A stretch of DNA of 64,000 nt from Desulfobacteraceae bacterium Eth-SRB2 (lineage in GTDB: Bacteria > Desulfobacterota > Desulfobacteria > Desulfobacterales > UBA11574). The stretch is taken from NCBI GenBank assembly GCA_004193595.1, contig RPGQ01000004.1, forward strand, positions 227,461-291,460, written 5' to 3'. Both the position numbers and the translations under genes were made by a program. The notes below the pieces were generated by a model. It was given only the letters and a program-made list of their open reading frames with translations, was not told where the DNA came from and ran no database searches. Shown here in pieces: positions 1 to 64,000 of the stretch (within the stretch, counting starts at the first letter, position 1; the number at the start of each line of letters is the position of its first letter).

Positions 1-109
1 GGTTGAACGATGCGCCGGGGGCAAGGTTCCTGTATTTTTAGTGGGGCATCCCGGCGGGACGATTATCCATCCGGACAGCGTTGTTAAAATGTTGAAAGAG
101 GCCTTTTAA
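1..109 (+). CDS. korA: 2-oxoacid:ferredoxin oxidoreductase alpha subunit, C-terminal end (partial)
   Basis: The frame starting at base 2 is open to a TAA at 107-109 and encodes the last 35 residues of a protein that begins outside the window. The segment VFLVGHPGGTIIHPD resembles the C-terminus of the alpha subunit (pyrimidine-binding and transketolase-C part) of 2-oxoacid:ferredoxin oxidoreductases. The beta subunit starts 3 bp downstream and the gamma subunit overlaps that, so the order alpha-beta-gamma is the usual Kor/Vor layout. The assignment rests more on context than on the short sequence itself. Confidence 0.7.
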   Translation, partial: VERCAGGKVPVFLVGHPGGTIIHPDSVVKMLKEAF

Positions 110-112
110 ACC

Positions 113-985
113 ATGCAAGACATCCCGACACCATCCAAAAAACAACCCTGTCATCCCCTGGATGATCTTATCCGCACGGATCGCATTCCCCATATCTGGT
201 GTCCGGGGTGCGGGATTGGAACGGTGTTCTCGGCGTGTCTGGCTGCTCTGAAAGGAAGCGGTATCAATCTTCGAAAGACGGTGATGGTCTCGGGAATCGG
301 ATGTTCGGGACGTGCCGCCGGTTATGTTAAACTGGATTCCTTTCATACAACCCACGGCAGGGCCATACCCTTTGCCACCGGATTAAAACTTGCCAACCCT
401 GAACTGAATATCGTGGTGTTCAGCGGTGACGGCGATCTCTTCGCCATCGGCGGAAACCATTTTATCCATGCGGCCCGGCGGAATATGGATATGACGGTTA
501 TCTGTGTAAATAACTTAAATTATGGCATGACCGGCGGCCAGGTCGCCGCAACCACACCTCACCTGGCGAAATCGACAACAACACCGATCGGAAATCCTGA
601 AACCCCTTTTAATCTGCCACTAATGGCCTATGCGTGCGGCGCCACGTATGTAGCCCGATGGACCATGCTGCACATCAGAGATCTTACGGATTCCATAACA
701 GAAGCGATTTGTAAAAAAGGATTTTCCTTTATTGAAGCACTTTCACCGTGTCCGGTAAATTACGGTCGACGCAATAAACAAAAACCTTTGGATATGCTAA
801 GGTTATACCAGGAAAAAGCCATCATCAAAAATCATGCAGATCCTTCTACACTGGATATAGACTTTGAAAAGGGCATCATTTTGGGCAAATTTATCGATCT
901 GGATCGACCAACGTTTATTGAACAGTATGACAAGATCTACCGGCCGAGCCGTCTTCAAGAAAACGTTTCGGAATTGAACTCATGA
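113..985 (+). CDS. korB: 2-oxoacid:ferredoxin oxidoreductase beta subunit (thiamine diphosphate subunit)
   Basis: A 290-residue protein of normal length for the family. It oxidatively decarboxylates a 2-oxoacid to an acyl-CoA and passes two electrons to ferredoxin. The thiamine-diphosphate motif is visible as GDGD near residue 105 and NNLNYGMTGGQ near 133. The N-terminal WCPGCG (Cys30, Cys33), the GIGCSGR Cys and the later SPCPVNYG Cys are the four ligands expected for the subunit's [4Fe-4S] cluster. The ATG lies 3 bp after the korA stop, with an AAAGAGG-like ribosome site inside korA. The substrate (2-oxoglutarate, branched-chain oxoacid or another) cannot be told from sequence alone. Confidence 0.93.
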   Translation: MQDIPTPSKKQPCHPLDDLIRTDRIPHIWCPGCGIGTVFSACLAALKGSGINLRKTVMVSGIGCSGRAAGYVKLDSFHTTHGRAIPFATGLKLANPELNIVVFSGDGDLFAIGGNHFIHAARRNMDMTVICVNNLNYGMTGGQVAATTPHLAKSTTTPIGNPETPFNLPLMAYACGATYVARWTMLHIRDLTDSITEAICKKGFSFIEALSPCPVNYGRRNKQKPLDMLRLYQEKAIIKNHADPSTLDIDFEKGIILGKFIDLDRPTFIEQYDKIYRPSRLQENVSELNS

Positions 986-1590
986 CCGACGCTCAAAATC
1001 ATAAACAGGCAAAAAAGGAAATTATAATCACCGGCTTTGGTGGGCAGGGCATTATTCTTGCGGGTATTATCCTGGGAAAAGCGGCCGCTATTGGTGAACA
1101 CATGGAAAGCACACTTGTTCAGTCATACGGGCCCGAGTCTCGTGGGGGGTCGTGTAATGCTCAGGTCGTGATTTCCCATGAAATGATTCATTACCCTTAT
1201 GTGAGTCATCCGGATATTTTGGTCTGCATGTCTCAATCAGGCTATGATAAGCTGATCCAGCAGATCAAGGAAAACGGAACGTTAATCATTGATCAGGATC
1301 TGGTTCGACCTGCCCGTGAATTAAAACGTGACTTTTTTTCTATCCCTGCCACCGGCATGGCCGAAGAGTTGGGGCGGGTAATGATCGCCAATATCATTAT
1401 GATCGGTTTTTTAACCGCCGTCACAGATGTTATTTCCATGGATGCAGCCCAAAAATCCGTCCTGGAATCCGTGCCAAAAGGCACTGAAAAACTGAACACA
1501 ACGGCCTTCAAAAAAGGTCATGACTATGGCCTGGCCACACTCAAGGGACGGCAGAAAAAGGCCGCAGGTCAAGCAGGAGCTATTTCATGA
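982..1590 (+). CDS. korC: 2-oxoacid:ferredoxin oxidoreductase gamma subunit
   Basis: A 202-residue protein with the family signature GFGGQGI at residues 18-24 and SYGPESRGG near residue 50. These form the domain that binds the CoA part and closes the active site in pyruvate/2-oxoacid:ferredoxin oxidoreductases. The start codon overlaps the korB stop (ATGA), so the two are translationally coupled. It in turn overlaps the following 1119-residue flavoprotein gene by ATGA. The enzyme and the Hdr-like proteins are therefore made from one transcript. Confidence 0.93.
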   Translation: MTDAQNHKQAKKEIIITGFGGQGIILAGIILGKAAAIGEHMESTLVQSYGPESRGGSCNAQVVISHEMIHYPYVSHPDILVCMSQSGYDKLIQQIKENGTLIIDQDLVRPARELKRDFFSIPATGMAEELGRVMIANIIMIGFLTAVTDVISMDAAQKSVLESVPKGTEKLNTTAFKKGHDYGLATLKGRQKKAAGQAGAIS

Positions 1591-4500
1591 AACGTCCCAA
1601 AGAACGGCTCCACCGGGTCACCGTTATCGGTGCGACACCGGCAGGTATCGCCGCTACCAACAAGCTTGGAGAACTGGGCATTCCCCTCACCCTTGTGGAT
1701 TCTGATTACGATCTGGATAAAAAACTTTCCCGGGACGAATGGGTTCTAAAATCAGGCATTCCTTTAAACCATGCCCATCGACCCGGGCTTATCAGAATTT
1801 TAAGAAACCCTGCCATTCGATGCATCTTTCCTGCAAAAGTCTCCTCCATTAAGCACAATCGCCAAGGATTCCGTGTTCACCTAAACATCCCCCAAACCTT
1901 TGTAGATCAAAACAAATGTACGCTTTGCGGTCGTTGTGTTGAAATATGCCCGGCTTTGCTTCCCGGGGGAGAGAAAGCCATCCAAATTAACAGTCAGCGA
2001 AGCCTTCCCGGCCGGCCGGTCATAGATAAACGGCGACGGCCGCTCTGCCAGGAAAACTGTCCGCTGGGGGTGAACGCCCAGGGCTATATCGCCCTTGTAA
2101 AAGCAGGCAGGTTTGCCCAAGCGCTTGACCTTATCAGGGAAAATAACGTTTTGCCCGGCATCTGCGGACGCATTTGTACCCACCCTTGTGAGGCCGTCTG
2201 CAGAAGGAGCGAGCTCGATGAATCCGTCGCCATCATGGATATTAAGCGATTTGTGACAGACCATGAGCGCTCCAATCCCAGAGACATACAAGCATTTGAT
2301 GTTCATAAAAAGTCGGAAAAGATCGTCATTATCGGCTCAGGTCCGGCCGGGATTGCCGCCGCTGCGGACCTGGCCCGATTCGGCTATGAGGTAACGGTTT
2401 TCGAAAAAGAGAAAGAAGTCGGCGGGCTGCTCCGTTACGGAATTGGGCGTCATCGCCTGCCCAGGGATATCATCGATAATGATCTTGAATATATTAAGAA
2501 ACTGGGCGTACAATTTATTACCGCCCATTCTGTGGATCTGGCCTGTGATATGGATTTGCTCAAAAAAGACTTTGACGCTGTCATTCTCTCCATTGGGACG
2601 TGGTCTGATTTAAAATTAGGTGTGCCCGGAGAAACGATCGAAGGCGTTGAAGGTTGCCTCTCTTTTTTGGAGCGCTTTTATCGCAACCAAATAAAAGCAC
2701 TGGATGAAAAAGTAGCGGTAATTGGGGACGGCAACGCCGCATTTGACCTGGCCCGGACACTGTTGCGTCTGGGTGCCCATGTGACAATTTTATCCTGGTT
2801 CCCTGAAGAGTTGATCCCTGCCAATGCCGAAGAAATTCGGGCCGCCAAAGAAGAAGGAATTATCATTCGGGATTGCACCCAGACCATTGCGTTTTTAGAT
2901 CAAAGCGGTAAGCTCCATAGGCTGCGTTGCATGACCACCAAACCCGGAGAACCCGATGCTAAGGGTATCCCCTGGCCGGTTATTATCCCGGATCGTCAGC
3001 CCTTTGAACTCGAGTTTGACCGGGCTTTTGTTGCCATCGGTCAAAGGGGAGCTTTGCAAAGTCATAACCCTTCGTTCAGCTTTGATGTTTCAACACGAGG
3101 CTTGATTGAGGTTGATGAATATTTGCGTACGAATTTACCGGGTGTCTATGCTGTAGGAGATTCGGTTTCAGGACCCTCATCCGTTGTTGAAGCCATGGCC
3201 GCAGGCCGGCTGGTTGCCCGTATGGTTCATGGCGATATTTGTAAAGAGGAGGTTTTTTATCCTGGGCCCTTAAGGCCGGAGGACAAAGATTTTCCGGAAA
3301 TTCCGGCGGATATACCTTCGCAAGCACGAACCATCATGCCGGAAAGGCAACCGGCGGTGCGCAAGAATAGTTTCTTGGAAGTCTCCATGGGATTGAGCGA
3401 ACAACAGGTTTTTTTAGAAGCCGCCCGTTGTCTTCAATGTGGAGTTTGCAGCGAATGTCTCCAGTGCGTTGATGCCTGTGGTGCAATTCATGCGATAAAC
3501 CATGCACAATTACCGGAAGAAACCATTGAGCAAACCGGTGTGATCATTATTGCAGACCCGGAAATAGCCCCGACGGTCAAAGGGGATGATGTCATCCGAG
3601 TATACGGGCCCAAAACGGCGAAACCGGATGTTAACGCCATGTTTGTTCGAGGTTTTGCAGCGGCTTCCCGGGCCATGATATTGCTTGGGAAAACCTTCCA
3701 ACGGCCAAAAGGGTATGGCTTGTCATTTTCCACGCCTGATCCGGGGCTTTCCCCGGAAATCCGTCTGGGAATTTTTGTCTGTAAATGTAACAATACCTTT
3801 GGATGGCTTGATGATATGAGTCAATACGTCGCGGCATTACAATTTCAAGAGGATGTGGTCCATGCCCAAGTTGTAAACTCGGCCTGCACTCATGAAGGAT
3901 CCTCTGCTATTATCCGGACGATTCGTGAAAAAGGACTCACCCGGGTGGTACTTGCATCCTGTGTATGCTGCCCGCTCAATTTTATTTGCAGCGCCTGTAC
4001 GGACCAGCGAAGTCGGCTGAAAAACGCCTTATTTACCGGAACAGGGATCAGTCGTTCAATGGTGCAGACGTGTAACTTAAGAGGAGAAGTCCTTCGTCTT
4101 TTAAAACGGAGCCCTTCCCTGGCCTTGAAAAAATATACCGGATTCATTGATCGTTCTATGAATCGGGCAAGAAGATTGAAACCGCTTCCGGATCTTATTA
4201 GAAACTATAATTTCACTACGGCGGTAATTGGGACATCCGAAGTCGCCGTAAGCAGTGCTATGACCCTTGCCCAAGCGGGACTGGAGGTCTTTTGGTTCCC
4301 ACGCACGCAAAAACCGCCGATTCAAATTTCTGATCATCCCAATGTGCATAGTTTCGGAGGCTTTTCCATCAAAGAATTGAGCGGGACTCTGGGTAATTTT
4401 CACATTATTGCGGAATCAGACGATTCCCGACAGATAATGACGGTGGGGGCGGTCATCCTGGATGAAAAGTCAAGAAAGAACATTAAGTATATTCACCAGG

Positions 4501-4946
4501 AAAGTCTGCCGGGCAGAACCGTGTCTTCTTCTATGCAGGACATGGGCGTCCCCGGAATACCATTCTTTTATCCGGGGTCAACCGCCATTTCCGGACTTTT
4601 TTTAGCTGAACCGCCGGGCATCAATGTCTCTAATCGGAAAAAAGGCGCTGCCGCCGCAGCCCAGGCAGCAGCCATTATGCCGCGCGAACCGCGTCATAAC
4701 AAGGGATATACCGTTTTAGTGGATGAAAGCCTGTGCCGAAGTTGTGGACGCTGCATTCGCGTCTGCCCTTATCAGGCGGTGACATTGCACAAAAACGCCA
4801 TGGACGGATGGGCCGCCTGGGTGGACGAGACGCTGTGCAAAGGCTGCGGTAATTGTATTTCCGTATGTCCCACCAATGCCGTGGACAGCCCGTATCGTAA
4901 CCAGGAATTTCTCGAACAGACACTTGAAAAAATATTGCTGACGTAA
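1587..4946 (+). CDS. Giant GltD/NfnB-like and HdrA-like iron-sulfur flavoprotein fusion
   Basis: A 1119-residue cytoplasmic protein. Seen in order: a degenerate Rossmann motif GATPAG (15-20); a 4Fe-4S motif CTLCGRCVEICP (about 110-121); the four-Cys GltD/dihydropyrimidine-dehydrogenase domain; an intact FAD site GSGPAG (about 249); an NAD(P)H site GDGNAAF (about 379); a Cys-rich CLQCGVCSECLQC (about 615). From about 728 there is a copy of the HdrA N-terminal domain (FVCKCN, ASCVCC) with a second degenerate Rossmann motif GTSEVA. Two ferredoxin motifs close the protein (CRSCGRCIRVCP, CKGCGNCISVCP, about 1050-1098). The GltD core predicts NAD(P)H or NAD(P)+ as one electron partner. Overlap with korC and the Hdr genes downstream suggest it connects ferredoxin, pyridine nucleotide and Hdr. 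The exact reaction is inference. Confidence 0.85.
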   Translation: MKRPKERLHRVTVIGATPAGIAATNKLGELGIPLTLVDSDYDLDKKLSRDEWVLKSGIPLNHAHRPGLIRILRNPAIRCIFPAKVSSIKHNRQGFRVHLNIPQTFVDQNKCTLCGRCVEICPALLPGGEKAIQINSQRSLPGRPVIDKRRRPLCQENCPLGVNAQGYIALVKAGRFAQALDLIRENNVLPGICGRICTHPCEAVCRRSELDESVAIMDIKRFVTDHERSNPRDIQAFDVHKKSEKIVIIGSGPAGIAAAADLARFGYEVTVFEKEKEVGGLLRYGIGRHRLPRDIIDNDLEYIKKLGVQFITAHSVDLACDMDLLKKDFDAVILSIGTWSDLKLGVPGETIEGVEGCLSFLERFYRNQIKALDEKVAVIGDGNAAFDLARTLLRLGAHVTILSWFPEELIPANAEEIRAAKEEGIIIRDCTQTIAFLDQSGKLHRLRCMTTKPGEPDAKGIPWPVIIPDRQPFELEFDRAFVAIGQRGALQSHNPSFSFDVSTRGLIEVDEYLRTNLPGVYAVGDSVSGPSSVVEAMAAGRLVARMVHGDICKEEVFYPGPLRPEDKDFPEIPADIPSQARTIMPERQPAVRKNSFLEVSMGLSEQQVFLEAARCLQCGVCSECLQCVDACGAIHAINHAQLPEETIEQTGVIIIADPEIAPTVKGDDVIRVYGPKTAKPDVNAMFVRGFAAASRAMILLGKTFQRPKGYGLSFSTPDPGLSPEIRLGIFVCKCNNTFGWLDDMSQYVAALQFQEDVVHAQVVNSACTHEGSSAIIRTIREKGLTRVVLASCVCCPLNFICSACTDQRSRLKNALFTGTGISRSMVQTCNLRGEVLRLLKRSPSLALKKYTGFIDRSMNRARRLKPLPDLIRNYNFTTAVIGTSEVAVSSAMTLAQAGLEVFWFPRTQKPPIQISDHPNVHSFGGFSIKELSGTLGNFHIIAESDDSRQIMTVGAVILDEKSRKNIKYIHQESLPGRTVSSSMQDMGVPGIPFFYPGSTAISGLFLAEPPGINVSNRKKGAAAAAQAAAIMPREPRHNKGYTVLVDESLCRSCGRCIRVCPYQAVTLHKNAMDGWAAWVDETLCKGCGNCISVCPTNAVDSPYRNQEFLEQTLEKILLT

Positions 4947-4949
4947 AAA

Positions 4950-6533
4950 ATGAACGACTTCAAAATAATCTTATTTTTATGTAACTGGGGGCCCCATACC
5001 GCTTTCCAAACCCTTCAGGACACTGGACGCGAGATTCCCGATGAGGTAAGTATGATTCGGATTCCCTGCACCGGAAGAATCAGTAAATCCCTTCTGTTTA
5101 AAGCGTTTGAAATGGGAGCGGATGGTGTGGTTCTGGCAGGGTGTAAACCCGGAACCTGCCGATATGGCAGCGGTACGGCTACCGCTATAGAAAATACCGA
5201 AGATACGCGGGATATTATCGGACTTTTAGGCCTGGGGAAAGAACGGTTGCGGCATGTCACATTTTTCCCGGATGAGTCGGATCTATTGTTGAAATTCTTG
5301 AATGACTTTTGCAATCAAATCCGGTCGTTGGGCCCGAGTCCCATGTTGCCGATTCCAATAACGGAATCAGAAGCTATCAGCCGGGAGTCTTTGGCCGAGA
5401 TCGTCTCTTATCATGATGCCTTTGCCTGTCAGGACTGTGGGAAATGCTCTTCCGCCTGTCCTCTGGCATTGATCGGCAAACCATTCTCGCCCCGGGAACT
5501 GGTCAACTCCATCATTGCCGGCGATATGGACTCTCCTTCCGTAAACAAAGATATCTGGTCCTGCCTGACCTGTGGCCTCTGTTATGACCGCTGTCCATCG
5601 GCAGTTAATTTTCCCGAGTTTATCCGAGATATTCGCCACGTTATCAGAAAAAAGGGAGGGAATGCTCATGAGGCGCACGGTGGCTTTTTTCAGTCTCTGA
5701 TGCGAGCCATGACATCACCCGGGCTCAAAACACAGCGATGGGATTGGCTGCCCCAAGATGTGGAGGTTGATTCCAAAAGTAAGATCCTTTTTTTTGGGGG
5801 GTGTAGCCCGTACTTTGACATATTTTTCAGAAACCATCTGGGCGTTGAAACCCGTAAGATCTTAAAAGATAGTCTTCGTCTTCTCAATTTCTTCGATATT
5901 AAACCGGCCTTACTCCAGGATGAGCGATGCTGCGGACATGATCTTCTCTGGTCGGGAGATAAAGATAATTTTTTAAAATTAGCAGCAATGAATGTGGAGT
6001 CGATCCATAACCTTGGAATTGAGGAGGTGATTACGGCTTGTCCGGAGTGCTACAGGACACTGGCCCATGATTACCCGAAATATGGGATTACATTAAATTT
6101 CAAGGTCACCCACATCTATGAACTGCTTGAAAACGAAATCAGCAAAGGCGCCATAGATTTTAAAAAAATTGATAAAAAAATAACATTCCAAGATTCGTGT
6201 CGTTTAAACTGGATCGAAGAACCTGCAGACCTTCCCAGAAAATTGATCCGGCGCCTCAAGCCAAGCAGCTTCCGGGAGATGCAGAATAATGGAAAGTCGG
6301 CCATATGTTGCGGGAATTGCGCCTGGACCGGATGTGATGCGTTCAGCAAGGCACTTCAGGTCAAACGCCTGCGACAGGCGCATGACACCGGAAGTGATCT
6401 TCTGGTCACGGCCTGCCCCAAATGTCAGATTCATCTCCGTTGTGCCATGGAAGATCCTTTTCTCGGAGAAGAACTGAACATGGAGATGATAGACTTGACC
6501 GGTATTATTGCAAAAACCATTTGCTGGGAGTAA
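4950..6533 (+). CDS. MvhD-HdrC-HdrB fusion (HdrD-like) iron-sulfur protein
   Basis: A 527-residue protein starting 3 bp after the giant flavoprotein gene. Residues 1-130 are an MvhD/FlpD domain ([2Fe-2S] type, with CNWGP, CTGRI and CKPGTCRY cysteines). An HdrC-like pair of 4Fe-4S motifs follows (CQDCGKCSSACP near 161, CLTCGLCYDRCP near 205). The rest carries two CCG domains with complete cysteine sets (GGCSPYFD / CCGHD / ACPECY and DSCRLN / ICCGN / ACPKC), which in HdrB/HdrD hold noncubane clusters that reduce disulfides. MvhD normally passes electrons to HdrA, so one polypeptide here links an electron entry module to a thiol-disulfide module. The physiological disulfide is unknown. Confidence 0.88.
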   Translation: MNDFKIILFLCNWGPHTAFQTLQDTGREIPDEVSMIRIPCTGRISKSLLFKAFEMGADGVVLAGCKPGTCRYGSGTATAIENTEDTRDIIGLLGLGKERLRHVTFFPDESDLLLKFLNDFCNQIRSLGPSPMLPIPITESEAISRESLAEIVSYHDAFACQDCGKCSSACPLALIGKPFSPRELVNSIIAGDMDSPSVNKDIWSCLTCGLCYDRCPSAVNFPEFIRDIRHVIRKKGGNAHEAHGGFFQSLMRAMTSPGLKTQRWDWLPQDVEVDSKSKILFFGGCSPYFDIFFRNHLGVETRKILKDSLRLLNFFDIKPALLQDERCCGHDLLWSGDKDNFLKLAAMNVESIHNLGIEEVITACPECYRTLAHDYPKYGITLNFKVTHIYELLENEISKGAIDFKKIDKKITFQDSCRLNWIEEPADLPRKLIRRLKPSSFREMQNNGKSAICCGNCAWTGCDAFSKALQVKRLRQAHDTGSDLLVTACPKCQIHLRCAMEDPFLGEELNMEMIDLTGIIAKTICWE

Positions 6534-6540
6534 CCGTTTA

Positions 6541-6681
6541 TAAAGGTTTCAGGTATCAGGAATGATGAACAAAGGCGCTGGCACCTGAGACCTGACACCT
6601 GAAACCTGAAACCAGGCATACGGAAAGGAATAAATATGGGATATTTTTTAAAACCATATTATGTACAATTTTAATCATTAC
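6541..6681. repeat. Dispersed repeat H, copy 1 (hairpin plus conserved 12-codon micro-ORF)
   Basis: The left half is an inverted repeat: GGTTTCAGGTATCAGG near 6545 and CCTGACACCTGAAACC near 6589. The right half reads GGAAAGGAATAAATATG followed by twelve codons (MGYFLKPYYVQF, stop). The same arrangement recurs at 26881-27013. This copy lies in the 232-bp gap before the selenocysteine HdrA gene. Confidence 0.75.
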
Positions 6682-6765
6682 GGATATTAACTGATTTCAA
6701 GGGTTGTTATTTTCCCAACACAATATAGAAAAATTTAAAATTGCCCCGATGGTCTTATTTAAGGA

Positions 6766-9207
6766 ATGAACATGGAACCTGTTACTTCAATAAATACAAA
6801 ACCGCAGATGCGTATCGGCGTCTATGTCTGTCATTGCGGGTCAAATATCGCTCAGACGGTGAACTGTCCAAAAGTTTCCGAAACAGCTTCCCGGCTTGAG
6901 GATGTTTTTATTTCAAAAGATATCGCTTACGCCTGTTCCGAGCCGGGTCAACAGGAAATCCGGCAGGATATTCAGGAACACGGGCTGGAACGCATTGTCG
7001 TGGCCTCTTGTTCACCGAGGCTTCATGAACCCACTTTTCGACAGATGATGCAATCCGCGGGTCTTAATCCGTATCTTTTGGAAATGGCCAATCTCCGTGA
7101 GCAATGCAGCTGGGTCCATTTGAATGAACCTGATGCAGCAACACAAAAGGCTGAAGACCTTGTAAAAATGGCCGTGTCCCGGGCACGATTGCTCCAGCCG
7201 CTTAAAGAAGAAAAGCTGCCGCTCACCAAACGAACCTTGGTCATCGGCGGGGGTATTGCCGGCATTCAGACCTCCCTCGATCTTGCAGACAACGGTTATG
7301 ACGTTGTTCTGGTGGAAAAAAATGCTTCCATTGGCGGAACCATGGCCCAGCTTGACAAGACCTTTCCGACCATGGACTGTTCCATTTGAATCCTGGGTCC
7401 TAAAATGACGGATGTCGGTCGACATCCCCGGATAAAGCTCTACACCCTGAGCGAAATAGTAGATGTTAAAGGCTATGTGGGCAACTTTGATATAAAGATA
7501 TTAAAAAAGGCGCGTTATGTGTCAGAGGAAGAGTGCACGGCGTGTGGTGACTGTGCTGTGGCTTGCCCGGTAGTTCGTCCCGACGAGTTCAACCTGGGAT
7601 TATCATCACGCAAGGCCATTTTCACCCCGTTTCCCCAGGCTGTCCCCTCGGCCTATGTCCTTAATGTCAATGAATGCTTGGGACACAACCCGGTGGTTTG
7701 CGCAAAATGTCTCGAAGCCTGTGAAAAGGGCTGCATCAATTTTCACATGTCCGATGACGAAATCAAGGAACGTGTGGGATCTATCATCGTGGCGACCGGA
7801 CTGGAGCCTTACGATCCCACTGAGCTTGACGAATACGGATATACAAGGTTCGAAAATGTCCTTACCAGTCTTGAATTTGAACGCCTCGTCAATGCCGGGG
7901 GCCCTACCAAAGGAAAACTGATTCGCCCCACAGACAGAAGACTTCCTAAATCCGTGGGCTTTATCCAATGTGTGGGCTCACGGTCTGCCAGGAAAGGCAG
8001 CAAGTATTGCTCCAATACCTGCTGTATGAACACCATTAAAAGCACACTGGTACTCAAAGAACATTATCCTGATATTGACATAAAGGTTTTTTATATCGAC
8101 ATTCGTGCCTTTGGCAAAGGATTCGAAGATCTCTTTATGCGCAGCCGTCGTCTGGGAGTGCATTACTTGAGAGGGTTGCCGGGCAACGTTGAAGAGCTGC
8201 CGGATCACAGCATGCGGGTTGCGGTCGAAAATACGGTAACCGGCAGGCTGGAATTTTTCGATCTTGAAATGCTCGTCTTAGCTATCGGAATGAAGCCGGC
8301 CAAAAGTACCCGGCGGCTCCAAGAAATGCTGGGGCTTCAGCTAAGCCCGGACGGTTTTTTCCTGGAAGCGCATCCCAAACTCCAACCGGTTGACGCGGCC
8401 TCTCGAGGAATTTTTTATGCGGGATGCGCCGAGAGCCCCAAGGATATCAAAGAAAGCGTTACACAGGCTTCAGCAGCCGCAGTCCGCGCCATTCGCCTGA
8501 TGCATAAAGGAGAAATCTACACAGAACCGATTACTTCCGAAATAGACCCGGAAAAGTGCAACGCTTGCGGCAAGTGTGTTGAAATTTGTCCCTATAATGC
8601 AATTACAAAAGGTATCAGAAAAAAGACGCCTTGTGTCGTGAATACCGCAGCATGCGCCGGCTGCGGCACTTGCGCTGCGGAATGCCCTTATGATGCCATT
8701 GTTATGAACCATTTTACAGACGACCAGATTAACAACCAAATCGATTCCATGTTCGAAGAAAGTTCGCAAGAAAAAATTCTGGTATTTGCCTGCAACTGGT
8801 GCTCATATGCCGGCGCGGATTACGCGGGGGTCTCACGTCTTCAATATCCCTCAAATGTTCGGATTATCCGGACCATGTGCTCAGGCCGAGTTGACGAAAA
8901 ATTTATCTTTAACGGTTTTCTTAACGGTGCACCGGTTGTCCTGGTCAGCGGATGCCATATGGGTGACTGCCATTATATTGATGCCAACCGCTGGACCGAG
9001 AAAAGAGTTAAAAAGATTCGAAAGAAAATGGAGAAACTGGAAATCCGGCCCGAACGGCTCCAGCTCGAATGGATCAGTGCGGCAGAAGGGAGTCGATTCG
9101 CCGAGATAATGGGAAGGATGGAAAAACTTCGTCAGAGTGTTTCCATACAGGAAATTTCAGAAACCATTGAGATCCTAAAGAATCAGGGAAAAATGACCCA
9201 AAACTGA
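6766..9207 (+). CDS. hdrA: HdrA-MvhD fusion, selenocysteine-containing (TGA at 7387-7389 read as Sec)
   Basis: Read through the in-frame TGA at 7387-7389, this is one 813-residue protein; stopping there would give 207 residues. HdrA is the FAD subunit of heterodisulfide reductase complexes and the site of flavin-based electron bifurcation. Visible parts: N-terminal VCHCGSN domain (1-140), FAD site GGGIAGIQTS (about 160), then DCSI-U-ILGPKM, where Sec208 replaces the second Cys of the family motif CSxCILxPKM. Ferredoxin-like motifs follow (CTACGDCAVACP about 257; CNACGKCVEICP and CAGCGTCAAECP about 599 and 630). Residues 670-780 are an MvhD domain (FACNWCSYAG, CSGR, CHMGDCHY). SD AAGGA precedes the ATG. 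The internal ATG at 7405 has no ribosome site. Sec-HdrA is known in methanogens and some sulfate reducers. Confidence 0.9.
7387..7427 (+). promoter_or_regulatory. Selenocysteine TGA codon and bacterial SECIS-like hairpin
   Basis: TGA occupies 7387-7389. A perfect 7-bp stem, GGATGTC (7410-7416) with GACATCC (7421-7427), closes a GGTC tetraloop (7417-7420). The loop begins 28 nt after the TGA. A stem of this kind with GGU(C) in the apical loop shortly downstream of UGA is the bacterial SECIS pattern bound by SelB, as in E. coli fdhF. The hairpin lies inside coding sequence, as expected in bacteria. Confidence 0.85.
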
Positions 9208-9345
9208 ATAATAACAAAAATTTTCAAAGATCCACACCATCCCCATAAATGCGACCCGCCGGCATCATTTCCTTTCCAATTCAAATCTACTTTATTACCT
9301 TAAAAGAACGGGTAAACTTTTTTTCGTATATAGGAGGAAGATATA

Positions 9346-10422
9346 ATGGAAGACTGGGTCCAACAACTCCAAAACAGCGTCAACACCCTTGATAGACTGA
9401 AGGCGGTTGTCAACGTCACCTCGGAAGAAGAAGAGGCCATAACGACTCTAAATACGAAATGGGGGACAACCCCTTATTTTGCTTCTTTAATGGATCCGGA
9501 CACCCCTGATTGTCCCATACGCAAACAGGTTATTCCTTCAATGAAAGAAACTGAGAATCGATATGGAATGCCGAATTACCTGATCTGGGAAGAAAATCGT
9601 GATACCGGGGAGATCAGACCCGACTGTATTGCCAGGCAGTATCATGATCGCATCGCCTTCACCGTTACCGATATCTGTGCAACTTACTGCCGTCATTGTT
9701 TTCGGAAAGAACTCGTGCTTGACCGAAAGATCAAGCTTCGCTTTGATTTGGAAGAGGGTATCGCGTGGATCCGTGAACATGAAGAGATTCGGGATGTTCT
9801 CATTACCGGCGGCGACCCTTTTATACTCTCAGACCAAAAAATTGAATATCTTATCCGCAAGCTGAGAGAGATCTCTCATATAGAAATGATTCGCTTTGGA
9901 ACACGTACACCGATTGTTTTACCCCATCGAATTACCGACGGTCTCAAAAAGATTCTGAACAGCTATCATCAGGTGCCAATCTGGGTAAATACTCAGTGTA
10001 ATCATCCCAAAGAAATTACGGAAAAGACGGCAAGGGCTGTTTTCGATCTCCTATCCTGCGGAGTCAATGTGGGGAACCAGGCTGTTTTGTTAAAGGGGAT
10101 TAATGATAACGTGGAGACTTTTCGTAAGCTACACCAAAAGCTTTTAGCGGTTCGCATCCGGCCTTACTATGTGTTTTACTGTGAGCCGGCACCGGGAATC
10201 GATCATTTTCGGACACCGATTGAAAAGGGATCTGAACTTATTCGAGATGCGCTGCGGGGTCACACCACAGGTTTGGCTCAGCCCATGTATGTTATTGCCA
10301 CCAACATCGGCAAGATTCCTTTAATGCCGGATTATTACATCATGGAAAAGAATGAAAAAGAATATATCCTGAAAAATTATCAGGGTATTTACACAACCTG
10401 GCCGAATATGCCGGAATCCTGA
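9346..10422 (+). CDS. KamA-family radical SAM aminomutase-like protein
   Basis: A 358-residue protein with the radical SAM CxxxCxxC motif as C111-ATY-C115-RH-C118, followed by the GGDPF motif (DVLITGGDPFIL). It contains the PLP/substrate-region sequences typical of lysine/glutamate 2,3-aminomutases (TQCNHPKEIT, GVNVGNQAVLLKGIND). It is shorter than clostridial lysine 2,3-aminomutase (about 416 residues) and nearer EpmB length. No ablB acetyltransferase is adjacent, so a beta-lysine osmolyte role is not supported here. A strong AGGAGGAAG ribosome site precedes the ATG. Substrate is undetermined. Confidence 0.8.
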   Translation: MEDWVQQLQNSVNTLDRLKAVVNVTSEEEEAITTLNTKWGTTPYFASLMDPDTPDCPIRKQVIPSMKETENRYGMPNYLIWEENRDTGEIRPDCIARQYHDRIAFTVTDICATYCRHCFRKELVLDRKIKLRFDLEEGIAWIREHEEIRDVLITGGDPFILSDQKIEYLIRKLREISHIEMIRFGTRTPIVLPHRITDGLKKILNSYHQVPIWVNTQCNHPKEITEKTARAVFDLLSCGVNVGNQAVLLKGINDNVETFRKLHQKLLAVRIRPYYVFYCEPAPGIDHFRTPIEKGSELIRDALRGHTTGLAQPMYVIATNIGKIPLMPDYYIMEKNEKEYILKNYQGIYTTWPNMPES

Positions 10423-10432
10423 TAACGACGAC

Positions 10433-11107
10433 CTATTGATTTGGCAGGTAGGGCGTCAGGTCCTGGATGTATTCTGTGAGTATTTTGAAGCCGCCATCCG
10501 TTAATACAGAAATGGCTTTTTCCTTATCTTCAGCAGGCACCCTCATAATGAGCTGATAAATGCCCGGAGACTTTTTCACCGGCCAGGTAACCAAACTTCG
10601 GATACTGATCTGCTGCTCCTTTAGGAGTTTCGAAACCTCAGCCACAACTCCGATACGGTCTTTAACCAGAACGATGAACCGGCCACTTCCCTCATCTACG
10701 CCGATGGCACGGAGCAACACTTCCAAAACATCGGTGGTCGTGATGATTCCAACGAGTTTTTCCCCTTCCATGACCGGCAGAGCACTGATCCGGTTTTCCT
10801 GCATGATTAGGGCGGCCATTTCAATGGTGGTGCCGGATGATATGGTGATGATTTTCTTTTTCATGATCATTTCAACGGTCAACTGAGTTAACAGATAATT
10901 CAACTCATGAACGCTGAGAGTTGTGGCCGGAGAGGCCCAGCTCTGCTTAACATCTCTGTCCGAGACCAATCCAAGCAAATTTTCATTTTCATCTACTACC
11001 AAAAGATGGTTGATCTTTTTTTCGTCAATAATGTCTTTGGCTTTTATAATGGTTGTATCAGGGGGGACAGTCACAAGATATGTATTCATAACACGACCCA
11101 CGTACAT
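10433..11107 (-). CDS. CBS-pair and ACT domain protein (AcuB-like)
   Basis: About 224 residues with two CBS motifs (about 5-60 and 75-130; MYVGRVMNT..., EMIMKKKIITI...) and a C-terminal ACT domain (VLVKDRIGVVAEVSKLL). CBS pairs sense adenine nucleotides and ACT domains sense amino acids, so this is probably a small regulatory or sensing protein. The start is placed at the ATG ending at 11107 because AAGGAGG lies 8 nt upstream; the upstream GTG would overlap that ribosome site. It converges on the KamA gene with a 10-bp gap. No catalytic domain is present. Confidence 0.85.
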   Translation of the reverse strand: MYVGRVMNTYLVTVPPDTTIIKAKDIIDEKKINHLLVVDENENLLGLVSDRDVKQSWASPATTLSVHELNYLLTQLTVEMIMKKKIITISSGTTIEMAALIMQENRISALPVMEGEKLVGIITTTDVLEVLLRAIGVDEGSGRFIVLVKDRIGVVAEVSKLLKEQQISIRSLVTWPVKKSPGIYQLIMRVPAEDKEKAISVLTDGGFKILTEYIQDLTPYLPNQ

Positions 11108-11187
11108 AGAGGCCACCTCCTTTGCACGATAAAAATAGCCTTAACAAAAAAGATTATACTCGTTTTAAGTGCGAAAAAAAAGAACAA

Positions 11188-11376
11188 TCATTTATGCAAT
11201 TCTACGTTGTTTAAACAAAATCGTCCTTCTTCAGTATAATCTATGGCATGGAAAACACTTTCTTTTTCATATAAAACCTGGTGACATTGTATGGCCTGTA
11301 ATATTTTACAATCTTTGGCACATTTTTCTTTAGGTTGATTTTTCTTTTGACAATTTGCACATGGGGAAGAGATCAT
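11188..11376 (-). CDS. Small cysteine-rich protein of unknown function
   Basis: A 62-residue protein preceded by a good ribosome site (GGAGGAATT before the ATG). Cysteines are clustered as CANC, then a KCAKDC group, plus C31 and a late Cys, which suggests metal binding or disulfide pairs. No signal peptide or membrane segment is visible. I do not recognise a family. The ribosome site and the Cys pattern argue for a real gene. Confidence 0.6.
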   Translation of the reverse strand: MISSPCANCQKKNQPKEKCAKDCKILQAIQCHQVLYEKESVFHAIDYTEEGRFCLNNVELHK

Positions 11377-11748
11377 AATTCCTCCTTCTATTATGCGATC
11401 TTAATAACGAAAAACCATTTCCTTTAAAGCTTAGTTATAAATAATTTGTCGGCCTGACTGTAACAACTTAGACAAACTTTATATAAATGTAAAATAAAGT
11501 ATCTTGTGTGTCAAGTAAAAAGATACCACAATATATTGAGGTGATTGTTAAAATGTCGGTTAAGCAGCTCAAGTAGATTTGTTCTGCTTATCATTACGGG
11601 GTTCTATGGATAAATTATCTTTAAATCCAGGATGTTGTATAATTTCCAAGATGTATAACAAGGGGATATGAGATGCGAGGGGACCCTTGCATCAGGCCAG
11701 ATAAAAAACGGAGATGGTAAAAATGATCGTAAGTTTACGCCGGAGCCA
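11377..11748. other. 372-bp gene-free stretch
   Basis: No open frame with a convincing ribosome site. An aborted eight-codon frame (ATG at 11552, MSVKQLK then stop) follows a TGAGGTG sequence. A small hairpin GATGC-gAGGG/CCT-tGCATC lies at 11672-11693. Otherwise AT-rich with no recognised signal. Confidence 0.4.
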
Positions 11749-12198
11749 TTATTTCTCGATTCTTTTAACGGCCGGTTCAATCATTAACCAGCGTTTGACT
11801 TTTTGGGCTATTCTTTTTAAAAGCCACTCTTGGGCATCCGGACTCGCTTTGTCAGCTATTTGATCAGCGAGTGTAACATCACCCGCCTGGTACCGCATAT
11901 AAACTTCACTCATATGCATCTCTAAATCAGCAGACAAATATTTTGCATAAGCCAGGGCAATTTGCCAGTGAGCAAAAGTTCCTGATTTATTATATTTTTC
12001 TACCATCCCTTGAGAATGCCCAATTTTAGACTCAAGTCTGATCATAAAATTTATTGTTTGTGGGAGACGCAGCCACTGGGGGGCGGATTTGTTTTTAGGA
12101 CGCCCCACAGCTTTCCAAAAATCTGTTAAGCAAAGAAGATCATTCTTTACATTAATTTTTTGACCTTGGTAGTTTAGATTAAATTTTTTATAAACCAT
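11749..12198 (-). CDS. Stand-alone KilA-N domain protein
   Basis: A 149-residue protein whose middle matches the KilA-N DNA-binding fold of phage and virus antirepressor-like proteins: LLCLTDFWKAVG, WLRLPQTINFM, GTFAHWQIALAYAKYLS. KilA-N is usually followed by a second domain, but here only about 40 further residues follow. It may be a short form or a trimmed phage gene. A ribosome site AAGGAAAATC precedes the ATG. It is divergent from the MCE lipoprotein gene and next to the orphan Cys-rich gene, the only phage-flavoured gene in this part of the window. Confidence 0.75.
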   Translation of the reverse strand: MVYKKFNLNYQGQKINVKNDLLCLTDFWKAVGRPKNKSAPQWLRLPQTINFMIRLESKIGHSQGMVEKYNKSGTFAHWQIALAYAKYLSADLEMHMSEVYMRYQAGDVTLADQIADKASPDAQEWLLKRIAQKVKRWLMIEPAVKRIEK

Positions 12199-12321
12199 GA
12201 TTTTCCTTTTTTCCCGATTTCTTTTGATGTATTCGAAAAAAATAATAAAAATGAATTATTCCGATCACATCATATTTAGTATATAATAAGGTTAGGTGTC
12301 AAATACGGAATGTTATCTTGT

Positions 12322-12350
12322 TTGACACGAATGCGCCGTTATTGTAATAT
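12322..12350 (+). promoter_or_regulatory. Sigma-70-type promoter for the MCE lipoprotein gene
   Basis: TTGACA at 12322-12327, a 17-nt spacer and TAATAT at 12345-12350, about 45 bp before the ATG at 12396. Confidence 0.6.
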
Positions 12351-12395
12351 CATGTTCAAATAGATGGCTATCAACGGTATGAAAGGGAGTCGTAT

Positions 12396-13070
12396 ATGCG
12401 TAAAAGAATTTTGATTTTTCTAATACTGCCATTTGTTCTTCTGGCGTGTAAAGAGAATTCCCTTAACCTAAAAATCCGCTTCAATCAGGTTCAAGGACTT
12501 AAACACGGAAACCGAGTCATTTTTGAGCAGAATCATATTGGCACCGTCAAAAGTCTGTTTTATTCAGATCAAGGTTTTTTCCTTGTGGATATTACCATAA
12601 AAAAAGAGTTTGCTGACACCGCCACGGAGTATTCCAGGTTTTTTATCATTACTGATTTCCAAAACCAGGAGAATAAGGCCGTTGAGATGATTCAGATCCT
12701 TAGCGAGGGAACGCTTTTGCAAAATTATGCCACAGTAGAAGGTTCCACCGAAACTTCCATCCTTTTCCATAAGCTTTTTGGCGGGATGGAGAACGGGCTT
12801 AAAGATTTAGAAAAACAGTTTGAACAATTCTCCAAAGACTTAAAAAGCATTCCGGAGACTGAAGAATTCAAAAAGCTCGAAAACGAATTGAAGGGTTTGG
12901 CAGAAGAAATGAAACGATCCGGCGAAGCGGTGCGACAAAAGATAAAGGAAGAATTATTGCCGCAACTCAAAAAAGAGATGGAAGAACTCAGAAAACGATT
13001 GCACGAGTTCGGCCGTGAAGATGATATGAAACCTCTTGAAATCGAAATGGAAAAAATTCAAAAAATATAA
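12396..13070 (+). CDS. MlaD/MCE-domain lipoprotein
   Basis: A 224-residue protein with a lipoprotein signal (hydrophobic core then lipobox LLAC, Cys18). An MCE domain follows (about 24-110: LKIRFNQVQGLKHGNRVIFEQNHIG), and then a long charged coiled coil (130-224). MCE proteins carry lipids between inner and outer membrane as part of Mla-type ABC systems, but no MlaE/F/C partner lies nearby, so this is an orphan. A 17-nt-spaced promoter precedes it. It ends about 100 bp before the PilZ gene. Confidence 0.75.
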   Translation: MRKRILIFLILPFVLLACKENSLNLKIRFNQVQGLKHGNRVIFEQNHIGTVKSLFYSDQGFFLVDITIKKEFADTATEYSRFFIITDFQNQENKAVEMIQILSEGTLLQNYATVEGSTETSILFHKLFGGMENGLKDLEKQFEQFSKDLKSIPETEEFKKLENELKGLAEEMKRSGEAVRQKIKEELLPQLKKEMEELRKRLHEFGREDDMKPLEIEMEKIQKI

Positions 13071-13169
13071 CACCATAAATTTTTTATGAGAGATAAGAAA
13101 CCTTGCATCGGCAAAAGATAATATGATATTCTTTAACTCTAGTATATAATAGAAAACAAGGCTGCCAAA

Positions 13170-13652
13170 ATGACGGAAAACGTTTTTATTTACAAAGATA
13201 ATAAGGCGATAATTATTTGCCCTAAATGCGAAAAATCAAAGGCAATAGACGTATCCGAAGAATTAGGTTCTAAATACTTAGTCCGTTTGAAGCACAAATG
13301 CAGTTGCGGATATTTATATATTGTTCTTTTGGAAAGAAGAAAACGACACAGAAAAATAATAAATCTTCCGGGGACATACACTTGTTTTGTTTCCGGAGAG
13401 CAAGCAGCTAAAGGATCGATGACAATACAAGATATCACTCGGGCCGGATTAAGCTTTAAACTGGACGAAAGTGCGAATCAAAAATTTAATATGGGTGACA
13501 CACTTTTATTGGAGTTTCACCTGGACGACAAATCGAAATCTTTAATCAAAAAAGAGGCGGTTATAAGAAATATTCGCAGCCCTTATATCGGTGTTGAATT
13601 CTCTTCCGTTGATCTTTATGACCGGGCTCTTGGACGGTATATGTTTAGTTGA
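13170..13652 (+). CDS. Zinc-ribbon plus PilZ domain protein (probable c-di-GMP receptor)
   Basis: 160 residues. The N-terminus has two CxxC-like pairs (C17-PK-C20 and C44-S-C46) that could form a zinc ribbon. A PilZ domain follows, with the arginine motif RRKRHR (56-61) and a DITRAG motif that fits the DxSxxG-type second site with Thr for Ser. These two motifs bind c-di-GMP in PilZ proteins. No output domain is attached, so it probably acts through protein contact. A -10-like TATAAT is at 13145-13150. A probable c-di-GMP riboswitch elsewhere in the window shows the same second messenger in use. Confidence 0.8.
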   Translation: MTENVFIYKDNKAIIICPKCEKSKAIDVSEELGSKYLVRLKHKCSCGYLYIVLLERRKRHRKIINLPGTYTCFVSGEQAAKGSMTIQDITRAGLSFKLDESANQKFNMGDTLLLEFHLDDKSKSLIKKEAVIRNIRSPYIGVEFSSVDLYDRALGRYMFS

Positions 13653-13718
13653 TACCAGATCTTGCTACACACCCATAGCAGGAGACCTTTTAAAAACAAT
13701 TAATATTTGAGAGTAATT

Positions 13719-14627
13719 ATGGATATTAAAGAACGGCTAAAGAACTTGTTAGAAACGGCAACGCTTTATCGAACCCAAGGATTATTATTCGAGGCAAAGA
13801 GGAAATACGAAGATGTATTAACCTTAATTCAGGAAACCGGGTTGATAAAAGACGGACAAAATCTGATAGATATTATTTCAAAAAAAATTAGTGGCGTAAA
13901 ACAAGATATTGAAAAAATTGAAAAGCAACCCTCATTACCTGAGGTATCAGAAGAAGTTCAGGACGTTATCAAGGAACTATTTTCTGATACAACGGGAAAA
14001 GACAAAGATGCGGCAACTCTGGAAGGGGCCATAACACTGGCCAAGTTCGGTCAGTTCGATAGGGCTTTAAAAGAGTTAAACGAGTTGTTAAAAAACGATT
14101 CTGTCCGAATGAATGCGGCTAAAAATATTTTGCGATGTCATATGGCACGCACTTCCATAGAGGATGCTGTTATTCAATTTCAGAAATGGCAGTCAACGGA
14201 TATTTTTACCCAGAATCAATTGGTAACCATACGTCTGTTTCTTGAAGTTTTTCGTTTCGATAATTTTAAAGACAATATTTCTATGCAGTTAAAGAATCCC
14301 GCACATGTTGAAAAGATTGAGATAACAGATGGCGAGGTTCCCGATATCTGTTCCATGATAATAACTTTGGACAAAGGACCGCTAAAAGGAGTGACATTTA
14401 TTCTTGATGTCCGTTTTCAATTAGGAAATGTAATCACTTTATTCATTGAAGAGCACAAAGAAGAATTGCTGGAAAGTTTTGAAGTTGGCAAACTAAATGA
14501 TAATCTTCAGTTTAATACCACGGTTGCCGTATTTAAAGGTAAAGGTGAGGTTTCTGAAAAGATAAGGATGGATTCCGGATCAAGGCAGGGAGATTACAGA
14601 GTCGACATACAGGTTATGAGTTCGTAA
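13719..14627 (+). CDS. TPR-like helical protein of unknown function
   Basis: About 302 residues. The N-terminal 50 residues (LLETATLYRTQGLLFEAKRKYEDVL) and a region near 110-150 (TLAKFGQFDRALKELNELL) look like tetratricopeptide-type helical pairs. The C-terminal 100 residues are predicted mixed alpha/beta and I do not recognise them. The ATG at 13719 is chosen over the upstream TTG. It lies 66 bp after the PilZ gene on the same strand, so a shared role in signalling or surface behaviour is possible. Confidence 0.6.
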   Translation: MDIKERLKNLLETATLYRTQGLLFEAKRKYEDVLTLIQETGLIKDGQNLIDIISKKISGVKQDIEKIEKQPSLPEVSEEVQDVIKELFSDTTGKDKDAATLEGAITLAKFGQFDRALKELNELLKNDSVRMNAAKNILRCHMARTSIEDAVIQFQKWQSTDIFTQNQLVTIRLFLEVFRFDNFKDNISMQLKNPAHVEKIEITDGEVPDICSMIITLDKGPLKGVTFILDVRFQLGNVITLFIEEHKEELLESFEVGKLNDNLQFNTTVAVFKGKGEVSEKIRMDSGSRQGDYRVDIQVMSS

Positions 14628-14721
14628 TTGTTGATAATTTCTTTCATTTTTTATCTTCCTTTCTCTGTATGTAAGCAATTTCTCTAAATGCGAACGAACG
14701 CATTTGATAAAAGAACAGGGG

Positions 14722-15501
14722 TTACAGGTGACGGTTCACGTAATCATGTGCATGTGATACAGCCTCTGTGATTTCTTTTGAGTGCGGAAGGGTAGCCTCA
14801 ATCTGTTCTATATACTCACGAGTTTTAACAGCCCGGAACGAAGGAACAAAATTAAGATCAAACACCCAGCTGATCTGGAGCAGCTTAAAATCGTTTAATG
14901 TTTTTAAATTTTGCATAAGGACAAGGCGGCCCTCTCGTATTGCTGCTACAATCTGTGGTGAACACGCTGGATCATTGGGAAGGCCGATTTCTAAAATCGA
15001 ATTTGGCCGTTTATCAGGCTCTCTATAGTGATCTATGACAACTTTCCAGATATCCAGCTTGTCGGCATCCCGCAGAAGGCGAATGAAAAAAAGTGTTTTC
15101 TCATCCTCATCTTTGGGTATTGACGCGGTGTTGTGATAGGCAACGGCTTTTGTGATCCAGCGTTTCTCGTCTTTTGTGCATACCGCCAGGACGTTATGTT
15201 TGGCCATCTCCCGGAGTCCGAGCTTGGCATGGTTTTCAGAGACCATATCATTGAACGTTCCATATACTGCATACTGTTTGAACCGGCCAATATCATGAAA
15301 TAGCCCCATGGTCTCTGCCAGTATCATTTCATGGTCAGACAGACCCAGAGCGTTGCCAAGCATGATGATATTTTCGCAGACTCGCTCTGTATGTTTTTCC
15401 TTGAGACGTATAGCATAAATGTTTCCGGGGTCATCCGTGTAAAAACCCGCAACATAATCAGCAAACCATGATTTTAAGTGGTTCAGATCTACCCGGTTCA
15501 T
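14722..15501 (-). CDS. HD-domain phosphohydrolase
   Basis: 259 residues with metal-binding HD-domain motifs: an upstream His in the NIYAIRLKEKHTERV helix, GLFHDIGRFKQ (the HD pair), the ENHAKLG His and the RDADKLD Asp. It resembles small uncharacterised HD hydrolases, so substrate (nucleotide or other phosphoester) is unknown. The start overlaps the mobB stop by 4 bp (ATGA), so the two are translationally coupled. Confidence 0.8.
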   Translation of the reverse strand: MNRVDLNHLKSWFADYVAGFYTDDPGNIYAIRLKEKHTERVCENIIMLGNALGLSDHEMILAETMGLFHDIGRFKQYAVYGTFNDMVSENHAKLGLREMAKHNVLAVCTKDEKRWITKAVAYHNTASIPKDEDEKTLFFIRLLRDADKLDIWKVVIDHYREPDKRPNSILEIGLPNDPACSPQIVAAIREGRLVLMQNLKTLNDFKLLQISWVFDLNFVPSFRAVKTREYIEQIEATLPHSKEITEAVSHAHDYVNRHL

Positions 15502-15980
15502 AAATATTTTTTTTCTATCAGGTCCGACAGTGCTTTAATCTCTTCCAAGCCAAATGTGGGCACATTTACACTGATATCCGTATCTGTGACCAGGGCGATG
15601 AAAGTTTTATCATCATTGCAAAGCGGCTTTTTGTTTTTATGGGAGCGATATACTTCTATTTTGGGTTTTTTTTCCTTTTTGAACCCTTCAGTAATAACAA
15701 GATCCACGTCATCAAAATATTTTTCAATGCTTTCCAACTGCACGAAATTTTCATCTTTTACCATGACGATCCTTTCACTGGAAGCAACAATGACCGTATC
15801 TGCACCGGCTGCTTTGTGGCGCCAGCTATCCTTTCCTTTTTTATCCATATCAAAATTATGAGAGGCGTGTTTAACAGTCCCTACCCTGTATCCCCGTTTT
15901 TTAAGTTCAGGAATTAGCTTTTCGATCAATGTGGTCTTTCCGGATTTGGATTTTCCTACAATGGAAATAATCGGCAGCAT
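15498..15980 (-). CDS. mobB: Molybdopterin-guanine dinucleotide biosynthesis adaptor MobB
   Basis: A 160-residue P-loop GTPase with Walker A GKSKSGKTT (9-17) and the MobB features VGTVKHASH and VITEGFK. MobB assists MobA in attaching a nucleotide to molybdopterin. It is coupled to the HD gene. A divergent pterin enzyme of the aldehyde ferredoxin oxidoreductase family starts 250 bp away, so a cofactor-maturation link is plausible. Confidence 0.92.
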   Translation of the reverse strand: MLPIISIVGKSKSGKTTLIEKLIPELKKRGYRVGTVKHASHNFDMDKKGKDSWRHKAAGADTVIVASSERIVMVKDENFVQLESIEKYFDDVDLVITEGFKKEKKPKIEVYRSHKNKKPLCNDDKTFIALVTDTDISVNVPTFGLEEIKALSDLIEKKYL

Positions 15981-16233
15981 GGTAACTTACCTTTTGTATT
16001 TGTAACCTCTCAAAAAGTCGGATCTGTTAGATTTGAGAAGTTATTTTTAATTTTTGCGTGAACATAAGTAGAAAATTAAGTAATGTCAAGGTGAACACAA
16101 AAACGGTTCTTATCCGCTTGACACCCGGATTCTGTTTCTTTAAACTTGCTTACGGGAAAAGATTTGAGTCACACAGGCCGTTGGGTTCAAAAGATTATTT
16201 GGATAAAACAATCAAAATTTTGTTGCTATTACC

Positions 16234-17982
16234 ATGTACGGATGGTGCGAAAAAATTGCAAGAATAAACCTCTCTGATCAAACCTGGAGCGTCGAAACCG
16301 TTGATCCGGAGATCCTAAAAAAGTTTATCGGAGGGAGAGGTCTGGCCGGATATTATCTCCGAAAGAGAATAACACATCACTGGGATGACCCGGATATGCC
16401 GCTTCTCATTTTTACCGGACCTCTCGTTAACACCCGCTCTCCCACATCCGGCCGGATGACCATTATGTCCCGGTCACCGCTGACCGGTACGGTGGGTGAT
16501 TCATCAGTGGGAGGATCTTTTGGCACTGAATTAAAAAAAGCCGGATTAGACGGCATTATTATAACCGGAAAGAGTCATACCCTTGCCGGTATAGAGATAT
16601 TGAACGGTTCTATCCGTATTACAGATGCCCGTCATCTTGCCGGACGGCAAACCGGTTATGTTCATTCACTGCTAAAAGGTAAAGGATCTAGAGCGGTTAT
16701 AGGACCCGCGGCCGAAAACGGAGTTGTTTTTTCCAGCATTATTGTAGATCGTCATTTTGCAGCGGGTAGATGCGGCATCGGACGGGTACCGGCTTCCAAA
16801 AACATAAAATACATTACCGTAAAAGGTACGTGCAAAACTAAAATATTTAATGCCCTGGATCTTAAAGGCGCCCGGGAAGATATTTTCAGGCTTGCAGCGG
16901 CTTCCCCGGTTCTGCTTGGAGAATTCGGAATATCCCGATTCGGCACCGGCGCGTTGTATGATCTTATGGATGCAAGACGCATGATGCCTACCGACAATTT
17001 TCGCAAAACAAAGTTCAGCCGGGCCTCCCTTATGAATGCCCATGCGTTCAAGAAAAAATATGCGCCTAAAAAAAGCGGATGCCGGGGATGTCACATTCTT
17101 TGTAAGAAAATAACCAAAAACCGGACCCCTATGCCCGAGTTTGAGACCATGTCTCATTTCAGTGCGCTTTTAGAAAACAGCGATATACAATCGGTAGTCC
17201 GAGCAAACCGGATATGTAATGAAATGGGAATGGACACCATCTCGGCGGCAGCCACCCTGGCTTGTTTTTCAGAAATCTCCCAAAAAAGACTTGCGCCTGA
17301 TGAAATCGTCTCTTTGCTTGTTGATATTGGGAAAAAAAGGGGTGTGGGTAGAGATCTCGGCAGGGGCGCTGCAGCATATGCAAAGCGCAGCGGCCATTCC
17401 GATCTTGCGATGGCGGTCAAAGGCCAGGAACTGCCGGCCTATGACCCGAGAGGCGCATATGGGATGGCCCTGGCTTATGCCACATCCACTCGTGGCGGAT
17501 GCCATTTAAGAGCATACCCTATCAGCCATGAGATTTTAAGAAAGCCGGTTGCCACGGACCGTTTTAGTTTCAAGGGCAAAGCCAGAGTAATTAAAATCGG
17601 TGAAGATTTAAATGCTGTGGCCGATTCCCTCACCGCATGCAAATTCATATTTTTTGCCGCATCTCTCGAGGAGTATGCCAAGATTTATACCGCCGTCACA
17701 GGAATAAAGACATCCGCACAGGATCTATTTAAGACCGGTGAACGAATCTGTTATAATGAACGGATGATGAATGCGGCCAACGGGTTTACAGAAAAAGATG
17801 ACGATCTGCCGGATCGTTTCTTTAACTCACCGGGTTACAAAAACGGAAATATTGATATTGATCCCATAGACAGGGAAGCGTTTTTAAAAGCGCGTTCCGA
17901 TTATTATGCGGTCAGAAAACTGGATAAAAAGGGAATGCCGGTTCCGGATACGGCAAGGACGCTTGGCCTCGATGTTTTATAA
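16234..17982 (+). CDS. Aldehyde ferredoxin oxidoreductase family protein (tungsto/molybdopterin)
   Basis: 582 residues, near normal length for the family. The N-terminal domain is typical (GGRGLAGYYL, FTGPLVNTRSPTSGR, GTELKKAGLDGIIITG, VIGPAAENGV). The [4Fe-4S] ligands are visible as CRGCHILC near 284-291 and a final Cys near 469 (LTACKFIFF). These enzymes oxidise aldehydes to acids with ferredoxin, or run in reverse, using a bis-pterin tungsten cofactor. MobB lies divergently upstream and a class II aldolase-like gene follows. The exact aldehyde is not predictable. Confidence 0.9.
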   Translation: MYGWCEKIARINLSDQTWSVETVDPEILKKFIGGRGLAGYYLRKRITHHWDDPDMPLLIFTGPLVNTRSPTSGRMTIMSRSPLTGTVGDSSVGGSFGTELKKAGLDGIIITGKSHTLAGIEILNGSIRITDARHLAGRQTGYVHSLLKGKGSRAVIGPAAENGVVFSSIIVDRHFAAGRCGIGRVPASKNIKYITVKGTCKTKIFNALDLKGAREDIFRLAAASPVLLGEFGISRFGTGALYDLMDARRMMPTDNFRKTKFSRASLMNAHAFKKKYAPKKSGCRGCHILCKKITKNRTPMPEFETMSHFSALLENSDIQSVVRANRICNEMGMDTISAAATLACFSEISQKRLAPDEIVSLLVDIGKKRGVGRDLGRGAAAYAKRSGHSDLAMAVKGQELPAYDPRGAYGMALAYATSTRGGCHLRAYPISHEILRKPVATDRFSFKGKARVIKIGEDLNAVADSLTACKFIFFAASLEEYAKIYTAVTGIKTSAQDLFKTGERICYNERMMNAANGFTEKDDDLPDRFFNSPGYKNGNIDIDPIDREAFLKARSDYYAVRKLDKKGMPVPDTARTLGLDVL

Positions 17983-18027
17983 CAGTAAAATGATACATAG
18001 TGCCCGAACGAAAGAATTTTTCGTTAA

Positions 18028-18101
18028 GATCAAGGAAGACGAAAATTTTAACCACAGGAATACTGTTAGTATTTCGATGATTAAAATTTGAGCCTGACGC
18101 A
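18028..18101. repeat. Dispersed repeat D, copy 1
   Basis: Imperfect palindrome sharing AAGATCAAGGAAG, GAAAATTTTAACCACAGG and GATTAAAATTTGAGCCTG with 39264-39341. It fills the gap between the aldehyde oxidoreductase and aldolase genes. Confidence 0.7.
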
Positions 18102-18148
18102 GATATTGGCGAAAAAGACAGTTTTCTTTCAGGCACTACAAAGGATCA

Positions 18149-19330
18149 ATGGATCAAATTTTTCGTACATACGAAGATAAATTCCTAAAAAACGGCCTGG
18201 CAGATCTGGGGGCGCCGCTGCTCGGCCTGCTTGATGCACGGCTTTCATGGAACAGAAATGACATAGCGTGTGCTGAACTTGAAAGACTGTTTGAACACCT
18301 TAACATTAACTCCCTTGTTTTTTCCCAGCCTGCCGAGCCGTATCGGAGCATTGTAGATTATCTGGCGGAAACGTCGGGCGGGATTATCTTTCCCAGTGAC
18401 TGTGAAACCAGAACATTCCTCCATGACCTTCCGGTCTCATTCGATTTTTCATTGGAGTCCATTATTTTAGCCCTGAAAGAGCGAAAAAGCGTTATCATTC
18501 CCGGGCAAGGTATTATCACTTACGGCACTGTCAGTCTTGAACAGGCTTATGTTACATTTTCTTCGGTCTGCTTTGCCTGTTTTGTAAAATTCTTTTCAGA
18601 TTACCTGTATGACATAAAACATGGAAAGATAAATAACAGAAGGCAAAATCTATTTGATTTGCTTGTAAAGAGACTCGAACCGGCTCCTTGTTTTAAGGGT
18701 TCACTCATGGAAGGACCTTTTGACTCGGAAATAAGTGTTTATCAGGCCATACAGGAAGCGGGAATGCTTACGGTTGAACACCGTTTGGTGGATTCCTATT
18801 TTGGAAACATTTCGTTTTGTTACAACGATACGCTTTATATCAGTCAGACCGGAAGCAGTTTGGACAACCTGCAAGGATTTATAGATCCTTGCCCATTGGA
18901 CGGATCATCCTGTACGGCGATCACCGCTTCCAGCGAACTTCCGGCACACCTGAAAATTGTTAAAAATACCGGGAACAAAGCAATTCTGCACGGTCACCCG
19001 AGATTCTCCGTCATACTTTCAATGGACTGTGACATTGAGAAATGCGAATGTAAAGGTCAGTGCCACATGAAATGCCCATATGAACGGTTTGTTGGTGACA
19101 TTCCCATTGTTTCCGGCGAGGTGGGTTCAGGCCCGTACGGACTGTGCAACACGGTTCCTGAAGCCATTAAGGGCAGGCCGGGTGTTATCGTTTACGGTCA
19201 CGGTCTTTTTACAACCGGTCAGAGGGATTTCAACCAGCCTTTTGAGAATCTTATTAAAATCGAAAACCATTGCCGCGAGGAATATTTTAACAGAGTCCGT
19301 TCATTTGGCCGCGCAGGACACCAACCCTAA
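18149..19330 (+). CDS. Class II aldolase/adducin-family protein (two-domain)
   Basis: 393 residues. The C-terminal half (about 190-390) is a class II aldolase domain: GNISFCYNDTLYISQTGSS, HGHPRFS and VYGHGLFT supply the expected His ligands of the divalent metal (HGH and YGHG). The N-terminal half has similar length but lacks those His motifs and may be a degenerate second domain. A cysteine-rich insertion (CDIEKCECKGQCHMKC) is unusual for the family and could bind a metal. An AAGGA ribosome site precedes the ATG. It follows the aldehyde oxidoreductase, suggesting aldehyde production and oxidation as a pair, which is inference. Confidence 0.8.
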   Translation: MDQIFRTYEDKFLKNGLADLGAPLLGLLDARLSWNRNDIACAELERLFEHLNINSLVFSQPAEPYRSIVDYLAETSGGIIFPSDCETRTFLHDLPVSFDFSLESIILALKERKSVIIPGQGIITYGTVSLEQAYVTFSSVCFACFVKFFSDYLYDIKHGKINNRRQNLFDLLVKRLEPAPCFKGSLMEGPFDSEISVYQAIQEAGMLTVEHRLVDSYFGNISFCYNDTLYISQTGSSLDNLQGFIDPCPLDGSSCTAITASSELPAHLKIVKNTGNKAILHGHPRFSVILSMDCDIEKCECKGQCHMKCPYERFVGDIPIVSGEVGSGPYGLCNTVPEAIKGRPGVIVYGHGLFTTGQRDFNQPFENLIKIENHCREEYFNRVRSFGRAGHQP

Positions 19331-19432
19331 TATTTCATGAAATATCCGGGTTAGGACGACATGTCATGTTTGATCATTTTGACATCATTGCACCGTTTAA
19401 AATAGACAATGGCGTTGTTAAATATCAAGCGG

Positions 19433-20287
19433 TTAAACGCGGCCGCCGCTCCATCTCAGTTTGGCCTTGAGCACATCAAAATAATGCTGGCCCGGCAATG
19501 TGATCATTCTTACGGGATAGAGACCTTTCCGTATAATAATGGTGTGCTCTTCATTGATTTCGATACCGGCCTGGCCGTCAAATGTCAGCATGATATCCGA
19601 TGACTTTTTTCCAAGGCGGATCTTTATGCTTGCTGAATCAGGAACAATCAGGGGGCGGTTGGTCAGGGTAAACGGGCATATGGGCGTCATTAAGATACCC
19701 GCCACTGCCGGATGGATAATCGGACCGCCGGCAGCAAGTGAATAGGCGGTTGAACCGGTGGGCGTTGCAACGATAAGTCCGTCTGCACTGTATGTGGTCA
19801 AATAGTGATCGTTTATATAAGTTTCAATGTGAGCCAGTCTTGCAAGCGCACCCTTGTTGATGACAATATCGTTCAACACTGTTTCACAGGCCAGTTCTTT
19901 TCCTTCCCGGATGACTTTAACCAGAAGACGCATCCTGGGTTCTGTGTTAAACTCGTTATTTAAAACAGCCTCGGCAGCAGAAAAAAGATTCTCTTCCACG
20001 GTTTCCGCCAGAAAACCGACTTCACCGAATTTGACTCCCATAATCGGTATGTTCTGGTCTCCGATCCAGCGAACCGCACTCAAAAAAGTGCCGTCTCCTC
20101 CAAGCACGAAAATGTAAAGCAGATCCGACGGAGCGCAAGATTTTTCTCTGTCTGCAATTCTGCGTTTTGGAGGCAGGTTTTCTTTTCTGATAACACCTAT
20201 ATGTTTTGAATGCAGCCAATTTTCAAGTTCATCGGCTTTTTTGGTTGCCTCCGCATCTGCTTTTACAACAATTCCTATCTTTTTCAC
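19433..20287 (-). CDS. nadK: NAD kinase
   Basis: 284 residues with the family GGDG motif at 63-66 and the conserved [17 protein letters not shown] segment that shapes the NAD and ATP sites. It phosphorylates NAD+ to NADP+. The start is GTG, with AAGGAG about 12 nt upstream. Downstream it ends near the short sequence TTTCATGAAATAT-CGGGTTAGG, which also lies at the end of pncB. Confidence 0.95.
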
Positions 20288-20313
20288 GGCTAAGTATTAC
20301 TCCTTTATTATTA

Positions 20314-21819
20314 TTATTCTAGAATTTCTCCCCTGCATTTTGCTTTGTGGTTTTGGGTCTTCCAGGGTCTTGCGGCCAGGATAAAGGCGATGACCAGATT
20401 TATCAGCAGCCAGAGGATGCCGATTAAAACAACAGCCGTCCAGGAATAGTTTCCATAGGGTTTGCTCAGCTCATTATAAAAATCCAGGGTCAAAAGCCCT
20501 AAAAGTACAGCCGGAGTAAAAACTTTAATAAAAAATTCCCATCCGGCGCCGACTTTGATAGAAGATATTTTGTTAATATGCTGCCGTATTATTTTTATAT
20601 TAAACAGCCATCCCACAAGCAGACACTCTCCAATAGCCACGATTAACAGCCCGTAATGGGTAATAAAATGATCGGCAATATCCAGCCAAAACAAACCGGC
20701 ATTTGTTGTAAAGATAATGGACCCTATAAAGCCGAGTATACAAAGAATAGTAACAAAAGTTTTTCTTCTGATGCCGAACTTGTCAACCACTGCGGAGGTA
20801 AAAGACTCTACAATTGAGATAGAAGAAGATACCCCGGCAACCACCAGGCAGAGAAAGAAGACGGCGCCGAATATATTTCCGCCGGGCATTATAGAAAGCG
20901 CTTTTGGATAGGCAACAAAAGCAAGTCCGATGCTCTCTGAAACAACTTTTGATATTTCTTGGCCCTGTGAGGCAGCCATAAAGCCGAGCACTGCAAAAAC
21001 GGCAAAGCCGGCAAAGATGGAATAACCACTGTTGATTAAAGCTGTAAAATAGGCTCCCCGTGTCAAATTGGCCTTTTCAGGCAGATAACTCGCATAGGCG
21101 ATCATAATTCCGAAGCCCAGAGAAAGGGTGAAAAAGATCTGACTGAAAGCATCTATCCATATCTTGGGTTTGGCAAGCATGGTAAAGTCCGGTGTTAGAT
21201 AGGCTTTTATACCGGCGCCTGCACCCTTTAGGGTAAGAGACCAGAAAACCAGGATGACTGTGAGAACAAGAAGTAACGGCATAAATATTTTATTTGCAAG
21301 TTCTAACCCCTTCTTTACCCCTCTGTACACAATAGCCCAGTTAATGAACCATATAAACGCCACGCCGGTAAAAACAGGCGTAACAATACCTTTCAGCTCA
21401 AAGGGGGATTTGCTGACTGCTAAAAATTGGTTGAAGAAATAACTGTTGGGATCATTTCCCCAGGCCAGGGAGAAGGATTTAATGAAATAATTTAAACACC
21501 AGGAAATAATACTGATATAATACAGAACAATGCCGAACATCACAAAAGTAACAGACCACCAGCCGAGCCACTCCCATTTTTTATTTATCTTTGTGAAAGC
21601 AAGAGGAGCAGACCCGATCCTCTCATGTCCGATTGCAAATTCAAGAATTAATAACGGGATGCCTACGGTAAAGAGGGCGATTAGGTAAGGGATTAAAAAT
21701 GCGCCTCCTCCATGCTTATAGGTCATGTAACTAAAACGCCATATATTGCCGAGCCCGACGGCGGAACCCACCGCTGCCAGAACAAACCCTATTTGACTGT
21801 TCCATTGTTCTCTTGCCAT
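20314..21819 (-). CDS. Sodium-dependent transporter of the NSS (SNF) family
   Basis: 501 residues, about 12 hydrophobic segments. TM1 carries the family signature (GFVLAAVGSAVGLGNIWRF), which makes the sodium and substrate site. These symporters take up amino acids or related amines with Na+. It lies 27 bp upstream of nadK on the same strand; a joint transcript is possible but functional linkage is not evident. The substrate is unknown. Confidence 0.92.
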   Translation of the reverse strand: MAREQWNSQIGFVLAAVGSAVGLGNIWRFSYMTYKHGGGAFLIPYLIALFTVGIPLLILEFAIGHERIGSAPLAFTKINKKWEWLGWWSVTFVMFGIVLYYISIISWCLNYFIKSFSLAWGNDPNSYFFNQFLAVSKSPFELKGIVTPVFTGVAFIWFINWAIVYRGVKKGLELANKIFMPLLLVLTVILVFWSLTLKGAGAGIKAYLTPDFTMLAKPKIWIDAFSQIFFTLSLGFGIMIAYASYLPEKANLTRGAYFTALINSGYSIFAGFAVFAVLGFMAASQGQEISKVVSESIGLAFVAYPKALSIMPGGNIFGAVFFLCLVVAGVSSSISIVESFTSAVVDKFGIRRKTFVTILCILGFIGSIIFTTNAGLFWLDIADHFITHYGLLIVAIGECLLVGWLFNIKIIRQHINKISSIKVGAGWEFFIKVFTPAVLLGLLTLDFYNELSKPYGNYSWTAVVLIGILWLLINLVIAFILAARPWKTQNHKAKCRGEILE

Positions 21820-22120
21820 GATATAGTATCTTGAAAAATTTTAGTTGGATATAGCATAATCTTATTATTTTAGAAATAAGTATTTTTAGCCGGGGTCTTC
21901 CCATCTTTGAAAAAATCTATTCTCATTAGAATTGGGGAATATAAACTGCCGTTAGCCCATAGGGTGAAATCCTCCCGAGGCGTATAAAATTTATGAGAAA
22001 TGGAACAAGAAAATTTTTTGTACAAACGGTTACCTTAAAACTAGAAGCAAGATGGTAAATAACAAACGGTTTTCATCACGAATAAAAAGGCCTCTCGAAA
22101 ATTTTCATGAAATATTCGGG
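21820..22120. other. 301-bp gene-free stretch upstream of the NSS transporter
   Basis: AT-rich leader of the minus-strand transporter gene. It contains the sequence AAAAAGGCCTCTCG and, near 22106-22127, TTTCATGAAATAT-CGGGTTAGG, also present at the end of nadK. No gene or known riboswitch is recognised. Confidence 0.4.
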
Positions 22121-23452
22121 TTAGGTTCTTTCCTGAAGTTGTTGGAGAGATTTGCTGAGATTAACCGGGTAAGCGTTATGTTCTAAAATCGATTTGTAGC
22201 GATCATCCAGAAAGGCAAAATTCTTTTTAAATCGATCCCGTATGGTCTGCAACGGAGGATGCGGACGTAGTATCTCTCCGTTTTCCATAACCTTATTCAG
22301 CAGAGGCTTTGCTTGATCCATGATGTCGTCTCTCAAACCCATGATATCTTCCAGATAGCGACCGTTTGGATCTGATTTTCTAAAGACCTGCTTTTCACCG
22401 GCCAGTGTAATCTTGCCGGGACTCAATTTCCTGACATCACGGTCCTTGAAATGAACCATTTTGTATACCACATCAAGATAGGGCGCGTCTGCAGAGACCC
22501 CGACTTTGGTGCCGACTCCGAATGCATCGATTTTGGCGCCTTGGTCAATGACCTTTGCAATCTTGAACTCATCAAAACCGCTGCTGGCAAAGATCTTAAC
22601 ATCAAAAAGACCGGCATCATCGAAGATTTTTCGCACCTTTTGGCTTAAATCAGCCATGTCTCCGCTGTCAAGGCGCACACCGATGAGGGAATGCCCATTT
22701 TCTTTCATCTGTTTTGCAACCGTAACGGCATTTTCTGCGCCGTGAATGGTATTGTAGGTATCGATTAAAAAGATGGAGGTATCGGGAAAGGTCTTTGAAT
22801 AAGCGGAAAATGCCACACGTTCACCGCTGAATGCCTCAACATAGGAATGGGCCATTGTTCCGGATATGGGAATTCCGAACCTTTGTCCGGCAAGGACATT
22901 GCTTGTGGCCGCAAATCCGGCAATATATGTGCTTCGGGCAACGTTGTGCCCGGCATCCTGACCCTGAGTCCGTCGCAGGGAAAAGTCGATCAGCGGACGG
23001 TTGCCGGCAACATGAACACATCTGGCCGCTTTTGAGGCGATCATGCTCTGAAAACCCATGGTGTTGAGCAAAAAAGTTTCAATCATCTGGGCTTCAATAA
23101 TCGGCGCCGTCACTTCCAGAACAGGTTCATTGGCAAAAAAGATCGTGCCTTCGGGCATGGCAAAAATTTCCCCTGAAAAACGGAGTCCGGCAAGATATGA
23201 GAGAAAATCGTTTGAAAAAATGCCCGTGGTTTGCAAATATTTTATGTCTTGCTCGGAAAAGCGATATGCCGCCAGCTCATTCAGAACATCCTCAAGACCG
23301 GCCGCAACAAAAAAGTTCCTTTTTAAATGATTATCTCTGGTAAAAAGTGAAAAGGTGGCCGTGGAAAATACCTGATGCGCAAAATAACTGGCCGCCATGG
23401 TCAACTCGTAAAGATCGGTAAAAAGGGGACCTGCCCGGTGTGCTTTTGTCAT
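22121..23452 (-). CDS. pncB: Nicotinate phosphoribosyltransferase
   Basis: 443 residues with typical segments LFTDLYELTMAASYF at the N-terminus, DFSLRRTQG and VRLDSGDMADLS. It makes nicotinate mononucleotide from nicotinate and PRPP. The ATG overlaps the stop of the nicotinamidase gene (ATGA), so the two are coupled as a nicotinamide-to-NaMN salvage unit. nadK and nadC also lie in this window, though not in the same operon. Confidence 0.95.
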   Translation of the reverse strand: MTKAHRAGPLFTDLYELTMAASYFAHQVFSTATFSLFTRDNHLKRNFFVAAGLEDVLNELAAYRFSEQDIKYLQTTGIFSNDFLSYLAGLRFSGEIFAMPEGTIFFANEPVLEVTAPIIEAQMIETFLLNTMGFQSMIASKAARCVHVAGNRPLIDFSLRRTQGQDAGHNVARSTYIAGFAATSNVLAGQRFGIPISGTMAHSYVEAFSGERVAFSAYSKTFPDTSIFLIDTYNTIHGAENAVTVAKQMKENGHSLIGVRLDSGDMADLSQKVRKIFDDAGLFDVKIFASSGFDEFKIAKVIDQGAKIDAFGVGTKVGVSADAPYLDVVYKMVHFKDRDVRKLSPGKITLAGEKQVFRKSDPNGRYLEDIMGLRDDIMDQAKPLLNKVMENGEILRPHPPLQTIRDRFKKNFAFLDDRYKSILEHNAYPVNLSKSLQQLQERT

Positions 23453-23970
23453 GAGACGCTGGCTCCGTATAATTGTTTCATCCGTTTTAATGCAAACTCA
23501 TGGAATTTTGGATCAAAATCGGCAACTCCCTTGACCGGGACAGTGATGTTATAGTCACGATTTGCCAATCCGCCCACCGTGTCCATAACACAGATCGACG
23601 TGCAGACTCCCACCACCTCGACCTCTTCAACGCCCTCAGATTCAAGGATACTTTCGAGATCGGTTCCATAAAAACCGCTGTATCGTTTTTTGGGTATTAC
23701 CTTTTCCCCGGGCTTTGGCGTAAGTTTGGGAATAATTTCATTACCCCGAGTGCCGGTGACACAATGACTCGGGAATCTTTCAAACTCCTTGTCGTTTTTG
23801 TCATGCGAATCCTGCAGGTAGATTACAAGATTTTTATTATTTCTAAAAGCTTCCAGCCTTTGTCTGATAAAAGGTATAATCAGTCGCGCAGTGTCGCCGC
23901 AATAGAGCGCTCCGTTTTTATCGATAAAATCGTTTAACATATCAACGATAATCAGTGCTTTTTTTGACAT
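23449..23970 (-). CDS. pncA: Nicotinamidase / isochorismatase-family hydrolase
   Basis: 173 residues. The catalytic triad of the family is visible: Asp9 (IVDMLNDF), a Lys in the PKKRYSGFYGTDLE region and Cys in VVGVCTSICV. DSHDKND and FPSHCV supply likely metal ligands. It hydrolyses nicotinamide to nicotinate. Overlap with pncB supports the nicotinamidase assignment over other isochorismatase-fold hydrolases. Confidence 0.9.
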   Translation of the reverse strand: MSKKALIIVDMLNDFIDKNGALYCGDTARLIIPFIRQRLEAFRNNKNLVIYLQDSHDKNDKEFERFPSHCVTGTRGNEIIPKLTPKPGEKVIPKKRYSGFYGTDLESILESEGVEEVEVVGVCTSICVMDTVGGLANRDYNITVPVKGVADFDPKFHEFALKRMKQLYGASVS

Positions 23971-24285
23971 ATGGGTCTCCTTTATAAGTACGTACGATTT
24001 TCATCGTAAAATATGAATTATAATGAGAAATTTCAAGGACATTTTGGACGGATTGCATATGGATGACGATTTATGTGATTTCAGGGTGTTTTCTTTAAGG
24101 AAAATATCTATTTTCAATGAGTGCTCAAAAAGATTATCGTTTGGGCAACAGCCCGTTGATAATTGAATCAAAAGGGGGCGTTTTGCAAAGGTCTCTCAAG
24201 GAATCAATGTCGTTGTAGGGTCGGGGAGTTTCTTTAATTCAACCGCTTTGTTTGAGGCTCTAAAAAAAATCTCGATCCCTCAATG
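23971..24285. other. 315-bp gene-free stretch between pncA and the LysR gene
   Basis: Holds a small palindrome TACGATTTTCATCGTA near 23995 just upstream of pncA. A stretch near 24160-24205 (CAAAAGGGGGCGTTTTGCAAAGGTCTC) resembles the right flank of repeat D at 39350. No gene is seen. Confidence 0.4.
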
Positions 24286-25188
24286 TCATTTAGCATTATT
24301 TGCGGGTGGATCTCCAAATAGAATTTTTATAAAGGCTTTCTTGTATGATGTCAAAGTCTTGTCTTTTCTCATAACGACCGCAATATAATCCGGTTTAAAC
24401 AAATGATCCATTGACAAAAACGCCAGCTTTCTCTTTTTTAATTCCGGCAAGTCCGCCACGATGGTCGCAAAAGATATCCCGAGTCCCATCTCCACATACA
24501 GAGAGCTTAACTCGACATTAGAAGATTCCATGATGACGTGGTAATCAATACCCAGTTTTTGAAACTTTTCTTCCAGGTTACTACGGTATTTTAGGTTTAC
24601 GGGGGGTAAAATCAGGGGATATTTTCCAATTTGTTCCAATGTGACTCTTTTAGCTTTGACCAAGGCATGGCCTAGGGGTGTCATCAAAACGGTTCTTACC
24701 TTCTTCCAGCGGAGGGATGTGAAATCTTTCGGGACATTGGATTCCAGTACCAGACCCAAATCGATATCCCCATTTTTTATCAAATCGAGAATATTGTGCT
24801 GTGACCGATCCAGGATGGTCAGCTCAACATTTGAAAATTGTGTGATATAATTTTTCAGCGCAAAGGGAACCAAGTGGTAGAGCGTTGTGAAAGGCGCGGC
24901 CATTCTCAAAAGACCCTTTTGCAATCCTTTTAACTCGTTAAGTTCTTCAGTAAGGGATTGGTATCGTTTCAAACTTGTCTCTGAAAATTTAAAAAACCTT
25001 TGACCGGCTGAAGTTAAACGCAATTTACGCTTGCCGATCCTTTCCAGGAGCCGGCATTCCAATTCTTTTTCAAGGTTCTTAATCTGTTGACTCAGGGCTG
25101 ACTGGGTTCGAAACGTAGCACCGGCAGCTTTGGTAAAACTGCCAAGCTTGGCCACGTAGTAAAAGCCTATGATTTGTTGCCACTCCAT
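24286..25188 (-). CDS. LysR-family transcriptional regulator
   Basis: 300 residues. The N-terminal winged helix-turn-helix (FYYVAKLGSFTKAAGATFRTQSALSQQI) is classical, followed by a periplasmic-binding-like effector domain. It is divergent from the Fe-S protein and DUF169 genes, across an AT-rich spacer with an ATTAATATTATTAAT near-palindrome that could be its operator. LysR regulators usually control the divergent neighbour, so it may regulate that pair. The inducer is unknown. Confidence 0.9.
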   Translation of the reverse strand: MEWQQIIGFYYVAKLGSFTKAAGATFRTQSALSQQIKNLEKELECRLLERIGKRKLRLTSAGQRFFKFSETSLKRYQSLTEELNELKGLQKGLLRMAAPFTTLYHLVPFALKNYITQFSNVELTILDRSQHNILDLIKNGDIDLGLVLESNVPKDFTSLRWKKVRTVLMTPLGHALVKAKRVTLEQIGKYPLILPPVNLKYRSNLEEKFQKLGIDYHVIMESSNVELSSLYVEMGLGISFATIVADLPELKKRKLAFLSMDHLFKPDYIAVVMRKDKTLTSYKKAFIKILFGDPPANNAK

Positions 25189-25299
25189 TTAATATAAGCA
25201 GCTCTAATTAAATATATTAATATTATTAATTTGACTTATTTTCAATTAACAGAAATACTTTTCAAGAACAACAAGAAATATTTCGTATGGAGATTTTAT

Positions 25300-25809
25300 A
25301 TGATGCTAAAACACTATCGAAAGGAATTCCGCCGACCACCCAACCCAAGTGCGAAACACCTCAGATGTGTTGCTTATCTTGATGAGAATATAAGCGATGT
25401 GCTTCCCTATCTAAATACGGTGCTTAGAGGACATCAGTATATTACGGATCCCCCATCCCTAACGCTAAAATTCAACGGAAAACTCATCACTATTTATTCT
25501 AAAGAAATTGCAATAAATATCGTAAAAGATACGGTTGAGGCAGATAAGATACTGGAATGGTTTAAGAAAGAAATTAATGACACCTGGAAAAGACGCAACC
25601 AGATAACACCCAGTTTCTCGGTCGCACAGAAACCCGGTATCATAAATATTCTCAAACTATTGCCCAAAACCAACTGTAAAGAATGCGGTAAGCCCACGTG
25701 TATGGTGTTCGCCTTATTGGTAACTGAGGGGAAAAAAGGCCCTGAGGATTGCCCGCAATTGGATGTGAGAAACAAGATAAAACTTCAAGAATATTTGGAA
25801 CAGTTTTAA
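25300..25809 (+). CDS. Iron-sulfur protein with CFeSP-like 4Fe-4S domain
   Basis: About 169 residues from the ATG at 25300, which has GGAG 9 nt upstream. Upstream in-frame codons lack a ribosome site. The C-terminus has CxxCxxxxC...C as NCKECGKPTC and EDCPQL, the 4Fe-4S arrangement found at the N-terminus of the corrinoid/iron-sulfur protein large subunit and in related redox proteins. The N-terminal 110 residues are an unrecognised domain. DUF169 follows, separated by a repeat A element. A redox or metal-related role is likely. Confidence 0.7.
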   Translation: MMLKHYRKEFRRPPNPSAKHLRCVAYLDENISDVLPYLNTVLRGHQYITDPPSLTLKFNGKLITIYSKEIAINIVKDTVEADKILEWFKKEINDTWKRRNQITPSFSVAQKPGIINILKLLPKTNCKECGKPTCMVFALLVTEGKKGPEDCPQLDVRNKIKLQEYLEQF

Positions 25810-25829
25810 ATCTTTTCAAAATTAAAAAA

Positions 25830-25980
25830 GACGGTTTTGTAAAATGTTTAAATTCCCCCGAATAAATCTCTCGGGATAAAAAGGCGTCGCAAATTTTGTA
25901 ATCATGAGGCGTACTTGTCGTACGTTGAATGATTACGAAATGCAGCACAACGAAGAAGTTGGGCTTTTTACGAAACCGTC
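25830..25980. repeat. Dispersed repeat A, copy 1
   Basis: Terminal inverted repeats GACGGTTTTGTAAAATG and TTTTTACGAAACCGTC bound a core with AATCATGAGGCGTACTTG and CGTACGTTGAATGATT. It ends directly against the ribosome site of the DUF169 gene, so it forms that gene's leader. Confidence 0.85.
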
Positions 25981-25997
25981 AAAGAAAGGAGGGAAAC

Positions 25998-26774
25998 ATG
26001 AATATTAAAACATATGCCGACAAGATTTCTCAGATGATACGCCCCCAGTCTTTTCCCCTTGGCGTTAAAATTATTAAAGAGGAAAATGAACTCCCCGAAG
26101 GATTTATGAGACCATCGAAATACGGAATCCAAATTTCCCTATGTCAATGGACGACTCTTGCCAGACGGTGGGGAAGATTCGCAGGCGTATTGGCAGAAGA
26201 CATAAACTGCTCCCCATGTCTTGCGGCCTTAGGATTGAAAAAACTTGAAGATCGGAATGATTTGGCAACATACTTTTTAGATATGGGCTACTTCGATACT
26301 ATTGAACTCGCTCAAAGGGTAACTGAGCAGCTGGATCCGATTCCGGCAGGAAAAATAAAAGGAATTGCCATGTTTCCCCTGGATAAAACGCCTGTTGATC
26401 CGGATCTGGTTGTGATCTATGGAACACCCGCCCAAATGGCCCGTTTGTCAGCGGGTTTTCTTTATCATTCAGGGGAGTTGATCGAATCATCGACCACGGG
26501 CTTTGGCCTTTCCTGCCTTTCCGCGATAAAACCCTATGTGTCAGGAAAGCCTGCCCTGGTTCATCCCGGGCGAGGCGAACGCATCCTTGCAGGAACTGAC
26601 GAGTGCGAGATGTTTTTTTCGTTTCCGGCAAAAGATCTTGAGTTGCTTGTGGATGGCCTGGAAAAAACACATAAAAAAGGAACTCGGTATCCCATACAGA
26701 GCTACATGCTCTACCAGCCTCCGGTAATTCCGCCGGTGAAAACTCTTGATGAGAAACTCCGGGTTAGCAACTAA
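25998..26774 (+). CDS. DUF169 family protein
   Basis: 258 residues from the ATG at 25998, preceded by AAAGGAGGG. The longer upstream frame is encoded by repeat A and is not real. Conserved Cys-containing segments (ISLCQWTTLARRWG, DINCSPCLAALG) and a C-terminal FSFPAKDLELLVDGL fit DUF169 proteins, which are common in anaerobes and of unknown role, possibly binding a metal or tetrapyrrole. It lies downstream of an Fe-S protein gene and a divergent LysR regulator. Confidence 0.85.
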   Translation: MNIKTYADKISQMIRPQSFPLGVKIIKEENELPEGFMRPSKYGIQISLCQWTTLARRWGRFAGVLAEDINCSPCLAALGLKKLEDRNDLATYFLDMGYFDTIELAQRVTEQLDPIPAGKIKGIAMFPLDKTPVDPDLVVIYGTPAQMARLSAGFLYHSGELIESSTTGFGLSCLSAIKPYVSGKPALVHPGRGERILAGTDECEMFFSFPAKDLELLVDGLEKTHKKGTRYPIQSYMLYQPPVIPPVKTLDEKLRVSN

Positions 26775-26880
26775 GGGCTTGTTTAAGAATAATATCACAT
26801 TTTGGATGCAGATGCATCCTGGGGTGGTGAAAATCGCCGTGTATACAGATGGAATTTTAATCCCATTCTTGTTCCATATC

Positions 26881-27013
26881 TTAAGGTTTCAGGTGTCAGG
26901 TGCCAGGAATGATGAACAGGGGCGCTGGCCCCTGAAACCTGACATCAGACATACGGGAAGGAATAAATATGGGATATTTTTTAAAGCCATATTATGGGCA
27001 ATTTTAATCACCC
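26881..27013. repeat. Dispersed repeat H, copy 2
   Basis: Matches 6541-6681: the hairpin arms (AGGTTTCAGGTGTCAGG, CCTGAAACCTGAC), then GGAAGGAATAAATATG and a 12-codon frame (MGYFLKPYYGQF, stop). The two copies differ by a synonymous AAA/AAG and one Val/Gly change inside the frame. Confidence 0.75.
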
Positions 27014-27049
27014 CAGATGTATCCTATCTGGCGGTATTGCGAAAACATA

Positions 27050-27118
27050 AGCTTTCAACCAGTTCTGGTGTATTAAATAGTAATATTGACCCGGATCCAT
27101 AATTTATTGATAAGTTAC
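27050..27118. repeat. Dispersed repeat E, copy 1
   Basis: Shares AGTTCTGGTGTATTAAAT, ATATTGACCCGGATCC and ATAATTTATTGATAAGTTAC with copies near 53132-53185 and 55171-55240. Confidence 0.7.
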
Positions 27119-27424
27119 GGCGAAAACTCGAAATATGTTTGATATTTCTTAGTTAGTTTCCATTCATTCCTGAAAATATGGAAATCTTTTCATATTTTTT
27201 TTGTAATTTATTCCACAATTTCAAATAGGATTCAATCAATTATAATCGCGGTCCCGCCCTGAGACATCCATAACCATTTAAAATTCCTATAAAATTAAAA
27301 TATATTGCCGCAACTTTTTGAATTTGCATGGTATTTGCATATTTAAAGAAGAACACAGACGTAGTATTTATGAGGGGTTTTACAAAAACTATTTTTACCT
27401 AAAAAATTAAGGCGGTGAGCAATC

Positions 27425-27553
27425 ATGTTAAAAATATTCCTGATGATTGTAGCAATAGCGACCATTCTCTGTCTGTGTGTTGTTATCCTTTTCTTATTTG
27501 CCGCATTTTCCGAGAACGAATTACCGGATATCGAGGATGTTGAGGTTGGCTAA
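27425..27553 (+). CDS. Small single-pass membrane protein (42 residues)
   Basis: The ATG at 27425 follows an AAGGCGGTG ribosome site. The product is one long hydrophobic helix (residues 4-30, LKIFLMIVAIATILCLC and onward) with an acidic tail ENELPDIEDVEVG. It stands alone in a 900-bp space between DUF169 and the purH terminator. I recognise no family. The ribosome site, composition and orderly membrane-tail layout support a real small gene. Confidence 0.5.
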   Translation: MLKIFLMIVAIATILCLCVVILFLFAAFSENELPDIEDVEVG

Positions 27554-27636
27554 ATAATTACCTTGTAAGTATAAAAAAGCAATGAAAGAAATGGCCCTGT
27601 TTTTTTATTTGCCCGGTATAACGAGCAAAAAAAATT

Positions 27637-27666
27637 CCCGCCAACAGGCCCAACAGGCTTGGCGGG
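27637..27666 (-). terminator. Rho-independent terminator of the minus-strand purH group
   Basis: CCCGCCAA (27637-27644) pairs with TTGGCGGG (27659-27666). On the minus strand the stem is followed by a T-run (A8 at 27627-27634). It lies 45 bp after the AICAR formyltransferase stop. Confidence 0.7.
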
Positions 27667-27710
27667 GCTTTTAATATCATAAAGACGTTTGTTGCTGCGT
27701 TAACAATCGC

Positions 27711-28961
27711 TTAATGTTTAAAACTTCTCTGCCCGGTATAGACCATTGTCGCGCCGACCTCGTTGCAGGCCTCGATGGACTGGTAGTCATTTTCTGATCC
27801 GCCCGGATGAATTACAGATGTTATCCCTTCTTTTAAACCCACATCAATTCCGTCTCTAAAGGGAAAAAAGGCATCACTGACCATGGCGGCGCCAATCAGA
27901 CCGCCTTTTTCCTTTGAAACCTTATTATCAATTTCCGCCTTTTTATCTTCATCATTTAGATCGTTATAGGGAATACCATGCTTTTCAAAGCAGTAACGGT
28001 CTGCCAGCTTTCGATAGGCCTTGTCTCTTGCAATTTCTGCAACGCCTACCCGGTCCTGCTCACCGGTTCCGATGCCCACGGTTACTTGATCTTTAACGTA
28101 AATGACTGAATTTGATGTAACACCTGATTCCACAAGCCAGCCAAAGAGCATGTTTTCGTATTCCTGTTCGGTGGGTTTCCGGTTGATCCGGTAGTGTTTG
28201 CCCTTATATTCGCATTCGGCAAGTTTTAGATCCGCCTTAGTGCGGGCGGCCGGAACAAAAGACCACTGGGCGATAATACCGCCGTCTATCAAGCTTTTAA
28301 ATTCCACACATCTTTTCCCCACAAATGTCTGCAACCGGTCAATATTTCCAATACGGATAACCCTGAGATTTTTTTTCTTGGCAAAGATATCCATGATCCC
28401 TTCTTCAAAATCCGGAGCAACGACGACTTCGGCGTATTGTTCGGTAATGGCTTGAGCCGTTGCCCGGTCAACAGCTCTGTTGACTGCAATGCATCCCCCA
28501 AATGCCGCCACCCTGTCTGCAATGTTTGCCTTCTGATAGGCGTCTACCAATGTATCAGATCTGGCAACACCGCAGGGATTGTTGTGCTTGACGATAACTA
28601 CCGTGGGTTTATCCACAAAATATCTCAGGATGTTCAGGGAATTGTCCGCATCGGTCAGATTGGTTTTGCCGGGATGCTTTCCGGATTGCAACAGCTCAAT
28701 GTCCGAAGCCAGATATTGGCCCGGCTGAATAGATTCGGCTTCCCCCAGAATCAGGTTTCCATTTGCCAATTTATAAAGCGCTGCTTCCTGACCGGGATTT
28801 TCACCGTATCTTAACCCTTTTTGGACGTTATCGATGGTCCAGGCAACTTTTTCATAAAACAGGGTTTGCCTTTTATCCTGATCCACAAAACTGATTTCCA
28901 TGTTGGGAGGAAAATGGTCATCCATTATCGTTCGATACATTTTTTTCAAATCTTGTGTCAT
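27711..28961 (-). CDS. purH: AICAR formyltransferase (C-terminal half of PurH as a separate gene)
   Basis: 416 residues matching the C-terminal AICARFT part of bifunctional PurH: LRYGENPGQEAALY, VIVKHNNPCGVA (the catalytic Lys-His region), AAFGGCIAVNR and the C-terminal DAFFPFRDGID and HPGGS. It formylates AICAR with 10-formyl-THF in the penultimate step of IMP synthesis. The IMP cyclohydrolase half is a separate gene 211 bp upstream, so PurH is split here. A strong AAAAGGAG ribosome site precedes the ATG, so translation starts independently. Confidence 0.93.
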   Translation of the reverse strand: MTQDLKKMYRTIMDDHFPPNMEISFVDQDKRQTLFYEKVAWTIDNVQKGLRYGENPGQEAALYKLANGNLILGEAESIQPGQYLASDIELLQSGKHPGKTNLTDADNSLNILRYFVDKPTVVIVKHNNPCGVARSDTLVDAYQKANIADRVAAFGGCIAVNRAVDRATAQAITEQYAEVVVAPDFEEGIMDIFAKKKNLRVIRIGNIDRLQTFVGKRCVEFKSLIDGGIIAQWSFVPAARTKADLKLAECEYKGKHYRINRKPTEQEYENMLFGWLVESGVTSNSVIYVKDQVTVGIGTGEQDRVGVAEIARDKAYRKLADRYCFEKHGIPYNDLNDEDKKAEIDNKVSKEKGGLIGAAMVSDAFFPFRDGIDVGLKEGITSVIHPGGSENDYQSIEACNEVGATMVYTGQRSFKH

Positions 28962-29048
28962 TGTTTTCTCCTTTTAATTGTAAACAATTCCTTTCCTTCA
29001 ATTTCGTTCAGGACAAGCTCACTCATCATTTTTACTCAGCCTGCACCG

Positions 29049-29110
29049 CCCCCCCCCCGTAGCTCCGATAGATGGTACTAGGGTAGGTCCGGTAGATCGT
29101 ACTGGGGTGA
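29049..29110 (-). repeat. Ten-base C/G homopolymer and a two-unit tandem repeat between the PurH halves
   Basis: Ten C on the + strand (29049-29058) are followed by two near copies of TCCGATAGATGGTACTAGGGT, about 26 bp apart. Both lie in the spacer separating the two purine genes. Confidence 0.6.
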
Positions 29111-29172
29111 AACTTTTTTCTATTCCACCGGGGCCATTATTCCAAATGAGGCGAATCCCTTAAGTTTGTTTT

Positions 29173-29850
29173 CTAATATGTGTAACTTTCCGTTACATCC
29201 TCAATGGCTCTGGAACCCAAAAAGTCGGCAATCGTGCGATCGTAGACGGCGGTATATTCAAACGCCTTTTGTGCCAGCCGGTAACGGAGTTCCAAAGATA
29301 TGGACCCGTGATTTGCTTTCATATCGGATAGAATCGATTCATAGTCGGAGGGGTCAACAACAGATGCCACCCGTATATAATTTTTGGCCGAGGCCCTTAT
29401 CATACACGGCCCTCCGATATCGATATTCCCACGGGCCTGTTCAACGGTTACATCCGGTTTTGAGATCGTATCCTTAAAAGGATAAAGATTGCCGATAACC
29501 ATATCGATATGAACGGAACCCGTTCGTTTGATATCATCATTATGGGCGTCATTGTACGTTTCGGTGAGCAGCCCGAGATATATCTTAAAATCGAGTGTCT
29601 TTACAAGACCGCCCTGGGTTTCCGGCTGGCCCGTATAATCCGAAACCCGGGTGAGACAGGATTCAGCTTTTTCTCCGAGGATCTCTTTTATTTTCTTGTA
29701 CGTACCTCCGGTTGAAAAAATCTTTATCTCAGGATTTATTTTGAGCAGTTCAGGGATGAACGCTTCAAGACCGGCTTTATCAAAAACGCTGGCAAGCACA
29801 TGTCTAACCTTTACAAGATCATCAATCTTCGCCACTACATTAATACTCAT
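29173..29850 (-). CDS. purH: IMP cyclohydrolase (N-terminal half of PurH as a separate gene)
   Basis: About 225 residues from the ATG at 29850 (MSINVV...), chosen over an upstream ATG because of the GAGGGTG ribosome-like site just before it. The MGS-like fold of PurH is visible: FSTGGTYKKI, RVSDYTGQPETQGGLVKTL, VIGNLYPF, NIDIGGPCMIRASAKN. It closes FAICAR to IMP. The usual linker to AICARFT is replaced by a stop and 211 bp of spacer. Confidence 0.92.
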   Translation of the reverse strand: MSINVVAKIDDLVKVRHVLASVFDKAGLEAFIPELLKINPEIKIFSTGGTYKKIKEILGEKAESCLTRVSDYTGQPETQGGLVKTLDFKIYLGLLTETYNDAHNDDIKRTGSVHIDMVIGNLYPFKDTISKPDVTVEQARGNIDIGGPCMIRASAKNYIRVASVVDPSDYESILSDMKANHGSISLELRYRLAQKAFEYTAVYDRTIADFLGSRAIEDVTESYTY

Positions 29851-29872
29851 AGCATCACCCTCTTTTCCCAAA

Positions 29873-30160
29873 TTATTTGTTAAATCGTTTTAAAAATTGC
29901 ACACAGACTTTATCCGATTTTATGGGTTCATAGTCAATATCAAATTCAAAACAGACAGAATAGTTCTTTTTTAGCATGTCGAGTTTTTTGCCTTGTCCGG
30001 CGGAATGAAAATAGAGTGTATTATCTTTATATCCAAAGCAGAGTGGAACAATATAAGGACGGTTTTTATCAGCCATTGCCAGCCGGCATACCATTGATCG
30101 GCAGATGATCGATTCGATTTCGGCGTTATCCGTAATTTCTTTGTCTTTTCTTCTGATTAT
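29873..30160 (-). pseudogene. Truncated pyridoxamine 5'-phosphate oxidase-family (NimA-like) gene
   Basis: The frame encodes the start of a flavin-binding split-barrel protein (RRKDKEITD, CRSMVCRLAMADKNRPYIVPLCFGYKDNTLYFHSAG). It loses similarity after SDKVC and stops about 10 residues later, roughly two thirds of the way through the expected 150-160 residues. At the 5' side the position expected for the initiator Met is ATA/ATC, and the upstream codons come from repeat F. Both ends are therefore damaged. A minor start or short functional form cannot be excluded. Confidence 0.6.
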
Positions 30161-30212
30161 TTTGTTCCTTATTTGTAAATTTTGTGCTTTTTGTGGCAAA
30201 ACTTTTTCAATT

Positions 30213-30316
30213 CTGCCACTAAGGCACCAAGGCGCGAAGAAAGAATAATAAATATATCCTTTGTGTCTTAGTGCTTTTGTGGCAAACATTTTTGGTTCCG
30301 GCTTGTCCGGGTTGGG
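30213..30316. repeat. Dispersed repeat F, copy 1
   Basis: On the minus strand: AACCCGGACAAGCCGGAACC, then TTTGCCACAAAAGCACTAAG, ACACAAAGGATATAT and CCTTGGTGCCTTAGTGGC. Copy 2 at 57187-57390 has the same order but is interrupted by a palindromic insertion. Confidence 0.8.
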
Positions 30317-30389
30317 TTTAATGCTTTTAATCCCAAATGATTATGACGTCTGTTTTTGAATGGGCCGACATGATAAAACAAATCTTGTT

Positions 30390-30418
30390 TTGACACGAAC
30401 TGCATCAGCATATATAGA
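30390..30418 (+). promoter_or_regulatory. Sigma-70-type promoter for pilD
   Basis: TTGACA at 30390-30395, 17-nt spacer, TATAGA at 30413-30418, about 90 bp before the ATG at 30506. Confidence 0.55.
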
Positions 30419-30505
30419 CAGTAACATTATATTTGTCAGATATGTGAATTAAAGATGTTACTTACTGTTATTTAATCATAAATTCAAGAGGACCCCATAT
30501 AAAAC

Positions 30506-31273
30506 ATGTTTAATATTTTGATCGTGAGTATAATTTTCATATTCGGCATGTGCATCGGAAGCTTTTTAAATGTTTGTATTTACAGGCTGCCCACCTCAAA
30601 ATCTATTTCAAATCCTCCCCGTTCTATCTGTCCGAGCTGCAACAGCCCCATTCGATTTTATGACAATATTCCGGTTTTAAGTTATATCTGGTTAAAAGGC
30701 AGATGCCGAAATTGCGATGCATCGATATCTTTTCGCTATCCCATGGTTGAATTGATGACTGGAATTGTTGCCATGGGTCTGCTGTTTAAGTTTGGTCTGT
30801 CCCTGGAAAGTTTAGTATACTTCGTTTTTGTTTCATCTCTGCTCGTAATAACCTTTATTGATCTTGATCACCAAATCATACCGGATATCATCACGCTTCC
30901 CGGAATCCCCATGGGTCTGGTTGCTTCTTTTGCATTGCCGACAATTACTTTTAAAGCTTCGGTACTCGGATTGCTTATCGGAGGGGGGAGTCTTTGGTTT
31001 GTTGCATGGGCTTATAACCTGATCGCCCACAGAGATGGAATGGGGGGTGGTGATATCAAACTTCTGGCAATGATTGGAACCATTATCGGCTGGCAAGGGG
31101 TTATTTTTACTGTTTTTGCTTCATCGGTTATGGGTTCATGCGTGGGTATAACAATAATGCTGATCAAAGGCAAGAATATGAAGTTTGCTATCCCCTTCGG
31201 CCCTTTTCTGTCTCTCGGTGCCATTGCTTATGTTTTTTTTGGATCGCAGATTATAGCCTGGTACTTTAGTTAG
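30506..31273 (+). CDS. pilD: Prepilin peptidase / N-methyltransferase (type IV)
   Basis: 255 residues, multi-spanning. The cytoplasmic zinc-binding loop with two CxxC pairs is visible (ICPSCNSPI, CRNCDAS), as are the two catalytic aspartates (DLDHQIIPD and GGGDIKL). It cleaves leader peptides of type IV pilins and type II secretion pseudopilins and methylates the new N-terminus. Its TAG stop coincides with the first bases of repeat B, so the extreme C-terminus may have been set by that element. Confidence 0.95.
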   Translation: MFNILIVSIIFIFGMCIGSFLNVCIYRLPTSKSISNPPRSICPSCNSPIRFYDNIPVLSYIWLKGRCRNCDASISFRYPMVELMTGIVAMGLLFKFGLSLESLVYFVFVSSLLVITFIDLDHQIIPDIITLPGIPMGLVASFALPTITFKASVLGLLIGGGSLWFVAWAYNLIAHRDGMGGGDIKLLAMIGTIIGWQGVIFTVFASSVMGSCVGITIMLIKGKNMKFAIPFGPFLSLGAIAYVFFGSQIIAWYFS

Positions 31274-31455
31274 TTTCCATCCAGAAATGGCCCTTTTCCG
31301 CAATCTCTGCGACAATCTGCGGAATTACTTGTGCGGAGTACCACTTGTACGCCTCCGCTTAATTCCTTGATTTCCTTGACCTTGCGAAAAATTGCTCATT
31401 TCTGCATTGGAAACTTAATTTGTTCCCAATATAGATTTCTGGATGGCAATAGTTA
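31271..31455. repeat. Dispersed repeat B, copy 1
   Basis: Inverted ends TAGTTTCCATCCAGAAATGG and TAGATTTCTGGATGG flank a core (CCGCAATCTCTGCGAC, TTCCTTGATTTCCTTGACC). It matches 59147-59332 across its length. Overlaps the pilD stop codon. Confidence 0.85.
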
Positions 31456-31478
31456 ACCAGACGGAACTATGGAATTAC

Positions 31479-32447
31479 CTACGCAATGGCCACTTTAAGA
31501 TACAAATCCCCCCGTTGACTATCGGGTGTTATTTTGCCCAAACCTTTCAGCCGCAGCTTGCTCCCTTCTTTTACACCGGCGGGCACGGCAACTCTTACCA
31601 GCCGTTTTTGAAATCCCCAAGGAATGTTTACCAGCTTAAGTGTCCCGGTAAGGGCCTCAAATGAGGTGATGGTTATCGTACCATAGAGGTGGGGATTTTT
31701 TCCGGGACCTACAGGCCTGATCACCTGCAGGCGGTGCGTTTTTCTTTTTGCGGTCACCTTGCGCATTTGACCGCTTACACCGGTCTCCGGTAAGGCAAGC
31801 AAAATCTTTAAAAAAATAATACCGAAGATAAAACCGCCGATATGAGCCCACCAGGCAATACCGCCAATACCCCCGTGGCTTCCGGCAGCACTAATAAACT
31901 GGATAAAAAACCAGAGACCGAGAAAGAAGAACGCCGGGATTTCAACAAACCAGGGGATAAAGATAATGGGAATCAATGTTAATATCTTTGCATTGGGATG
32001 AAGAATCAAATAAGCGCCCATAACACCGGCGATAGCTCCGCTGGCTCCTATGGTAGGTATATTGGAATGAAGATTAATGATAAGATGGGAAAGACCGGAT
32101 GTAATTCCGCAAAGCAGGTAAAAAACCAAATAACGAAACGGCCCGAGGCGATCTTCGATATTGTCGCCAAAGATATAAAGCGACCACATATTACCCAAAA
32201 GATGCCAGAATCCGCCGTGGAGAAACATGAAAGAGATCAAAGAGAAAATCTGCTGGCTTGTAGAAAAATAAGAGGTAATTTGGGGGATTGAGTAGCGGGC
32301 GGGAACAAGGCCATAAATATAGACAAAACGATTTAAATTCGGAACCAGCGATATCTGTACCAGATAAACAACCACGTTGATACCAATGATCGTATTATTA
32401 ACAATCGGATAATTTTTAGAAGGTATTGTATCACGTATGGGTATCAT
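31479..32447 (-). CDS. Rhomboid-family intramembrane protease with DnaJ-C-like C-terminal domain
   Basis: 322 residues. The N-terminal 220 residues are a rhomboid: first TM IVNNTIIGINVVVYLV, the catalytic Ser in GASGAIAG and the catalytic His in the last helix (AHIGGFIFG). The C-terminal 90 residues (GTLKLVNIPWGFQKRLVRVAVPAGVKEGSKLRLKGLG and the RGDLYLKV end) look like the C-terminal peptide-binding domain of DnaJ, with no J domain. The tail would be cytoplasmic or periplasmic depending on topology and could present clients to the protease. Convergent with pilD across repeat B. Confidence 0.8.
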   Translation of the reverse strand: MIPIRDTIPSKNYPIVNNTIIGINVVVYLVQISLVPNLNRFVYIYGLVPARYSIPQITSYFSTSQQIFSLISFMFLHGGFWHLLGNMWSLYIFGDNIEDRLGPFRYLVFYLLCGITSGLSHLIINLHSNIPTIGASGAIAGVMGAYLILHPNAKILTLIPIIFIPWFVEIPAFFFLGLWFFIQFISAAGSHGGIGGIAWWAHIGGFIFGIIFLKILLALPETGVSGQMRKVTAKRKTHRLQVIRPVGPGKNPHLYGTITITSFEALTGTLKLVNIPWGFQKRLVRVAVPAGVKEGSKLRLKGLGKITPDSQRGDLYLKVAIA

Positions 32448-32476
32448 ATGACCAAGCTAGTTCGCTTCGCTCACAA

Positions 32477-32510
32477 TTGGAATAATGGAATGATGGAGTA
32501 ATGGAATAAA
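32477..32510. repeat. Short tandem repeat of TGGAATAA/TGGAATGA units
   Basis: Four 8-9 bp units (TGGAATAATGGAATGATGG and onward) between the rhomboid and nadC genes. Related runs lie at 36085-36105 (reverse) and 60604-60641. Confidence 0.7.
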
Positions 32511-32565
32511 TAGGTTGCCGTCAATAAACATGTATTTTCAAGAAGTTGTAAAATATCCGAGATGT

Positions 32566-33399
32566 CTAATTAGCTGTCTGGATTCGCATACTCATATCCA
32601 CGCATCTTGCAGAATGGGTGAGGGCTCCTACGGAGATGATATCAACTCCGGTATCCGCCAGGGATTTAAGAACGTTTTTTGTTACATTCCCCGACACTTC
32701 AACAATTGCCCTCCCACCAATAAAGGCTGCGGCCTCTTTTATCTGCTCTCTGCTCATATTATCGAGCATGATAACATCTGCACCGGCGTTCAAAGCGTCC
32801 TTGACCTGGCCCGGAGTGGATACCTCTACCTCTATTTTGACAAGATGGTGTACCTGGGTCCGGATACGGTCAACAGCCTTTTTTATCCCCCCGCAGACAG
32901 CATGGTGATTATCCTTGATCAAAACACCGTCATATAGCCCCATCCTGTGGTTATAGGCTCCTCCCACTCTAACGGCATATTTTTCCAATACACGCCATCC
33001 GGGTGTGGTTTTGCGGGTATCCACAAGACGCACCCTTTTATTTTTGAGTTCATCCACATATGAGCGAACACAGGTAGCAATGCCCGAAAGTCGCTGAAGA
33101 AAATTCAAGGCGGTTCTCTCACCGGAAAGCAGGGCGCGAAGTTTACCCTCAACCGTTGCTATGGTTTCACCTTCTTTTACAAGATTGCCGTCAATATAAT
33201 TGGGTATAAATATGACGTTGGCATTAAGGTGCTTAAAAACCTGACAGGCCACATCAAGACCTGCAATGACAAAAGGTTCTTTGGCGATGATGACGCCTTT
33301 GCCTTCAAGATCGGGATCCACGAGATTATCCGTTGTAATATCTCCCGAACCCATGTCTTCTTTCAGGGCTATTGTTATGAGATGTTGTGTTGAATTCAT
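32566..33399 (-). CDS. nadC: Nicotinate-nucleotide pyrophosphorylase (carboxylating)
   Basis: 277 residues, normal length. Family segments ALKEDMGSGDITT, RLSGIATCVRSYV, DTRKTTPGWRVLEKYAVRVGG (PRPP/quinolinate site) and EVEVSTPGQVKDAL are intact. It converts quinolinate and PRPP to NaMN in de novo NAD synthesis. It follows valS by 12 bp on the minus strand, so is probably co-transcribed. With nadK, pncA and pncB, four NAD genes fall in this window. Confidence 0.95.
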   Translation of the reverse strand: MNSTQHLITIALKEDMGSGDITTDNLVDPDLEGKGVIIAKEPFVIAGLDVACQVFKHLNANVIFIPNYIDGNLVKEGETIATVEGKLRALLSGERTALNFLQRLSGIATCVRSYVDELKNKRVRLVDTRKTTPGWRVLEKYAVRVGGAYNHRMGLYDGVLIKDNHHAVCGGIKKAVDRIRTQVHHLVKIEVEVSTPGQVKDALNAGADVIMLDNMSREQIKEAAAFIGGRAIVEVSGNVTKNVLKSLADTGVDIISVGALTHSARCVDMSMRIQTAN

Positions 33400-33411
33400 A
33401 ATAGACTCGGA

Positions 33412-36078
33412 TTAGGCCTCAAGCTCTTTGATTTTATTCAGGTTGGACAGCAGTTTTTGCTGTTTTTCAACAAGAAGACCGTGCTTTGCTTTTACTTTTT
33501 CCACCACCTCTACGGGTGCCTTTCTGAGAAAATCTTCATTGTTCAGTTTCTTTGAAACCGTAGCCGATTCATTGGTCAGTTTATTGATTTCCTTTTCAAG
33601 CCGTTCAATCTCCTTTGCAAAATCGACAATTCCTTCTAATGAAACAAAAATCGTGGCATCATTTACAACAGCCGTTGCCGCGGACTTTGGTCTTTCAACC
33701 GCATTTCCCACAGATAAAGATTTAAGTCTGGCAAGGTTAATGATCATGTCCCGGTGCTGTTGTACGGTTTTTTTTGTTGATTCGTCCTGGGACTGGGCCG
33801 AAACGGCCAAGGATAATGACGGTGAAATGTTCATCTCACCCCTAATATTTCTGATGCCGGTTATGATCCCTGAGATAAGTCTCATATTTGATTCCGCTTC
33901 TTCATCCCGTTGTATGCTATTATTATTGTCGGCATATAACGGAAATGCTGCTTTCATGATGGATCCTTGTGTACCCGGCAGTTTATGCCAGATTTCCTCT
34001 GTAATAAAAGGTACAAAAGGATGAAGCAAAACCAGTGTATCATGCAGAACACGCCACAACACGCTCAGGGTTGCTTGTTGCCGGTTCTCTCCCTCTTTTC
34101 CGTACAACGTCGGTTTAATCGCTTCAAGGTACCAGTCACAGAATTCATGCCATACAAAATTATAAAGCGCCCCGGCCGCATCATTAAACCGATAACTTTC
34201 AAGCGCTTGGGAAACTTTGCCGCTCACACGATAAAGTCTGGATAGAATCCACCGGTCCACAAGGGAAAGCGGTTCGGTTGTTATGTTTTTACAGGAGTTA
34301 TTTATGTGTGTCAGGGCAAAACGGGCGGCGTTCCAGATTTTGTTGATAAAATTTCGATAGCCTTCAACACGCTTTTCAGACATCTTCACGTCTCTGCCCT
34401 GGGCTGCAAAAGCGGCCAGGGTAAAGCGAAATGCATCGGTTCCATAGCGGTCAATAATGCTCAAGGGATCGATTACATTTCCCGTGGACTTGCTCATTTT
34501 TTTGCCTGCTTCGTCACGCACCAGGGCGTGCACATAAACATCTTTAAAGGGCACATCCTCCATGAAATGGATACCCATCATCATCATTCTGGCGACCCAG
34601 AAAAAGAGAATATCAAAACCGGTAACAAGAACAGATGTGGGATAAAACAATTTTAACAGTGGGGTCTGATCCGGCCATCCCATGGTTGAAAAAGGCCACA
34701 GGGCGGAACTGAACCAGGTATCCAGAACGTCTGTATCCTGTAAAAGATCTGTTCCTCCGCACGCCGGACATGTTGCCGGCGTATCCAGGGCAACAATTAT
34801 TTCTTGACAGGTGTTGCAGGTCCATGCCGGAATCTGGTGTCCCCACCATATCTGCCGAGAAATACACCAATCCTTAATGTTGTTCATCCATTCAAAATAA
34901 GTTTTGGTCCATATTTCAGGAATGATCTTCGTATCACCGTTCTTAACGGCATCAATCGCTTTTTTTGCAAGGGGCTTTGTCCGGATAAACCACTGTTTTG
35001 ACAAATTAGGTTCAATTATAGTCTTACACCGGTAACAGTGACCGATACTGTGCTGATACGGCTCGATCTTTTCAAGAAGCCCCTCTTCTTTAAGTGCGTT
35101 AACCACAGTTTCCCTGCATTCGAATCGATCAAGCCCTTGGAACCTGCCTGCTTCTGATGTCATCAGGCCGTCATCACCGATAACTTTTATACGTTCCAGG
35201 TTGTGGTGGTTTCCGATCTCAAAGTCGTTGGGGTCATGGGCGGGGGTAATCTTTAATGCCCCGGTTCCAAAGGACATATCCACATATTTGTCTTTAATAA
35301 TTGGAATGGGTCTGTTCATAAGGGGAAGAATCACCTGAAGGGACTCCATATCCCGGTAGCGCTCATCATTTGGATTTACTGCTACGGCCGTATCACCCAA
35401 CATGGTTTCAGGACGAGTTGTTGCAACAACCACTCCCTTTGTTCCGTCAGTAAAAGGATACCGTACATGATACAAATGACCCTCATGCGCTTCATGTTCG
35501 ACCTCAAGATCGGCAAGCGCCGTATGGCAGCGGGGGCACCAGTTAATAATGTAATTGCCCCGGTAAATTAGACCTTCCTGGTACAGGTTTACAAAAACCT
35601 TACGTACGGCTTTTGAAAGCCCCTCATCCATGGTAAAGCGCTCACGCTCCCAATCACATGAAGCGCCAAGGCGTTTCAGTTGATTGATGATAGCGTTGCC
35701 ATATTCGCTTCGCCATTCCCAAACTGCCTCAATGAACTTTTTCCTGCCCACCTGATGGCGATTCATACCCTCATCGGCAAGCTTTTTTTCCACAACATTC
35801 TGGGTGGCGATTCCTGCGTGATCGGTACCGGGCATCCACAGCACATTATCGCCACGCAATCTCCGGTATCGGCAGAGAATATCCTGCAATGTATTATTTA
35901 GCGCGTGACCCATGTGAAGAACGCCGGTGACATTGGGCGGAGGGATTACAATGGAATAGCATTTTTGATCGTTTTTTTCCTCGTTTGCCGCAAACAGCAA
36001 TTCTTTTTCCCAGAAATCGTACCAACGTTTTTCCACGTCATGGGGTTCATAACCTTTGTTAAGAAGATTGGAACTCAT
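33412..36078 (-). CDS. valS: Valyl-tRNA synthetase
   Basis: 888 residues, full length. The class I signatures are present: HMGH in PPNVTGVLHMGHA and KMSKS in EAGKKMSKSTG. The editing domain (TTRPETMLGDTAVAVNP) and the C-terminal coiled-coil arm (IERLEKEINKLTNE) are visible. A zinc-binding Cys cluster (CNTCQEIIV, CPACGG) is included. Likely operon valS-nadC. Confidence 0.97.
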   Translation of the reverse strand: MSSNLLNKGYEPHDVEKRWYDFWEKELLFAANEEKNDQKCYSIVIPPPNVTGVLHMGHALNNTLQDILCRYRRLRGDNVLWMPGTDHAGIATQNVVEKKLADEGMNRHQVGRKKFIEAVWEWRSEYGNAIINQLKRLGASCDWERERFTMDEGLSKAVRKVFVNLYQEGLIYRGNYIINWCPRCHTALADLEVEHEAHEGHLYHVRYPFTDGTKGVVVATTRPETMLGDTAVAVNPNDERYRDMESLQVILPLMNRPIPIIKDKYVDMSFGTGALKITPAHDPNDFEIGNHHNLERIKVIGDDGLMTSEAGRFQGLDRFECRETVVNALKEEGLLEKIEPYQHSIGHCYRCKTIIEPNLSKQWFIRTKPLAKKAIDAVKNGDTKIIPEIWTKTYFEWMNNIKDWCISRQIWWGHQIPAWTCNTCQEIIVALDTPATCPACGGTDLLQDTDVLDTWFSSALWPFSTMGWPDQTPLLKLFYPTSVLVTGFDILFFWVARMMMMGIHFMEDVPFKDVYVHALVRDEAGKKMSKSTGNVIDPLSIIDRYGTDAFRFTLAAFAAQGRDVKMSEKRVEGYRNFINKIWNAARFALTHINNSCKNITTEPLSLVDRWILSRLYRVSGKVSQALESYRFNDAAGALYNFVWHEFCDWYLEAIKPTLYGKEGENRQQATLSVLWRVLHDTLVLLHPFVPFITEEIWHKLPGTQGSIMKAAFPLYADNNNSIQRDEEAESNMRLISGIITGIRNIRGEMNISPSLSLAVSAQSQDESTKKTVQQHRDMIINLARLKSLSVGNAVERPKSAATAVVNDATIFVSLEGIVDFAKEIERLEKEINKLTNESATVSKKLNNEDFLRKAPVEVVEKVKAKHGLLVEKQQKLLSNLNKIKELEA

Positions 36079-36271
36079 ATCATATTACTCCATTATTCCC
36101 ATTGGGGCGAAGCCCCTGAATTCTTGAGCTGCGCATATCTCACGCAGCATCCGGATACAGGTAAAAAATTGAAAAGGGGATTATTGAATAATCCCCGATT
36201 GTTTTACCATTCGATTTATTTGCTATGATCGGATTAATCAGGCAAAATGTAATTATTGTGAAAAGAAACGA

Positions 36272-37069
36272 TCATTTTTCATTTTCCGCCGCTTCTTCGA
36301 GCAGGATACTTTTTAATCTTTCTAACTCCCGCGAGACCGTTTTTTCAATGACCTCAACAAGAATACCATCGATCTTTTCGTAAAACATCTTTTTTATAAC
36401 ACGCTCCAAAGCTGCTTCCATATGTGCATCCGACACCTTTTCAGAATCAATTTCAGTATCAGGCAAATCCTCCGAAACATCTTCTTTAGCGTCGAGCTCC
36501 ATTCCCAGGGAATCGACAAAATCATCACTCAGGTCCTGATCAAAGGCGACTTCCTTGCCAAATTCATCATCTAATTCACTTGGTTCTTCTAAAAGATCTG
36601 GTTCTATCTCAATAAGATCCTCTGCTTCCTGAGATGAATCCACGATTATAGGGATAGGTTCACCGATTTCTTCTATTTCCTTGGAGGTATCGCCCACTGT
36701 ATCGGTTTCTGTTATGATATCTTCTGCTGATTCTGCTTCTTCAGTGACCACGGCTTCCTTTATATTTTCTACGCCAGGCTCATCGACGGCCTCCAAAAGG
36801 TCGATAATTTCCCCATCGTCTTGAGATGCATCAAGTGTCTCTTCTTGGAGTTCTATGATCTCTGGGTCTGGTATTGAATCTGTCTCTTGGGAGACCACGG
36901 CTTCCTTTTCACCTTCTAAACCAGGTTCGTCGGCATCCTCTAGAAGGTCGATAATTTCCTCATCGTCTTGAGATGCAACGAATGTCTCTTCTTCAAGTTC
37001 TATAATCTCTTGATCTTGTATTGATTCTGCCCCTTCAATTTTCTTGTCCGGATCATTATTGTCCGACAT
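36272..37069 (-). CDS. Acidic low-complexity protein with short helical C-terminus (PopZ-like architecture)
   Basis: 265 residues. The first 200 are highly acidic (Asp/Glu-rich, isoleucine-spaced) with two imperfect copies of about 55 residues (PEIIELQEETLDASQDD and DQEIIELEEETFVASQDD). The last 45 residues are an amphipathic helical segment (ERVIKKMFYEKIDGILVE, then EKTVSRELERLK). This layout, a disordered acidic body plus a conserved C-terminal helical hairpin, resembles the polar organising protein PopZ (DUF2497), but sequence support is weak. A good AGGGGG ribosome site precedes the ATG. It lies 190 bp upstream of valS on the same strand. Confidence 0.65.
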   Translation of the reverse strand: MSDNNDPDKKIEGAESIQDQEIIELEEETFVASQDDEEIIDLLEDADEPGLEGEKEAVVSQETDSIPDPEIIELQEETLDASQDDGEIIDLLEAVDEPGVENIKEAVVTEEAESAEDIITETDTVGDTSKEIEEIGEPIPIIVDSSQEAEDLIEIEPDLLEEPSELDDEFGKEVAFDQDLSDDFVDSLGMELDAKEDVSEDLPDTEIDSEKVSDAHMEAALERVIKKMFYEKIDGILVEVIEKTVSRELERLKSILLEEAAENEK

Positions 37070-37273
37070 ATAAACCCCCTGTTTACCATAACGTGCCGTA
37101 CATCATAAACAAGTACCCTATAATCAGATGAAGAAATTTACCACAGGGCATACAGGGTGTCAAGATATTTGCTTTTTGGAAAAATTTGGCTCTGATTTGG
37201 CTGAACATGCAAGGGCAAGCGGTTTAGCAAAAAAATGATTTACAATATACCCGCCTGAATTATAAAAGAGAGT

Positions 37274-38044
37274 ATGCGGTATTTTTTTATCGAATCATCG
37301 GAAATTTCCGGCGCAACATCTATTATTACCGGTTCTGATGCCAGGCACATAAAAACCGTATTGCGCCTTAAGCCGGGTGATAAGATAGGTCTTTTTGACG
37401 GCAGAGGGTTTGAATATCGGGCTGAAATTATTGCTTTTTCTCCAGAAAGTATAAACGTATCCATAACAGACTGCTTTCCTTCCACAGCCGAGTCTCCGGT
37501 TCATATTGTTATTGCCCAGGCGTTTTTAAAAGAAAAGAAAATGGACGGTCTTGTCCGTCATCTTACCGAACTCGGAGTAACAAAATGGATACCTTTTTTT
37601 GCCGAACGATCTGTTTCCAGACCCGATAAAAAACAAATTTCAGCGCGTACGCAACGGTGGAAAAAAATAGCAAAAGAATCTCTCAAGCAGTGCAAACGCG
37701 GCCGTATTTTAGAAATCGGTGAAACCGTATCCTATGGAGAGGTGCTGACTCTTGGTGAATTTTGCGACTTAAAAATCATTTTCTGGGAAAATGAATTTAA
37801 ATTAGTCCATAAGGAATTACCCAAACCCAACCGGCAAATTAATACAATTTTTGCCGTGCTGGGGCCGGAGGGAGGGTTGACCTCCCGGGAGATAGAAATT
37901 GCCAGAAACCGCGGATTTGTTACCGCCGCACTTGGACCCCGTATATTGAGAGCTGAAACGGCAACCATTGCAGCAACAGTCTTGTTGCAATATATTTTCG
38001 GGGATATGGGTCAAAAAAATCTTGACAAAAAACCGTGCTTCTAA
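37274..38044 (+). CDS. rsmE: 16S rRNA (uracil1498-N3)-methyltransferase RsmE
   Basis: 256 residues with the SPOUT-fold C-terminal knot visible: IVIAQAFLKEKKMDGLVRHLTELG, AERSV, SLKQCKRGR and LGPEGGLTSREIEIARN with the final LGPRILRAETATIAA. It uses SAM to methylate U1498 in 16S rRNA. tRNA-Phe follows 26 bp later. Confidence 0.95.
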   Translation: MRYFFIESSEISGATSIITGSDARHIKTVLRLKPGDKIGLFDGRGFEYRAEIIAFSPESINVSITDCFPSTAESPVHIVIAQAFLKEKKMDGLVRHLTELGVTKWIPFFAERSVSRPDKKQISARTQRWKKIAKESLKQCKRGRILEIGETVSYGEVLTLGEFCDLKIIFWENEFKLVHKELPKPNRQINTIFAVLGPEGGLTSREIEIARNRGFVTAALGPRILRAETATIAATVLLQYIFGDMGQKNLDKKPCF

Positions 38045-38070
38045 TAGCAGTACTATTTTAATTTTAATAA

Positions 38071-38146
38071 GCCGAGGTAGCTCAGTCGGTAGAGCAGGGG
38101 ACTGAAAATCCCCGTGTCGGCAGTTCGATTCTGTCCCTCGGCACCA
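38071..38146 (+). tRNA. tRNA-Phe (anticodon GAA)
   Basis: 76 nt with encoded CCA. The acceptor stem pairs GCCGAGG (38071-38077) with CCTCGGC (38136-38142); the anticodon loop is CTGAAAA, giving GAA; the T arm contains GTTCGATTC. All arms fold canonically. Confidence 0.98.
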
Positions 38147-38165
38147 TAAAAGGTTATTATATTGA

Positions 38166-38199
38166 AGGGGTTAACCAAAACTCAGGTTAGCCTCTTTTT
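38166..38199 (+). terminator. Terminator after tRNA-Phe
   Basis: AGGGGTTAACC (38166-38176) pairs with GGTTAGCCTCT (38185-38195) with two G-T pairs, followed by five T. Confidence 0.7.
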
Positions 38200-38421
38200 G
38201 TTGAAATCGTGGATTGTGCCAAAAACTGTGCCCAGTGGGGTCCGTGAACCTAAACGGATAATGCCAACCAATAGCCATTCATGGGTTCAGAGGTATATCG
38301 GAAACGATTCATTCGATCGAAAAAGCCCTTTGCTTCAAACCCCATTTCACGGAACATGGGTTTGACCTTCTTTCCGCATTATGATATTTATTCTCTGGAT
38401 ACCTTCCAAAGGACCTAAACC

Positions 38422-39243
38422 ATGAGAAACAAAACACCGTTCGATTCCGAAATCGCATCAATTATTATGGCGGCCGGCCGAGGCAGCAGAATGACTGGCT
38501 ACGAGGGCAATAAAACACTGTTGCCGCTGTTGCCCGGCAGTTCAATTTTTGAAGGCAGCCATCCAATTTTGCTCTATCTATTGGAGAATTTGCCGGTTGG
38601 CCAAAGAGCGCTCATAGTCAATCATTGCAAAGAAGATGTGATTGCGACAACCCGAGATTTGGATATTACCTACTGCGAGCAGCCGATTCTTAACGGTACC
38701 GGCGGTGCTATTTTAGCTGCCCGACCGTTTATTGAGTCCCTGCCGTGCTCTAAGTTTATTATTACCATGGGAGATGTTCCTTTTGTTCAAAAGGCAACCT
38801 ATATGCAGCTCGTTCACCATCTTGAAACGTTCGACCTTGTCATCCTGGGATTTTGTCCGGATGACAAAAAGCAATACGGCGTTTTGGAAACCCAGGGGGG
38901 CCTTGTGAAAAAAATAACCGAATGGAAACACTGGAAGGACTATCCGGAGGAAAAACAAGCGGCTTTAACCATCTGCAACTCAGGAATTTACGCTGTAAAA
39001 AAGAAAGCCTTAGAAAAATATCTACCGGTCATGGCCTCGCGGCCTCAGATCGTTCACAAAGAGATAAACGGCAAAACTACTCCCATAGAGGAGTTTTTTA
39101 TAACCGACCTTATTGAGTATATGGCCGAAGACGGACAATCCGTTGGATATCTTTTGGCCCAAAATGAGAGTGAAACCATGGGCATTGACGATCATACTGC
39201 GCTTCAAAATGCCCAGGCAATATTTAAGACACGAGGCCCTTGA
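38422..39243 (+). CDS. Sugar-phosphate nucleotidyltransferase (GlmU N-terminal-like)
   Basis: 273 residues forming only the NTP-transferase fold: IIMAAGRGSRMTG (pyrophosphorylase signature), NGTGGAILAARPF, MGDVPFV (metal-binding Asp), and CNSGIYAV. No left-handed beta-helix acetyltransferase domain follows, so it is not full GlmU. It probably activates a sugar phosphate with UTP or CTP. AAAGGA precedes the ATG. The substrate is unknown. Confidence 0.85.
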   Translation: MRNKTPFDSEIASIIMAAGRGSRMTGYEGNKTLLPLLPGSSIFEGSHPILLYLLENLPVGQRALIVNHCKEDVIATTRDLDITYCEQPILNGTGGAILAARPFIESLPCSKFIITMGDVPFVQKATYMQLVHHLETFDLVILGFCPDDKKQYGVLETQGGLVKKITEWKHWKDYPEEKQAALTICNSGIYAVKKKALEKYLPVMASRPQIVHKEINGKTTPIEEFFITDLIEYMAEDGQSVGYLLAQNESETMGIDDHTALQNAQAIFKTRGP

Positions 39244-39263
39244 AAAACGTTCAATTTTGTTCA

Positions 39264-39341
39264 AGATCAAGGAAGGCGAAAATTTTAACCACAGGAATAC
39301 ATGAAGTATTTTGAGGATTAAAATTTGAGCCTGACGCAGGG
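39264..39341. repeat. Dispersed repeat D, copy 2
   Basis: Shares AAGATCAAGGAAG, GAAAATTTTAACCACAGG and GGATTAAAATTTGAGCCTG with 18028-18101. The two half-sites are inverted around AAAATTTTAA. Confidence 0.7.
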
Positions 39342-39450
39342 ATTGAGCAAAAGGGGGCGTTTTTCAAGGGTCTCGGCGCGGGGCACCGCGTGACTCAAAC
39401 CCCGCCCCCGGATTTCTGATAGAGCTCTATGATCGATGCATTGTCAAACA

Positions 39451-39482
39451 AAAAGGCAGAACTAATGGGCTCTGCCTTTTTT
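39451..39482. terminator. Bidirectional terminator between the nucleotidyltransferase and PEP-CTERM genes
   Basis: AAAAGGCAGA and TCTGCCTTTT form a perfect 10-bp stem with a 10-nt loop. An A-run on the left and a T-run on the right serve both strands. Confidence 0.75.
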
Positions 39483-39658
39483 AACTATCTTCGTTATTTT
39501 AATTTTCTTACCTTTAACCTTCTATCGTTCCCGCTTCTTCGTTCTTTGCCGGATCTACGCTCCGGTATATAAGAAGTGTAGGAAAATTCACGCCTGTCAA
39601 TTCCTAAGCGCCGGCCTCCATTATCGGGTAGTGTGTTGGTCATGGCAATAATCATCTG

Positions 39659-39832
39659 CTATTTAAAGAACTTTTTTCGCCCAAATACTGCCAAACCGAT
39701 TAAGCCGGAGCCTAAAAGAAGCATGCTTGCCGGTTCAGGGACGGATGCAACGCCCGTTTTAGCCAACAATAAACTGCTTGTGTCGGTAAATAATAAAGAT
39801 GCAGTGAGGATTATAATAGATAATATTCTCAT
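39659..39832 (-). CDS. 57-residue PEP-CTERM sorting-signal peptide
   Basis: The minus-strand frame from the ATG at 39830-39832 to a TAG at 39659-39661 encodes an N-terminal signal peptide (MRILSIIILTASLLF...) and, after only a few residues, a complete PEP-CTERM signal: VPEPASMLLLGSGLIG, a hydrophobic stretch, and the basic tail FGRKKFF. PEP-CTERM proteins are exported and processed by exosortase, usually in bacteria making exopolysaccharide. Here almost nothing remains between the two signals. A purine-rich AAGAAGTG precedes the ATG. A probable c-di-GMP riboswitch lies just upstream. A + strand open frame overlaps it but has no such features. Confidence 0.8.
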   Translation of the reverse strand: MRILSIIILTASLLFTDTSSLLLAKTGVASVPEPASMLLLGSGLIGLAVFGRKKFFK

Positions 39833-39917
39833 ATTTCACTTCTTATGGTGAAAAACCGTTTCTAAAAAATGTATTAAATTGATTGTTAGACTGATAAAAA
39901 TTGAAATTCCACGCATC

Positions 39918-40010
39918 AAAAAAGCCGAAGCACCTTACTTCCCAAGGTAACTTGGCTATCTTAATACAGATCCTTGGCTTTCCGTCCCGGCCCCATGACC
40001 GTTTTGGCTT
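39918..40010 (-). promoter_or_regulatory. Probable c-di-GMP-I (GEMM-I) riboswitch with terminator platform
   Basis: On the minus strand the core reads GGGACGGAAAGCCAAGG, then an ATCT...AGAT hairpin, then AGCCAAGTTACCTTGG. This matches the GEMM-I layout GGGACGCAAAGCC...GCCGGGTTGCC, with CCAAGG/CCTTGG as P2 and CGGTC-ATGG-GGCCG as P1b. Differences from consensus are ACGG for ACGC and a non-GNRA loop. A GAAG/CTTC hairpin with GGCTTTTTT follows (the T-run is the A-run at 39918-39923), then the PEP-CTERM ORF 85 bp on. Confidence 0.75.
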
Positions 40011-40218
40011 TTTCTTGGTATGTTCTGATTTAATTTGTTCAGATTTGTTTATGCAAAAATCATGCATAACCAGAATTTTTTTTGCCCCTTTAAATTTCAA
40101 TTAGTTATCGTAAATGGAAAGGCGATGAACATTATATTGTGAAATGAATACCATAGATTTTATTGAATTTTTTACATATTGGGTAGTTCAGGTAACACTT
40201 AAACTCTGCATCCATAAT

Positions 40219-40896
40219 TTAATATTTTCTTCTTCCTTTATATTTTTCCAGTTCGTATCGAACGGTAATCCAAAATATATCATCGGAGGGTATTTGGGCG
40301 CCGAATTCCCGGATAGCTCTCTTTGCAAGCATAGAAAAGGCTCTCTGGAATGCCGGGCCATGGTGGCCTTCGCGCAGTAATTTTTTTTTAATAACAAGCG
40401 TTTTGAGGTCAATATTCCATGGGTTTTTGAAAAGGGCTCTTTCCCTGTACTCCCTGGTTTTAAAAGCGTTATACCTGAAAACTGCAACATGTGCCAGTTC
40501 GTGAATCATCGTTCCCTTCCAGTCTCCAAGGTAAGGCCATAATTTAATTGTAATTTTGGCTACTTTACCCTTGCGTTCTGTCCGCGTGGGTTTCACATCT
40601 TTAAAAACCATACGTCCCGACACCATACCAAGGGCAGGTTTGACCTGATTTTTTAAAAAAACGTCACCATATCTGTTTTCAAAATATTTAATCCCATCCT
40701 TGCATTCACAGGGATAGCATTTATTCCCGAAATAATCTGTGAAAACCTCGTTTTCCGGTTTCTGAATACTGATAAGGATATTTAAAACGCCCGGCGCCTT
40801 GATTTCATCCTCCGGCCGCAAAACCAGGTTCCAGCTTTTCGGTGTGATCCGGTCGGCAAACCGTCGTATTTCTTCTTTTTGCGCGGGTGACAACAT
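40219..40896 (-). CDS. SprT-like zinc metalloprotein
   Basis: 225 residues. A zincin motif HELAH (in GTMIHELAHVAVF) and a downstream third-ligand-type segment HHGPAFQRAF resemble SprT/Spartan-like metallopeptidases. Two Cys (CYPCECKDG) near the middle may bind a second metal. No signal peptide, so cytoplasmic. It lies 200 bp upstream of the riboswitch on the same strand. The biological substrate is unknown. Confidence 0.75.
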   Translation of the reverse strand: MLSPAQKEEIRRFADRITPKSWNLVLRPEDEIKAPGVLNILISIQKPENEVFTDYFGNKCYPCECKDGIKYFENRYGDVFLKNQVKPALGMVSGRMVFKDVKPTRTERKGKVAKITIKLWPYLGDWKGTMIHELAHVAVFRYNAFKTREYRERALFKNPWNIDLKTLVIKKKLLREGHHGPAFQRAFSMLAKRAIREFGAQIPSDDIFWITVRYELEKYKGRRKY

Positions 40897-41042
40897 ATTT
40901 GTTTTTTAAAATCTATTCGGAATTTTTTTGGACACAGATAATCAAGATCTGAACGTCTCGGAAATTCTACAATTTATTGAAATAATATATTTTTTGATGG
41001 CAACCTTTTTATGCAGGCGGATCTGCGAAATTTTGTGTGATA

Positions 41043-41309
41043 TTACCTCTTGAGTTCCACCAGGGTAGCGCCCCAGCCTCCGGCTTCAGGGGGTGCATTT
41101 CGAAAAGATTCAACCATTTGATTTTGTTTCAAAAGTTCCTGAACCCGTTTTTTCAGAATCCCCCGGCCCTTTCCATGAACAATTCGTACAGAGTAGATAT
41201 CTGCGTCAATGCAAGCTTCAAAGTAATCCACAAGAAGATCCGGTATGTCTTTGGGTATAAAAGTATGAAGATCTAAAATATCTTCTATGGGCATGTTAAC
41301 GGGTTGCAC
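41043..41309 (-). CDS. Small Smr domain protein
   Basis: 88 residues forming a single Smr domain: the DLHTFIP motif (LDLHxx) near residue 13, IVHGKGRGILK (HGKG signature) and the closing ESFRNAPPEAGGWGATLVEL. Smr domains nick or bind branched DNA or RNA and occur alone or at the C-terminus of MutS2. No MutS part is nearby. The true start could be MPIED, 5 residues in. Confidence 0.9.
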   Translation of the reverse strand: MQPVNMPIEDILDLHTFIPKDIPDLLVDYFEACIDADIYSVRIVHGKGRGILKKRVQELLKQNQMVESFRNAPPEAGGWGATLVELKR

Positions 41310-41352
41310 GTAAAAAGGCTATCCTTTCGAGTTGTTACGAATTCATTAATCT

Positions 41353-41529
41353 TGATGAACTCGTAAAAAGTCCGATTTAGACGGTTTCGTAAAAAGTTCA
41401 AACTCCCCCGCCAAACTTAGGCGGGATAAAAAGGCGTGCAAATTTTGTAATCATGAGGCGTACTTATCGTACGTTGAATGATTGCGAAATGCAGTACAAC
41501 GCAGAAGTTGGACTTTTTACGAGACCGTC
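41353..41529. repeat. Dispersed repeat A, copy 2
   Basis: GACGGTTTCGTAAAAAGTTC at the left and TTTTTACGAGACCGTC at the right, with an internal CCCCCGCCAAACTTAGGCGGG hairpin arm and CGTACTTATCGTACG palindrome. The left flank TGATGAACTCGTAAAAAGTC is shared with copies 3 and 4. Confidence 0.85.
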
Positions 41530-41590
41530 AATCTTGATATTGTTGCATATGGTGCTATAGTACATTCAATATTTTGATATTAATTAATTT

Positions 41591-41742
41591 TGATGAACTC
41601 GTAAAAAGTCCGATTTAGACGGTTTCGTAAAAAGTTCAACTTCAAGGCATGCAAATTTTGTAATCATGAGGCGTACTTTTCGTACGTTGAATGATTGCGG
41701 AATGCAGCACAACGCAGAAGTTGGACTTTTTACGAGACCGTC
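41591..41742. repeat. Dispersed repeat A, copy 3 (short form)
   Basis: Same ends and orientation as copy 2, 60 bp downstream, but lacking the roughly 27-bp CCCCCGCC...GGCGGG segment. The two copies make a tandem pair in the 519-bp gap between smr and plsY. Confidence 0.85.
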
Positions 41743-41828
41743 AATGTTGAATGCCAAACCCTGAACCCAGTGTCTTGTATCATGTATCCGGAATATTTTC
41801 ATCAAAATAACAAAACGGAATTGTATAA

Positions 41829-42434
41829 ATGATTAAGTTATTTGTGCTACTTGTTTTTGCCTATTTGCTCGGCTCCATCCCCTGGGGTATTGTTTTGACC
41901 CGGCTGTTTACTTCCGTAGATATCCGGCGTGAGGGAAGCGGAAACATCGGTGCCACCAATGTCGTACGTATCGCAGGGCCGACTCTTGGAGTTCTGACAC
42001 TTATTGGTGATATGCTAAAGGGGGGTATTCCGGTATGGATTGCAGGTGTACTGACAACTCCAAACAGCTTTTGGGGTGAAATTTACATCTCACTTGTGGC
42101 GCTTGCTGCTTTTTCAGGTCACCTTTATCCGCTTTACATGAGGTTTAAAAAAGGAGGCAAAGGGGTTGCAACTGCTGCAGGGTGTTTTGCGGTAATTTCA
42201 CCCGTGGCATTTATGGTTGCGATTCTGGTTTTTATCATGTTTGTTTGCTGGCTCAACATTGTTGCGGTTGCATCACTTGCCGCCGCCGCCGTTCTTCCTG
42301 TTGCAATTTGGAAGGCAACCGGATCCGGTGTCCTGACCGTATGCGCTATTGTAACAGCCATATTAATCTATTTTCGCCATACAGATAATATCAAAAGACT
42401 TCTTAAAGGTACGGAACCTGTAATTTGGAAATAG
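41829..42434 (+). CDS. plsY: Acyl-phosphate:glycerol-3-phosphate acyltransferase
   Basis: 201-residue polytopic membrane protein with the three PlsY loop motifs: GSGNIGATNVVR, GHLYPLYMRFKKGGKGVAT and a final loop IYFRHTDNIKRLLKGTE. It acylates glycerol-3-phosphate with acyl-phosphate, the first step of phospholipid synthesis. Confidence 0.96.
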   Translation: MIKLFVLLVFAYLLGSIPWGIVLTRLFTSVDIRREGSGNIGATNVVRIAGPTLGVLTLIGDMLKGGIPVWIAGVLTTPNSFWGEIYISLVALAAFSGHLYPLYMRFKKGGKGVATAAGCFAVISPVAFMVAILVFIMFVCWLNIVAVASLAAAAVLPVAIWKATGSGVLTVCAIVTAILIYFRHTDNIKRLLKGTEPVIWK

Positions 42435-42451
42435 ACAGATTCTGCCACTGT

Positions 42452-42630
42452 AGTTAGTGTCCATCCATAAATGGTAGATTTTGGTTTCCGGCAAGGCCCG
42501 AGCGAGTTTTCAACCGCCCCGAAAACATCACGGGATCTCCGACAGGCATAGCGCGCTATTTCGAGGATTGAAAACGAGTGAGAACGCCGCCGGGGGCCGA
42601 AAGATGCCGTTTATGGGTGGACACAATTAA
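42452..42630. repeat. Dispersed repeat C, copy 1
   Basis: Ends GTGTCCATCCATAAATGG and CCGTTTATGGGTGGACAC are inverted. The core includes CCCGAAAACATCACGGGATC. The reverse complement lies at 58384-58557. It occupies the convergent space between plsY and ispH-ubiA. Confidence 0.85.
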
Positions 42631-42632
42631 CA

Positions 42633-44375
42633 TCAAACGCAGTTTTGGAAAAAAAAAGACCCGATAAGCGTAATAATACCTGCCGTAATGAAGTTCGTTT
42701 CAACCAGAAACTCCAGCCTTGTGCCGGGAAGCATATAGCCCAGTTCATGGGCTGAAAGGACAACAAAAATAAAAATCGGACAGATTGCAAGTGCGAATCC
42801 AAGGATTGAAATAAAATGAAATGTACTGGATACAAGCAATATGCCGATATTTATTATGAGTATGGTTTTTAAAAGGCGCAAGGCTCGCTTTTCTCCCATC
42901 AGTATAGGCATGGTCTCTTTTCCCACAATACGGTCTCCCTGAATGTCAAGAATATCAAAAAATGCAGTTCTCACAAAAACAAGGCTTATGGACCAAAAAA
43001 ATACCAATACGGTACTCAGGCCCATATGTTCCGATACAGACAAAGAGGGCAATACCGCGGTAACGATTCCCCATGCCATTGCAATTAGAATTGTTTTCGA
43101 TCCCGGGATATCCCTTATTCTCCGGTACTTGCCGTTGAAAAAACGTTCCGGCAGAAGTCTCAAATTGTAAGAAAGGCCCATTATACTCATAACAAAAAGA
43201 ACCAAAAAAGGGACAGGTCCCATTGAATAGGCGGTCATCAATCCGGCGCCGCCGGCGAAGAAAGCAAGAAGTACCAGCAGGACCTTTTTTCTGTTATAAA
43301 AAGAGGATCTGTCAGGATCATTGTATCGGTCTTCCTTTGTGCCGATAAGATTGTTGAGAATGTGCATGGACTGGACATAAAGCATGGCCATAAGGACATT
43401 GGGCAAATAGTTGGCAATTTCCTGGAGTTTTGTGCATGCATAGCACAGGCATCCGGCTCCCATAGCCACATAGATATTTGTGAGAAGAAGTGAGCGCTGG
43501 ATGGCAAAAATGACACTGCGCCAGCTTTTTTGATTTTTAAAAGGGATGGCCTCCAGCGTTCTATAAACCCTTTTTATTATCCAGTTCGGGGTGGACGCAC
43601 CTGCCGTTATTCCTATGTGTCGGATTGAAGAAAGTGCGTCTAAATCGAGATCAGATTCTGTTTCAATATGATAGGTGGGCTTACCGGTTTGCCTTGAAAT
43701 TTCGGCAAGCCGCTGGGTATTCCCGCTATTATGGCCTCCCACGACAATAACGGCATCTACCAGATTCGCCAGGCGATGGACCTCAACCTGACGACGGGCT
43801 GTTGAATCACAAATTGTATCAAAAATCTTATAGTGGGGGAATTTTTGGATCGCCCAGTTTTTTACTTTTTCAAAAAAAAGCGTGTTCTGGGTGGTCTGTG
43901 CAACAATAATAGCCCTGTCAAAGGGGGGAAGGGAATCAAGATCGTTTATATTGTCGACTGCATACCCTTTTCCCCCTGCGTAACCCAGCAAGCCGATGAC
44001 TTCCGGATGATCCTTGTCCCCGATAATAATGCATACATAATCTTGTTTTGCATGTTTCCGGATGATGGTCTGGACTTTGATAACCCTCGGGCAGGTGGAA
44101 TCAATAATTTTGAAACCGGTCTTTTTAAGATTTTTCTTGGTTTCGGGAGGAACGCCGTGAGCCCTGATCAGGACGGTACCGGATCCGTGGTCAGGGATAT
44201 TATTTAAGACAGATATCCCTTTTTCTTCCAAAAGGTTCAGAACCTGGGGATTGTGTATAAGCGGTCCATAAGTGCAGATAGGATTTTCGTATTTGCTCGG
44301 TGCATCTAGAACCATTTCAACGGCTCTGCGTACTCCCATGCAGAAACCGGCGGTCTTGGCTAAAAGTATTTTCAT
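42633..44375 (-). CDS. ispH: IspH-UbiA fusion: HMBPP reductase plus prenyltransferase-like membrane domain
   Basis: 580 residues. Residues 1-280 are IspH (LytB): KTAGFCMGVRRAV, STCPRVIKVQ and ICDSTARRQ supply the three cysteines of its Fe-S cluster, with RAHGVP and VGGHNSGNTQ. It reduces HMBPP to IPP and DMAPP. Residues 285-580 are a polytopic UbiA-superfamily domain with both aspartate-rich motifs (NNLIGTKEDRYNDPD and DILDIQGDRIVGKETMP). The reductase product is the building block of the prenyl chains that UbiA enzymes transfer. The aromatic acceptor is unknown. It is last in the minus-strand parA group. Confidence 0.9.
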   Translation of the reverse strand: MKILLAKTAGFCMGVRRAVEMVLDAPSKYENPICTYGPLIHNPQVLNLLEEKGISVLNNIPDHGSGTVLIRAHGVPPETKKNLKKTGFKIIDSTCPRVIKVQTIIRKHAKQDYVCIIIGDKDHPEVIGLLGYAGGKGYAVDNINDLDSLPPFDRAIIVAQTTQNTLFFEKVKNWAIQKFPHYKIFDTICDSTARRQVEVHRLANLVDAVIVVGGHNSGNTQRLAEISRQTGKPTYHIETESDLDLDALSSIRHIGITAGASTPNWIIKRVYRTLEAIPFKNQKSWRSVIFAIQRSLLLTNIYVAMGAGCLCYACTKLQEIANYLPNVLMAMLYVQSMHILNNLIGTKEDRYNDPDRSSFYNRKKVLLVLLAFFAGGAGLMTAYSMGPVPFLVLFVMSIMGLSYNLRLLPERFFNGKYRRIRDIPGSKTILIAMAWGIVTAVLPSLSVSEHMGLSTVLVFFWSISLVFVRTAFFDILDIQGDRIVGKETMPILMGEKRALRLLKTILIINIGILLVSSTFHFISILGFALAICPIFIFVVLSAHELGYMLPGTRLEFLVETNFITAGIITLIGSFFFQNCV

Positions 44376-44533
44376 CTAAACCATTTGGCTTGCCCAAAAC
44401 TCCTTAAAGCCCTTGTCATGCAAATACCTGTTCGTGTCCGCACGCAGGCGGGAGCAATGCACAGGCAGGCATCGCTCCATTACTCCAGCAGTCCAATTGT
44501 TGAGCACAGCGAAACTTATTTGATACACCTATT

Positions 44534-44719
44534 TTATTCTTTAAGAAAAATGTTGTGGTCTACAAGAGCCAGTGAATGGATATGGGCTTTAAGAAATTTC
44601 TGATCTCCGAATATACTCACGAGTTTAATGCCGTTACCTTCAGGTTCGACCGTATCAACAGCCTCCATAATTAGCTTTTTCTCATTTTCTCGAATCAGAT
44701 ATGCATTTGCTTCACACAT
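44534..44719 (-). CDS. CooT family nickel-binding protein
   Basis: 61 residues, MCEANAYLIRENEKKLIMEA and so on to HIHSLALVDHNIFL, the pattern of CooT-type small beta-barrel proteins whose Cys2 binds Ni(II). In CO-oxidising bacteria CooT serves carbon monoxide dehydrogenase, but this broad family is found without it. The AAGGAAC ribosome site is retained right at the edge of a MITE inserted 20 bp upstream. Confidence 0.85.
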   Translation of the reverse strand: MCEANAYLIRENEKKLIMEAVDTVEPEGNGIKLVSIFGDQKFLKAHIHSLALVDHNIFLKE

Positions 44720-44738
44720 GATATTCGTTCCTTATTTT

Positions 44739-44949
44739 CTATGACAGCAAATAACGGTTGGATTTTTTTAATATTGTAATTTCAAATGGTTATTGAATGC
44801 TGCCAGCATGTATTATCTGTCAATTAAGGAAAAACAGCTGTAAATAGGCCTGATTTTGTGCCATTACAGACAATATTGATAAAATGATACTTAATTAATA
44901 CTTGACATTACAGCAACTTATGAAATCCAACCGTTATTTGCTATCATAG
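44739..44949. mobile_element. 211-bp MITE with 27-bp terminal inverted repeats and 8-bp target duplication
   Basis: The left end CTATGACAGCAAATAACGG continues for 27 bp and matches the reverse complement of the right end with one mismatch. Exact direct repeats CTTATTTT flank it at 44731-44738 and 44950-44957. No open frame inside. It is non-autonomous, and its transposase is not in the window. The 8-bp duplication is intact. Confidence 0.9.
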
Positions 44950-45070
44950 CTTATTTTTATTTAATTTTTTTTTGATAAATTTAGATTCTTGAGGATATTC
45001 CTGCTCCTTTGAAATCGATTTGTTTAAAAAAACGAAGCCCTTACTATTTTTTAATTCCGCTTTATCCGTT

Positions 45071-45520
45071 TTAGGGTGACTCAAAAAAGTTTTTTAAATT
45101 TTCTTGAATAAGAGCCTCGATAAGATGGGGTAGCGGAATTGGAGATATTCCTACAATTTCAACATGTTCCTGGGTAAGCGGTATAAGCAGTTTTTTTGCC
45201 GGGCTGCTTGCCACTGCCTCCGCCATTTTCGGTGTTACTTCTCCCATCATGGAATGCGCCATTATGATAGCTACCGTACCAATGATAATATCGGCCTTTC
45301 CAGCGGTCTGAACAATTGCATTTTCTCCAGAGGCGCCACGATTGGCTTTGGCTTTAAGCATCTGAGACGTTGCAATGGCATTCGTACCTAAGGCAATAAT
45401 TTCAACGGCTTCTCCAAACAGATCTTTAAGTTTTTTTATTACGGCGCTTCCGATGCCGCCGCCCTGTCCGTCTATTACGCAGATCCGCTGCAGGTCTGAT
45501 TTTTTGTTTGTTCTATTCAT
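45071..45520 (-). CDS. DUF3842 family protein
   Basis: 149 residues with a nucleotide-binding-like N-terminus (VIDGQGGGIGSAVIKKL) and the DUF3842 signature segments LGTNAIATSQMLKA, GENAIV and IGTVAIIMAHSMMGE. Function unknown. It is often found beside CooT-like genes in anaerobes, as here, where the MITE now separates them. The adjacency suggests metal homeostasis. Confidence 0.85.
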   Translation of the reverse strand: MNRTNKKSDLQRICVIDGQGGGIGSAVIKKLKDLFGEAVEIIALGTNAIATSQMLKAKANRGASGENAIVQTAGKADIIIGTVAIIMAHSMMGEVTPKMAEAVASSPAKKLLIPLTQEHVEIVGISPIPLPHLIEALIQENLKNFFESP

Positions 45521-45624
45521 ATGGTAAACTATTAGGTCTATATTTCAAAATATTCAGAATCGTTGAGTGAGTACCAGATAATGATACCGTCGTCAATGAA
45601 AACAAAACACCGTCTATTCTGAAA

Positions 45625-46146
45625 TTAAAGCTTTTTAATTTTAATCCGGTTCCGTCGTTTTCTTTTTGAAAGTCGTCTGCTGGGACCTTTCTTTTTTGTG
45701 GTGGGGACCCAGCCGCCCTGGTTTTGCTCCACCTCTCCCTTTGTATCCATATAAACAGCCATTGTGATCTTTTCTTCAAATGCAGGAGAGCTTATGGTGG
45801 CTGCTCCCATGGACGCCGCAAAATTGACAATATCCAGGTCCGAGCTAACGACCAGGGCCTTTTCCCTATCTCTTGCCGCCATCCTTTTAATTACGGTATC
45901 GGCAGTTTCTCCACTGCGAGAAAATTTAACCTTGATCCCTTTGACTCGATCTTTGTGCTGTGAGAGAGGAGGTGCATGGGTTCCGTCAAATACTACCGTA
46001 ATCATGTGGCGTTTTATTCTTTTGTATGATGAAAGGGCGTCGAGAAGGGCTTCCCTGCCAAGTTGTATATCCTGTTGATCAAGTGTGCTCAGCGAACTGG
46101 AACACCGGATCAGATTGTAACCGTCGATTATAATATGAATAGACAT
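45625..46146 (-). CDS. NYN-domain (YacP-like) ribonuclease-related protein
   Basis: 173 residues. The PIN/NYN fold is seen in HIIIDGYNLIR, VVFDGTHAP and VSSDLDIVNFA, with the acidic residues needed for metal binding. The family includes B. subtilis YacP/Rae1, which cleaves mRNA on ribosomes. The last 30 residues are very basic (KKKGPSRRLSKRKRRNR), fitting RNA binding. It starts 7 bp after parB. Confidence 0.85.
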   Translation of the reverse strand: MSIHIIIDGYNLIRCSSSLSTLDQQDIQLGREALLDALSSYKRIKRHMITVVFDGTHAPPLSQHKDRVKGIKVKFSRSGETADTVIKRMAARDREKALVVSSDLDIVNFAASMGAATISSPAFEEKITMAVYMDTKGEVEQNQGGWVPTTKKKGPSRRLSKRKRRNRIKIKKL

Positions 46147-46153
46147 GAACTTG

Positions 46154-47059
46154 TTATGTCTGCTTCAGAAGTGTTAGCACCCGATCAAGATCATCATTGT
46201 TGTAAAAAGCGATTTCAACCCTTCCTTTTTTTCCGTGCCTTTTGATCTGAACTTTGGTTCCAAAGCGACGGGAAAGATCCTCCGCCAGACTTAAAAGGTG
46301 TCTTTGCTCCGAATCGGCGGAAGGCTTTTTCGCTTTTTTCTTTTCTGCATTTAAACGGTTAATCAGACGTTCCGTTTCCCTGACCGATAGTCCTTTGGAA
46401 ACAACAGCCCGCCATGCCGCATTTTGCTGGGCTGAATTCGAGGCGCCCAGCAATGCCCGTGCATGCCCCATACTCAGAGCGCCGGTTATTATATCGATTT
46501 TAATTTGTTCGGGCAGTTGCCGGAGCCTTAAAAAATTGGCCACGGCAGACCTGCTTTTTCCTACGCGGGCCGCGGCCTGATCCTGGGTAAGGTCGAATTT
46601 GGTAATAAGCTGATAGTAAGCCTCAGCCTCTTCCATGGGATTCAAATCTTCTCGTTGTATATTTTCAACAATAGACATTTCCAGAAGATCTGTGTCCGCA
46701 ATGGTTCTGACAATGACCGGCACCTGGATGAGTCCGGCCTTTTTTGCGGCACGAAGTCGTCTTTCACCGGTAACCAGCTCAAAACCGTTATCGTCTTTTC
46801 TAACCAAAAGAGGCTGTATGATTCCCTGTTCTTTAATAGAGCGAGCCATTCCTTCAAGTTCATCTTCAGAAAATCTCATGCGGGGCTGGTAACGATTCGG
46901 GCGGATTCGTTCGATATCACAGTGAAAATATTCCTTTGATACGCTTTCAACAGGATCGATACCGGGTAGCAGGGAATCAAGGCCTCTTCCCAGGGCAATT
47001 TTTTTTGTTTTTTTAAATTGTGACCCGGCTTCTTCTTTTTTCTTTTTTACGTTTTTCAT
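46154..47059 (-). CDS. parB: Chromosome partitioning protein ParB
   Basis: 301 residues. The N-terminal LGRGLDSLLPG, the CTP-binding ParB/Sulfiredoxin domain (RPNRYQPR, LVTGERRLRAAKKAG, ENIQREDLNPMEEA) and the HTH (TQDQAAARVGKSRSAVANFLRL) are all intact. It loads at parS and spreads over the origin region. The classical parS palindrome was not found by eye here. Confidence 0.95.
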   Translation of the reverse strand: MKNVKKKKEEAGSQFKKTKKIALGRGLDSLLPGIDPVESVSKEYFHCDIERIRPNRYQPRMRFSEDELEGMARSIKEQGIIQPLLVRKDDNGFELVTGERRLRAAKKAGLIQVPVIVRTIADTDLLEMSIVENIQREDLNPMEEAEAYYQLITKFDLTQDQAAARVGKSRSAVANFLRLRQLPEQIKIDIITGALSMGHARALLGASNSAQQNAAWRAVVSKGLSVRETERLINRLNAEKKKAKKPSADSEQRHLLSLAEDLSRRFGTKVQIKRHGKKGRVEIAFYNNDDLDRVLTLLKQT

Positions 47060-47183
47060 ATTAATTTAACGAATGAATTTAGTGGGTTATTTTTGACAAA
47101 TGTAATTTTTCAGTAACTAATGGATTCGGGTCCATATCCTCAATGAATGTACCGGAACTTATTGACACATAATCTTGGTTCCA

Positions 47184-47960
47184 TCAAATTGGGTGGTGAA
47201 TTTCATTGGCCATTATTTCTTTTGCCAGATTAAAATAGCTTTGTGCCCCCGGGGAAGCGGCATCATACAGCAAAATCGGTTTCCCGAAACTCGGCGCTTC
47301 ACCCAACCTCACATTCCTTGGAACCATGGTCTTGAATACCAGATGTTTGAAATATCTTTCAGCATCTTCAGCAACCTGGTGAGACAGGTTTGTCCTTTTA
47401 TCAAACATGGTAAGAAGAATACCGACAATTTCCAGTTTCGGATTCAGATGATGCTTGATACGCTTCATGGTCTGTAAAAGCTGCCCCAGGCCTTCCAGTG
47501 CATAAAATTCGCACTGAAGGGGAATAAGCATAAAATCAGCAGCCGTCAAAGCGTTGACGGTAAGAAGACTCAATGAGGGAGGGCAGTCAATTATTATGTA
47601 TTCAAATGAATCCGCAAGTTGGGCCAAAAGTTTCTTTAACACCATTTCACGTTTGGGTTTTGACATCATTTCCACTTCAAAACCGATAAGCTCCACCCGC
47701 GAAGGGATGATTTTCAAGGTATCTATGTCGCTGTTTAAAACCAGGTTTCTAGCGGCAACTTTACCAATCATTCCGTGGTATAATGTATGATAAATACTGT
47801 TTTTGTCTATACCAAGACCGGTGGTGGCATTTCCCTGGGGATCGCAATCGACGAGGAGCGTTCTTTTTTCAGAAACCGCGAGTGCTGCGGACAGATTTAC
47901 CGCTGTGGTGGTTTTGCCAACGCCACCTTTCTGGTTGGCGATACATATAATATGTGTCAT
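47184..47960 (-). CDS. parA: Chromosome partitioning ATPase ParA
   Basis: About 258 residues from the ATG at 47960 (MTHIICIANQKGGVGKTT), preferred over an upstream ATG because AGGA lies 9 nt before it. The deviant Walker A KGGVGKTT, IDCPPSLS and the nucleotide-binding segments of Soj/ParA proteins are complete. It pairs with parB 124 bp downstream, which usually marks the origin-proximal part of a chromosome. Confidence 0.95.
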   Translation of the reverse strand: MTHIICIANQKGGVGKTTTAVNLSAALAVSEKRTLLVDCDPQGNATTGLGIDKNSIYHTLYHGMIGKVAARNLVLNSDIDTLKIIPSRVELIGFEVEMMSKPKREMVLKKLLAQLADSFEYIIIDCPPSLSLLTVNALTAADFMLIPLQCEFYALEGLGQLLQTMKRIKHHLNPKLEIVGILLTMFDKRTNLSHQVAEDAERYFKHLVFKTMVPRNVRLGEAPSFGKPILLYDAASPGAQSYFNLAKEIMANEIHHPI

Positions 47961-48078
47961 ACTTAAAAATCCTATCATAAAACATTTGGTTTGAAAAGTA
48001 TGAAAGGATATGTATTGATTATTGACGATTGAAAAAAAAGAACCTATTTTTGTTTAAATATTAATTTATGAGGTAGTT

Positions 48079-49479
48079 ATGCAAGTTATCAGGAAAGCAT
48101 TTTTACTCTGCTTTATTTTGATTTTCATTGTCAACATTCTTGTACCAAAAGAGGCGTTGTGTATTACCATACAAGAGGAAGAAGAAATGTCCCGTGAAGT
48201 GATGAAAGTCATTATAAAACATTACGAGGTTATTAATGATCCTCTGATTGTCAACTATATTAATCAAATGGGTCAGAAAATGGTTTCAGCCCTTCCGCCA
48301 CAGCCGTTTGATTATCATTTTTATGTAATAAAAAACGATGAATATAATGCTTTTGCAACCCCTGCGGGTCATGTTTTTGTAAACAGCGGCCTGCTGGAAG
48401 CCATGGAGAATGAAGAAGAGTTGGCCGGGATACTTGGCCATGAAATCGCTCATGTTGTGTGCCGTCATATTTCCCAACAGATAGAAAGGTCAAAAAAGAT
48501 CGGAATTGCAACCCTTGCCGGAGTTGCCGCCGGTATATTACTCGGAATCGGAGGATCGGCGGCGGCGGCACAAGCGGTAACCATGGGGTCTGCGGCTGCC
48601 GGTCAGTCCGTGCAATTGTCATACAGCCGTGAGGACGAGTTCCAGGCGGACCAGATCGGTCTCATATCTCTGACCAAAGCAGGATATAGTGGAGAAGGGT
48701 TGCTCACGATGCTGAAAAAACTCTGGAGCAGGCGATGGTTTGGTCCCGATCAGATCCCGACTTATCTTACCACGCATCCTGCCACAGAGGAACGAATGGC
48801 CAATATCGACACCTGGCTCGAACAAAACAAAAAGATACAAGCACACATTGACGCTTATAATTTTTCAAGGGTTCATGCCCGGATTGTTGCTGTTTACGGG
48901 GACAAGAGTGTTGCGTTAAGAAAGTTTGAGGCAGAGGTTAAAAACCACCCTGAAGATTCTTTGGCACAATACGGATACGGACTGATTTTGGCCCGGACAG
49001 GTGATCGGAAAGATGCCATTAATCACCTTAAAAAAGCACTGGTGAAAAATGCTTTCGATCCGTATATGTTAAAAGATCTCGGCCAAATTTATTTTCTCGA
49101 CGGCCGGTATCAAGACGCATTAAATACACTGGAAAGTGCCGCTAGCATTTCCTCTAACGATCCCGAAGTATTTTTTTACCTTGGACGCGCACAGATGGAG
49201 CTTGGGCGTTTACAAGAAGCAGCGGTTACATTTGAAGAACTCATTGAAAAAAACCATGATTATCCCCAAGCGTTTTATTCCCTTGGTGAAACCTATGGCA
49301 AGATGGAAAGGCTGGATGAGGCCCATTATTGGCTGGGTGTTTATTATAAGAAAAAAGATGATGTTAAAAATGCGGCGTTTCATTTGAAACGGGCTCTGGA
49401 ACTTACGGGAGATCCGGATAAAAGGGAAAAAATTAAAAAGATGCTAAAAGAGATCCATGGAAAAAAGAGACCGTCATAG
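48079..49479 (+). CDS. M48-family (BepA-like) periplasmic metalloprotease with TPR repeats
   Basis: 466 residues with a signal peptide (FLLCFILIFIVNILVP). The zinc motif is HEIAH near residue 120 (GILGHEIAHVVCRH), with the third ligand in SREDEFQADQ. The C-terminal 200 residues are tetratricopeptide repeats. E. coli BepA of this layout guards outer-membrane beta-barrel assembly. Divergent from parA. Confidence 0.92.
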   Translation: MQVIRKAFLLCFILIFIVNILVPKEALCITIQEEEEMSREVMKVIIKHYEVINDPLIVNYINQMGQKMVSALPPQPFDYHFYVIKNDEYNAFATPAGHVFVNSGLLEAMENEEELAGILGHEIAHVVCRHISQQIERSKKIGIATLAGVAAGILLGIGGSAAAAQAVTMGSAAAGQSVQLSYSREDEFQADQIGLISLTKAGYSGEGLLTMLKKLWSRRWFGPDQIPTYLTTHPATEERMANIDTWLEQNKKIQAHIDAYNFSRVHARIVAVYGDKSVALRKFEAEVKNHPEDSLAQYGYGLILARTGDRKDAINHLKKALVKNAFDPYMLKDLGQIYFLDGRYQDALNTLESAASISSNDPEVFFYLGRAQMELGRLQEAAVTFEELIEKNHDYPQAFYSLGETYGKMERLDEAHYWLGVYYKKKDDVKNAAFHLKRALELTGDPDKREKIKKMLKEIHGKKRPS

Positions 49480-49507
49480 AAAAACTTTCGGGCCGGTTGC
49501 CGTGTTG

Positions 49508-51541
49508 TCAGCTGCGATCAAAATGGGAAAATTGCATGGTAAACGTCCCTCGGCCCTGGGTCGCTGACCGTAATGAAGTGGCGTATCCGAACATACGTGC
49601 CAGAGGAACAATCGCCTTAATTACCACTGCGTCTATTTTGTGCGCTATGGATTCAATTTTCCCCTTGCGGGAATTAAGGTCTCCGATAACATCTCCCATA
49701 AAAGCTTCAGGAACAAAAATCTCAACATCCATGATCGGATCAAGGAGAAACGGTTCACCGTTGGCAAGAGCGGTTTTGCATGCCATGGATGCACTGACCG
49801 TATAAGCCAATTCCGTGCCCAGGGATTCCTTGAATGCCCCTCCGGTTAGGATCGCTTTAACGTCCACCACCGGATAGCCCATCAGGGATCCGCTTTCCAA
49901 AGATTCCATGACCCCTTTTTCAATGGCAGGAATAAAAACATCCGGTATGGTTTCCTCATCAATTTCGGATATGAACCTGTTTTGACTGCCGCGTTCCAGA
50001 GGTGTCAGCTTTAGCGTCACTTTGGCAAAATGACGCTGCCCCGCAATTTCCTTGTCAAACACGGCGGATCCCTCACCCTCTTTCTCAATGGTTTCCCTGT
50101 AGACAACCTGGGGTTTTCCCACATTTACGTTGGTTTTGAATTCACGCTGCATGCGACTGATGATGACTTCAAGGTGAAGCTCACCCATACCGGACAAAAT
50201 AGATTGCCCGGTGTCTTCATCATTTTTAAGTTGCAGCGTCGGGTCTTCGGCCATAAATTTTTCTAATACCTCATCCAGCTTTTCCTGATCGGCATGTGTT
50301 TTAGGCTCTATGGCAATGGAAATGACGGGCGCGTAAAACTCTATTTTTTCAAGTAAAACCGGGTGATCAATGGAGCATAGTGTTTCGCCGGTAGAGGATT
50401 CTTTCAATCCCACAACCCCCACAATACTCCCGGCATCGGCAAAGTCGATCCGTTCTCTCTTGTTGGCATGCATCCTTAAGATACGGGAGAGTTTTTCATT
50501 TATTTTACGGGAAGGGTTATAGGTGGTTTCTTTGGCATGCATCTTTCCGCTGTAGATTCTGACATAGGAAAGCTTTCGCCCTTCAATCATGGCGACTTTA
50601 AATATGAGTGCCGCAAGGGGGGCGGTGTCTTTGGCTTTGCATTCAACAATTTCACCGGTTTCAGGGTGCACCCCTTTAATGGGCGGGATATCGACAGGAC
50701 TGGGAAGGAAATCCACAATTGAGTTAAGCAAAGGTTGTATGCCTTTGTTTCTCAGTGCGCTGCCGCACAGTACCGGTACCAGTTTCAGATCTATGGTTGC
50801 TTTTCGTATGGCGGTAATCAGGCTTTCCGTTGAAACCGGGGCTTCCGATAGATAATCCTCCATAATATCATCATCGACTTCAGCGATGGTTTCAATGAGT
50901 TTGTCGCGATATTTTTCGGCGGATTCAAGAAAATCAAAGGGTATCTCTTCGGTTGTGTATGTTTCTCCCAGAGCGTCATCTTCCCAGAGAATCTGTTTCA
51001 TATGGATCAGATCGATAACACCGGCAAAGTCATCTTCCGATCCCACCGGCAATTGTAATATAAGAGGGTTGGCATGCAGTCTGTCTTTCATCATTTCAAC
51101 GGTTTTAAAAAAACTTGCACCGACTCTGTCCAGTTTATTGATAAATGCAATCTTCGGGACAAAGTATTTGTCTGCCTGTCGCCATACCGTTTCCGACTGG
51201 GGTTCCACACCGCCAACCGCACAAAAAATTCCAATAGCGCCGTCAAGCACCCTCAATGAACGTTCTACTTCGATTGTAAAATCCACATGTCCCGGCGTAT
51301 CTATTATCTGGATCTCGTTTCCTTTCCAGTGGCAGGTGGTAACCGCAGAGGTAATTGTAATGCCGCGTTCCTGCTCATCAGCCATCCAGTCCATTATGGC
51401 TTCGCCGTCATGAACCTCGCCGATTTTGTGGGAACGGCCCGTATAGTAAAGTATCCGCTCAGTTACCGTTGTCTTGCCGGCGTCAATATGGGCTATAATT
51501 CCGATATTACGTATATTTTTGATGTGAGTCTTTTTTTTCAT
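49508..51541 (-). CDS. fusA: Elongation factor G paralogue
   Basis: 677 residues, complete translational GTPase: AHIDAGKTT (P-loop), ERGITITSA switch I, DTPGHVDF (switch II) and NKLD. Domains II-V follow to the end. No ribosomal protein genes flank it, so this is probably a second EF-G (EF-G2-type or recycling form) and not the str-operon copy. The start overlaps the GerMN-domain gene (ATGA). Confidence 0.9.
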
Positions 51542-52107
51542 CGTATTAAAAGCATATTTGCTTTAAAGGGAAATCTAAGATCAATATGACCGGCCAGGGT
51601 CATAGATTCGCGTCCCCCGATCAATATTTTTACGGCATGGATTTCAGGGATATTCAATATTAATGAATTAACGATTGAGTATATCGAAAAAAGTTCTGTT
51701 TTTATTCCACCGGGGTGAGAATCTATTATTGTATTTGATATGTCGACATAAGCTGTTCCGTCCCGGGTAACATAGAGCGCCCTGATCGTTGTCCCTTCGG
51801 GAATTGTCCTCATAAGTTGTTTCCGTGGACCGTCTATCAATGCCTCGATAATAATTTTAGCAAATTCGGCGGGACTGTCGGAATGAAAAAGAGTCCTTTT
51901 TTCTGCTGTCAGAAACGAATTGCTTTTATTAGAAAAATAGAGATGGACAACCAACTTGTCCGAATATTGTGTGCCCGTTTTTTGGACGTTTTGCTTAAAT
52001 TTATCATCGGCCGATGATTTTAAGGGAATATTCAATAGCGCCATGCAGACAGCGCTAACCATAATAACAGCTAAAACAGCATATAATACAGGGCGCTTTG
52101 TAATCAT
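51538..52107 (-). CDS. GerMN-domain membrane-anchored protein
   Basis: 189 residues from the ATG at 52107; the longer frame upstream is encoded by repeat A. An N-terminal membrane anchor ([17 protein letters not shown]) precedes a GerMN domain ([45 protein letters not shown]). GerMN domains are found in spore germination lipoproteins and in many non-sporing bacteria. The role is unknown. It is translationally coupled to the EF-G paralogue, an odd pairing. Confidence 0.85.
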
Positions 52108-52178
52108 GATGTAACATCTAATAATTTTATAACGTTCAGATGGTCCGGCATCAACGTATGTTTGATCAAGCCACATTT

Positions 52179-52359
52179 GACGGTCTCGTAAAAAGTCCAA
52201 CTTCTGCGTTGTGCTGCATTTCGCAATCATTCAACGTACGATAAGTACGCCTCATGATTATAAAATTTGCGACGCCTTTTTATCCCGCCTATGTTTGGCG
52301 GGGGAATTTGAACTTTTTACGAAACCGTCTAAATCGGACTTTTTACGAGTTCATCACAT
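52179..52359. repeat. Dispersed repeat A, copy 4 (opposite orientation)
   Basis: GACGGTCTCGTAAAAAGTCC at the left, TTTTTACGAAACCGTC at 52314-52329, then the shared flank GGACTTTTTACGAGTTCATC. Full-length form with the CGGGGGAA hairpin arm. It forms the upstream region of the GerMN gene. Confidence 0.85.
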
Positions 52360-52484
52360 TTGACTGTTTATAAAAATAAAATGGTTTTTTAAGCCAATAC
52401 ACTAGCGATGTCAAGGATAGAAGAGAAAGCGTGATATACAAATAAAAAAAGGCCGGCCCCATAGACCAACCCTTTTTAAATGTT

Positions 52485-52560
52485 TGGTGGAGCTGAGGGG
52501 GGTCGAACCCCTGACCTCATGACTGCCAGTCATGCGCTCTCCCAACTGAGCTACAGCCCC
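52485..52560 (-). tRNA. tRNA-Ala (anticodon GGC)
   Basis: 76 nt on the minus strand with encoded CCA (TGG at 52485-52487). The anticodon loop is CTGGCAG, giving GGC. D, anticodon and T arms all fold normally (GTTCGAC in the T loop). Confidence 0.98.
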
Positions 52561-52569
52561 ATGCAAAAA

Positions 52570-52598
52570 AATCTAACAAAAGGCGATAAACGTGTCAA
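52570..52598 (-). promoter_or_regulatory. Sigma-70-type promoter of tRNA-Ala
   Basis: On the minus strand TTGACA (52593-52598), 17-nt spacer, TAGATT (52570-52575), with the tRNA starting 9 bp later at 52560. Confidence 0.7.
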
Positions 52599-52832
52599 TA
52601 AATATTTTATAGCATTTTATGACTGGAAAATGTTGACAAAATTAAAGACAATAAATATCATTGGTTTTTTAATATTTACAACATACTGTATATATAAGAT
52701 TTTTTAATATAGACCATTTGGATTGGTTTAAGGCGGAGGATTTTGTAAAAAGTCAAGAAAGGTTCAATATGGCTTAAAATGATTTTTTACGATTTCGTTA
52801 ATAACGGGAATCAATATTTGATAAGGTAAGGT

Positions 52833-53093
52833 ATGGCTCCAAATAATTTACCAAGATTTAGTAAACTATCGGTAGCAAATAATCCTCAAAGGACCAAACA
52901 AGCCGGAATGTATAAGGAATTTGATGCTACAGAGCTCTATTGTCCTAAATGCAAACGTGCGGTTCCGGTTCGAAAGCGACTTCTGCTTGTTCTTCCTGAA
53001 GGTGATAAATATGAATATTTGTGTAAGTTTTGCTTAGAGACTGTGGGGACAAAGATCGAGCGACAGGTGAAGCCTGTTTCGGTAATAATTTAA
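52833..53093 (+). CDS. Small zinc-ribbon protein
   Basis: 86 residues. Two CxxC pairs, CPKC near residue 37 and CKFC near 65, fit a zinc ribbon around a hydrophobic strand (RLLLVLPEGDKYEYLCKFC). The N-terminal 25 residues are basic and unstructured. Cytoplasmic. I recognise no named family. Similar small proteins are common in Desulfobacterota, and the ribosome-like GGTAAGG precedes the ATG. Confidence 0.65.
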   Translation: MAPNNLPRFSKLSVANNPQRTKQAGMYKEFDATELYCPKCKRAVPVRKRLLLVLPEGDKYEYLCKFCLETVGTKIERQVKPVSVII

Positions 53094-53131
53094 ATCGAAT
53101 ATTGCAATGAACAGTGACTTCAAAAAAATTA

Positions 53132-53185
53132 TGGTGAATTAAATGACGATATTAACCCGACCCCATAATTTATTGAGAAGTTACA
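53132..53185. repeat. Dispersed repeat E, copy 3 (partial)
   Basis: GTGAATTAAATGACGATATT, then CCCATAATTTATTGAGAAG matches repeat E copies at 27050 and 55171. It sits just before ppiD. Confidence 0.6.
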
Positions 53186-53223
53186 AGGAACCATATTGAG
53201 AAGAATAAATAGAGAGGAAATAT

Positions 53224-55116
53224 ATGCTCAGGTTTATGCGGCAACAAGCGGGTAATTGGTTAATCAAAGTACTGTTAGGTGCTATTGTTATTGTATTTAT
53301 ATTCTGGGGCGTAGGAAGTTTCAGGGCGCAAAGAGGCGGCCGGGTTGCGCTTGTTAATGGAGATCAGATCACGCTGGATGAGTACAGGGAGACATATAAT
53401 AATCTTATTGAACAGTTGCGCGAAAGATTCGGGAACAACCTGAATGAAGATATGATAAAGATGCTTCAGGTAAAAAAGCAGGCTTTGAATCAACTTATCG
53501 ACAAAAAACTCCTGGTTCAGGAAGCCAGGAGGCTTGAGTTTCGTGTTTCGGACAAGGAGCTTGCCGATAGCATCATGAAAATCGGGGCATTTCAAAGGGG
53601 CGGAGTATTCGATAAACGCCTTTATCAAAATGTTCTGGGTCGTCTCAGAATGACCCCTGAAGAATTCGAGATAGCCCAAAAAGATGCCATGCTTATTGAG
53701 AGGGTAAAAGTGCTTATCACAAGCAGCGCTAAAGTTTCAGACCAAGAGGTCAGGGAATGGTTTAACTGGGCAAATGCATTGGTAAATATTGATTTTGTAC
53801 GGTTTGATCCCGACAAATATAAAGATATCAAGGCGTCTATCGAAGAAATAAAAGCATTCTTTGAAAAGAATAAAGAAAACTATAAAACAGATGCTATGGT
53901 GAAAGTTCGATACCTGAGTTTTGATCCGGATGCATACGGATCTAAGGTTTCAATTTCCGATGAAGAACTTCAGGATTATTTTGATGAAAACCGGGAAGAG
54001 TTTAACATCCCGAAAACCGTTGAAGCCCGACATATTTTGCTAAAGGTCGATCAGAATGCCGGTCCTGAAGATGTTGAAAAGGCGAGAAAAAGAGCTTTAG
54101 ATATACTGAAGATGGCCAGAGAGGGAAAAGGTTTTCCTGAACTGGCCAAAAAATATTCAGAAGGACCCACCCGAGACAGGGGAGGATACTTGGGTACATT
54201 CAAAAGGAAGGCCATGGTAAAACCCTTTGCCGACAAGGCCTTTTCAATGAAAGCCGGGGAAATCAGCGAACCCGTTCGCACGCGTTTCGGATGGCATATT
54301 ATCAAACTCGAAAAGGTAAATGAAGAATCCTCCTTATCTTTTGATGAAGCCAAAAAGAAAATACAAAAGAAATTGACCGGAAATAAATCAAAAAATCTTG
54401 CGTACGACGAAGCAGAGGCGGTTTCCGATGTTTCTTTTGAAGGGGATGATCTGTTAAAATCAGCAAAAGAACAAAACCTGAAAATTTTGACTACAGATTT
54501 TTTTACAAAAAAAGGGCCGGAAAAAGGTATTAAAAGCCGAGCAAAGTTTGCATCGGCCGCCTTTGATCTTGCGGTTATGGAAATAAGCGATATACAGGAA
54601 TTTGAAAACGGATATTATATTCTTCAGGTAATCGAAAAAATACCCGAAAAAATTCCGGAATTTAAAAAAGTCAAGGAGAAAGTCCGGGTTGATTTAATAC
54701 AGGAAAAGCAGGAAGAAAAAGCGAAAAAGGATGCGGATACATTCCTATCCGCTTTAAAAAGCGGCAAATCCATGACCACGGAAAGCAAACAGTTTAATGT
54801 AACTCCAACAACCACCGGTTTTTTTAAACGCAATGATTCGATTCCTAAAATTGGATTTGAGCGTGAGGTTTTTAAGGCTGCTTTTCAACTGTCACCTGAA
54901 CAAAAATTGCCGGAAAAACCCATAAAAGGTTCAAGAGGGTATTATGTTTTTCAGTTAAAGGATAGAAAAACGCCGGAAGCTGAAGAACTTAACACGGAAA
55001 AAGCATCGATAAAGCAAAAATTGCTCCAGGAAAAGAAAGCCAGAACCTTTGATGCTTTGATAGCTCAAATAAGAAGCAATAGCGAAATTACCATTAAAGA
55101 AGGATTTTTGGATTAG
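53224..55116 (+). CDS. Peptidyl-prolyl isomerase PpiD/SurA-like periplasmic chaperone
   Basis: 630 residues, anchored by one N-terminal membrane helix (LLGAIVIVFIFWGVG, residues 17-31). A SurA_N domain follows, then a parvulin PPIase domain (about 265-360: EARHILLKVDQNAGPED, SEGPTRDRGGYLG, FGWHIIKLE) and a second, degenerate parvulin-like segment near the C-terminus. It helps fold outer-membrane and secreted proteins at the exit of the Sec translocon. Length and layout match PpiD. Confidence 0.93.
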   Translation: MLRFMRQQAGNWLIKVLLGAIVIVFIFWGVGSFRAQRGGRVALVNGDQITLDEYRETYNNLIEQLRERFGNNLNEDMIKMLQVKKQALNQLIDKKLLVQEARRLEFRVSDKELADSIMKIGAFQRGGVFDKRLYQNVLGRLRMTPEEFEIAQKDAMLIERVKVLITSSAKVSDQEVREWFNWANALVNIDFVRFDPDKYKDIKASIEEIKAFFEKNKENYKTDAMVKVRYLSFDPDAYGSKVSISDEELQDYFDENREEFNIPKTVEARHILLKVDQNAGPEDVEKARKRALDILKMAREGKGFPELAKKYSEGPTRDRGGYLGTFKRKAMVKPFADKAFSMKAGEISEPVRTRFGWHIIKLEKVNEESSLSFDEAKKKIQKKLTGNKSKNLAYDEAEAVSDVSFEGDDLLKSAKEQNLKILTTDFFTKKGPEKGIKSRAKFASAAFDLAVMEISDIQEFENGYYILQVIEKIPEKIPEFKKVKEKVRVDLIQEKQEEKAKKDADTFLSALKSGKSMTTESKQFNVTPTTTGFFKRNDSIPKIGFEREVFKAAFQLSPEQKLPEKPIKGSRGYYVFQLKDRKTPEAEELNTEKASIKQKLLQEKKARTFDALIAQIRSNSEITIKEGFLD

Positions 55117-55170
55117 GCAACGGGTTCCTAAATTATTATATAATTTCATTTGGCTAAATCTTTCAACCGT

Positions 55171-55240
55171 GACCTCTCAATAAGTTCTGGTGCATTAAAT
55201 GATCATATTGACCCGAATCCATAATTTATTGGGATATTAC
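55171..55240. repeat. Dispersed repeat E, copy 2
   Basis: GACCTCTCAATAAGTTCTGG ... ATAATTTATTGGGATATTAC. The ends are roughly inverted (CTCAATAA with TTATTG). Confidence 0.7.
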
Positions 55241-55279
55241 TTTCGGCCGATAGAAACCGGGCTTTTAAAGAAATGAGGA

Positions 55280-55696
55280 CTATTCCCCGATTATTTTGAC
55301 TAAAACCCGCTTACGTCGTCTTCCGTCAAACTCTCCGTAGAATATTTGCTCCCAGGTTCCAAAGTCGAGCCGGCCTTGGGTAACTGCCACAACCACCTCG
55401 CGTCCCATGATTTGTCTTTTCATATGCGCATCTGCGTTGTCTTCTCCCACGTTGTGGCGGTACTGTGAAACCGGTTCGTGAGGCGCCAGCTTTTCAAGCC
55501 AGATGTCATAATCATGATGAAGACCTGATTCATCGTCATTTATGAATACAGAGGCTGTGATGTGCATGGCGTTACAAAGCACCAGACCTTCCTTGATTTC
55601 GCTTTCTTTGAGGCAGGCTTCAACCTGAGGGGTAATATTAATCAGCGCACGCCGTGTCGGCACTTGGAACCACAATTCTTTTCGATAACTTTTCAT
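55280..55696 (-). CDS. YjbQ family protein (UPF0047)
   Basis: 138 residues: an N-terminal strand, [19 protein letters not shown], the conserved [20 protein letters not shown] (metal/active-site His and Asp) and [19 protein letters not shown] near the end. E. coli YjbQ shows weak thiamine-phosphate synthase activity, but the family role is unsettled. Confidence 0.92.
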
Positions 55697-55862
55697 TGGA
55701 AGATCCTCCGTTAAAATTCGAGATTGTTTTTGAATTAATATTATATTGTCGGTTTTGTTTCAATGGTTATGTACTATGCACGTCCTTAAATGGGAATTGT
55801 TTAGATGTACATTCCCGCTTGCGTCTGGTAATGAAAACTTAAAAAATGGGTGAGCAGAAACT

Positions 55863-57236
55863 ATGAGTATAACAAAGAACAGGCCGTGCAAGCCGTTTCA
55901 AAATAAAAAGAATTTTGTAACCGCCGTTGTCGCAAATAATGCCGGAGAGATTTTTGACCTTAAAGGATATGCTGCCGTGGGTATGGCCGGTCCTTCCCTG
56001 GTCCCTCTGACGCTCCATGAAACCATCAATATGCCTTTTGGCGGGGAACTCATGTATCTGCCGGATAGAAAGCCGATTTTATACGATATGGAAAACAGCA
56101 GGATCGAGATTTTGGGGGAGAATCCATATGAACCCGGCGAAATGATATTTCCGGTTGCCGCGTTTAATTCGCCCGGCTATGTTATTTCTTATATAAGCGC
56201 TTATAGGGAAAACAACGGCGCCGGATATCTCCCCCTTTTTTCATACGGTGCTGTAGGATGGCACAGGGGGAGGTTCAGATCTGCCGTGATAAGAGTGGAC
56301 AAAGAAAGGCGGCAGGATTTGAGACTGATGAAACCCGAAGATGTCATTGACGGAGTCCGACGGATGAAAAAAAAGATGCCGGATAACCGGCTAAGGAAGC
56401 ATCTGGAAAAATGTGCTTTGGAATACGGTTGTCCGGCGGCCAAAAATTTCTTTCTCGGAAGATACGAAGGAGCGCTGCCCACGTCCGAAAACTGTAACGC
56501 CGGATGCCTGGGTTGCTTGTCGCTGCAGCAACATGGCGAAATTCCGCACAGCCAGGACAGAATTTCTTTTAAACCGTCACCTCAAGAAATTGCAGAAGTG
56601 TCTCTTGAACATATCGGGCGGGTGAAGAGAAGCGTTGTCAGTTTCGGGCAAGGATGTGAGGGAGAGCCCTTGCTGGCAGCCGACGTCATTTTGCCGGCCA
56701 TAGAAAAGATACGTTCGGCTACCGGTCGCGGCACAATTAACATGAATACCAATGGAAGCAGACCCCATATTCTGAAAAAACTCTTTGATGCGGGTCTTGA
56801 CAGCATCCGTATCAGTATCAATAGTTTTAGAAAAGAATGCTATGATGCATATTTTCGACCGAGAGGGTATGGTTTTTCTGATGTGTTAAAAAGCATAGAC
56901 ATTGCCCTTGGCCGGGGCAGATTTGTATCTGTAAACTATCTCAACTGTCCCGGATTTACCGATACCCCGGAAGAAGTGCAAGCACTTACCCGGTTGTTAA
57001 ATCACTATCCCATAAGCATGATCCAGTGGCGGAATTTAAATTTTGACCCGGTAAGATATTGGAAAGTGATGTCCGATGCCGCACCCCAGGGCAGTCCTAT
57101 GGGAATGAAAAATATTCTCCGACAAACAAAAGAATCTTTCCCGAATTTAATGTACGGTTACTTTAATCCGCCAAAGGAAAAGTTTACCCCAACCCGGATA
57201 AACCGGAACCAAAAATATTTGCCACAAAGACACTAA
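55863..57236 (+). CDS. Radical SAM protein
   Basis: 457 residues. The CxxxCxxC motif is C211-NAG-C215-LG-C218, unusually far from the N-terminus. The SAM-binding segments SVVSFGQGCEGEPLL and MNTNGSRPHI follow. The first 200 residues are a separate unrecognised domain (FDLKGYAAVGMAGPS, LHETINMPFGGELMYLPD). The last 12 residues are encoded by repeat F, so the native end may be altered. Reaction unknown. Confidence 0.85.
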   Translation: MSITKNRPCKPFQNKKNFVTAVVANNAGEIFDLKGYAAVGMAGPSLVPLTLHETINMPFGGELMYLPDRKPILYDMENSRIEILGENPYEPGEMIFPVAAFNSPGYVISYISAYRENNGAGYLPLFSYGAVGWHRGRFRSAVIRVDKERRQDLRLMKPEDVIDGVRRMKKKMPDNRLRKHLEKCALEYGCPAAKNFFLGRYEGALPTSENCNAGCLGCLSLQQHGEIPHSQDRISFKPSPQEIAEVSLEHIGRVKRSVVSFGQGCEGEPLLAADVILPAIEKIRSATGRGTINMNTNGSRPHILKKLFDAGLDSIRISINSFRKECYDAYFRPRGYGFSDVLKSIDIALGRGRFVSVNYLNCPGFTDTPEEVQALTRLLNHYPISMIQWRNLNFDPVRYWKVMSDAAPQGSPMGMKNILRQTKESFPNLMYGYFNPPKEKFTPTRINRNQKYLPQRH

Positions 57237-57390
57237 GACACAAAGGATATATTAATTATTCTTTCTTCGCCTGCCCTGTTAAATATTGAAAAATCAGGAC
57301 CGATTTTTGTTAAAAAGTACCATCGGATATCTATACTAAGCGAAATTTAGAACTATTTAACAGGGTGAACCTTGGTGCCTTAGTGGCTAA
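57187..57390. repeat. Dispersed repeat F, copy 2, interrupted
   Basis: Same order as copy 1 (CCAACCCGGATAAACCGGAA, GCCACAAAGACACTAAG, ACACAAAGGATATAT, CTTGGTGCCTTAGTGGC), but split at TCTTCGC / CCTTGG by a palindromic element at about 57274-57365. Confidence 0.85.
57274..57365. mobile_element. 92-bp palindromic element inserted in repeat F
   Basis: Perfect 12-bp terminal inverted repeats CCCTGTTAAATA (57274-57285) and TATTTAACAGGG (57354-57365). No coding frame. The uninterrupted repeat F copy at 30213-30316 shows the pre-insertion sequence. Confidence 0.65.
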
Positions 57391-57412
57391 ACGTTTACTG
57401 CAGATTTTAGAT

Positions 57413-58330
57413 ATGAAATGGATAGAAGCAAAGGTGGTTTTTGATTTTGATGATAAGCAATTGGCCACAGATCTTATTGCCGATATTTTTTATGAATTGG
57501 GAACAACGGGTCTGGTTGTAGAAGAGCCGGATATTGATCATCCGGAAGATTGGGGAAAAGATGCAATACAGTCTGAACATTATGCGGTGACAGGCTATTT
57601 TCCCCGTGATGAAAAAACCCGAACAAGACGCCGGGTTCTTGAAAAAAACCTGGCAAGGCTCGAAAAGAAAAACGGGATTATATGTAAAATTGTTTATTCT
57701 GATATAAAGGAATCAGACTGGGCAAACCAATGGAAAGCCCATTTCCGGCCTGAGAAAATAACCGCCAATATCGTTGTAAAACCCACATGGAGGCAATATC
57801 TCGGGAATCAGAATGAAATTATCCTTGAGATCGATCCGGGCATGGCATTTGGCACCGGAACCCACCCCACAACCTGCATGTGCATTACAATGATTGAAAA
57901 ATATCTGAACAAGGGGGATTCTTTTCTGGATGTGGGAACCGGTTCAGGCATCCTTATGGTTGCAGCAGCAAAGCTTGGCGCAGGTAGAGTATGGGGGACG
58001 GACAATGACGAAGTTGCTGTGGATGTGGCCGGTAAAAATTTGGCGCAAAACAAAATAGCAAAAGCAACTTTTAATGTCGTCACCGGCAATTTTATAGAAA
58101 AGGTTTCCGCACAATTTGATGTTGTTGCTGCCAATATTACGTCAAAGAGTATTTTAATTCTACTTGAGGACATCAAAAAAGTTCTGATCAAAAAAGGCAC
58201 ATTTATCTGCTCGGGTATTATTGAAGAGGATAAGAATAACGTTATAGAAAAGATGGAAAACTTGGGTTTTGAAATCATCGAAATACTTACAAAAGAAAAT
58301 TGGGTTTCTATTGCTTCTATGTTGCGCTAA
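57413..58330 (+). CDS. prmA: Ribosomal protein L11 methyltransferase
   Basis: 305 residues from the ATG at 57413; the longer frame upstream is repeat-encoded. PrmA features: N-terminal WIEAKVVFDFDD, WANQWKAHFRP, then DPGMAFGTGTHPTT, the SAM-binding DVGTGSGILMVAAAKLGA and VVAANITSKS. It methylates L11. Its leader is made of repeat F and the nested insertion. Confidence 0.95.
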   Translation: MKWIEAKVVFDFDDKQLATDLIADIFYELGTTGLVVEEPDIDHPEDWGKDAIQSEHYAVTGYFPRDEKTRTRRRVLEKNLARLEKKNGIICKIVYSDIKESDWANQWKAHFRPEKITANIVVKPTWRQYLGNQNEIILEIDPGMAFGTGTHPTTCMCITMIEKYLNKGDSFLDVGTGSGILMVAAAKLGAGRVWGTDNDEVAVDVAGKNLAQNKIAKATFNVVTGNFIEKVSAQFDVVAANITSKSILILLEDIKKVLIKKGTFICSGIIEEDKNNVIEKMENLGFEIIEILTKENWVSIASMLR

Positions 58331-58383
58331 ACGATACCGGCACCGTTTCGGTAACCGCCGATTGAATAACCAATAGATCTAAC

Positions 58384-58557
58384 GCGTGTCCATCCATGAA
58401 CGGCATCTTTCGGCCCCGGCGGCGTTCTCGCTCCTTTTCAATCCTCGAAATAACGTGCTATGCCTGTCGGAGATCCCGTGATGTTTTCGGGGAGGTTGAA
58501 AACTTTCTCGGGCCTTGCCGGAAACCAAAATCTACCGTTTATGGATGAACACGAACT
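58384..58557. repeat. Dispersed repeat C, copy 2 (inverted relative to copy 1)
   Basis: GTGTCCATCCATGAACGGC at the left, CCGTTTATGGATGAACAC at the right, core complementary to 42452-42630. Confidence 0.85.
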
Positions 58558-58676
58558 ATGGTTGGAAGAAGCGGCGGCACTCGTTTCAGGTTTCATACGG
58601 TCATCACCGGGCCTTGTGAATCCCGCCGCAGGCCTTTCATCTTATATCCATCCGAAACAGTTCGGCGATGATGATA

Positions 58677-59117
58677 CTATTCATTTCGAGGCACGGCCGA
58701 AGAATGATGGTCGATAATGTACCACTCACCATCCCCGTCCTTACGATAAACAAACGTATAACGAGCGGGTATGCTCATCATTTTACCATCTTTTTCATAA
58801 TAAAATGTGTAATAACCAGAATTTACAGCAATATCGCCATATACTCTTACCATGGGTTTGTAGTAGATGGCATTTAATTTTTCCAACCCCATGAAATGTT
58901 CAAAATAATTCTTTGTTCCTTCAGGAGTTGTCCGCACAAAAGGGGAAACCGTGCCCCAGAAAACGGCATCTTTCGCATACAATTTTGCCACTGTCTCGGG
59001 ATCAGTGGTGGTGACCGCCTCAATCCATTTGTCCATTGCCTTCAGGACAGACTGTTGTTCTTCAGTGAATTGTCGGGAAACGCCCTTTTGATCTATTAAA
59101 ACGTCAGTTTTTGCCAT
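58677..59117 (-). CDS. SnoaL/NTF2-like fold protein (SgcJ/DUF4440-type)
   Basis: 146 residues. A single cone-shaped NTF2-like domain: AMDKWIEAVTTTDPETVAKLYAKDAVFWGT, RTTPEGTKNYFEHF, DIAVNSGYYTFYY and the closing FVYRKDGDGEWYIIDHHSS. Members are varied small-molecule isomerases or binding proteins, and no substrate can be proposed. A good AGGAG precedes the ATG. Confidence 0.85.
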   Translation of the reverse strand: MAKTDVLIDQKGVSRQFTEEQQSVLKAMDKWIEAVTTTDPETVAKLYAKDAVFWGTVSPFVRTTPEGTKNYFEHFMGLEKLNAIYYKPMVRVYGDIAVNSGYYTFYYEKDGKMMSIPARYTFVYRKDGDGEWYIIDHHSSAVPRNE

Positions 59118-59146
59118 GTAAGCTTCTCCTTTTTATTTCATTTAAT

Positions 59147-59332
59147 TAGTTTCCATCCAGAAATGGCCCTTTTCCGCAATCTCTGCGTCAATCTTCGGAA
59201 TCACTTGTGCGGCGTACAACTTGTACGCCTCCGCGTAATTCCTTGATTTCCTTGACCTTGCGAAAAATTGCTCATTTCTGCATTGGAAACTTAATTTGTG
59301 CCCAATATAGATTTATGGATGGGCACTAATTA
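59147..59332. repeat. Dispersed repeat B, copy 2
   Basis: Near-identical to 31271-31455: TAGTTTCCATCCAGAAATGG to ATTTATGGATGGGCAC. It fills the space between the NTF2-like and the radical SAM gene. Confidence 0.85.
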
Positions 59333-59435
59333 AAAAATTGTCAAAATATATTCATAATTCCTGAACCCACCCAATAACACAACAAACCGCATGCTTCAAC
59401 TCAAACTATCAGGCGCTCTTTATGATAAATTCGGG

Positions 59436-60542
59436 CTAATAGTCTTCGGCTAAAAGATGTACATTCCCTATATGGACATTTCGCAGGCCGGCCTTTTTGG
59501 CAGCATCACGGCAACGGAGTGCATGAGACCTGGACGTGGTGGGAAGATCGTTTAGATAAAATTGCGGATAAAATGCCAACAGACTGTAAGGGATTTCCGG
59601 GTCAAGGCTTGAAATAAACCCCGCGATTTCATGAACTTCGGGTTCATCCACGTATCCTGGAACCAGTAGCGTGCTGGCGATAAGCAGCGGCGGTTTTGGT
59701 CTTTTTTTTGTCCATCCGGCCAGAATTTGGAAATTTTCAATGGTTTTTGTATGGGTTACCCCGCAAAGGGCATGGTGAATGCCCGGGTCCCAGGCCTTTA
59801 GGTCGAACTTGATGCACCCTCCGGATTTTAAAGACAGATCCGCCATCATTTTCAAAAATGGCTCTTGCATGGCTCCGTTGGTTTCCCAGCATATTCGCAG
59901 GATTCGGCCGTCCGCATCTTTAAGGGCTATTTTGGAAGTTTTTACGGCATGAAGGATCTGAGGCGTGGGATCACCGCCAAAATAGCAGATGCAATTGGTT
60001 TTTTTATCTACGGCCCGGGCAAGTTTTTTTGCGGTGATCTTTTGATTAGAAAATGTGTGTTCCTTAAAATGGTAGTTTTGACAGTACAGGCAATTAAATG
60101 CACAAGCATGATAGAATACGGCCAGATTCCTGTAGCCGTGCTCAGGTCCTTTTGAAACCGCATATCTGGGATATCCGCAGCCGGTGCCGGCGGGACAGAC
60201 AAAATCGGCGACGCAGTTTGTGGGAAGGGGATCGTAATAATAATACAGATTTCCCTCGTGAGGCCTTCCGCCATGGATCTTCCCGTTTTGCACTCGCCGC
60301 AAACCGCAAAAGCCGGTTCCATTTTCAGGAATCCGACAGTCATGGACGCACAGTCCACAGGCAATGCCGTGATCTGATCGGGGAGGATCTTCCGGAAGAT
60401 CATAAGCCCTTCGGCTGTGCCGGTGAACATTTTTAATTTGCGGCCAAACCATATCAAAATGGGCCCTGATACAGTCGGCACAAAAGCCGATGGTGTTTGA
60501 AATAGTTTTCGCGCTTTTTTTACAAAAATTGCATGTGCCCAT
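59436..60542 (-). CDS. PflA-like radical SAM protein
   Basis: 368 residues. The CxxxCxxC motif HACAFNCLYCQNYHF lies around 146-153, followed by CYFGGDPTPQ and CIKFDLKAWDPG. The N-terminus carries many Cys (CNFCKKS, CADCIRAHFD, CGLCVHDCRI, CGLRR), fitting extra iron-sulfur clusters. It resembles pyruvate-formate-lyase-activating-enzyme relatives (AmmeMemoRadiSam-type), but no glycyl-radical partner is adjacent. The target is unknown. Confidence 0.87.
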   Translation of the reverse strand: MGTCNFCKKSAKTISNTIGFCADCIRAHFDMVWPQIKNVHRHSRRAYDLPEDPPRSDHGIACGLCVHDCRIPENGTGFCGLRRVQNGKIHGGRPHEGNLYYYYDPLPTNCVADFVCPAGTGCGYPRYAVSKGPEHGYRNLAVFYHACAFNCLYCQNYHFKEHTFSNQKITAKKLARAVDKKTNCICYFGGDPTPQILHAVKTSKIALKDADGRILRICWETNGAMQEPFLKMMADLSLKSGGCIKFDLKAWDPGIHHALCGVTHTKTIENFQILAGWTKKRPKPPLLIASTLLVPGYVDEPEVHEIAGFISSLDPEIPYSLLAFYPQFYLNDLPTTSRSHALRCRDAAKKAGLRNVHIGNVHLLAEDY

Positions 60543-60603
60543 AAAAGTAAGTTAGTTCCCTTCGCCCCGCCTGCCATTGCAAGGCACGAGCGGGCAGGTC
60601 ACA

Positions 60604-60641
60604 ATTGGAATGATGGAATGATGGAATAATGGAATAATGGG
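60604..60641. repeat. Short tandem repeat of TGGAATGA/TGGAATAA units
   Basis: Five units of 8-9 bp, the same sequence type as at 32477-32510. Upstream of the radical SAM gene. Confidence 0.7.
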
Positions 60642-60800
60642 TTATAAAAAAATTCTATTTTACGGAAAATTAAATTATAATTGATATATGATGCGTTTTC
60701 AATTAACTTTTATATTATGAAATGGGTTATTGTCTCAATGGTTTTATTCCTGGCGGGTTATGCCATTTGCCTCGAAAGTAAGGCAGAGAAGGAGGTATTC

Positions 60801-61697
60801 ATGATTGACATGGAAAAAACATCTGAACGACTACAGGACCACCTCAGGATGCTGACGCAGACCATCGGTGAACGGAGTGTCTTATTGCCTAAAAATCTTA
60901 AAAAGACTCAAGAATACATAGAAAAATTTTATCAGGACATGGACATACCGGTACATTGCGAATCCTACCCCTACCGAAATTATACGGTTGCAAATGTGGT
61001 GGCGGAAATCTCTTTTTGTGACACGCCCAAAAAACATTTTCTTTTAGGAGCACATTATGACTCGGTGGCAGGAACGGTGGGAGCCGACGACAATGCCAGT
61101 GCCATCGCCGTTCAATTGGAGACCGCCCGGCAATTAAACGCACTGAAAGATAATCGGGAACTGGACCTGGCGGTGAAATTCGTTTCTTTTACTCTGGAAG
61201 AACCGCCGGCTTTTGGCACACGGCATATGGGAAGCCGGGTCTATGCAAAGAAGGCCTGGAAAGAAAAAGAACAGATAGACGGTATGATTTGCCTGGAAAT
61301 GGTGGGCTACACTTGCCATGATCCGGGATGCCAGAACTATCCGTTTCCGTTGATGTTTTTAGGATATCCCAAGCAGGGAGACTTTATCGGAATTGTGGGC
61401 AATTTAAGCTCTAAAGGTTTTACAGAAGGGTTATATCGGGCTTTTTGCGAAAACCCGGACCTTCCCGTGGTTAAGCTGACGGTTCCATTGGGAGGGTACC
61501 TGCTTCCTTCTGTGAGACTCAGCGACCATTCATCCTTATAGGATCGGGGGTATAAGGCCGTCATGATAACAGATACGGCCTTTTTCCGAAATCCCCATTA
61601 TCACCGGGCATCAGATACCATGGACAGGCTGGACTACGGCTTTATGGCAGAACTGGTGAAGAGTTTGCTTCTATTCTTTTGTTCTCAATGTCGGTGA
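60801..61697 (+). pseudogene. M28 family aminopeptidase interrupted by TAG
   Basis: The zinc aminopeptidase fold is clear: AHYDSVAGTVGADDNASA (His and Asp ligands), TLEEPPAFGTRHMGS (catalytic Glu) and EMVGYTC. The frame stops at TAG (61539-61541) after LSDHSSL. Translation past the TAG gives D-RGYKAVMITDTAFFRNPHYHRASDT, containing the last zinc His, and runs to a TGA at 61695-61697. Homologues have Trp at the TAG (SDHxPFWD). The ATG at 60801 has an ideal AAGGAGGT. Most simply a TGG-to-TAG mutation. Confidence 0.75.
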
Positions 61698-61713
61698 TTA
61701 TAATTTATATGTC

Positions 61714-61748
61714 AATGGACGAAGATGATTTGACAATCTGTAAAACGA
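61714..61748. repeat. Left direct repeat flanking the mazEF segment
   Basis: AATGGACGAAGATGATTTG then ACAA...GTAAAA is repeated in the same orientation at 63265-63299 (AATGGACAAAGATGATTTG). Confidence 0.6.
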
Positions 61749-61934
61749 TCTTGATTTGATATGTTGGAAGTTTAGGAGGGTATCAACGTAGAATTGAGGT
61801 GCGGCGGTTTGCGTTAAAGTCTTTGGCTCGTGGTAAGTACAGGCGCGCTGGTTACCCGCAACGTTGGCCTAAAACAACCCTTGACTACATTATAAAAGAT
61901 GGCTATACTTCGGATATACATAAGGGGGGATCAC

Positions 61935-62183
61935 ATGCTTGCAAAAATTCAAAAATGGGGAAACAGTCAAGGGCTGCGCCTTGCCAAGCATCTGCTCGCA
62001 GATGCACACATCGATGTAGGCGATGAGGTGGATATTGCGGTAAAAGACGGCAATATTATCATCTCACTAGCAAAAAAGAAACGTGGGCGGCACAATCTGA
62101 AGGATCTTGTAGCGCGTATCCCTGAAAACTACCAAACCAGCGAAGTTGACTGGGGTGAGCCGGTCGGTAAGGAGGCCTGGTAA
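61935..62183 (+). CDS. mazE: MazE-type (AbrB/SpoVT) antitoxin
   Basis: 82 residues from the ATG at 61935, preceded by AAGGGGG; the longer in-frame start upstream lacks a ribosome site. The swapped-hairpin AbrB fold is typical: KIQKWGNSQGLRLAKHLL and VGDEVDIAVKDGNIII. The C-terminal tail (DWGEPVGKEAW) is the toxin-binding part. The stop is followed directly by mazF. Confidence 0.93.
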   Translation: MLAKIQKWGNSQGLRLAKHLLADAHIDVGDEVDIAVKDGNIIISLAKKKRGRHNLKDLVARIPENYQTSEVDWGEPVGKEAW

Positions 62184-62519
62184 ATGGCTGCTTATATCCC
62201 CAAGCAAGGTGATATCATCGCAATCACTTTCGATCCACAATCCGGTCATGAACAGAAAGGACGTCGCCCTGCTTTTGTTGTTAGCAAGGACCTGTTCAAT
62301 CACAGCACAGGCTTGGCTATTGTATGTCCAGTTACAAACACAGAGCGTGGTTTTCCCTTTCACGTGCCTATTCCGAAAGACAGTAAGCTGACGGGCTTTA
62401 TTATGGTTGAGCAAGTTAAATCGGTCGACTTCCGTTCTCGTCGCGCAAAACGAATCGAACACGGTAATGATGAGCTGCTGTCAGACGTGCTTTCTATATT
62501 AGATGCCTGCATCTATTAA
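62184..62519 (+). CDS. mazF: MazF/PemK-type mRNA endoribonuclease toxin
   Basis: 111 residues. The PemK/MazF fold is intact: YIPKQGDIIAITFDPQSGHEQKGRRPAFVVS, VCPVTNTERG (catalytic region) and MVEQVKSVDFRSRRA. It cuts mRNA at short motifs unless bound by MazE. Adjacent start and stop codons couple it to mazE. The pair lies in a repeat-bounded accessory stretch. Confidence 0.94.
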   Translation: MAAYIPKQGDIIAITFDPQSGHEQKGRRPAFVVSKDLFNHSTGLAIVCPVTNTERGFPFHVPIPKDSKLTGFIMVEQVKSVDFRSRRAKRIEHGNDELLSDVLSILDACIY

Positions 62520-62789
62520 CCGGCCAACATCTATATGGCCTTAGCCTGTCAAGAAAAAACTTCTCCTATAGATCGGAAGATGTATAAAAAAACCAATTTC
62601 CGTCGTACCCCATGGAAATGGGGTCTATGGTTGACCCTTGGTAGCAAACCAGAAGAGTAAAATGTTGGTTTGGCCTTATCACTAAATAGTTTTGAAGCTT
62701 AACAAATATAACAGAAAAATTAAAAAAAGATAGGGAAAATACAAGACGGTATTCTTATGGGTCAAAAGTAGACTTGACCCCTTTCCCTT

Positions 62790-63066
62790 TATACGCCCTG
62801 GTACAACCACAGAACAGATAAGACGAATCATAGATTACCTGGATATTAAAGATAACATAAAGCCTTTTTCAAGATGTCTTCGTTGCAACACCCTATTAAA
62901 TATCGTACTAAAGGAAAAAATCTTAGATAGAATTCCTCCAAAGACAAAAGAGTTCTGCGATGAATATGTTCAATGCCAGTCCTGCGATAAAATTTATTGG
63001 AAAGGAACTCATTTTATTAATATGAAAAAGGTTGTTAGGCAAATACTCGACCAAGCAGAATCTTAA
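62790..63066 (+). pseudogene. Truncated Mut7-C RNase-domain gene (C-terminal remnant)
   Basis: The frame from about 62790 to TAA at 63064-63066 encodes RPGTTTEQIRRIIDYLDI, then CLRCNTLL, IPPKTKEFC and CQSCDKIYWKGTHF. The two CxxC pairs and YWKGTH are the zinc-binding C-terminus of Mut7-C proteins. The N-terminal PIN-like part is missing and there is no start codon with a ribosome site. It breaks off next to GTCAAAAGTAGACTTGACCC. Confidence 0.7.
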
Positions 63067-63078
63067 TGCTTCAAATTT

Positions 63079-63256
63079 GACAGCTTCGTAAAAAGTCCAA
63101 TTTCTGCGTTGCGCTTCATTTCGTGTTCACTGCGGCGTACATAAGTACGCCTCATTCCACGAAATTCACGACGCCTTTTTATCCCGCCTATGTTTGGCGG
63201 GGGAACTTGAACTTTTTACCTTGCCGTCTCAATTTTGACTTTTTACGCGTTCATCA
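63079..63256. repeat. Dispersed repeat A, copy 5 (diverged)
   Basis: GACAGCTTCGTAAAAAGTCC at the left, ACTTTTTACCTTGCCGTC ending at 63238, and GACTTTTTACGCGTTCATC as outer flank. More substitutions than copies 1-4. Confidence 0.75.
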
Positions 63257-63264
63257 AATTTATA

Positions 63265-63299
63265 AATGGACAAAGATGATTTGACAAATGGTAAAAACT
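63265..63299. repeat. Right direct repeat flanking the mazEF segment
   Basis: Partner of 61714-61748, same orientation. Confidence 0.6.
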
Positions 63300-64000
63300 G
63301 GATTTACTTGACCTGACACCAGCAAAGTATGATATCTGTATTTATACTATTTTTGTAATTAGTGTCGATACTGGCAATGTCAGGTTTTGAAAAGCACGAT
63401 TTTTATGGTATTCTCAATAAATCGCAACGCGTTGACATCATGTGATATATAATTTATCTGGTATGATATCTCTAATTTTTTAGCATCTGGCATTACCACA
63501 AGATATGGTATGCGTCTAGATTGGGCATTTTGGGTTATTGAAGTCAGATACTGGCAAGCTATCACACGATTTTAGCAGTCCGTTTTTCGTGCGAATATCT
63601 CAATATATCTCAGAAAATGCCAGACTTGAGGTTTGGAATGGTTATCTGTAGAAATATCTTGGCTTGATATTTACAGTTCAAATTTGGTATCTGTCAATTT
63701 AGCGGATTTCAGATCGTAGCAAGCGATCTCAGGAATCTGAACTCCCGGTCTTTGACTGGTCACCAATACTGATCACAAAATTGGTTTTTTTTTTAATATA
63801 CATCTTTGGGACACAAGATATTTTCGCCCGGTAGGATTTCTGCTCTATAGCAGCGATCTTGAATCTGGGTTCCATACAGCTCGGTTGGAGAAATCCAATT
63901 AAAAATAATAATATATTACTAAATATGATGAAAATAAATAAAAATAGGATTGCTGATACAGGGGGGATGCGGTTAGCGGTTGCTTTTTTATATAGCTTTG
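63300..64000. other. 700-bp gene-free, AT-rich end of the window
   Basis: No open frame with a ribosome site is seen. Two weakly similar stretches (AGCAAGCGATCTCAGG near 63718 and AGCAGCGATCTTGAATC near 63849) and repeated GATACTGGCAA words occur, plus a T11-type run near 63784. No gene or named element is recognised. Confidence 0.5.

Follow-up and report, generated by a model that had tools for sequence, protein, structure and literature searches.

We report that a gene of the Desulfobacteraceae bacterium Eth-SRB2 encodes a fusion of HdrA and FlpD (MvhD) in which a single in-frame TGA, at codon 208, is very likely decoded as selenocysteine (Sec). This prediction relies on sequence comparison: the TGA is kept among homologues, the hairpin that follows it is nearly invariant, covaries and has decayed in the Cys forms, and the genome possesses the Sec machinery. 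Taken as a whole, the observations are best explained, with a probability that we estimate at about two in three, by an HdrA-FlpD fusion in which Sec208 would be decoded through SelB and the hairpin and would serve as a trans ligand to the N-terminal [4Fe-4S] cluster of the partner HdrA. All positions refer to the window, i.e., the whole stretch of 64,000 nucleotides that was analyzed.

The hdrA-flpD gene and its in-frame TGA

The gene comprises the following features:

6766..9207, + strand: hdrA-flpD (HdrA2-type fusion), 813 aa; translation with TGA read as U and match to NF040770
7378..7380, + strand: Cys205, first residue of the CxxU motif; conserved in 125/125 TGA rows
7387..7389, + strand: in-frame TGA, codon 208, predicted Sec; frame reading and TGA in 125/154 distinct homologues sampled
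8776..9123, + strand: FlpD/MvhD domain, residues 671-786; PF02662 at 157.9 bits

The frame running from ATG 6766 to 9207 contains one internal TGA, followed by 605 sense codons and by the terminal TGA at 9205-9207. The internal TGA stands where the CxxC motif of HdrA has its second Cys (D-C-S-I-U-I-L-G-P-K-M around codon 208), exactly as the preliminary description of this DNA had claimed. A scan of the whole window for TGA codons between open frames returned many junctions, of which only the one at 7387 appeared plausible by eye. With C written for U, the protein scored 1198.6 bits against the HdrA2 model NF040770 (curated cut-off: 1100) and its FlpD/MvhD domain lies C-terminally in the same chain as HdrA, as expected of an HdrA2. 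The HdrA of the solved Mvh-Hdr complex (5odc_A) aligned across residues 14-666 with 787.5 bits and the MvhD of this complex (5odc_D) matched residues 668-783. The HdrA-MvhD identity proposed from the letters alone is thus borne out by NF040770 and PF02662. In the alignment to 5odc_A, K425 and E372 correspond to K409 and E356 of the HdrA of M. thermolithotrophicus, which are given as bifurcation residues of HdrA in the available text of PMC12054007, and both are conserved in every row with data. Finally, the sequence AAGGA at 6761-6765 directly abuts ATG 6766, and its distance to ATG 6772 is 6 nt; this spacing suggests, as a minor correction, that translation may start at ATG 6772 instead. A 14-bp repeat, CTGACACCTGAAAC, is present in 2.6 copies at 6578-6613, between the FlpD-HdrCB gene and hdrA.

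We then considered the conservation of the TGA. Codon 208 was read in 27 matches from near genomes, in 70 of the 75 matches from the phylum (30 loci and 40 fetched regions, some of them shared with the near genomes; five matches at 43-49% identity were left out) and in the best 80 named loci. The 174 loci yielded 173 with an alignment across residue 208 (L131 had none) and 154 distinct aligned proteins; because distinctness was judged on the aligned protein, partial copies of one gene may count twice, and the near and phylum genome sets overlap the collection of named genomes. Among these 154 homologues, the codon was TGA in 125, Cys in 27 and Ser in 2, a proportion that does not represent a natural frequency since the sample was drawn by similarity to this protein. 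Matches at E ≤ 1e-150 were found in 22 of the 60 near genomes, some of them being Cys forms of only 45-46% identity, and matches at E ≤ 1e-220 in 65 of the 395 genomes of the phylum (own genome included in both counts).

All of the 80 best-scoring named loci present TGA at codon 208. The carriers include Desulfatibacillum alkenivorans, Desulfogranum marinum, Desulfogranum mediterraneum, Desulfobulbus elongatus, Desulfobulbus rhabdoformis, Desulfoprunum benzoelyticum, Desulfoferrobacter suflitae and Desulfocicer vacuolatum, and the nearest relative among these 80 loci is a Desulfobacterales bacterium (95% identity). We rejected the idea that Sec is universal in this close group, as the 80 loci are the best-scoring ones only. 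Indeed, Cys forms occur inside the Sec radiation: among the best 120 of 5404 database matches, 14 Cys proteins present 69-75% identity and nine present 62-69%. A tree of 104 rows, computed with residue 208 masked and including 30 of the 53 full-length database proteins listed, implies at least six changes between Sec and Cys (the starred branches force six). In a smaller tree of 77 rows, from which rows shorter than 600 residues were left out and in which TGA rows at 72% identity or more were thinned, the TGA rows grouped together with one Cys row inside. Both trees were built with a quick method without bootstrap. One genome carries both forms, with the Sec copy (L240) in a kor operon and the Cys copy (L239) elsewhere. 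The repeated replacement by Cys suggests that the fold, and presumably the reaction too, can do without Sec.

The SECIS hairpin and the selenocysteine machinery

The second element of the prediction is a hairpin located downstream of the TGA:

arms 7410-7416 and 7421-7427, loop GGTC 7417-7420, + strand: SECIS hairpin, 7 bp; pair conservation, covariation and synonymous scan

This is the 7-bp stem with a GGTC loop that had been noticed earlier from the sequence. It begins 20 nt past the TGA, with a TGA-to-loop distance of 27 nt. Bacterial SECIS elements, which differ from those of archaea, follow a distance rule between the UGA and the apical loop. The loop reads GGTC in 124 of the 125 TGA rows and begins with G, as in bacterial SECIS elements. 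Among these rows, all seven pairs of the stem can form in 113 and six in the other 12; the Cys rows (n = 27, of which 13 at 55% identity or more) retain two to five of the seven pairs each. One pair of the stem covaries, being U-A in 64 TGA rows, U-G in 13, C-G in 48 and C-A in none. One partner of this pair lies in a Val/Ala codon and the other is the third base of an Arg codon, which makes the Arg change synonymous: the codon pairs are GTC+CGA (64 rows), GTC+CGG (13 rows) and GCC+CGG (48 rows), and the mismatched GCC+CGA is never found. The Fisher value for this pair is very small, but it is not a probability, and the counts are not independent events, because the rows are related.

Codon usage points to the same segment. 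Across the 405 conserved columns of the TGA rows, five use one codon in at least 95% of rows and three of these five lie within the hairpin (D216, G218 and H220). When limiting the scan to the 230 conserved columns with four- or six-fold degeneracy, G218 is the only one to reach 95%: Gly218 is encoded by GGT in 124/125 TGA rows versus four different codons in the 13 Cys rows at 55% identity or more. Folding 7387-7432 to minimum free energy reproduces the hairpin 7410-7427 exactly, but the energy of this fold is ordinary (z = -0.83; 37 of 200 shuffled sequences fold as well). We therefore rejected fold energy as a proof of the hairpin, whose case rests on the comparative evidence. At gathering thresholds, Rfam returned no SECIS match within the window.

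We also considered whether the amino acids GRHP are kept for the RNA alone. This was rejected in part: they are kept in 13/13 Cys rows at 55% identity or more and in 9/9 Cys proteins at 62-69% identity. Among the best 120 of 5404 database matches, the Cys proteins of at least 69% identity have Gly218 or Arg219 changed in 14 of 14 cases. As a separate observation, an HdrL-type paralogue of the genome (L082; G000:C60:290973, + strand) has TGC at the Sec position and retains the codons GTC-GGC-CGG of the hairpin region of the Sec paralogues, possibly the remnant of a SECIS after a change from Sec to Cys.

The preliminary description had proposed a selenoprotein with a SECIS hairpin, and this proposal, in which Sec remains a prediction, is supported by the conservation of the TGA, by the covarying hairpin and by the sel genes. 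The genome, in which these genes were searched, carries selA (606.7 bits), selB (383.6 bits), selD (379.7 bits) and a tRNA-Sec (75.4 bits), all above cut-off; the lack of selC or selB, which the preliminary description had named as refuting, is thus not what the genome shows. A second tRNA-Sec (55 bits, above cut-off), which may be a contamination, is located at the end of a contig; both have the anticodon TCA (L039 and L040, on G000:C62 and C35). The selD match (L048; G000:C19:63972-64898) itself holds one in-frame TGA, and Sec-containing SelD proteins are already known. Using the motif as a pattern in ten fetched regions of the genome, we identified four additional sites of HdrA type that carry TGA at the equivalent codon and three that carry TGC. 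Two separate FlpD genes (L079 and L080; G000:C52:100687 and C52:130281) present TGA at the first Cys of CHPGECHY and, judging from this motif, are likely further selenoproteins. Several additional FlpD matches contain one TGA.

Possible role of residue 208

Residue 208 aligns without gaps with residue 197 of 5odc_A, a Cys. In the available text of PMC9012536, Cys197 acts as a trans ligand: one HdrA supplies it to the N-terminal [4Fe-4S] cluster on the other. The organism named for the numbered structure in that text is M. wolfeii, and its Cys197 would be residue 197 of 5odc_A, based on the matching motif. The naming of the clusters also differs between the accounts: the legend seen of PMC12350162 places the shuttle cluster HA3 at the C terminus of HdrA, and the excerpt of PMC9012536 places the cluster ligated by Cys197 at the N terminus. 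The preliminary description had suggested that Sec may tune the cluster next to the bifurcating flavin; in light of PMC9012536, as far as its text was available, this suggestion calls for revision, the residue equivalent to Cys197 being described as a ligand to the N-terminal [4Fe-4S] cluster of the partner. SelB bound to the hairpin 7410-7427 would decode the TGA at 7387-7389 as Sec, and, by analogy with the methanogen Cys197, Sec208 would be lent by one HdrA to the N-terminal cluster of its partner. If both the alignment and the description of the trans ligand hold, Sec208 would bridge the core and the arm of the complex. In every group, the N-terminal Cys 22, 24, 57 and 82 are present without exception in the rows that cover them.

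Alternatively, Sec208 could belong to a selenol/thiol redox pair formed by the CxxU motif next to the flavin, alternating between a selenylsulfide and the reduced state as in thioredoxin-reductase-like enzymes, and would then ligate no cluster. Such a pair would fit the conservation of Cys205 in all 125 TGA rows and in 13/13 Cys rows at 55% identity or more (11/14 below 55%), as well as the joint loss of residues 205 and 208 in the two Ser rows, and the domain is called thioredoxin-reductase-like in the available text of PMC12054007. However, three homologues (L132, L146 and L147) retain Cys208 with Ser at position 205, which favors a ligand over a disulfide pair, and the description of Cys197 as a trans ligand in the excerpt of PMC9012536 also speaks against it. 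We consider the redox pair unlikely, although it deserves to be weighed.

The trans ligand reading can be carried one step further, to a model that we regard as doubtful. The Sec208 selenolate would be the trans ligand at the junction between the mobile arm and the flavin core, and the Fe-Se bond would form and break as the arm swings, with the N-terminal Cys 22, 24, 57 and 82 able to take over. Bifurcation would then be gated by selenium acting as a quick-release latch, the group's HdrA complexes would constitute matched Se/S pairs of this latch, and the GltD/HdrA-like subunit described below may borrow the same Sec.

The other alternatives concern the TGA itself. It could be a true stop, with two polypeptides, the second initiated at ATG 7405, reassembling as a split HdrA. 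Standard ORF calling indeed divides the gene into pieces of 207 aa (6766-7389) and 600 aa (7405-9207), as had been foreseen, and the 600-residue piece is the one annotated in databases: among the best 120 of 5404 database matches, 67 begin at about residue 214, and 59 of these start with MTDVGRHP. Met214 (ATG 7405) is present in 125/125 TGA rows, but it is equally fixed in the read-through Cys homologues, which indicates that it is part of the protein motif. Moreover, the break would fall within the FAD domain, and the GGTC hairpin, its covariation and its loss in the Cys rows would all be needless. A split HdrA is therefore very improbable. Given where they start, the 67 entries miss both the N-terminal cluster domain and the beginning of the FAD domain, and they represent a systematic annotation error. 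A reading of UGA as Cys or Trp through an altered code or a suppressor would agree with the Cys found at residue 208 in homologues; we rejected it as highly improbable because the hdrA-flpD gene itself terminates in TGA, the genome carries selA, selB, selD and tRNA-Sec, and the hairpin is tied to the TGA. Finally, this gene comes from a single assembly (83 contigs, 92% complete), but a sequencing error or pseudogene at 7387-7389, which the preliminary description had raised in case homologues carried TGC or TGT, is virtually ruled out: Cys codons do occur in 27 of the 154 homologues, yet TGA recurs in 125 distinct rows from independent assemblies of cultured species and metagenomes, and the downstream frame is intact.

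Gene neighborhood and known selenocysteine-containing HdrA

Upstream of hdrA-flpD, the window contains the following genes:

1..109, + strand: korA 3' end; by eye and homology to relatives, the gene starting upstream of the window (contig C71)
113..985, + strand: korB-like 2-oxoacid:acceptor oxidoreductase beta subunit; NCBIfam matches below cut-offs, conserved neighbor
982..1590, + strand: korC-like gamma subunit; PRK08537 at 220.5 bits (cut-off 235), conserved neighbor
1587..4946, + strand: GltD-like protein with an HdrA-like C-terminal half, 1119 aa; profile matches and alignment, conserved neighbor
4950..6533, + strand: FlpD-HdrC-HdrB-like fusion, 527 aa; matches below cut-offs, conserved neighbor

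A frame for a KorD-like ferredoxin precedes korA outside the window (by eye and homology to relatives), so that the order, in a single direction, is KorD-like, korA, korB, korC, GltD/HdrA-like, FlpD-HdrC-HdrB and hdrA-flpD. The GltD/HdrA-like protein aligns to the N-terminal cluster domain of HdrA and presents a gap at the CxxC/U loop. Among the best 80 named loci, korB, korC, the GltD/HdrA-like gene and the FlpD-HdrCB gene were all present in 49/49 loci with at least 7 kb upstream, and their order and strand were identical in all 52 loci that hold the four genes (korA was outside this count). The FlpD-HdrCB gene was found in 77 of the 80 loci, including all 72 whose upstream sequence reaches 1.7 kb; among the three others, the sequences of L154 and L210 start at the gene itself and that of L231 extends 1.4 kb upstream. 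The Sec form thus belongs to a conserved korB-korC, GltD/HdrA-like, FlpD-HdrCB, HdrA-FlpD order. Six regions of the Cys clade (L233-L238) have korA-korB-korC directly before HdrA, the two middle genes being absent, and a divergent Sec region (L242) has the kor set with a GltD/HdrA-like gene at 32% identity. No kor genes were found in the regions of L239 (the Cys copy mentioned above), L241 and L243 (43-49% identity) or in the short region of L244. These results suggest that the link with a 2-oxoacid oxidoreductase goes with both the Sec and the Cys forms, but not with every member. The HdrA-FlpD fusion would likely be the electron-bifurcation subunit of a flavin-based bifurcating or confurcating module. 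This module would exchange electrons among three partners: the 2-oxoacid oxidoreductase and its ferredoxin, an NAD(P)H site of the GltD type, and a disulfide site of the HdrCB type.

Sec-containing HdrA proteins are an established family in Deltaproteobacteria. The available text of PMC1794560 lists 16 of them, and that of PMC2702500 gives hdrA1, hdrA2, hdrL1 and hdrL3 as Sec-HdrA genes of Desulfobacterium autotrophicum HRM2; in both, as predicted here, Sec in HdrA is encoded by UGA. A 2026 review (PMC13188914, seen in part) includes HdrA with the motif CxxU under NF040770, the same model that the present protein passes. The novelty that the preliminary description had implied is therefore limited, descriptions of Sec-HdrA going back to 2006 or earlier in the sources as available: the family was known, and our analysis adds a well-supported SECIS, the gene context, the tree with its Sec/Cys changes and a corrected view of what Sec would touch. 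Among the matches listed, titles and abstract openings mentioned no kor-linked Sec-HdrA and no Sec at Cys197, the primary 5odc and 7bkb structure papers and the 2021 HdrA review (Appel) being outside this scope.

Several known systems can be compared to the present one. The operons in the available text of PMC1794560 read glpC-hdrA-frhD-frhG-frhA with a separate frhD, whereas FlpD is fused here and the neighbors are kor-like and GltD/HdrA-like genes; no separate frhD, frhG or frhA was found among the scanned neighbors (korB, korC, GltD/HdrA-like, FlpD-HdrCB and the downstream KamA). Desulfococcus multivorans dmul_C02770/80 is annotated in the available text of PMC5109826 as an HdrA with UGA and SECIS, as predicted here. 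By its locus number it should be hdrA1, and the locus number and a gene order fitting the present one suggest that it is probably the orthologue. That text, as far as available, gives no hairpin conservation, ligand assignment or kor linkage. The HdrAU of Methanococcus maripaludis is also a Sec form, with a Cys isoform made when selenium is lacking, but it is archaeal, has a separate VhuD and partners with hydrogenase or formate dehydrogenase (PMC11097638, in part). The HdrA of 5odc_A has Cys instead of Sec, is a separate chain from MvhD and has a hydrogenase as partner. The HdrA2B2C2 of Methanosarcina acetivorans is of the HdrA2 type, like the present protein, but uses F420H2 as donor, with Sec unmentioned in the available text of PMC5861303, whereas the present cluster has kor-like genes. 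HdrA-MvhD fusions are classified as type Ia in the text seen of PMC12054007. Sec-HdrA has appeared in lists for years; the accounts cited, as far as their text was available, state no reason for the selenium. The match of Sec208 to Cys197, together with the naturally occurring Sec and Cys versions, provides matched pairs in which to measure how a selenolate affects an Fe-S cluster and electron bifurcation.

Downstream of hdrA-flpD, KamA was found only in the two closest of the 80 named loci, although downstream DNA is absent from some loci. Elsewhere in the window, a 147-bp tandem repeat (1.9 copies) at 36746-37029 lies inside a minus-strand open frame of 276 codons ending at about 36274, and the 8-bp unit TGGAATAA is present in about four copies each at 32478-32509 and 60606-60640. 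A c-di-GMP-I riboswitch aptamer was detected on the minus strand at 39943-40018 (43.5 bits).
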